From positions 1 to 25,570 of IMG/VR virus record IMGVR_UViG_3300006916_000341: DNA of 25,570 nt. One strand, 5' to 3'. Made by a program: the position numbers and the translations under genes. The notes beneath the pieces were generated by a model. That model was given only the letters and a program-made list of their open reading frames with translations. It ran no database searches and had not been told where the DNA came from. Source of the DNA: a virus. Every line of letters begins with the position of its first letter. Within the stretch, counting starts at the first letter, position 1. Positions 1 to 25,570 of the stretch are shown piece by piece.

Positions 1-2
1 AA

Positions 3-275
3 GATAAAAAGTTTTTAGTAGAGAGAAAAGATTATGGCGAAAAAGAATTAAAAATAGGTGGGATTGTTGTTGTGAATAATCAGAAAGATTTTAGCGGGAT
101 GGAGGATCTATATAAACTTATCTCAAAAGAAACTGGCTTAGATACTGATTATATCTTTAAGATTTTCTTAAAAAGTTATAGAAAGTTCTTAGATAGTGAT
201 AATTTTGATAATCTTACTGAGGCTGTAAATGCAGGATTTGAAACAGATGGATTTAAGAATTGGGAAGAGGGTTAA
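3..275 (+). CDS. hypothetical protein, probably 5'-partial
   Basis: This frame is open from the first complete codon of the window (position 3) to the TAA at 273-275, giving at least 90 codons, so the gene probably begins outside the window. An internal GTG at 72 preceded by AGGTGG (56-61) is an alternative start that would give 67 residues. The product is acidic and helix-like, with no signal peptide, membrane segment or motif I recognise. It ends 16 nt before the next gene, and both look like part of one small-gene operon leading into the packaging genes. Function unknown. Coding status is supported by the open frame and ordinary amino-acid composition. Confidence 0.6.
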   Translation, partial: DKKFLVERKDYGEKELKIGGIVVVNNQKDFSGMEDLYKLISKETGLDTDYIFKIFLKSYRKFLDSDNFDNLTEAVNAGFETDGFKNWEEG

Positions 276-291
276 TTAAATAAAGAGGACA

Positions 292-546
292 ATGAGATTA
301 AATAAACTAAAGAATATATTCAGAAAGAAGAGATATTATCTTGTTAGTTATCAGTTTACGATTCCAGACGACAATATTCAAGGGTTTGGTAATATGACTT
401 TTTGGACTTATAAAAAGCTTCTTACAATCCGAGATTGTAATTATGAAGATATTAAAAGGGATGTATGGGCTAGGGCTGGTAGAAGATCGGAGGTCGAAAT
501 AGTTATATTATCAGTAAGTAGAATAGGAGGATATAATGTTAAATAA
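292..546 (+). CDS. hypothetical phage protein, 84 aa
   Basis: The ATG at 292 has AGAGGA just upstream (283-288), a good ribosome binding site that decides the start. The product has a basic N-terminus (residues 1-15), then a YYLVSYQF beta-like stretch, a GFGN motif (about residues 31-34) and a hydrophobic strand EIVILSVSRI near the end. Small alpha/beta proteins with a YxLVSY...GFGN pattern are common in phages and prophages, but I know of no assigned function. Its last 11 nt overlap the start of the next small exported protein, indicating translational coupling. Confidence 0.7.
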   Translation: MRLNKLKNIFRKKRYYLVSYQFTIPDDNIQGFGNMTFWTYKKLLTIRDCNYEDIKRDVWARAGRRSEVEIVILSVSRIGGYNVK

Positions 547-691
547 ACTAATACTAGCAGCCCTACTACTAAGCACCAACCAAGCTAACGCTGGAAGCTG
601 TGGCTTTAATAAGGAAAAAGATAGAGATAGTTGCATTTATACTTGCTTATGTGATTCTTATGATAGGTGTAAGTGGGTCATAAGCGAGTAA
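536..691 (+). CDS. small exported cysteine-rich protein, 51 aa
   Basis: This gene is under 60 codons but well supported. The ATG at 536 follows a perfect AGGAGG (about 526-531), one of the strongest ribosome binding sites in the window. The product starts with MLNKLILAALLLSTNQANA, a typical Sec signal peptide ending in an A-N-A cleavage site (about residue 19). The mature part of about 32 residues contains five cysteines, two of them in a C-L-C pair, suggesting a disulfide-bonded periplasmic peptide. It overlaps the preceding gene by 11 nt. A second gene of the same design lies at 853-1050. The function is not known. Export points to the cell envelope, for example superinfection exclusion or a lysis accessory role (inference). 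Confidence 0.65.
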   Translation: MLNKLILAALLLSTNQANAGSCGFNKEKDRDSCIYTCLCDSYDRCKWVISE

Positions 692-708
692 ACTAAAACT
701 AAAATAAT

Positions 709-819
709 ATGAAAATAATTTTATTTATTTCAATAAAGATAAAAAATATCTTTAAAAAGAAAAAGAAAAAGAAAAAGGAAAAGGAAAGCGGAGAGTTCTA
801 TTTAAGAAGCCTTCCTTAA
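709..819 (+). CDS. possible micro-ORF with oligo-lysine run, 36 aa
   Basis: A short ORF (ATG 709, TAA 817-819) fills most of the gap between the two small exported-protein genes. It reads as a hydrophobic start (MKIILFISIKIKNIF), eight consecutive lysines, then a charged tail. The lysine run comes from a purine-only A/G-repeat tract (about 754-787), so it may be a low-complexity spacer rather than a gene. No Shine-Dalgarno sequence precedes the ATG. Listed only because it is open and begins like a membrane-interacting peptide. Weak support. Confidence 0.2.
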   Translation: MKIILFISIKIKNIFKKKKKKKKEKESGEFYLRSLP

Positions 820-839
820 ATTAACAATTAACAATTAAA
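819..839 (+). repeat. three tandem AATTAAC-like heptamers
   Basis: Positions 819-839 read as AATTAAC, AATTAAC, AATTAAA, three 7-nt units directly upstream of the 853 gene. A TTTAAG/CTTAAA inverted repeat (801-806 with 815-820) abuts it. The tract could be a protein-binding site or simply AT-rich leader sequence. No function is shown. Confidence 0.3.
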
Positions 840-852
840 ACTTGACTAAATT

Positions 853-1050
853 ATGAAAAAACTTACACTAATAGCACTACTACTAAGCTTTAATGCTAAC
901 GCCACTGGATCAACTAACTGCCAAACTCAATATATGGGTGGCTCATACAATACTAATTGTTATAACTACGAAAGGCAAAAAGTGCCACAATTACAATTAG
1001 GTACTGGTAATTTATATAGAAGGGCTCAACCTAGATATCATTATGATTAA
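853..1050 (+). CDS. small exported protein, 65 aa
   Basis: The product begins MKKLTLIALLLSFNANA, a textbook Sec signal peptide with A-N-A cleavage at about residue 17. The mature region of about 48 residues has two cysteines (NCQTQY and TNCYNY), is rich in N, Y, Q and R, and ends in a Y/H-rich tail. The leader closely resembles that of the 536-691 protein (hydrophobic ALLLS core, N-A-N-A-type cleavage site), suggesting duplication of an exported-peptide gene with divergence of the mature part. No clear Shine-Dalgarno sequence is present; the ATG follows an AT-rich leader. The likely location is periplasm or outer surface. Function unknown. Confidence 0.65.
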   Translation: MKKLTLIALLLSFNANATGSTNCQTQYMGGSYNTNCYNYERQKVPQLQLGTGNLYRRAQPRYHYD

Positions 1051-1076
1051 CACATTATGGGTATGGGTGAAAGAAA

Positions 1077-1346
1077 ATGAAAAGAAATAGAGCTAACTAT
1101 ATTGAGACAAGTATGTTTCTAGAATTGCTAGAAGATTTAGGAATAAAACAAGTAGAAGCAAAAAAGATGTTGCAAATTGGTGATACTGCATTTTGTTTAT
1201 GGAAGAAGACAAATAGAATGCCAGCAACACAGTATTGGGCTTTTCAGAAATCATTAGCTTGTTTTTTACAAGAAGATTTGATTAAGAAGTTAGTTAGGAT
1301 TGGACTTGTTAGTAAAGAATTTTTACAGGAGTTAATTGATGAATAA
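1077..1346 (+). CDS. putative helix-turn-helix DNA-binding protein, 89 aa
   Basis: Residues about 12-58 fit a Cro/XRE-like arrangement: a first helix FLELLEDLG, a second KQVEAKKMLQIG, then a turn and a candidate recognition helix around DTAFCLWKKTNRMP, followed by an aromatic helix ATQYWAF. This pattern (helix, AxxLxIG, W-KxxxRxP) is typical of small phage repressor/Cro-type proteins, but I infer the fold from sequence pattern alone. It is encoded upstream of the packaging genes and could act as a late regulator or as a DNA-recognition packaging protein. Its end overlaps the next gene by 8 nt. Confidence 0.55.
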   Translation: MKRNRANYIETSMFLELLEDLGIKQVEAKKMLQIGDTAFCLWKKTNRMPATQYWAFQKSLACFLQEDLIKKLVRIGLVSKEFLQELIDE

Positions 1347-1599
1347 ATTAGAGAAATTAAAATTTGATGCTGAGCTGTCCTACAATAAATACATGAAGAA
1401 AAGAATTAAGACTAAAAGTAGTGATTTGCCAAGCTTTTTCCAAGACACTGAGATTCAAAAATATGATTTTCTTTTAGAAAAACTACAAACAATGCTTTCC
1501 GATCAGATAAGCTATACTGAAGATAAGTGGCAGGAGGAGATATCTCAGTTTATCCTCCTGTTACATCCAAAGTGCATACGTGTATTTAAAGAGGTTTAA
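1339..1599 (+). CDS. hypothetical protein, 86 aa
   Basis: The ATG at 1339 is chosen over the TTG one codon earlier because AGGAG at 1327-1331 lies 7 nt upstream. The gene overlaps the end of the previous one by 8 nt, so the two are translationally coupled. The product is charged and mostly helical, with lysine-rich N-terminal helices and a hydrophobic C-terminal helix around QFILLLHPKC. No family recognised. Near its 3' end the coding sequence contains an 8-bp GC-rich inverted repeat (see 1531-1560). Confidence 0.6.
   Translation: MNKLEKLKFDAELSYNKYMKKRIKTKSSDLPSFFQDTEIQKYDFLLEKLQTMLSDQISYTEDKWQEEISQFILLLHPKCIRVFKEV
1531..1560 (+). other. strong intragenic hairpin containing AGGAGG
   Basis: CAGGAGGA (1531-1538) and TCCTCCTG (1553-1560) are perfect 8-nt inverted arms with a 14-nt loop. 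They lie inside the 3' end of the 1339-1599 gene in otherwise AT-rich sequence. The left arm contains a consensus Shine-Dalgarno sequence and the right arm its complement. No U-tract follows, so it is not a standard intrinsic terminator. Possible roles are mRNA stabilisation or processing. Confidence 0.4.
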
Positions 1600-1612
1600 A
1601 TTCACTTATAAT
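1585..1612 (+). promoter_or_regulatory. possible promoter before the packaging genes
   Basis: A perfect -10 hexamer TATAAT (1607-1612) lies 32 nt upstream of the ATG at 1644. The best -35 candidate is TTTAAA (1585-1590), 16 nt upstream and matching 4 of 6 consensus bases. This site could start a transcript covering the candidate small terminase and TerL. In AT-rich DNA such matches arise by chance, so support is modest. Confidence 0.3.
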
Positions 1613-1643
1613 AATATGTGGTCAAAAAGAAATAAAATACACA

Positions 1644-1997
1644 ATGAAGAAAGTTGAATCAAAACCATTAGATCCTATAAACGCAGCTCTAACAACATGG
1701 GATAAGAACAAAGATGTTGCTGAGTTTATAAAAGAAAGAATGGGCCTTAAAGAAGAGGGTAAAAATGAGACACACGCAGAAGAATTAATTGACAATGTTA
1801 TCAAAAGGGCTAAAACAGAATATAAGCCGGAGTGGACAAGTTTATTACTTAATCAGATTAAAGAAGAGAAAGTGAAGGCAGTTGGTCCGCAGATTAATGT
1901 TTTTGCTAATGCTGCCGCAGTAACAGATGACACTTTAAAGAAGTTGATTGACGTTACTCCGGCTAAAAAAGAAACTAAAATTGAAGAATTAATATGA
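1644..1997 (+). CDS. hypothetical protein, candidate small terminase subunit, 117 aa
   Basis: The product is largely helical and charged (residues 1-75), then has a PQINVFANAAAVTDDTL segment (about 82-98) and a lysine/glutamate-rich tail. Small terminases often end in a short hydrophobic strand followed by an acidic helix, and this gene sits two positions before TerL, so it is the best TerS candidate by context. No N-terminal HTH is obvious, so the assignment is inference; the 1077-1346 HTH-like protein is the alternative. The stop overlaps the next ATG by 4 nt (ATGA). Confidence 0.45.
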   Translation: MKKVESKPLDPINAALTTWDKNKDVAEFIKERMGLKEEGKNETHAEELIDNVIKRAKTEYKPEWTSLLLNQIKEEKVKAVGPQINVFANAAAVTDDTLKKLIDVTPAKKETKIEELI

Positions 1998-2206
1998 AAA
2001 ACTTAGAACAAGATAACGACCTATTCCAAATCACCCACAACAAAAAAGAGGGCTGTTATGACTTCATCCTTAAACAAGAGAAGTACGACACAACAACCGA
2101 GTTAGCAGGAATGATGAGCTGGTTGCATCAATTAGGTGTTAATATGCCGGATGTTAAGATAAGGCTGGGGGCTCAGGTTGAGAAGAAGTCAAAGATAGTT
2201 GTGTAA
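1994..2206 (+). CDS. hypothetical protein, 70 aa
   Basis: A short cytoplasmic-looking protein coupled by ATGA overlap to the gene before it and directly abutting the TerL start (stop at 2204-2206, ATG at 2207). It has an acidic N-terminus, an aromatic GCYDFILKQEKYD strand, a helix TTELAGMMSWLHQLG and a C-terminal basic strand. I do not recognise the family. Its position between the TerS candidate and TerL suggests a packaging-related role, but nothing in the sequence proves it. Confidence 0.55.
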   Translation: MKNLEQDNDLFQITHNKKEGCYDFILKQEKYDTTTELAGMMSWLHQLGVNMPDVKIRLGAQVEKKSKIVV

Positions 2207-3784
2207 ATGGATATAACCCCCTCACCCCTTAAGCATTACGAAACAGTTGAAGAGTACAAAGCCTTTGCCGAAAGATTATTAAAGTTTGAAGATGAGCAAG
2301 AGAAGTTTAAGCTTAATAGGTTATTATGTAGGACTGATTTATATTGGTTATTATGGCATGGATGCGGAAAGCATTACATAGCTCATCAATGGCTACTAGA
2401 TAGATGTAAAGAGGTTGAAGCCAAACCTAATGGCTGTCTAGATCTATGGTCGCGTGAACATTTCAAAAGCACAATAGGAACTTATGGCAAGTGTATTCAA
2501 GATATTATTGCCAGTCATGGTGACGACCCATTGCCTGAATGGGACAGGGAAGTAACTCTTGGCATATTTTCCATCACTAGGCCATTAGCCAAGTCTTTTT
2601 TGCGTGAAATTAAAACTACCTTTGAGAATTCAGCATTACCATTAACAATAATCTTTCCTGATATCTTCTATAAGAATCCAAAAGGTGAAAGCCCTAAATG
2701 GTCAGAAGATGAAGGGATTATTGTTAAGAGGAAATCCATTACCAGAGAGGCTACAGTTGAGGCATGGGGTTTAGTAGATGGACAGCCAACAGGAAAGCAT
2801 TTCTACGGCCTTATATATGATGATATTGTAACAGATAAGAGCGTAACAACCCCAGAAATGATTCAAAAAACAACAGATGCGCTAGCTTTATCATCAAACT
2901 TAGGAACTGAAGGCGGTTTTGAAAGATACTATGGCACAATATATCATGCTAACGACACCTACTCTAAACTAAGAAAGAATAAGTATATCACTACCAGAAT
3001 TTATCCTTGCACTGAAGAGGGAACTTGGCCCGGTACTCCTGTTTTAAAATCAGCGGAGAATCTAGCCAAGAAGTATGCAGCTCAAGGGCCTTATATCTTT
3101 AGTTGTCAGATGTTACTTTCCCCAACTGCCGACTCAATGCAAAGTTTCGATGATGAATGGTTAAGATATTATGGTGGATGGGATAAAAAAAGAATGGTTG
3201 GAAATATATATATCACTTGCGATCCAGCCGGAGCAAAGAAGAAGACCTCGGATTATACCGTGTTTATGGTAGTGGCCGCTGTGTCAGATGGCAATATGTA
3301 TGTGGTGGATATGGTAAGAGATAGATTAAACCTAAAAGAAAGAACCGAAACATTATTTGAATTAGTTCGTGAATATAGACCTATATTAGTTGGGTATGAA
3401 AAATATGGTAAAGATTCAGATATCGAGCATATAGAGGGAGAAATGGAAAGATTAAACTATCGCTTCAAGATCCAGGAGTTAGGCGGTATAACCTCTAAAA
3501 ATGATAGGATAGGCAGATTAATCCCGGACTTTATGAACTCTAGAATATATCTACCTTATGAGCTTTGGAAAAGAGACTATGAAAATAAACCTCGTGATTT
3601 GGTAGAAATATTTAAGAGCGAGGAATACTCAGTATTTCCAGTGCCTGTTCATGATGATATGCTTGACGCTCTAGCAAGAATGAAAGATAAAGACATGCAC
3701 TTGGTATTTCCCCAATACGAAGAAGAAGATGATTATTACGAAGAAGAATTTTCAAAGCGTCCTACCTCAACTACTGGTTATTAA
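2207..3784 (+). CDS. terL: terminase large subunit (TerL), ATPase-nuclease
   Basis: This is the packaging motor that drives DNA into the prohead and cuts the concatemer, docking on the portal. The 525-residue length is normal for TerL. The N-terminal ATPase has a deviant Walker A, WSREHFKST (residues 81-89), with the lysine-serine-threonine retained, and a Walker B strand GLIYDD (201-206). A YYGTIY segment (241-246) fits the coupling motif. The C-terminal RNase H-like nuclease shows the three acidic clusters expected: D339 in TCDPAG, E398 in VGYEKYGKD, and D483/D484 with D487 in HDDMLDAL. The tail is very acidic (EEEDDYYEEE), perhaps for portal contact. The ATG directly follows the upstream stop. 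A 217-nt gap separates it from the portal gene. Confidence 0.95.
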   Translation: MDITPSPLKHYETVEEYKAFAERLLKFEDEQEKFKLNRLLCRTDLYWLLWHGCGKHYIAHQWLLDRCKEVEAKPNGCLDLWSREHFKSTIGTYGKCIQDIIASHGDDPLPEWDREVTLGIFSITRPLAKSFLREIKTTFENSALPLTIIFPDIFYKNPKGESPKWSEDEGIIVKRKSITREATVEAWGLVDGQPTGKHFYGLIYDDIVTDKSVTTPEMIQKTTDALALSSNLGTEGGFERYYGTIYHANDTYSKLRKNKYITTRIYPCTEEGTWPGTPVLKSAENLAKKYAAQGPYIFSCQMLLSPTADSMQSFDDEWLRYYGGWDKKRMVGNIYITCDPAGAKKKTSDYTVFMVVAAVSDGNMYVVDMVRDRLNLKERTETLFELVREYRPILVGYEKYGKDSDIEHIEGEMERLNYRFKIQELGGITSKNDRIGRLIPDFMNSRIYLPYELWKRDYENKPRDLVEIFKSEEYSVFPVPVHDDMLDALARMKDKDMHLVFPQYEEEDDYYEEEFSKRPTSTTGY

Positions 3785-3897
3785 CCTTCTTCTAAACCGA
3801 ATCGTCCCTTTAAAATCCCAAATATCTTAAACTGCTCATAGCCTCTTTGTGTCAAAAATGGACACTCAAACAAGCCTAAAACTGAAAAACTTGACAT
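3781..3897 (-). CDS. possible antisense small ORF, 38 aa
   Basis: On the minus strand an ATG at 3895-3897 opens a 38-codon ORF ending in TAA at 3781-3783, overlapping the last 4 nt of TerL tail to tail. The product contains stretches such as CPFLTQRGYEQFKIFG and ILKGRFGLEEG, a mixed composition that looks more like a protein than like random AT-rich sequence. A weak AAAGG lies about 10 nt upstream on that strand. It is the only plausible minus-strand gene in the window and is not a shadow of a plus-strand gene. It could be a small phage protein, a remnant of a host gene, or chance. Confidence 0.3.
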   Translation of the reverse strand: MSSFSVLGLFECPFLTQRGYEQFKIFGILKGRFGLEEG

Positions 3898-3920
3898 TAA
3901 AAAATAAGCCTTTACATTAT
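3891..3920 (+). promoter_or_regulatory. candidate promoter for the head module
   Basis: A perfect -35 hexamer TTGACA (3891-3896) is followed after 18 nt by CATTAT (3915-3920), or after 16 nt by TACATT (3913-3918), each matching 4 of 6 bases of the -10 consensus. It lies about 80-100 nt upstream of the portal ATG, in the only sizeable gap of the left half, so a transcript start for the head genes here is plausible. The flanking palindrome (3920-3940) would then lie at the transcription start. Confidence 0.4.
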
Positions 3921-3940
3921 TGTATCTTAAGCAGATACAA
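3920..3940. promoter_or_regulatory. palindrome, possible operator or mRNA 5' hairpin
   Basis: TTGTATCT (3920-3927) and AGATACAA (3933-3940) form a perfect 8-bp inverted repeat with a 5-nt centre (TAAGC). It overlaps or immediately follows the candidate -10 element upstream of the portal gene. As DNA it could be a repressor or activator half-site pair; as RNA it would be a 5' hairpin. No U-run follows, so it is not a terminator. The rest of the 3785-3998 gap holds the antisense ORF, a weak GTGTC/GACAC hairpin (3849-3865) and an AT-rich leader. Confidence 0.4.
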
Positions 3941-3998
3941 ATTGCACATGAAGAACTAACCGCAACCGTATCTTGATTGATTAAACTTAATTACATCA

Positions 3999-6125
3999 AT
4001 GGTTAGTTCGACTCTGAAAGACACCTTATCAATAGAAGAAATCTTACAAGCTGACAATATAGTTGAGCTTTTAAGTGAAGATGCTATATCTGAAATATCC
4101 CAACAAGTAAAAGACGATTACGATAAAGACAAGACCTCGTGCGAAGGTAAAATAAATCACATGAAGGATATTGTTGATATGGCCAAGATGGTCACTAAGC
4201 AAAAAAGCTACCCTTGGGAGGGGGCATCAAATGTAATTTATCCACTAATTGCCAATGCCGGTATTGAATACGGTGCAACTCTATATCCAGAAATAATAAA
4301 AGATTCAACCGTTGTTAAGGCTAAAGTTATTGGTAATGATGATGGGGAAGTAGTGCAAACTGCTAATGGCCCTGCTGTTAGCGAAGAAACAGGGGAAGAA
4401 GTATTAACAAATATTGGCTCTAAACAAAAACAAGGTCAAAGAGTCTCGGATTACATGAACTATCAACTTCTTGACGAAATGTCTCACTGGGAAACTGATA
4501 TCGACAAATTGGGTAACGCCCAGCCGATAGTTGGGAACATGTATAAACGGGTTTATTGGGATTTTAACGAAAATAAGCCTGAATCAGAGCTTATATTTCC
4601 TGATAAACTTGTTATTAATGATGGTGCAAGAGATATAGACAGTTGTATAGCAACCCACATCATAGAATTATATCCACAAGAAATAATGACCAGGATTAGA
4701 TCTGGTATGTATATAGAATTTGATCTAATAGATAATGATGATGACCCCATTAATACAGAAGATGAATTAGAAGATAAGGCAAGTTTTAATACTAAGCTTC
4801 ATACATTTCTTGATCAATTTACTTGGTTAGATTTAGATGGTGATGATTATCCAGAGCCCTATATTGTAACTATACACGAAGATAGTGGAGAAGTTGTTAG
4901 GATTGTACCTAGATTTATTGGAACTGACATTAAAAAGAATAAGAAGGGCAAGATAGAAAAGATTACAGCTCAAGAGGAATTAGTTAAATACGGTTTTATC
5001 CCTTCCCCTGATGGCTCATTTTATGACACTTCTTTTGGAACTTTACTATATGGATTAAACGATAGTGTTAATGGAACTTTAAATCAATTATTTGATGCTG
5101 GACATTTAAATATTACTGGTGGCGGATTCATTGGTAAGGGAATGAAGATAAAAGGAGGAAGAATAGCTTTATCACCTGGAGAATGGAAGATGGTTGATAT
5201 TATGGGTGATGATCTAGCAAGAAATATAGTGCCAATTCCACAACCTAAGCCAGACCCTACTTTATTTGCGTTACTTGGTTATTTAGTAGAAGGCGGAAAG
5301 GATATGGCGTTGCTTCGTGATGTATTAAGAGGTGAGGCCGCAGGTAATATTACAGCCACCGCCCATATGTCTATGGTAGAGCAGGGATTAAAGCAATTCA
5401 AATCAATTTATAAAAGATTCTACAAGTCTTTAAAGAAAGAATTAAAATTAATCTATGCTTTAAACGCTAAACATCTTTCTAATGAGAAATATGCAGAGGT
5501 ATTAGATGATGTGAAGGATAATGTTGAGGTTAAACAAGACTTCAACACCACAAACTACAATATATGCCCTGTTGCTGATATCAGCATGATTACTTCTCAT
5601 CAAAGAATGGCGCAAGCTTCATATTTACAGACATATCTTGGCAATCCTTACGTTAATCAAGAAGAGCTTTTAACTAGAATATTAGATATATCTCAAATAG
5701 ATAATGTTGATAAATTAGTACAGACTCCACCGCCTCAAGGCAATCCACAAATGGAAGTTGAGCAATTGAAAGCTCAAACCAAGATGCAAGAGTTGCAAAT
5801 GAAGATGCAAGAATCACAACAAAAACTACAAATTGAAATACAAAAAGCACAAGCAGAAATTGAAAAACTAAACACTGCTTCAATGCTTGATCTGGCCAAT
5901 GTGTCTAAAGTGGGCCAAGGCATAGAAGATGCTGACCAAGAAAGAGAGGTTAAAGTAATGGATAACTTGATTGACCAACAAACAAAGCAAATAGAAGTTG
6001 CTGGGAAATTACAAGAATCTCAAATGAAACTAGAAGGCGAAAGAATGAAATTACAAGGTGCAGCCCTTAAAAATCAACAACTTCAAAATAATACACCAAC
6101 CAAGAAAGAAGTTGAGGCTAAGTAA
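3999..6125 (+). CDS. portal protein, P22 gp1-like
   Basis: This forms the dodecameric portal ring at one capsid vertex, through which TerL pumps DNA and to which the tail factors bind. At 708 residues it matches the long P22-type portals (P22 gp1 is 725). Near the N-terminus is the family signature around SYPWEGASNVIYPLI (70-84). The middle is the clip/stem/wing region. The last 125 residues (584-708) are a Q/K/E-rich heptad region, such as QELQMKMQESQQKLQ, that fits the coiled-coil barrel of P22 portals. The gp4- and gp10-like proteins at 16316-20208 are its expected partners. The start lacks a Shine-Dalgarno sequence and follows an AT-rich leader. Confidence 0.9.
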   Translation: MVSSTLKDTLSIEEILQADNIVELLSEDAISEISQQVKDDYDKDKTSCEGKINHMKDIVDMAKMVTKQKSYPWEGASNVIYPLIANAGIEYGATLYPEIIKDSTVVKAKVIGNDDGEVVQTANGPAVSEETGEEVLTNIGSKQKQGQRVSDYMNYQLLDEMSHWETDIDKLGNAQPIVGNMYKRVYWDFNENKPESELIFPDKLVINDGARDIDSCIATHIIELYPQEIMTRIRSGMYIEFDLIDNDDDPINTEDELEDKASFNTKLHTFLDQFTWLDLDGDDYPEPYIVTIHEDSGEVVRIVPRFIGTDIKKNKKGKIEKITAQEELVKYGFIPSPDGSFYDTSFGTLLYGLNDSVNGTLNQLFDAGHLNITGGGFIGKGMKIKGGRIALSPGEWKMVDIMGDDLARNIVPIPQPKPDPTLFALLGYLVEGGKDMALLRDVLRGEAAGNITATAHMSMVEQGLKQFKSIYKRFYKSLKKELKLIYALNAKHLSNEKYAEVLDDVKDNVEVKQDFNTTNYNICPVADISMITSHQRMAQASYLQTYLGNPYVNQEELLTRILDISQIDNVDKLVQTPPPQGNPQMEVEQLKAQTKMQELQMKMQESQQKLQIEIQKAQAEIEKLNTASMLDLANVSKVGQGIEDADQEREVKVMDNLIDQQTKQIEVAGKLQESQMKLEGERMKLQGAALKNQQLQNNTPTKKEVEAK

Positions 6126-6174
6126 GTAAAAGACTAAGATTATTGAATTATTTTATTAACTTTTTGAATTAGAA

Positions 6175-6507
6175 ATGAAGGATTTAACGAACTTAAAGAC
6201 AGACTTTAGAGACTGGCTTACCCTACCGCTCACCAAGACTTTTATACAGCTACTCGAAGCAGAGGAAGCAAAGCTATACAAAGGAGCAAATCAATACACT
6301 TTCGCAAATTATCATAAAAAAGAACTAGACCCAACCGCTGTAACAGCTTATGGGAAAATTGATGGTATTCAGGCAGTTCTATCTATATTAGAAGCGTGCA
6401 AAGAAGATGAGCCTGAGATGGTAAAAAATGAGGATGGCGAAGAGATTACAACTTACCCCACTATTGACGCATTATTTGAACAAGCATTTGAAAAAGAAAA
6501 TGATTAA
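6175..6507 (+). CDS. hypothetical head-module protein, 110 aa
   Basis: A small acidic, mostly helical protein between the portal and co-chaperonin genes. It begins with MKDLTNLKTDFRDWLTLP, has an EAEEAKLYKGA helix in the middle and an acidic C-terminus. Many podovirus-type genomes have a short unknown gene just after the portal gene; I recognise no domain. It lies 49 nt after the portal stop and its own end overlaps the next gene by 8 nt, so its translation is coupled to the co-chaperonin. There is no Shine-Dalgarno sequence before its ATG. A role in prohead assembly is inference from position only. Confidence 0.65.
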   Translation: MKDLTNLKTDFRDWLTLPLTKTFIQLLEAEEAKLYKGANQYTFANYHKKELDPTAVTAYGKIDGIQAVLSILEACKEDEPEMVKNEDGEEITTYPTIDALFEQAFEKEND

Positions 6508-6862
6508 CGAAAACTTTAAAGATTTAGATATTAAGGAATTAAGAGAAAAAGCCGGATGTCGTGCTATTGTACTACCTAAAGAAACCAAACTAGCGGTTTA
6601 TATGGGTCGTTTGCATGAACAAAAAACAGATGGAGGTATTATTTTAAGTGAAAAGAATATCCACGAAGAGTCATATAAGAAAACAAGGGGATTAGTAATA
6701 GATATTGCTCACGCCTCTAAAGAAGATGAGGCAAGTTGCAATGTTAAGCAAGGAGATGTTGTTTGCTTCCGCCCTTTTGAGGGTATTCATAAACCGGGAG
6801 TTGATGAAACTTACGGATTTAGATTACTTGCAAGTCATGAAATTCATTCTATTGAAATATAA
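6500..6862 (+). CDS. phage GroES-like co-chaperonin, 120 aa
   Basis: The protein aligns by eye with the Cpn10/GroES fold: a first strand CRAIVLPKE (20-28), a flexible segment with the tripeptide of the GroEL-binding mobile loop in TDGGIILSE (43-51; I47-I48-L49), then TRGLVIDIA (62-70), VKQGDVVCF (82-90) and a final LLASHEIHSIE (109-119). GroES has the same order (GGIVL, RGEVLAVG, VKVGDIVIF, ESDILAI). It is longer than GroES (97 residues) mainly through an N-terminal extension of about 18 residues. By analogy with T4 gp31 it would cap host GroEL and help fold the capsid protein encoded further down. The start at 6500 is preferred to an in-frame ATG at 6428, which would overlap the previous gene by 80 nt. 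Confidence 0.85.
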   Translation: MINENFKDLDIKELREKAGCRAIVLPKETKLAVYMGRLHEQKTDGGIILSEKNIHEESYKKTRGLVIDIAHASKEDEASCNVKQGDVVCFRPFEGIHKPGVDETYGFRLLASHEIHSIEI

Positions 6863-6873
6863 TAAATATAATT

Positions 6874-7839
6874 ATGGAAAATACAGAAATTGAACAAACA
6901 GAATCACCAGTAACCACTCAAGACGTTACTCAAGATATTAAGACAGAATCACAAGAGCCTGATAATTCTTATCAAGAAGTTCTAGAGGGCAAAGATTTCT
7001 TTTCCCTACCTTACAGCCAAAGGGAAGAATTAAAAAAGATTGTTAGGGAGAAATTGCCAGAAACAGGAAAAGAGGCATTAGATCTTGGTTGGACACCAAA
7101 AGAAATGTTTAGAGGTAAATATAAAGATGGCACAGAAAAGCCTTGGGAAGATGCAGAAACTTTCTTAACTAGAGTAAAAGAAGAAGCCCCAGTTAGAAAT
7201 GAGAGGATGAGAAAGATGGCTCAAGAGAATGAGGCTTACAGAAAAGATCAACAAGATCTTCAAAAGAAGATAGATAAAATGCTAGAAATTAATAGAGCAC
7301 AATTAGAAAAAGATTTACTTAGAGACGAGGCTTTAACAGCAAGGGAATTATCAGACGCTAAAGAGATGAGTGATGTTGATGCTTATGAGGCCGCTTTAAA
7401 TAGACAAAAAAGAGTTGATGAGCAGAAACTTAAACTAAAAACTTTTGAAGAGCCGCCATTACCTCCGGTTAATCCTGAAATATCCCCTGTTGTTCAAGAG
7501 TGGATTGATAATAATGGCTGGATAGTAAATGATCCTGCATTGCTTGGTTATGCTCAAGGTATAGATAAAAGTTTAACTGCTCAACATCCTAATATGTCGC
7601 AAAAAGAACTTCTTGAAATGGTTACTGCTGATGTCAGGAAAACTTTCCCCTTAAAAGATCCAACACCCAGACAAACTTATAAAGGATCTAATAATGCTGC
7701 AAACTTTGGCAATAAACCTAAAACAAAGACATTTAGTGATTTACCTGCTATAGAGCAGAAGCAAGCCGAAATCTTAATAAAGCAAGGGGTATGGAAAGAC
7801 AAGGCCGACTTCTTAAAAACTTACGAATGGAATAAATAA
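6874..7839 (+). CDS. capsid scaffolding protein
   Basis: A 321-residue, highly charged, hydrophilic protein between portal and capsid genes, as expected for the internal scaffold that guides prohead assembly and then leaves. The N-terminal 45 residues are acidic and S/T/Q-rich; residues about 100-190 are predicted coiled coil (long E/K/R helices with NERMRKMAQENEAYRK). The C-terminus ends in FSDLPAIEQKQAEILIKQG followed by a short K/Y/W-rich helix, a pattern I associate with the capsid-binding tail of phage scaffolds (LPxxxQxxA...G...Y). No protease motif is seen, so maturation is unlikely to use this protein as a protease fusion. AT-rich leader without Shine-Dalgarno. Confidence 0.75.
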   Translation: MENTEIEQTESPVTTQDVTQDIKTESQEPDNSYQEVLEGKDFFSLPYSQREELKKIVREKLPETGKEALDLGWTPKEMFRGKYKDGTEKPWEDAETFLTRVKEEAPVRNERMRKMAQENEAYRKDQQDLQKKIDKMLEINRAQLEKDLLRDEALTARELSDAKEMSDVDAYEAALNRQKRVDEQKLKLKTFEEPPLPPVNPEISPVVQEWIDNNGWIVNDPALLGYAQGIDKSLTAQHPNMSQKELLEMVTADVRKTFPLKDPTPRQTYKGSNNAANFGNKPKTKTFSDLPAIEQKQAEILIKQGVWKDKADFLKTYEWNK

Positions 7840-7862
7840 TTTTAACTTAAATAAAAAATAAT

Positions 7863-8429
7863 ATGGGAAACTTAAAAGATATAACACCTTCTAAAGAGGA
7901 AGCTCCAACAGAAGAAACTAAACCTGTTCTAAAACTTACACCTGAAAAGAAAAAGCTTGACACACAAAAGACTAGTAGTACAGTTGACTCTACTGAAGAA
8001 AAAAAATATACTACATCACCAGATGGCAAGTATACATTTCCTGTATCAGAATTTGATTCTGACCGCTTTGAAGAAAATAATTTTAATATTCCGCAATTAA
8101 AAATCCCTGGTTGGGTAGTGTGTTGGCCTCATGATATTAAGGCTAATTCTATTGCTCATATGAGAAAGAGGGGATGGGTTTTTGTTAATCCTAAAGAGCC
8201 TGGATGTGAAGAAGCCGGACGTAAGATTGTCGCAGGTAGAAATCAAGCTGGTGAAACAGCCTTCCATTATGCTATGAAAATGCCGGAATCTAAATTTAAA
8301 GAATTACAAGCGAGGGAAGAAGAAGGAAGGAAGAATTTACTTGAGAGCGTTACGAAAGCTCCAAGCGAAGAATCAAGTGCTATTTATGCTACTGAACAGA
8401 TGAAAATTAATCGTGGTCTGGATAAGTAA
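7863..8429 (+). CDS. hypothetical head-module protein, 188 aa
   Basis: The N-terminal 50 residues are a disordered-looking K/E/T/P-rich segment. Residues about 55-115 form a compact aromatic-rich region, including IPQLKIPGWVVCWPHDIKAN and MRKRGWVFVNPKEPG, followed by a charged helix KFKELQAREEEGRKN. I do not recognise a named domain. Its place between scaffold and capsid-associated genes suggests a structural or assembly role, perhaps a second scaffold component or a minor head protein. The ATG follows an A/T-rich leader without a Shine-Dalgarno sequence. A weak hairpin with a U-run lies in the 90-nt gap after it. Confidence 0.65.
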   Translation: MGNLKDITPSKEEAPTEETKPVLKLTPEKKKLDTQKTSSTVDSTEEKKYTTSPDGKYTFPVSEFDSDRFEENNFNIPQLKIPGWVVCWPHDIKANSIAHMRKRGWVFVNPKEPGCEEAGRKIVAGRNQAGETAFHYAMKMPESKFKELQAREEEGRKNLLESVTKAPSEESSAIYATEQMKINRGLDK

Positions 8430-8463
8430 TTAATTAGCCATTATTGAATAAAGTTTTGAATTT

Positions 8464-8485
8464 CCTTAGGTGAATAAGGGTTTTT
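8464..8485 (+). terminator. weak terminator or attenuator before the capsid genes
   Basis: CCTTA (8464-8468) and TAAGG (8475-8479) form a 5-bp stem with a 6-nt loop, followed by a G and five Ts (8481-8485). The shape is that of an intrinsic terminator but the stem is short and AT-containing, so termination would be partial at best. It sits between the 188-aa protein gene and the capsid-associated protein gene. Confidence 0.25.
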
Positions 8486-8519
8486 ACACGATGTTTTAAT
8501 AATTCAAAATATATTTAAT

Positions 8520-9116
8520 ATGGCAAACTCTGCACGTCCTTTTGGACTTAAGGCTATTTCTAACAACGGTGTTGTTAAATTTGGTCGTTACTTCGCACCA
8601 GCTTCTTTAGCTAGTCTTGGTATCAATACACCTGTTAATTTAGGTGGAACTTCAAACTCAACTAATACTATCAATGGTCAATTAACACCTGCTGGGACTA
8701 TCCCATCTATTGTTGTTGCTACTGGTGGTGATACTAATAAACTTTTAGGCTCTATTGTAGGCTTTGAAGTACTTCCAACTGATCTATTTAAAGCTGGTTA
8801 TAACGCTGCTTCAACAGCTCGTATTGTTTACGTTGCTGATGATGTAGAACAAGAGTACGCAATCGTTGATGACGGTGTAGAAACTCTTGCTATAACTGAT
8901 GTTGGCTTAAACGCTAACCTTACTATGGGAACAGTTGATGCTATCACTAATATTGATTCATCTTCTTTAGATACTACTACACCAGCCGGCGATGCTACAT
9001 TCCAACTTAAAATTTTGGGCTTATTAGATGAGCCAGGAAATGAAGTTGCTGCATATGCTACTTGGAAAGTAAAAATCAACAACCATGTGTTAGCTAACAT
9101 AACAACTGGCGTTTAA
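8520..9116 (+). CDS. capsid-associated structural protein, probable decoration protein
   Basis: This 198-residue beta-rich protein matches from memory a phage structural family encoded next to capsid genes. It starts MANSARPFGLKA, has a YFAPAS segment (24-29), a central ASTARIVYVADD (97-108) and a C-terminal FQLKILGLLDEPGNEVAAYA (161-180), then W-x-V-x-I-N-N-H (182-189). Relatives are annotated as hypothetical or as capsid decoration/stabilising proteins; the exact role here is not proven by sequence. It is followed 27 nt later by the major capsid gene, and both have AT-rich leaders with no Shine-Dalgarno sequence, so they are probably co-expressed at high level. Confidence 0.65.
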   Translation: MANSARPFGLKAISNNGVVKFGRYFAPASLASLGINTPVNLGGTSNSTNTINGQLTPAGTIPSIVVATGGDTNKLLGSIVGFEVLPTDLFKAGYNAASTARIVYVADDVEQEYAIVDDGVETLAITDVGLNANLTMGTVDAITNIDSSSLDTTTPAGDATFQLKILGLLDEPGNEVAAYATWKVKINNHVLANITTGV

Positions 9117-9143
9117 TTAATTAATTTAAAATAGAAAAATATT

Positions 9144-10055
9144 ATGACTGGAATTATAGTAAAGGGTAATTTCCCTACAAATACCATCAAAAGTTATGTT
9201 ACCAAATATTATGGTGAATATGACATGCTTGATGCACAATGGAAGCCAATGTTTGAAGTTAGTTCTTCTGACAGGGCTTTTGAACTTGAAGCTTTAACCG
9301 ATAACTTCACAGTTATACCGGCTAAACCAGAAAGTACAAACATTACTTATCAATCAGGACAAGAGCGTTTCAATACTACTTATAATCACACCTCATTCGG
9401 TGGTGGATTCCAAATCTCTAAAGAGGCTAAGGATGATGGCAAAGAATTAGATTTAATAACTAAGTATACACGTCAATTAGGTGATGCTGCAAAGCGTACC
9501 AATGAGATCAATGGTGCTAATGTTATGAATAGAGGTTTTGATTCTTCTTATACTGGAGGCGATGGTGTTGAACTTTATACTACTGCTCATCCTGTTAATT
9601 CTGGAACTCAATCTAATACACTAGCTACTCAAGCTGCTTTATCTGAAGCATCCCTTGAAGATCTATGTATTTTGGTTAAGAAAATGAAAGATTATAATGG
9701 TAACTTTGCTTCAATTAAGACTGATGCATTATGTATTCCACCAGCCCTAGAATTTGAAGCCGAAAGGATTCTTAATTCTGTTGCTCGTGTTGCTACTGCA
9801 AATAATGATCTAAACGCTTTGAGAGCTTCTGGAAAATTCCCTAAAGGCTTTTCAGTTAATCAGTATCTTGATTCTGATAATCGTTTCTTCATTAAAACTT
9901 CAGCTCAAAATGGTATGAAAATGTTTGACAGAACACCACCTGAATTCTCAATGGATTCAGCTTTTGATGCAGAAGTTAGTAAGTACAAAATCTTCTTCAG
10001 AAACAGCTTTGGTTGGACTGACTTTAGAGGAACTGTAGCTTCAGGAAACTTCTAA
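9144..10055 (+). CDS. major capsid protein, HK97-fold
   Basis: At 303 residues, in the canonical place after scaffold genes, this is the best shell subunit. Family hallmarks are an N-terminal helix that positions a tyrosine-rich segment (KSYVTKYYGEYD, 16-27), a long central helix region (DLITKYTRQLGDAAKRTNE), the YTTAHP motif (145-150) seen in HK97-type capsid proteins, a long helix around EASLEDLCILVKKMKDYNG, and a C-terminal strand pair ending in FFRNSFGWTDFRG (284-296). No pro-domain or cleavage site is visible. The leader is AT-rich without a Shine-Dalgarno sequence. A six-G hairpin lies 31-49 nt after its stop. It is the likely main client of the phage GroES-like protein (inference). Confidence 0.85.
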   Translation: MTGIIVKGNFPTNTIKSYVTKYYGEYDMLDAQWKPMFEVSSSDRAFELEALTDNFTVIPAKPESTNITYQSGQERFNTTYNHTSFGGGFQISKEAKDDGKELDLITKYTRQLGDAAKRTNEINGANVMNRGFDSSYTGGDGVELYTTAHPVNSGTQSNTLATQAALSEASLEDLCILVKKMKDYNGNFASIKTDALCIPPALEFEAERILNSVARVATANNDLNALRASGKFPKGFSVNQYLDSDNRFFIKTSAQNGMKMFDRTPPEFSMDSAFDAEVSKYKIFFRNSFGWTDFRGTVASGNF

Positions 10056-10085
10056 ACTTTTATTAATTTAGTCCTATTGGGTAAA

Positions 10086-10104
10086 GGGGGGTGCAATTCC
10101 TCCC
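10086..10104 (+). other. six-G hairpin between capsid and decoration-type gene
   Basis: GGGGGG (10086-10091) can pair with CCTCCC (10099-10104) as a 6-bp stem with one G-T wobble and a 7-nt loop. It stands out in AT-rich sequence, 23 nt before the ATG at 10127. No U-tract follows, so it is more likely an mRNA stability, processing or translation-control structure than a terminator. Confidence 0.4.
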
Positions 10105-10126
10105 ACTAATAAAAACAGGATATATT

Positions 10127-10822
10127 ATGGGTACTACAAACCATCCAAACGGTGAAACTAATAACACCGCTCAAAACGCTTTAGGACAAATGACTACACA
10201 AGATCCGACTAGATCTCACACTTACTTTGACGACTTCGACACTTACGTTGCCGCAGATTGGACAGTAACAGAAACAGGCGTTGCTACTCAAGCATTAGCT
10301 GATGTTGATGGTGGTGTTTTACTTATTACAAATGCCGCTGCTGATGATGACGCTTCTTTTTCAAATAAAGTTGGTGAATCATTCTTAATGGAATCAGGAA
10401 AGCCTTCTTTCTTTAAAGCTAGAATCGCTGTATCTGATGCGACACAAAGTGATTTTGTTGTTGGTTTACAAATAACTGACACAACTCCTTTAGCTGTATC
10501 TGACGGCATCTATTTTAGAAAAGATGACGGTGATGCTCTTTTAGACTTTGTTGTTATAAAAGATAGTGTTGCTACAACTGCCACTGGAATTGCAACTGTT
10601 GCTGATGATACTTATATCACAGTAGCCTTCTATTACAATGGCGATGATAAGATTTCTTATTATGCAGGAACTGACTCTGCTAATCCTACTTTTATTGGTG
10701 AATCAGTAACTACTAACCTACCGGATGATGAAGAATTAACTATTTCTTTTGGAATCCAAAATGGTGAGGCTGTAGCTAAAACTATGTCTATTGATTATAT
10801 CTTTGCTTCTAAAGAAAGATAA
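10127..10822 (+). CDS. concanavalin/LamG-like virion protein, 231 aa
   Basis: The ATG at 10127 is preferred over a GTG at 10091 because CAGGA (10116-10120) precedes it and the GTG lies within the upstream hairpin. After a disordered N-terminus (MGTTNHPNGETNN) comes a beta-sandwich-like region from YFDDFDTYVAADW (about 33) to the end. It has alternating strands and the closing MSIDYIFASKE strand typical of laminin-G/concanavalin-like folds. Such proteins downstream of phage capsid genes are usually virion surface proteins; binding to host or environmental glycans is inference. A LamG-like domain with a comparable closing strand recurs inside the gp4-like adaptor. Signal peptide and enzymatic motifs are absent. 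Confidence 0.6.
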   Translation: MGTTNHPNGETNNTAQNALGQMTTQDPTRSHTYFDDFDTYVAADWTVTETGVATQALADVDGGVLLITNAAADDDASFSNKVGESFLMESGKPSFFKARIAVSDATQSDFVVGLQITDTTPLAVSDGIYFRKDDGDALLDFVVIKDSVATTATGIATVADDTYITVAFYYNGDDKISYYAGTDSANPTFIGESVTTNLPDDEELTISFGIQNGEAVAKTMSIDYIFASKER

Positions 10823-10825
10823 CTA

Positions 10826-10850
10826 CCCTAGGGGGGCGTAAAAACCCCTC
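10826..10850 (+). other. second six-G hairpin, with an alternative pairing
   Basis: A run of six G (10831-10836) can pair with CCCC (10845-10848), for instance AGGGG 10830-10834 with CCCCT 10845-10849. It can instead pair with the upstream CCC in the palindrome CCCTAGGG (10826-10833). It lies 23 nt before the ATG at 10873, about the same distance as the six-G hairpin before 10127. No U-run follows. Confidence 0.4.
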
Positions 10851-10872
10851 TTAACTTTAAAGAGAGATTATT

Positions 10873-11493
10873 ATGAGACCGATAAGATTAACTTACGCCC
10901 CAGATGATGCAGATTTAGTTAGATATCTTAGTAATGCGACAGGCGCAACTTGGACATTAACAGAAACAGAATCTTCAGATGGATTTGCTCACACCGTAAC
11001 AATAAGAAACGATTCAGCAACTGATCATTCAGCTAAAACAGCTATCTTGACAGGCACTGATTCCGAAGGAAGGCTTTTAACTGAAACAGTAAATTTACCA
11101 GGATCTTCTTTAACAGTAACTACAACTAGATATTTCAAAACCTTAGTAACTATCGTACCTTCTGCCACAATTAATGCAGATACCATGGATATTGGACAAG
11201 GCGCAGGAACTTCTTCAATAGTGATTCCTTTAAATTGGAGAGCTGGAAATATTGCAGTTAATTTGGATATCACAGGAACAGCCGATGTTACAGTGCAAAA
11301 TACTTTTGATGATGTTCAACATCCTACTGATTTTGATTATGCTTGGCAAAATTCACCGAGTACAAACTTAGTTAATGCAACAGCTTCAACTAATGATGCT
11401 TATGACGCAAGTCCAACTGCTTTAAGATTAATATTTAATTCTTCTACAGCTCCAGCAAGCGTAACAATTGCATTAACTCAAAGCGATGTGTAA
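10873..11493 (+). CDS. beta-rich phage structural protein, 206 aa
   Basis: The protein starts MRPIRLTYAP and is rich in T, S, V and A strands. Residues about 115-206 contain a block (strand NWRAGNIAVNLDITG, then VTVQNTFDDVQ, then ALRLIFNS and SVTIALTQSD) that matches from memory a common beta-sandwich family in phage head/tail modules, usually annotated hypothetical. The ATG has AAAGAGAG (about 10858-10865) upstream as a Shine-Dalgarno-like sequence. Its stop overlaps the next start by 1 nt. Position after the lectin-like protein and capsid suggests a virion decoration or minor structural protein. No catalytic residues seen. Confidence 0.6.
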   Translation: MRPIRLTYAPDDADLVRYLSNATGATWTLTETESSDGFAHTVTIRNDSATDHSAKTAILTGTDSEGRLLTETVNLPGSSLTVTTTRYFKTLVTIVPSATINADTMDIGQGAGTSSIVIPLNWRAGNIAVNLDITGTADVTVQNTFDDVQHPTDFDYAWQNSPSTNLVNATASTNDAYDASPTALRLIFNSSTAPASVTIALTQSDV

Positions 11494-11714
11494 TGAAAAA
11501 GGGAGATTACAGGGTAATATGCGATAGAACAGGGCAGAAAATCTGGGCTTCTCAAGCTAAGATGGAATGGAATGGTTTATTTGTTAAAAAAAGTGTTTGG
11601 GATCCGAAGTCAGAATATTTATTAATCCCAAATATTATGGAGAATTTAAACGTACCTATTGCAAGAACTGAAGGCGTTGACGTTTTTAACACCCCTAATC
11701 CTAATGATTTATAA
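11493..11714 (+). CDS. small ribbon-like phage protein, 73 aa
   Basis: The sequence begins MKKGDYRVICDRTGQKIWAS, then MEWNGLFVKKSVWDPKSEY. This matches from memory a widespread small phage family of pattern GD...C(D)xxGxK..AS....W(D/N)GL.V....W(D/E)P, often with a zinc-ribbon-like cysteine pair. Here only one of the two expected cysteines remains, so metal binding may be lost. It is coupled to the preceding gene (1-nt overlap) and abuts the next. The role is unknown; the position points to head completion or tail assembly. Confidence 0.6.
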   Translation: MKKGDYRVICDRTGQKIWASQAKMEWNGLFVKKSVWDPKSEYLLIPNIMENLNVPIARTEGVDVFNTPNPNDL

Positions 11715-12116
11715 ATGAAAGTTGAAAGATTTAATTTAAGAAAAAAAGAAGATTTTGATAAATATTACCCCACTTTAAAGAAATGGTGGGAAGATTGGGG
11801 ATTTACACCGCAAACCCCGAATTTACTATCTCAAAACGGATTGATGGTAAGTAAAGATGGTTATAAATGTGCAGGATGGGTTTTTGTTACTGATAGTGAT
11901 GTTTGTGTGTTAGGTTGGTGGATAAGTGATAAAGATGCAGATAAAGAAGGTTGTATGGAGTTTTTGATTACTGAATTAGAAAAGTTAGCAATAACTTTAG
12001 GTTGTAAGGTAAGCATGACACCAGCCAATAATGAATCATTGAAGAAAAAACTAGAAAAACTAGGGCATGGCAATTTTGCCGATAAAAACTATACTAATTA
12101 TTTAAAGAGGCTATAA
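11715..12116 (+). CDS. GNAT-like acetyltransferase-fold protein
   Basis: The 133 residues fit a short GNAT-type fold: helices at LKKWWEDWGF (about 21-30), a strand pair NGLMV and CAGWVFVTDSDVCVLGWWIS, then a helix FLITELEKLAITLGCK and a final strand-helix around NNESLKKKLEKLGHG. Phage late regions often carry a protein of this pattern, annotated as an acetyltransferase, just before the ejection genes. The acetyl-CoA pyrophosphate-binding R/QxxGxG/A loop is not evident, so catalytic activity is uncertain and a purely structural use of the fold is possible. Stop overlaps the next ATG by 1 nt. Confidence 0.55.
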   Translation: MKVERFNLRKKEDFDKYYPTLKKWWEDWGFTPQTPNLLSQNGLMVSKDGYKCAGWVFVTDSDVCVLGWWISDKDADKEGCMEFLITELEKLAITLGCKVSMTPANNESLKKKLEKLGHGNFADKNYTNYLKRL

Positions 12117-12769
12117 TGGGAAAAGCGGCAGGAGCAGTAGCAGGAGGATTCGTAAAGGATGAAGGGATAAAAAGCGGTGTTAAGAGAGCAAGAGCCGGAT
12201 ATGGCGCGCAAATAAGATCTTTACAAGCAGGGAAGAAAGAGGGACTAGGATTTTTACAACCCTATACTGATGTTGGACAAGGCGCTTTAAGTCCTTTATC
12301 AGCTATGCTAACTGGTCGTAGTTATGATCCAGAAACAGGAGAATTTACCGAACTATCCCCAGAAGAAAGATATGCTTCATTTGAAACTTCACCTGGCTAT
12401 CAATTTAGAATGGATGAGGGCATGAGAGGTTTGCAATATCAGCAAAATGCTGGTGGAAGCTTACTATCTGGCGGTGCTTTAAAAGAACTAAGTCAATATA
12501 ATCAAGGTTTAGCCTCACAAGAATATGGTAACTATATAAATAATTTACAGCAACTGGCTGGAGTTGGGCAAGCTTCTGCTGGTCAATCTGCTAATATTGC
12601 TACTGGAACTGCTGGTCAAATAGGAGCGGCGCAACTTGGCTCTGCTAATTTAGCAATGCAAGGTAGAATTGCAAGGGGGCAAAATCAAGCAGATACCTTC
12701 GGAGCTGTAGGTGGGGCCTTTGATTCTTACACTGCTGCAGCTCCAGCTCCAGCAGGCCCTGGTTTTTAA
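12116..12769 (+). CDS. DNA ejection / internal virion protein, small
   Basis: An alanine/glycine/glutamine-rich 217-residue protein. Its conserved core is SPGYQFRMDEG (92-102), then SLLSGGALKEL (115-125) and an alanine-rich helix through about residue 155. I know this pattern from phage DNA transfer/ejection proteins (P22 gp7-type position), in which a short SPGYxFRxxEG...GxLLSGGALK segment recurs. The N-terminus is a Gly/Ala-rich amphipathic stretch that could contact membranes. It is the first of three consecutive ejection genes; its start overlaps the GNAT gene stop by 1 nt. No enzymatic motif is visible. Confidence 0.7.
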   Translation: MGKAAGAVAGGFVKDEGIKSGVKRARAGYGAQIRSLQAGKKEGLGFLQPYTDVGQGALSPLSAMLTGRSYDPETGEFTELSPEERYASFETSPGYQFRMDEGMRGLQYQQNAGGSLLSGGALKELSQYNQGLASQEYGNYINNLQQLAGVGQASAGQSANIATGTAGQIGAAQLGSANLAMQGRIARGQNQADTFGAVGGAFDSYTAAAPAPAGPGF

Positions 12770-12787
12770 TTATACTAAAAGGATATT

Positions 12788-13939
12788 ATGACAAGCATAC
12801 CAATGTTACAATTACCACAAGGGGCTTCAGTAAATGATATAGCTGCAAGAGTCGCGCAAACCAACCTTGCTAATGTTCAAACAAGAGGAGTGCAGCAACA
12901 AACCCAACAAAGGGCACAGTTAGCGCAACAAAGTCAAACTTTAAACGCTCTAAAACAAAAAGGATTGACAGACCCTAAAGCAAGGGCAATAGCAATTCAG
13001 CTAGATCCTGCTTATGGTAAACAATTGCAGGATTATCAAGCTCAACAACAAGAATTTGAAGCTAAAAGGGCTGTATATTGGGGTGGACAAGCAGCGGCAG
13101 CGGCAAAAGCTCCATTAGCAAGTAGACCAGCTATTTATAATAATCTCTACAAAAAAGCTGAAGCGGCTGGTGAAGATGTAAGTGTCTTTCCTTTACCTTC
13201 AGAACAATGGACAGATGCACACCAAGAAACTCTTGATTATATTTCTCAAAGCGCAATAGAGCCGGGCAAACAATTGCAGATGGCGCAAAAAGAAAGAGAG
13301 CTTTCCGCTGAATTGCCATACAAAAGGGCGCAAACTGAAAAAGCTAGATTTGACTTAGATACAGCAAGAAGGGTTGAAGACAGGGCTATTGATTCTGGAC
13401 TATCACCAGAAGCATATAAGGCTGCACAGAATATAAAAGCCAAAGCAGCAGCTACTAAGGCAGTAGAATTGCCACAAGTTCAAGCTAATGCAAAACAGGC
13501 GGTAAAATTACTAGAAGATATATTGCAACATCCAGGAATGGAGAGCATGGTAGGTGTAAAAAACCCGTTTAGTGGAGCGGCAGGCACTTTGATTCCTTTT
13601 TCAGATAGAAAACCGATTGCCGGATCTGATGCGGCAGGATTTCAAGCTAAATTTGATCAGCTACAAGGTAAAAACTTCTTACAAGCGTTTGAAACGCTTA
13701 AGGGTGGCGGACAAATTACAGAAGTTGAAGGTAAAAAAGCTACTGATGCAATATCTAGTATGCAATTATCTACCTCAGAAGAGGAGTTTAGAGCCGCCGC
13801 TCAAGATTTAGCAGAAGTTATTAATGGTGGAGTAGTAAGGGCAGGTGGAAAAGCTATCCCTTTTAAATTTAAAAGAGAGGAAGCGGCTGATTTACAGAGT
13901 TTATCTGATGATGATTTAATGAAACAACTTGGCTTATAA
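12788..13939 (+). CDS. DNA ejection / internal virion protein, middle
   Basis: A 383-residue, alanine/glutamine-rich, highly helical protein with repeated AQQ-type stretches in residues 20-60 and long charged helices at about 175-240. The C-terminal block with LKGGGQITEVEG (304-315), followed by an ATDAISSM helix, is a motif I associate with phage DNA transfer proteins encoded in this position. AAAGGA (12778-12783) serves as ribosome binding site for the ATG at 12788. The stop overlaps the next start by 1 nt. It probably enters the host with the genome to form part of a periplasmic or membrane conduit; that is inference from the family and neighbours. Confidence 0.7.
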   Translation: MTSIPMLQLPQGASVNDIAARVAQTNLANVQTRGVQQQTQQRAQLAQQSQTLNALKQKGLTDPKARAIAIQLDPAYGKQLQDYQAQQQEFEAKRAVYWGGQAAAAAKAPLASRPAIYNNLYKKAEAAGEDVSVFPLPSEQWTDAHQETLDYISQSAIEPGKQLQMAQKERELSAELPYKRAQTEKARFDLDTARRVEDRAIDSGLSPEAYKAAQNIKAKAAATKAVELPQVQANAKQAVKLLEDILQHPGMESMVGVKNPFSGAAGTLIPFSDRKPIAGSDAAGFQAKFDQLQGKNFLQAFETLKGGGQITEVEGKKATDAISSMQLSTSEEEFRAAAQDLAEVINGGVVRAGGKAIPFKFKREEAADLQSLSDDDLMKQLGL

Positions 13940-16329
13940 TGGCAACAAAACTTGAACTTCTACAAGAGGCGAATAACAGAGGTTTATTACCTCCAGAAAA
14001 AGTTACCTTATTGAAAGAGGCGCAAAAAAGAGGTTTAGTTGGCGGTGGAACTCCACAAGCACAACCTCAACAAGAAACATCAACTGGCGAAGAAATAGCA
14101 AGGCCATTTTTAAGGGCTGGAAGAAGTATTGCCGCAGGAATTGGAGGAGTTGGAGATATTGCTCAGGAAGCAGTTTATTTACCTGAAGCAATAGGAAGAG
14201 GTGCAGCAAGAGGTTTAGGCTTCGATGTAGAGCCTTTTGATTACTCTAAAGTAAATACCATAAGCCCAATGATAAGAAAGGGTTTTGATGATCTAACAGG
14301 AGGATTGACAGCCCCAAGAAGTAAAACAGAAGAAGTAGTTGATATTGTTGGCGAAATAGCTGGTGGTGGTTTAGGTGGTGCAATTGGAACTGTTGCAAGA
14401 AAAGCCGCAGACGTAGCGGCCTTAGTAGGAAAAAGAGCAGCCCAAAAAGTAACAGGAATGACAGGTGATTCAAAAGACTTAATAAAAGCCTTTGAAGATA
14501 CCGGGGTAAATCCAACCCTTGCAAATATAGCAGAAGGTCAAGGAACTAAATCTTTTCAAAACCTAGTAGGAAACGCCCCAGGAGGAAGGGGGGCTATCGA
14601 GAGAGCAACGCAAGATCAAATTGACTCATTAACAAAACAAATTGCAGGAATAACTAAAAGCGAAGGCGGAACAATACCACAAGCAGGTAAAGCTATTCAA
14701 GAAGGAGCTAAGACATTTAAAAGTGGAGTCGAGAGAAGAATTAGTAAACTTTATGATGATTTGGATGAGTTTATTCCAAAGGAAGTACCAACAAAAGAAC
14801 TACCTTTACCAAAAAGGCAGGCATTAATGAGTGATGCTAAAGGCGGTCAAAATATTAGTGATACTGATTTAGATGCTGGATTTCAAAACTACAAAGAAGC
14901 CAAAAGAATTGCTAGAGATAGTAAGCCAAAGAGTCTAACCCAATTCATAAAAGAGAATGGAGGCATTTATGATGCTGGAGGTGATTTAAAATCAATGGGA
15001 TTGGATAGTAGAGTTGGATTGATAAGAAAAAATCCATATTTTACTAAAACAACTAAACAAGGGCCGCAACAAATAAGAGTAACCCCTGATGACGTAACCC
15101 AAAGAGCGTGGGAAGAGGGTTATTTTCCAGAATTTACAGAAAGACCTAATACTAATGATTTACTAAATGCTATAAATGAAGAAGCTATTGGTAATGTTAG
15201 AATTAGCGATAAGCAAGGGGGATTAGCGCAAGAATATAACCAAGCTCAAGCTTATTTAAATCAAATAGATGAGTTGGGAATTGATTTTGATAAATATAAA
15301 TTAGCCAAGGGAATAAAAGATGATATTATTACTTCAAACAAAATCCCAACCAACAACTTGAAAACCATAGCCCAAGATGACGCTATCCAAGATGTTGTTG
15401 CGGTAGGGTCAGGAGATACAGCAAAAATACTAGCTCGATACAATGAAATAATAGATGAAGCTGGCAATATAACATACCCAAGACTTAAAACTTTTAGATC
15501 AACAGTAGGTGCAAAACTACAATCTCCAACTCTTCTTGGTGATGAGAAAAGTGCATTAAAGAAGATCTACGGTGCTTTATCTGAAGATATGAAAGAAGCA
15601 GTTGTTGCACAAGGTGGCGAAAAGGGATTGCAAGCATTTAACAAAGCAAACAAAGCTTTTGCCAGACATACAGCATTACTAGATAAAAAGATTGACCCAT
15701 TAATCAAAGCTAAAACACCATCAAAAGTTTATGATTTACTTCTATCTGGAACTAAACAAGGCGGAACTGACACACGCTTAATAATGAGAAACCTTGACCC
15801 AATACAAAAAGACTTTGTAAGAGGTACGGTAGCAAGAGAAATGGGATTAGCTAATGAAGGATTACAAGGTGCGGCAAGAGATACTTTTAGCCCTAACAAG
15901 TTCTTAACTGAATATAACAAGATGCAAAAAATAGGAGCTGAAAAAAACCTATTCACCTCAGAACAAAATGAAGCTTTTACCCAACTTAATAAAGTGATTG
16001 AGTCATTAAAAGAAACTAGCAAGGCGAGGCAAAGCTCAAATAACCTACCATATATGACTTGGGCCGGACTTGGTTATATGTTAAGGGGTGGAGTAGTTGG
16101 AGCTGGTGCAACAGTAGCCGGAGCTAACATCACATCTAAAATGATGACTAATCCAAAGTTTATTAAATGGTTAGCCCAAACTCCAAAAGTAAAACCCTTA
16201 GCAGTGCCAAAACATTTAAAGCAATTATCTATTATAGCAGGTTCAGCAAAAAGCCCTGAGTTATCAGAAGATATTTTAAACTATTTAGAGAGTATAACAA
16301 TAAAAAAGGAGAATAATGGCAACAAGTAA
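13939..16329 (+). CDS. large DNA ejection / internal virion protein
   Basis: A 796-residue protein, the largest of three ejection genes. The N-terminus has a short duplicated motif (LLQEANNRGLLPPEK then LLKEAQKRGLV, residues 7-34), which I know from the start of phage internal virion proteins. Two glycine/alanine-rich amphipathic stretches follow (about 56-95 and 137-165, with EIAGGGLGGAIG). A hydrophobic segment near the C-terminus (about 705-729) could insert into the host membrane. The middle is helical and charged. No lysozyme or transglycosylase motif (for example a clear catalytic E with a GLxQ pattern) was found, so a lytic activity is not claimed. Its last 14 nt overlap the adaptor gene. 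Confidence 0.7.
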   Translation: MATKLELLQEANNRGLLPPEKVTLLKEAQKRGLVGGGTPQAQPQQETSTGEEIARPFLRAGRSIAAGIGGVGDIAQEAVYLPEAIGRGAARGLGFDVEPFDYSKVNTISPMIRKGFDDLTGGLTAPRSKTEEVVDIVGEIAGGGLGGAIGTVARKAADVAALVGKRAAQKVTGMTGDSKDLIKAFEDTGVNPTLANIAEGQGTKSFQNLVGNAPGGRGAIERATQDQIDSLTKQIAGITKSEGGTIPQAGKAIQEGAKTFKSGVERRISKLYDDLDEFIPKEVPTKELPLPKRQALMSDAKGGQNISDTDLDAGFQNYKEAKRIARDSKPKSLTQFIKENGGIYDAGGDLKSMGLDSRVGLIRKNPYFTKTTKQGPQQIRVTPDDVTQRAWEEGYFPEFTERPNTNDLLNAINEEAIGNVRISDKQGGLAQEYNQAQAYLNQIDELGIDFDKYKLAKGIKDDIITSNKIPTNNLKTIAQDDAIQDVVAVGSGDTAKILARYNEIIDEAGNITYPRLKTFRSTVGAKLQSPTLLGDEKSALKKIYGALSEDMKEAVVAQGGEKGLQAFNKANKAFARHTALLDKKIDPLIKAKTPSKVYDLLLSGTKQGGTDTRLIMRNLDPIQKDFVRGTVAREMGLANEGLQGAARDTFSPNKFLTEYNKMQKIGAEKNLFTSEQNEAFTQLNKVIESLKETSKARQSSNNLPYMTWAGLGYMLRGGVVGAGATVAGANITSKMMTNPKFIKWLAQTPKVKPLAVPKHLKQLSIIAGSAKSPELSEDILNYLESITIKKENNGNK

Positions 16330-18787
16330 TTCAAGCGATTTTAACTTAACTCGTAACCAAATAGTAGAAGAATCCTTTAGAGAAATTGGCGTTAAAACTC
16401 CAAATCGTACTTTAACTAGTGAGGAAATGAACGATGGAGCTAGAACCTTAAACCTTCTTATTAAATCCTTAATATCCAAAGGCTCTTTTTTATGGAAGAT
16501 AAAACAAGCAACCTTATTTTCTGTAAATGGTCAATCTAAATATGTTATTGATGGAGCTACTGCTAATGCAACTGAAGAATACACGGAAACCACAACAACA
16601 GCAATAACCTCTAGCGGAGCATCATTGATAAATGTTTCTAGTATTGTTGGTTTTGTTAAGGATTACTTTATAGGTTTAGTACAAGATAATAATACTATTC
16701 ACTGGTCAACAATTAATAGGTTAGGGACTGATACCGTTTTTACTGAAGATTTTAATGATGATACAGGGTTAACTTTTGATAGTGATAAAATAAGGATAGA
16801 ATCAGGAGTGGCGGCATTAGATCCACAAGATGACCCTTCTGAAACATTTAATCAAGACTTTTCCTCCTCTACAGGATTTACCTTTAATGCGAGTGCCACT
16901 GAATTTACAGCCGGACAGCTTCAACAAATAGATATGCGTACCGCAGACGCTACTTTTGCTGCAACGTATACAACTGATGTTAATGGAACGTGGGGAGATG
17001 GAACTTTAACAGGTACGGCGGTTGGTGGCGCAAGTGTTAGTTCTGGTAAATTAGATTTATCATCTGATGATTTAAGATATGTAGAATATAGCGCACCATC
17101 TAATTTGGATGGCGTACAAACAGGAGCTGTAAAATTTAAAGTAACTCCTAACTATTCAGGAACTCCAGCATCAAGCCAATACTTCTTATCTACCACTTTT
17201 GCAAGAGGAAGTTTAGTCAATACGATTGAATATATACATAAATCAAATGGAGCCCTAAGTTATGCTTATTATAATTCTTCTGGAGTTTTAATAGTATCTA
17301 AAGAGATTGCTTGGAGCCCCACAAGTGGTGTTGAATATGAAGTAGAATTTAACTTTGATATGGACGCTGGTATTCAAAATACATTTATAGATGGGGTTCT
17401 TGTAAAAAACTCAACAACAGTCGCCGCCGGAGCTAGAACCAATACAGCAACTTTGGCTATTGTAGGAACTGGAAGAGGTGTAGCCCCAGCAGAAACAAGC
17501 AACTATGAAATAGATGATATAATATTCTTTGATACACTTCAACACACAACAGCGGGGGGCAATTATACACCGGGCTATACAGTTCCAGAAACTATTTATG
17601 ACGGTGATGTAATCACATTACCAACCTTCACTTATTCAGGAATAGGACATATTCAATCTTTTGACTTATTCGCTACTACTGAAGGAAACGCGCCTAGATA
17701 TGTGACTAATGGTCAATACTGGAATGGTGCAGCGTGGGTTGCTAGTGATGATTCATTCGCTCAAGCAAACACAGTAGCAGATGTTAATACTAATATTTCA
17801 ACTTTGACAGCGGCCGATACTATCACAATGAAAATAATAACAGATGATAGCGCAGTTCAAATGTCAGTTGATGATTTAACAATAACATACACTGGAGAAA
17901 TAACCCCTTATCCAACAGATAACCCAACTATTGATATTGACACTGCAATAACTGGAGATATTAAATCATGGTCATCATTTGTAACTTCTATAGTAGCCGT
18001 GGGGTCAGATAGTGTCACTTTTGCCCTATCTAATGATGGGGGATCTACTTATAAATATTGGAATGGCGCATGGTCAACTAGTGATGGTACTTTTGCACAA
18101 AGCGCAAGCGCAACCGATACCAACACTAATATTGTTACCTTCCCTATTGCCACAGGAGGAATGAAGATTAGGTTATTCTTACATTCAGACGATGGGTCAA
18201 CAACTCCAACTATTGGCAATTTAGATGTTAATTATGGGGTAGGTAAGTCTTGTTATTTAGATGATGTTACAACAAACGATAGCGCAAGCGGGAGTGCTGT
18301 TTATGTTTATGAGAAAAAAATCTTAAGACCTGAAAACATACAAAACGCTCAATCTACTTTAGGAACAGATAGCGAGATTCCGATGACTCAATATTCAAGA
18401 GATACTTATTATGATATTCCGGTAAAAAGTACACCAGGAAGATCTAACTTATTCTTTTATGATAAGCAGTTAACTTCTGGACTCATGCATTTATGGCCTG
18501 TGCCTAATTCAGTAGCTAATAAAACGGTGTTTAGCTTCACTGAACAGCTTTTTGACTTTGACACTGCAACAGATGACCCTGATTTCCCGGTGGAGTGGTT
18601 ACAGCCATTAATCCTTATTGTTGCTTATCGTTTAAGTCGTAAATATGGCAGATTAGATTTACAGGAAAAAGAGCAGTTAAAAAGAGATGCTGATGAAGCC
18701 CTAGAAGATGTAGAGGGTTATGACAGGGAGGAAACAAGTATCTACTTTCAACCTGCAAGTAATGTTAATGTTAATAATTACAGATAA
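16316..18787 (+). CDS. P22 gp4-like head-tail adaptor with very large insertion
   Basis: The two ends match tail accessory factor gp4-type proteins. At the N-end RNQIVEESFREIGVKTPNR (13-31) and SLISKGSFLWK (51-61) are the helical bundle that docks on the portal. At the C-end are PENIQ (672-676), LMHLWPVP (723-730), a DPDFPVEWLQPLILIVAYRL stretch (755-774) and YFQPASNV (810-817). Known relatives are about 170-300 residues; here residues about 141-652 are extra. The insertion holds two short repeats (about 143-168 and 178-204), a concanavalin/LamG-like region (about 210-410) and two tandem YWNGAW domains (440-527 and 553-641). The ATG at 16316 has AAGGAG upstream. The insertion probably projects from the neck as a host- or glycan-binding arm (inference). 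Confidence 0.8.
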   Translation: MATSNSSDFNLTRNQIVEESFREIGVKTPNRTLTSEEMNDGARTLNLLIKSLISKGSFLWKIKQATLFSVNGQSKYVIDGATANATEEYTETTTTAITSSGASLINVSSIVGFVKDYFIGLVQDNNTIHWSTINRLGTDTVFTEDFNDDTGLTFDSDKIRIESGVAALDPQDDPSETFNQDFSSSTGFTFNASATEFTAGQLQQIDMRTADATFAATYTTDVNGTWGDGTLTGTAVGGASVSSGKLDLSSDDLRYVEYSAPSNLDGVQTGAVKFKVTPNYSGTPASSQYFLSTTFARGSLVNTIEYIHKSNGALSYAYYNSSGVLIVSKEIAWSPTSGVEYEVEFNFDMDAGIQNTFIDGVLVKNSTTVAAGARTNTATLAIVGTGRGVAPAETSNYEIDDIIFFDTLQHTTAGGNYTPGYTVPETIYDGDVITLPTFTYSGIGHIQSFDLFATTEGNAPRYVTNGQYWNGAAWVASDDSFAQANTVADVNTNISTLTAADTITMKIITDDSAVQMSVDDLTITYTGEITPYPTDNPTIDIDTAITGDIKSWSSFVTSIVAVGSDSVTFALSNDGGSTYKYWNGAWSTSDGTFAQSASATDTNTNIVTFPIATGGMKIRLFLHSDDGSTTPTIGNLDVNYGVGKSCYLDDVTTNDSASGSAVYVYEKKILRPENIQNAQSTLGTDSEIPMTQYSRDTYYDIPVKSTPGRSNLFFYDKQLTSGLMHLWPVPNSVANKTVFSFTEQLFDFDTATDDPDFPVEWLQPLILIVAYRLSRKYGRLDLQEKEQLKRDADEALEDVEGYDREETSIYFQPASNVNVNNYR
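17714..18238 (+). repeat. tandem YWNGAW domain repeat inside the adaptor
   Basis: Two copies of a beta-rich unit are encoded at about 17714-17896 (residues 467-527) and 18056-18238 (residues 581-641). Both show YWNGA(A)W, then a D-x-x-FAQ block, NTNI, a hydrophobic strand, DD/DDG and a closing Y-T/G strand. The copies are diverged, so the duplication is not recent. It lies wholly inside the adaptor insertion. Confidence 0.6.
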
Positions 18788-20208
18788 TGGCATTTATACC
18801 TTTTCCACTAGCAATAAATTCTTACAAAGCTCGTAGCGGCTTATTATCTAGTGAAAGGCTTGTTAATATGTATGTTGAAACCGCACCAGCCGAAGCTCCT
18901 TTTAATTATGCGCTTTATGGAACCCCTGGCCTTAAACCGTGGGTAGATTTAGGGGTTTTTAACCCTATCTATGGAGCTGAAAGAATGGGTGATGATATTT
19001 ATGTTGTTTGCGGAGTTACTGTTTATAAAATTGACAGTAGCAAGACAGTTACAACTATTGGCACAATGGGGGTAGCTCCAGGCAGGGTAATGATGACCAA
19101 TAACGCAACTCAGGTAACTATATTAGTTGAAAGTGGACAGGCTTTTTATTGCACCTCAGCCGCTGGATCTTTAGTTGAAATCATAGATGCTGACTATGTT
19201 AATTCTGGATCAGTTGATACAGTAGATGGATTTACAATGTTTACTAATTTAGAATCAAGAACATTTCAAATATCAGAGCTAAATCAAACGGATTCATATC
19301 TAGCTTTAGATACCGCAGATGTTTTATCAAACTCTTCTGATTTAGTAAGAGTTGCATCAAACAACCTTGAAGCCTGGATGTTTAAGAAAGATATTACTTT
19401 AGTTTATTACAATTCAGGAAGCGGCACTTTTCCTTTTGCTCGCAAAAATGGTATTCTTATTCAAAAAGGATGTGCCGCAAAACACTCAGTAGCCACTATG
19501 GATAACAGTTTCTTTTTTCTTGGTAATGATAGAGTTATTTATGGAACTGGCGGCTATAAACTTGTGCCTATATCAACCTTTCCAATTTCAGAAGAAATAG
19601 AAAACTATAGTAGGGTTGATGACGCTTTTGCATTTACTTATATTCAAGCGGGCCACAAATTCTATTCAATAACATTTCCAACAGCAAATAAAACTTGGGT
19701 TTACGATCTAACCACTAAATCTTGGCATGAAAGAGAAAGTCTTGATAGGAACATGCAAGCAAAAGAATGGAGAGCTAATTGTCATGTGTTCTTTAATGGT
19801 TTAAATATAGTTGGCGATAATGCAACAGGAAAGCTTTATGAATTAGATTTAGATACTTATGATGAAGATGGAACTACTCTAATATCTAAAGTAGTTTCTA
19901 CAACTCAATTTGATGAGTATAGACGCGATACAGTAGCTGATTTAACTTTAGTAATGGACACAGGTGTTGGCCTTAATGATGGTCAAGGTTTAGAGCCAGA
20001 AATCATGATGCGCACTTCTATTGATGGTGCTAAAACCTGGTCAAAAGAATTAAAACAACCCCTTGGAGATCAAGGCAATTATGAATCAGAAATAGTCTGG
20101 AATAGAGTGGCTTTTGGCCGCTCATTAATAATGGAACTTGCTATATCTGACCCAGTTAAAAGGTCGATCATTGGTTCATTTATTGAAGTTTCAAGGGGGC
20201 AAAAATGA
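18787..20208 (+). CDS. P22 gp10-like tail accessory factor (packaged DNA stabilisation)
   Basis: At 473 residues it is almost exactly the size of P22 gp10 (472). The start PFPLAINSYKARSGLLSSER (5-24), followed by L-V-N-M-Y-V-E, is the conserved family beginning. Repeated beta-propeller-like blades follow, with a VVCG(V)TVYKID strand, KNGILIQKGCAAKHSV and a GNDRVIYGTGGYKLVPIS stretch. The gp10 ring sits below the gp4-like adaptor, closes the channel and carries the tail spike/fibre attachment. It starts 1 nt inside the stop of the adaptor gene, as expected for a complex made in fixed ratio. The next gene overlaps it by ATGA. Confidence 0.85.
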   Translation: MAFIPFPLAINSYKARSGLLSSERLVNMYVETAPAEAPFNYALYGTPGLKPWVDLGVFNPIYGAERMGDDIYVVCGVTVYKIDSSKTVTTIGTMGVAPGRVMMTNNATQVTILVESGQAFYCTSAAGSLVEIIDADYVNSGSVDTVDGFTMFTNLESRTFQISELNQTDSYLALDTADVLSNSSDLVRVASNNLEAWMFKKDITLVYYNSGSGTFPFARKNGILIQKGCAAKHSVATMDNSFFFLGNDRVIYGTGGYKLVPISTFPISEEIENYSRVDDAFAFTYIQAGHKFYSITFPTANKTWVYDLTTKSWHERESLDRNMQAKEWRANCHVFFNGLNIVGDNATGKLYELDLDTYDEDGTTLISKVVSTTQFDEYRRDTVADLTLVMDTGVGLNDGQGLEPEIMMRTSIDGAKTWSKELKQPLGDQGNYESEIVWNRVAFGRSLIMELAISDPVKRSIIGSFIEVSRGQK

Positions 20209-20771
20209 TAGTTTCCTTACCAGATTCAAATGAAATAATTTCAAACGAAGACCAATTAACCACTACTCCTTGGTTTACTTTTTTTCAAGATGTTTGGAAG
20301 GCTATCCGGGGCGGCTTGGGGATATCTATTGGGGGAACTATATCAACTAATACCACCTCAGCTTCAAATTCAGGAAGCGGAGAAACCACGATGATAACTT
20401 ATACAGTTACCCCAATGTTAAATAATGGTGATGAAATTTATATTAAAGCGTGGGGAACTTATGCAGCTAACGCAAACAATAAAACTATAAAACTTAAATT
20501 TGGATCTCAAACAATATTAGATACTGGAGCAGTAGCGGCCAATGATGGATCTTGGCAGATTGAAGCCTCTATAATTAGAACAGCCGCAGCCACACAAGAG
20601 ATAATAGCAACCATAATATCCAGCAATAGTAACGTGGCAGAATCTGCAACTAGAACCGCAGGAACACAAGATTTAACAACCTCTAATGCTTTATTAATTA
20701 CAGGACAAGGAACTTCAAGCGATGATATAGTGCAAAATGCTATGTTAGTAAAATTGACACCTAATGATTAA
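20205..20771 (+). CDS. short tail protein with beta-sandwich C-terminus
   Basis: The 188-residue product has an N-terminal amphipathic segment PWFTFFQDVWKAI (22-34) typical of short phage tail proteins that attach to the gp10-type ring (W-F-x-F-F-x-x-x-W pattern), then GGLGISIGGT and a beta-rich domain to the end (T/S/N-rich strands such as IYIKAWGTYAAN and KTIKLKFGSQTIL). The last strand MLVKLTP closes a jelly-roll-like C-terminus. By position it takes the place of P22 gp26 (tail needle), but no long trimeric coiled coil is present, so it is not a classical needle. A tail tip or minor fibre role is inference. ATGA overlap with the gp10-like gene. Confidence 0.55.
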   Translation: MIVSLPDSNEIISNEDQLTTTPWFTFFQDVWKAIRGGLGISIGGTISTNTTSASNSGSGETTMITYTVTPMLNNGDEIYIKAWGTYAANANNKTIKLKFGSQTILDTGAVAANDGSWQIEASIIRTAAATQEIIATIISSNSNVAESATRTAGTQDLTTSNALLITGQGTSSDDIVQNAMLVKLTPND

Positions 20772-20776
20772 TTAGG

Positions 20777-20805
20777 TTGACATCTTATTTTCTTAGTAAG
20801 AAAAT
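20777..20805 (+). promoter_or_regulatory. promoter-like site with palindrome before the tail fibre gene
   Basis: A perfect TTGACA (20777-20782) is followed after 17 nt by GAAAAT (20800-20805), 4 of 6 bases of the -10 consensus. Between and over the -10 lies a perfect palindrome, ATTTTCTTA (20787-20795), G, TAAGAAAAT (20797-20805). The palindrome could be an operator regulating fibre synthesis or an mRNA hairpin (8-bp stem, 3-nt loop). No U-run follows. Located 47 nt upstream of the GTG start at 20852. Confidence 0.4.
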
Positions 20806-20851
20806 CTATCAACGCTTGAAGAAAGAATTATTAATTTAACTTAAATTTCAA

Positions 20852-22192
20852 GTGGTACAAACATTATTATTACCTATAGAGCAAGTATTTTCAGACTTAG
20901 GGGCAATAGGGGCTGGATTTAAACTTTATACCTACGAGACAACAACAACAACTCCGTTAGCAACTTATTCTGACACTGCTTTAAGTGTAGCAAATACCAA
21001 TCCAATAATAGCTGATTCAGCAGGGCGTTTCATTCAAACATTTATAGGGGATGCAAAGTTATATAAAGCAGTCTTAAAAGATGCAGATGATAATACAATC
21101 TGGACAGCAGATCCAATTGATCCTAAAGTATTTAGTTTAGATGATTTTGACCCTAGACCTACCTCATTCTGGGGAACTACAGGGGGAACATCTTCAGCCT
21201 ACACTTTAGGTGCCGACCCAGTAGTTTCAACTTATTCTGATACCCAAACTTTCTTTTTGGCTTTTCACATAGCTAATGTAGCCGCCCCAACTTTAACTTA
21301 TGTAAGTGGTGGAGCTGCTTTAAATCTTAAAAAAAGCGATGGAGCTGGTGGTAAAATAGATTTAGAAGCTAATGACGTTTTAACAGGAACTTATGAGGCA
21401 AGAAATGATGGAACTGATATTATTATTTTAAACCCAGAAAAACCAACAAAAATAAAACTTAGTAATGGAGGCGAGCTTACTATTGCAACAGGCGAGATAA
21501 CAATAACTCATTCTAGACATATTGTCGATACTGAATCAGACGCAGCAACAGATGATCTTGAAACGATTAATGGAGGGTCAGCAAATCAAATCATAATTCT
21601 ATCAAACACCGACCCTGCCAGAGTGGTTGTTGTAAAAAACGGAGTAGGAAATATCATTAATATATCAGGAGATATTTCTTTAGAAAATATAAATCAAGAG
21701 ATATATCTTCAATATGATGGTTCAAACTGGGTAGTGCAAAACGTAGGGCAAACGATCCAGACTGTAAATACACAAACGGGAGCGGTTGCAACAGGATCTA
21801 GTCAAATACCTCTTGATGATTCAATACCGCAGAACACAGAAGGGTTTGAAGTCATGTCATTAAGCGTAACTCCTACTAGCGCAGCTAATAACCTATTAAT
21901 TCAGGTTGTGGTTAATTGCGCTATTGATTCAGCATTAACTCCAACTATAGCTTTATTCCAAGATTCAACATCAAATGCGTTAGCGTGTAATACTATGTTT
22001 AATGGCACTAACACAGTGACTCCCTATGTATTCAATCATTACATGGCGGCAGGAACGGCCTCTTCAACAACATTTAAAGTTAGAATAGGGTCATCTAGTG
22101 CAACAACCATGACCTTCAACGGTTTTAGTAGTGCTAGGAAATTTGGTGGCGTTTTAGCCTCTTCAATAACAATAACTGAAATACAGGCATAA
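20852..22192 (+). CDS. tail fibre protein
   Basis: The start is GTG; the frame is closed by TAA at 20837, so no upstream ATG is possible. The N-terminal 90 residues (LPIEQVFSDLGAIGAGFKLY, then T-Y-E-T and a TPLATYSDTALS strand, ADSAGRF, IWTADPID) are the attachment domain seen in many podovirus fibres/spikes. A middle beta segment contains ITHSRHIVDTESDAATDDLE and INGGSANQ, a common fibre repeat block. The C-terminal domain from about 308 (QTGAVATGSSQIPLDDSIPQ) to 446 is a beta-sandwich tip likely to contact the receptor. No catalytic spike motif is seen, so it is a binding fibre rather than a depolymerase. Weak ribosome binding site. Confidence 0.75.
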   Translation: MVQTLLLPIEQVFSDLGAIGAGFKLYTYETTTTTPLATYSDTALSVANTNPIIADSAGRFIQTFIGDAKLYKAVLKDADDNTIWTADPIDPKVFSLDDFDPRPTSFWGTTGGTSSAYTLGADPVVSTYSDTQTFFLAFHIANVAAPTLTYVSGGAALNLKKSDGAGGKIDLEANDVLTGTYEARNDGTDIIILNPEKPTKIKLSNGGELTIATGEITITHSRHIVDTESDAATDDLETINGGSANQIIILSNTDPARVVVVKNGVGNIINISGDISLENINQEIYLQYDGSNWVVQNVGQTIQTVNTQTGAVATGSSQIPLDDSIPQNTEGFEVMSLSVTPTSAANNLLIQVVVNCAIDSALTPTIALFQDSTSNALACNTMFNGTNTVTPYVFNHYMAAGTASSTTFKVRIGSSSATTMTFNGFSSARKFGGVLASSITITEIQA

Positions 22193-22193
22193 C

Positions 22194-22712
22194 ATGAGCA
22201 ATATAATAAAAGCAATTCAAGAAATTTACCCAGATATCGAAGGAGGTTTTGTTTATTGGGAAACTAAACAAGATGGCACTCCTTTAGATAATCCGGAGGA
22301 TGGTTTAATCTGGGAGAATATAGAATATTCAAAGCCTCTTTGGTCTAATGTTGAGGCCAAGTTAAATGAGGTTGATTTACAAGAAGCTAAAGATGCTAAA
22401 ACAACAGAAATAGAACAAGCAAGAAAAGATTATCAATACTCTAATATTACCTTTGAGGGCAATGATTATCTAGCAACCTTCACAGCTCAAACTAAGTTTT
22501 ATAATTTATTATCTTTGTCAACTGGTGATATTGATTGGAGATTAGCAGATTGTGTTACATGGATAACTTTAACACAAACACAGGCTATAGCCTTAAAAGA
22601 TGTTATTATAGCAAGAGAATCAGCCGCCTATCAACATGAAAGCACAAAAATTATTGATATTAACAATGCTATTGATGTAGAAGCTGTAAATGCGATTGAT
22701 TGGACGTTATGA
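22194..22712 (+). CDS. DUF4376-type tail fibre-associated protein
   Basis: The 172-residue product has an N-terminal domain (GGFVYWETKQDG, NPEDGLIWENIEYSKP) and a helical C-terminal DUF4376-like domain, about residues 60-165. That domain shows a long helix EAKDAKTTEIEQARKDYQYS, FEGNDYLATFTAQTKF, a W near WITLTQTQAIALKD and a helix IIARESAAYQHE. DUF4376 proteins are encoded right after phage tail fibre genes and are thought to be fibre assembly chaperones or fibre-associated factors. That fits here: the gene starts 2 nt after the fibre stop. Its end overlaps a tiny membrane-protein gene by ATGA. Confidence 0.75.
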   Translation: MSNIIKAIQEIYPDIEGGFVYWETKQDGTPLDNPEDGLIWENIEYSKPLWSNVEAKLNEVDLQEAKDAKTTEIEQARKDYQYSNITFEGNDYLATFTAQTKFYNLLSLSTGDIDWRLADCVTWITLTQTQAIALKDVIIARESAAYQHESTKIIDINNAIDVEAVNAIDWTL

Positions 22713-22792
22713 GAAATAAACTTATAAATTTATTAATAATAATCGCTGTATTTAATATATGGATATATACAGCTTTAGAATTTACAAAATAA
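22709..22792 (+). CDS. tiny membrane protein, 27 aa
   Basis: The ATG at 22709 overlaps the preceding stop in ATGA, the same coupling used across this genome, and the frame runs to TAA at 22790-22792. The product is MRNKLINLLI followed by IIAVFNIWIYTA and a short LEFTK tail: a positive N-terminus and one transmembrane segment (about 6-22). It is the first of four small membrane-protein genes leading to the DUF5675 gene. It is very short, so function is uncertain; candidates are a holin, antiholin or lysis accessory peptide. Confidence 0.45.
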   Translation: MRNKLINLLIIIAVFNIWIYTALEFTK

Positions 22793-22820
22793 TAGTAATA
22801 ACTGAATACTAATTCTAAAT

Positions 22821-23219
22821 ATGAGGAATACTTTTACTATGAAGCCTATAGATTTTTTAAAAGAAGAGCCTAAAAGTTTATTTACAGAAAATGAGCTGCT
22901 TAAATGGCTAATAGGCGGAATGTCTACAGTCTTAACAGGTATGTCTATTTTTCTTGGGAAGATGTCTTTTAGATTCTTAAAAAATAGGAATGATAAGCTT
23001 GATAAGATTGATAAAAGAATGTCTAAAATAGAAAATGTAATATTCTTTAAAAACTCTAAAGGTTTAGATACAAATATTACAGAATATGTAAGGCATATGA
23101 ACCACGACACGTCTGTCCAAAATACACTTAATTTAGTATTAGATAGAATAGAAGAATTTACAAAAAAATTTGACAAGAAATTCGAAGATGAAAGAAAAAA
23201 CAATAATAACAATACTTAA
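22821..23219 (+). CDS. membrane-anchored coiled-coil protein, 132 aa
   Basis: A single hydrophobic segment LLKWLIGGMSTVLTGMSIFL (26-45) is followed by a basic, heptad-like cytoplasmic or periplasmic region (RNDKLDKIDKRMSKIENV; DRIEEFTKKFDKKFEDE) ending in an asparagine tract. A start at 22839 (MKPIDFLKE) is equally possible, since GAGGA (22823-22827) precedes it. One-membrane-span proteins with coiled-coil tails in a lysis region resemble inner-membrane spanins or holin partners, but no classical spanin lipobox follows. The product next overlaps the 23188 gene by 32 nt. Role in lysis is inference. Confidence 0.55.
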   Translation: MRNTFTMKPIDFLKEEPKSLFTENELLKWLIGGMSTVLTGMSIFLGKMSFRFLKNRNDKLDKIDKRMSKIENVIFFKNSKGLDTNITEYVRHMNHDTSVQNTLNLVLDRIEEFTKKFDKKFEDERKNNNNNT

Positions 23220-23331
23220 ACTGATATTAGATTATTCAGACAAACACCCACGCCTAACAAAGCTAATTGCATTACTTGTTGGGTTAGATATAACATTATA
23301 TTTAATAATGCCAAACCTAATTTTCTATTAA
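23188..23331 (+). CDS. small membrane protein, 47 aa
   Basis: This short gene is embedded partly in the end of the 132-residue gene (32-nt overlap, different frame). It starts MKEKTIITILKLILDYSDKH and has a transmembrane segment around LIALLVGLDITLYLIMPNL (26-44). There is no strong Shine-Dalgarno sequence; translational coupling is plausible. It lies in a run of four membrane-protein genes in front of the DUF5675 gene. A holin or antiholin candidate by size and context; nothing more specific can be shown. Confidence 0.45.
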   Translation: MKEKTIITILKLILDYSDKHPRLTKLIALLVGLDITLYLIMPNLIFY

Positions 23332-23348
23332 CTAAAAACTAAATTAAA

Positions 23349-23558
23349 ATGATTGACTATATAATAAATAACGAAGAATTAATATTAACATTAGCACTTT
23401 TAGCTATCCCATCATTACCTGTCAGTATCAGTGCTTTTTTATCTACTCAAATAAGTAGTAAAAGAGCGTCTAATCTTGGCACTTTTATTATGAAAATAAT
23501 TGATATTATAGGCCAAAATACAGGCAAAGCCAAAAACGACTCAAAGATACAAAAGTAA
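23349..23558 (+). CDS. small membrane protein, holin candidate, 69 aa
   Basis: The product has a short acidic N-terminus (MIDYIINNEE), a hydrophobic segment LILTLALLAIPSLPVSISAF (11-30), and a more polar C-terminal half with a second weakly hydrophobic stretch (LGTFIMKIIDIIG, 43-55) ending in a K-rich tail. Size, one or two membrane segments and a basic tail are typical of phage holins. The TAA overlaps the start of the DUF5675 gene by 1 nt, the classic holin-endolysin coupling. This is the best holin candidate in the cassette; the call rests on context. Confidence 0.5.
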   Translation: MIDYIINNEELILTLALLAIPSLPVSISAFLSTQISSKRASNLGTFIMKIIDIIGQNTGKAKNDSKIQK

Positions 23559-23965
23559 TGCAAAAACTAAAACTAACTAGAAAATATAGGCATTACGAGG
23601 CAACAATTGGCACTTTATTTTTAAATGATAAAGAGATTTGCAAAACTCTAGAAAATCCCTGGTTACTTAACGCCCCTTTTCTTTCTTGTATTCCAGAAGG
23701 CACTTATGCTGCTAAGAAATATAATAGCACTAAATACCCTGATGTTTGGGAATTGCAAGACGTTAAGGGTAGGACTTTAATCTTAATACATATAGGTAAT
23801 CGTGTCAGAGATACATCAGGCTGTATTCTAGTTGGTGAATATTGGGGCTTTTATAGGGATGAATTAGCAGTCTTGAAATCTGGAGACACTTTAAGAATGT
23901 TAAGAAAAAAGCTAGATGATGAATTTACTATTGAAATAAAAGAAATTAAGGAAGCAAAAACATGA
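23558..23965 (+). CDS. DUF5675 family protein, probable lysis/cell-wall enzyme
   Basis: The 135-residue protein matches the DUF5675 pattern: LTRKYRHYEATIGTLF (6-21), CKTLENPW (28-35), CIPEGTY (44-50), then ILIHIGN (75-81) and DTSGCILVG (85-93). H78 with S87-x-C89 resembles the H...SxGC arrangement of L,D-transpeptidase (YkuD-type) active sites, so a peptidoglycan-modifying role is plausible but unproven. No signal peptide is present, so export would need a holin, and a holin-like gene ends one nucleotide into this start. No lysozyme or amidase gene is otherwise visible in the window, which makes this the main endolysin candidate. ATGA overlap with the following gene. Confidence 0.65.
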   Translation: MQKLKLTRKYRHYEATIGTLFLNDKEICKTLENPWLLNAPFLSCIPEGTYAAKKYNSTKYPDVWELQDVKGRTLILIHIGNRVRDTSGCILVGEYWGFYRDELAVLKSGDTLRMLRKKLDDEFTIEIKEIKEAKT

Positions 23966-25149
23966 GTATTACAAGCAGTATTACATCCAATATAATCAGT
24001 AACGTCACTAGTAGTATTGTTGCTGGTGTAGGAGATCCAGATGCGGGTAAATTTATATCTACTTGGAAAACAGACAACGCTGGTACTTCTAATAACGACC
24101 AAGTATCGTTACCTTTAGAATCAGTAGGCACTTATGATTTTACCGTTGATTGGGGTGACGGCACATCAGACACAATTACTGTATGGAATCAAGCGGAAAC
24201 AACACATACTTATTCTGTAGCTGGGACTTATACCATAAATATAACTGGACAATGTGAAGGGTGGGGGTTTAACAACGGCGGTGATAAATCAAAGCTTCTA
24301 GAGGTTAAAAATTGGGGTACAAGCTTTAGATTAGGTAATTCCAATAGTTATTTCTTTGGGTGTAATAATTTAACTATTACTGCCACTGATATTTTAAATT
24401 TCAGTGGAACCATAGACTGTTTTCAGGCTTTTAGAGCTTGTGCAAGTATCATCAACATACCTAATATAAACAACTGGAATGTCTCTAGTGTTACTGATAT
24501 GAACAGTATGTTTAGATTATGCACCAACTTCGCATCAGACGTTAGTGGTTGGGATGTCTCTAGTGTTACTGATATGAACAATATGTTCAGGGCTTGTCCT
24601 AATTTTACGTCAGCAGTTAACAATTGGGATGTCTCTAGTGTTACTGATATGAGGAGTGCATTTAATGGTTGCACCAACTTCGCATCAGATGTGAGTGGTT
24701 GGAATGTCTCTAGTGTTACTGATATGAACAGTATGTTTAGATTATGCACCAACTTCGCATCAGACGTTAGTGGTTGGGATGTATCCAATGTCACCGATAT
24801 GAATAGTATGTTCAGGGCTTGTCCTAATTTTACGTCAGCAGTTAACAATTGGGATGTCTCTAATGTCACTGATATGAACAGTATGTTTAGATCATGCACC
24901 AACTTCGCATCAGATATTAGTGGTTGGGATGTATCCAATGTCACCGATATGACTAACTTATTGAATGGTACTTCATTTAGTCAAACTAACTATGATTTAT
25001 TATTAGTAGCTTGGGAGGCTCAACTAGTACAAAATAACGTTCCTTTTCATGCTGGTGCAGCAAAATATGGAGCTGGCGCACCAGCAACAGCAAGGGCGGC
25101 TCTTATTGCTGATCACAATTGGACAATAACCGATGGTGGTCCAGCTTAA
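23962..25149 (+). CDS. PKD + BspA-type (DUF285) repeat surface protein
   Basis: The 395-residue product starts with a polar S/T/I-rich stretch (MSITSSITSNIISNVTSS), then a PKD-like beta domain (about 47-98) with VDWGDGTSD and HTYSVAGTYTINITG. Residues 172-333 hold DUF285 (BspA-type leucine-rich) repeats: W(D/N)VS(S/N)VTDMNSMFRxCxNF units of 25 residues, six full and one partial. The C-terminus, AGAAKYGAGAPATARAALIA and then DHNWTITDGG, matches the usual DUF285 end. In bacteria such proteins are surface adhesins. In a phage it may be a virion adhesin or a cargo protein; the N-terminus is not a Sec signal. No enzymatic motif seen. Confidence 0.8.
   Translation: MSITSSITSNIISNVTSSIVAGVGDPDAGKFISTWKTDNAGTSNNDQVSLPLESVGTYDFTVDWGDGTSDTITVWNQAETTHTYSVAGTYTINITGQCEGWGFNNGGDKSKLLEVKNWGTSFRLGNSNSYFFGCNNLTITATDILNFSGTIDCFQAFRACASIINIPNINNWNVSSVTDMNSMFRLCTNFASDVSGWDVSSVTDMNNMFRACPNFTSAVNNWDVSSVTDMRSAFNGCTNFASDVSGWNVSSVTDMNSMFRLCTNFASDVSGWDVSNVTDMNSMFRACPNFTSAVNNWDVSNVTDMNSMFRSCTNFASDISGWDVSNVTDMTNLLNGTSFSQTNYDLLLVAWEAQLVQNNVPFHAGAAKYGAGAPATARAALIADHNWTITDGGPA
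24475..24957 (+). repeat. 75-bp tandem repeats with a 225-bp super-repeat
   Basis: Seven units start at TGG codons 24475, 24550, 24625, 24700, 24775, 24850 and 24925 (the last partial). Unit 1 (24475-24549) and unit 4 (24700-24774) are identical at DNA level by eye; unit 2 and unit 5 share their second halves exactly, and units 3 and 6 are similar. The array therefore looks like a duplicated three-unit block (24475-24699 and 24700-24924) patched by conversion. It is coding (DUF285 repeats) and is not a CRISPR array: the units are contiguous with no spacers. Confidence 0.8.
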
Positions 25150-25165
25150 TATTAATTTAACTAAC

Positions 25166-25366
25166 ATGACTAAAATTATAAATAAACCCTCGCAAACAAC
25201 ATACTATGTATTAATAAATGGATCTATCCATTTTGGTATAGTCGAGTCTAATCAGGTTATGGAATCAGGATTAAACAAGATGGAAACGTTCTTTGTAAAA
25301 GAAAAATGGATTGATAGGTTATTAGAGTTAGGAATTTCTAATGAGAAATTAGAGATTTTTATGTAA
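25166..25366 (+). CDS. small hypothetical phage protein, 66 aa
   Basis: The ATG at 25166 (MTKIINKP) is chosen rather than a GTG-type start at 25133 that would lie inside the previous gene. The product has a YYVLINGSIHFGIVES beta hairpin and a METFFVKEKWIDRLLELG helix. From memory this matches small phage proteins of pattern YYVxIxG...G.V..Q...G...METF.....W..RL.ELG, found after tail genes, function unknown. No membrane or signal segment. It lies 16 nt after the DUF285 gene. Confidence 0.6.
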   Translation: MTKIINKPSQTTYYVLINGSIHFGIVESNQVMESGLNKMETFFVKEKWIDRLLELGISNEKLEIFM

Positions 25367-25391
25367 AGAAGATTAACAATAGTTAAAATAA

Positions 25392-25565
25392 ATGAGTGAT
25401 TCAACATTTTTACTAAAAGTAAAAGCGGATATTAGAAAAGCTAACAACAGAATTAGAAAGATAAAACCTAAGAACTTCTTGATGTTCTTAATTATATCAA
25501 GTCTATTATACCTAATATATACTCAGATTGTTAGAGAGCTTAGATGGATTGAAATGTTTAGTTAA
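25392..25565 (+). CDS. small membrane protein, 57 aa
   Basis: A complete 57-residue gene at the window's right edge. It has a basic N-terminal region (LLKVKADIRKANNRIRKIK), one hydrophobic segment (about 29-44, FLMFLIISSLLYLIY) and an R/E-containing tail. The start is weakly supported: AAAATA precedes the ATG at 25392 with no Shine-Dalgarno sequence. A holin-like or spanin-like role is possible, but the gene is separated from the lysis cassette by two genes. Function unknown. Confidence 0.45.
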   Translation: MSDSTFLLKVKADIRKANNRIRKIKPKNFLMFLIISSLLYLIYTQIVRELRWIEMFS

Positions 25566-25570
25566 TTTAA

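Follow-up and report, generated by a model that had tools for sequence, protein, structure and literature searches.

The window, the whole stretch of DNA analysed (25,570 bases), is IMG/VR virus record IMGVR_UViG_3300006916_000341 and carries a structural block of the P22/SU10-like kind. Its relevant features are the following.

2207-3784: terminase
3999..6125, + strand: P22/SU10-type portal protein, by family matches
9144-10055: capsid
12116-16329: ejection-type proteins
16316..18787, + strand (stop included): gp4-type head-tail adaptor with insertion, 823 aa
16316..16729, + strand: adaptor N-terminal part, residues 1-138, aligned to 312-aa gp4 proteins
16730..18244, + strand: inserted module, residues ~139-643, about 505 aa, absent from relatives and homologous to free-standing phage proteins
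16730..16942, + strand: N-terminal strands of the insert, residues 139-209, with the motif DF..(D/S)TG(L/F)TF twice
16943..17581, + strand: predicted LamG/concanavalin A-like jelly roll, residues 210-422, by Foldseek and VIA-align
17597..17902, + strand: YWNGAAW beta-domain copy 1, residues 428-529, internal repeat (strands 293-391 and helix 349-358 of the model)
17903..18241, + strand: YWNGAW beta-domain copy 2, residues 530-642, internal repeat (strands 400-504 and helix 461-470 of the model)
18245..18784, + strand: adaptor C-terminal part, residues 644-823, the remaining beta-domain followed by two helices
18787..20208, + strand: gp10-like packaged-DNA stabilisation protein/head closure Hc3, 473 aa
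20852-22712: fibre-like genes

The adaptor gene lies downstream of the portal and coat genes and directly upstream of gp10/Hc3, which is the gene order of a P22 gp4-type adaptor. The 473-aa product of the latter gene matched phrog_578 (E 1.2e-98) and showed 50-56% identity to its relatives. Further downstream, the fibre-like gene at 20852-22192 has an N-terminus that, judged by eye, is head-binding-like, and the one at 22194-22712 matches tail fibre PHROGs. Two other genes were noted in the window. Between the portal and capsid genes, positions 6428-6862 encode 144 aa that match the PHROG 'co-chaperonin GroES' (E 7.6e-8), and positions 23962-25149 encode a protein of 395 aa that opens with a PKD-like segment and contains DUF285 (BspA-type) repeats (Pfam E 6.8e-61); it is likely a surface or adhesion protein.

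The 823-aa ORF is intact, with no internal stops. The initial annotation had proposed that both ends of its product match gp4-type adaptors, and the identity to relatives, the family matches and a modelled fold all agree with this. Residues 1-138 and 644-823 showed 42-45% identity to gp4-type adaptors of about 312 aa encoded directly upstream of gp10/Hc3, whose loci were retrieved via the neighbouring gp10 gene. The C-terminal part by itself matched phrog_12985 (E 2.8e-21) and showed 28-46% identity to relatives. Among 21 of these relatives, 20 matched SU10_adaptor and four P22_Tail-4 in Pfam, while 15 matched the PHROG 'head-tail adaptor Ad3'; matches to phrog_637 were also found, and the family profile reached the P22 gp4 chains in the PDB (E ~1.5e-4). 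The window protein itself scored 17.4 bits against SU10_adaptor (E 0.0062), under the cut-off of 27, so its assignment to gp4 rests on the family matches of its relatives and on the fold. Models were made separately for the insert and for L012, the 312-aa relative that is 42-45% identical to the ends of the window protein. Of the solved structures that VIA-align compared with the L012 model (pLDDT 85), P22 gp4 (8u10_m) was the best match, with a Z of 14.8 and an rmsd of 3.0 over 123 residues. The model also gave Z of about 10 with the T7 gp11 and SU10 adaptors and retrieved many portal-tail adaptors in Foldseek. From their sequence, then, the ends of the window protein are those of a gp4-type adaptor, with a fold predicted through L012.

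Between these ends lie about 505 residues absent from the relatives, in good agreement with the insertion of some 510 residues described initially. Its limits had been placed at 16736-18271; these were right to within about nine residues, the C-terminal side being the one that was off, and the alignments put the module at 16730-18244. No single known family covers the full length of the protein. The codon usage and G+C content of the insert are those of the neighbouring genes. An intein or intron was ruled out, as the reading frame continues without stops, the inserted segment corresponds to a known protein module and no part of the window matched an RNA-intron family in Rfam. A fusion of two genes was also discarded because the adaptor sequence picks up again after the insert.

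According to the secondary structure of the L012 model, residues 1-138 comprise two helices, half of a bundle, and the first half of a small beta-domain. The insertion point falls at the beta-turn that links strand 128-137 of L012 to strand 140-143, within a beta-domain of about 75 aa (L012 residues 88-162). The insertion is thus internal and leaves the adaptor core intact, as do the CBM insertions of the evolved Dit type. The beta-domain that hosts it, placed mid-chain between two helix pairs, is optional in the family: it is present in the adaptors of about 312 aa and missing from some relatives of about 225-243 aa. It resembles beta-domains of a tail tube, tailspikes and tail tips (Z 12.3 with the Mystique tail tube), and this resemblance suggests that it, too, is an inserted module. 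This tail-tube-type match is clearer than the alignment of the T7 and SU10 adaptors with the L012 model, which covered 115-197 residues at an rmsd of 4.6-9.3 Å.

The model of the insert (residues 139-652) reached a pLDDT of 89. It is in keeping with the LamG/concanavalin-like region noticed at the outset, as are Foldseek and VIA-align: the largest domain of the insert is, as modelled, a ConA/LamG jelly roll. Its match to the sugar-binding domain (domain 4) of arabinanase AbnA had a Z of 20.2 and an rmsd of 2.7 Å over 191 residues, and other matches included sialidase CBM40s, lectins and the CBM of the J-1 Dit (5ly8). Matches to clostridial neurotoxins reflect the common jelly roll only and have no bearing on toxicity. 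Pfam found no LamG match in the window protein itself; two of the five members of A6, a set of insert homologues, matched Laminin_G_3 (best E 4.5e-5). The two copies of a YWNGAW beta domain that had been proposed are indeed present, with 37% identity over 62 aa (BLASTP E ~2e-9), a value that rules out a chance repeat. The fold hit lists for the insert were filled by the jelly roll and barely probed the folds of the YWNGxW domains.

Initial sequence searches with the insert against phages, plasmids, genome contigs, phylum samples and PDB sequences returned nothing convincing, which was a problem of sensitivity and not an absence of homologues. A DNA pattern for YWNGxAW combined with local phmmer, then widened by profile, recovered free-standing phage proteins of about 494-874 aa (L254, L349, L361, L374, L379, L384-L397 and others), and the insert is accordingly no orphan. 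It aligns with them end to end at 29-42% identity and in the same domain order; L254 and L371 have one additional copy of the DF..(D/S)TG(L/F)TF motif. The start codons of these proteins fall at, or close to, the point where the insert begins, and they continue for about 100 aa or more past its end in a C-terminal domain, which in L385 is CarboxypepD_reg/Ig-like at sub-threshold level. Where neighbours were examined, their genes were mostly found among those for portal, maturation protease and major capsid, in phages with very different gene sets, including one tail-sheath (myovirus) locus. In two larger phage proteins, L398 (1159 aa) and L399 (1393 aa), only the YWNGxW region matches, and it therefore also occurs without LamG. 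Neither the window nor the flanks of those adaptor-bearing relatives that were examined contained the insert a second time as a separate copy. As judged by these alignments, the module is one copy of a phage protein family whose members otherwise stand alone, and is not new in itself. Its transfer into the gp4 adaptor is the likely direction because the insertion is so rare among adaptors, and the likely donor is this widespread, largely unannotated LamG/YWNGxW family encoded in virion gene blocks.

The insertion of about 505 aa was found in a single phage among some 160 distinct complete adaptor ORFs, a tally that counts the window gene twice (as L001 and as the window). Adaptors of this branch are typically about 220-335 aa, against the 170-300 residues assumed at first. 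The three other ORFs above 600 aa in the tally owe their length solely to the fusion of two gp4 copies. Tandem adaptors with two full copies per ORF, about 626-637 aa, were observed at L107:3566-5476, at L109:3503-5386 and in L240 (ORF ending at 6501; Gluconacetobacter sacchari); with such a fused pair, six chains could make a 12-unit ring. Gp4-type phage genes also occurred in L238 and L241, contigs titled as archaeal MAGs, which are probably wrongly binned phage contigs. Smaller inserts in the same region were seen in two other relatives. L441:3185-4432 encodes a 416-aa adaptor with an insert of about 100 aa, placed in another loop of the beta-domain that also hosts the window insert. L150 has two gp4-type genes side by side (2853-4001 and 4001-4927), the upstream one encoding 382 aa with SU10_adaptor above the cut-off and a longer, unassigned segment that replaces the beta-domain. 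These three different inserts, that of the window and those of L441 and L150, suggest that the middle of gp4-type adaptors might be a general cassette site for swappable surface modules, forming a neck-borne adhesion apparatus of podoviruses apart from fibres and spikes; we advance this tentatively, as a generalisation with the balance somewhat against it.

For the window protein itself, the reading that we prefer, and to which we give a little better than an even chance, is that a domain transfer provided a P22-type neck with up to 12 putative glycan-binding arms for accessory adsorption. A short-tailed (P22/SU10-like) phage would have gained the module, with its LamG and two YWNGxW domains in about 505 residues, by in-frame recombination, and the module would sit in a surface turn of the gp4-type adaptor without disturbing the core. 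The core would still form a dodecameric ring between portal and gp10, and each subunit would bear one folded arm, up to 12 of them pointing outward around the neck. The arms may act as an accessory adhesin, by weak, multivalent binding of host-surface or extracellular polysaccharide, beside the dedicated tail fibres encoded downstream. Three general considerations run against this proposal: LamG/ConA folds also have non-sugar roles, which weakens the case for glycan-binding arms; the neck lies behind the tail tip, which weakens that for adsorption; and a single phage carries this insertion. In spite of them, accessory adsorption seems the most likely role, because the fold is of a type that binds sugars, CBMs inserted into Dit promote adsorption (PMC10688798) and CBMs occur at the neck of 936 phages (PMC6669499).

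The main rival reading gives the insert a structural or stabilising role, as a decoration packed on the capsid or portal vertex that reinforces the neck and binds no host sugar; we consider it rather unlikely. Genes of the free-standing relatives lie among those for head proteins (portal, protease, major capsid), as one would expect of a protein associated with the capsid. In the R4C adaptor, 12 peripheral Ig-like domains have been read as local stabilisers, a part in adsorption being argued to be improbable (PMC10276861), an argument that also counts against the role we favour. Yet a clamp could be far smaller than a multi-domain arm of about 505 residues, the arm occurs in no other relative among about 160, and its largest domain is nearest to carbohydrate-binding folds. 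This last point also bears on a quite improbable alternative, namely that a long tail fibre is held, or replaced, by the insert, which would occupy the fibre-dock region of T7 and SU10. A fibre-dock domain is found in the T7, KP32 and SU10 adaptors, P22 and Sf6 being without it (PMC9509320), and the optional beta-domain would agree with such a position, lying as it does mid-chain between helix pairs. However, the insert is like lectins and unlike docks, and the phage has its own fibre-like genes (20852-22192 and 22194-22712). Finally, as the insertion is known from one contig, in one copy, and matches genes of other phages, an assembler might have placed within a normal gp4 gene a LamG-module gene that belongs to a different phage. 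We regard such a chimera as very improbable, because the reading frame is maintained across both junctions, which coincide exactly with the beta-turn and the module boundaries, codon usage and G+C agree with those of the neighbours, and identity between the insert and the free-standing copies compared is no higher than 29-42%.

Putative glycan-binding arms on the adaptor had been presented initially as what could be a new apparatus. The novelty stands in that such an insertion had not been found before in this kind of adaptor, until now thought to be a pure connector, but neither the module nor the device of lectin-like insertions in virion parts is new (PMC10688798, PMC6669499, PMC10276861). 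The occurrence of sugar-binding-type modules on virion parts, known from baseplates, tail tubes and collars, extends with this protein to the gp4-type adaptor. Should the arms bind glycans of the host, short-tailed phages would not rely on spikes and fibres alone to recognise it, and the precise turn that tolerated the insertion offers a testable display site.

Compared with known systems, the protein is like the P22 gp4, SU10 and T7 gp11 adaptors in its position upstream of gp10, its helix pairs at both ends and its fold match, whereas P22 gp4 has 166 aa, the branch of the window about 312 aa and the window protein about 505 residues more. The free-standing LamG/YWNGxW phage proteins differ from the insert in being separate genes with an extra C-terminal domain. 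In roseophage R4C every one of the 12 adaptor subunits bears an accessory beta-domain (PMC10276861), a copy number that would also apply here, but it is a siphophage adaptor and its domain is single, Ig-like, not lectin-like and a proposed stabiliser. The neck passage structures of 936 phages display CBMs around the head-tail connector (PMC6669499), where the putative arms of the window protein would also lie; in those phages the CBMs belong to a separate collar or fibre protein, whereas here the module is on the adaptor itself. A further parallel is the 'evolved' Dit of lactococcal skunaviruses and Lactobacillus phage J-1, a structural protein of the tail that likewise keeps its core intact around an internal CBM insertion (PMC10688798). 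There, the host protein is the distal tail ring and the insert has 168-319 aa in the phages described, while in the window a gp4-type adaptor at the neck carries about 505.
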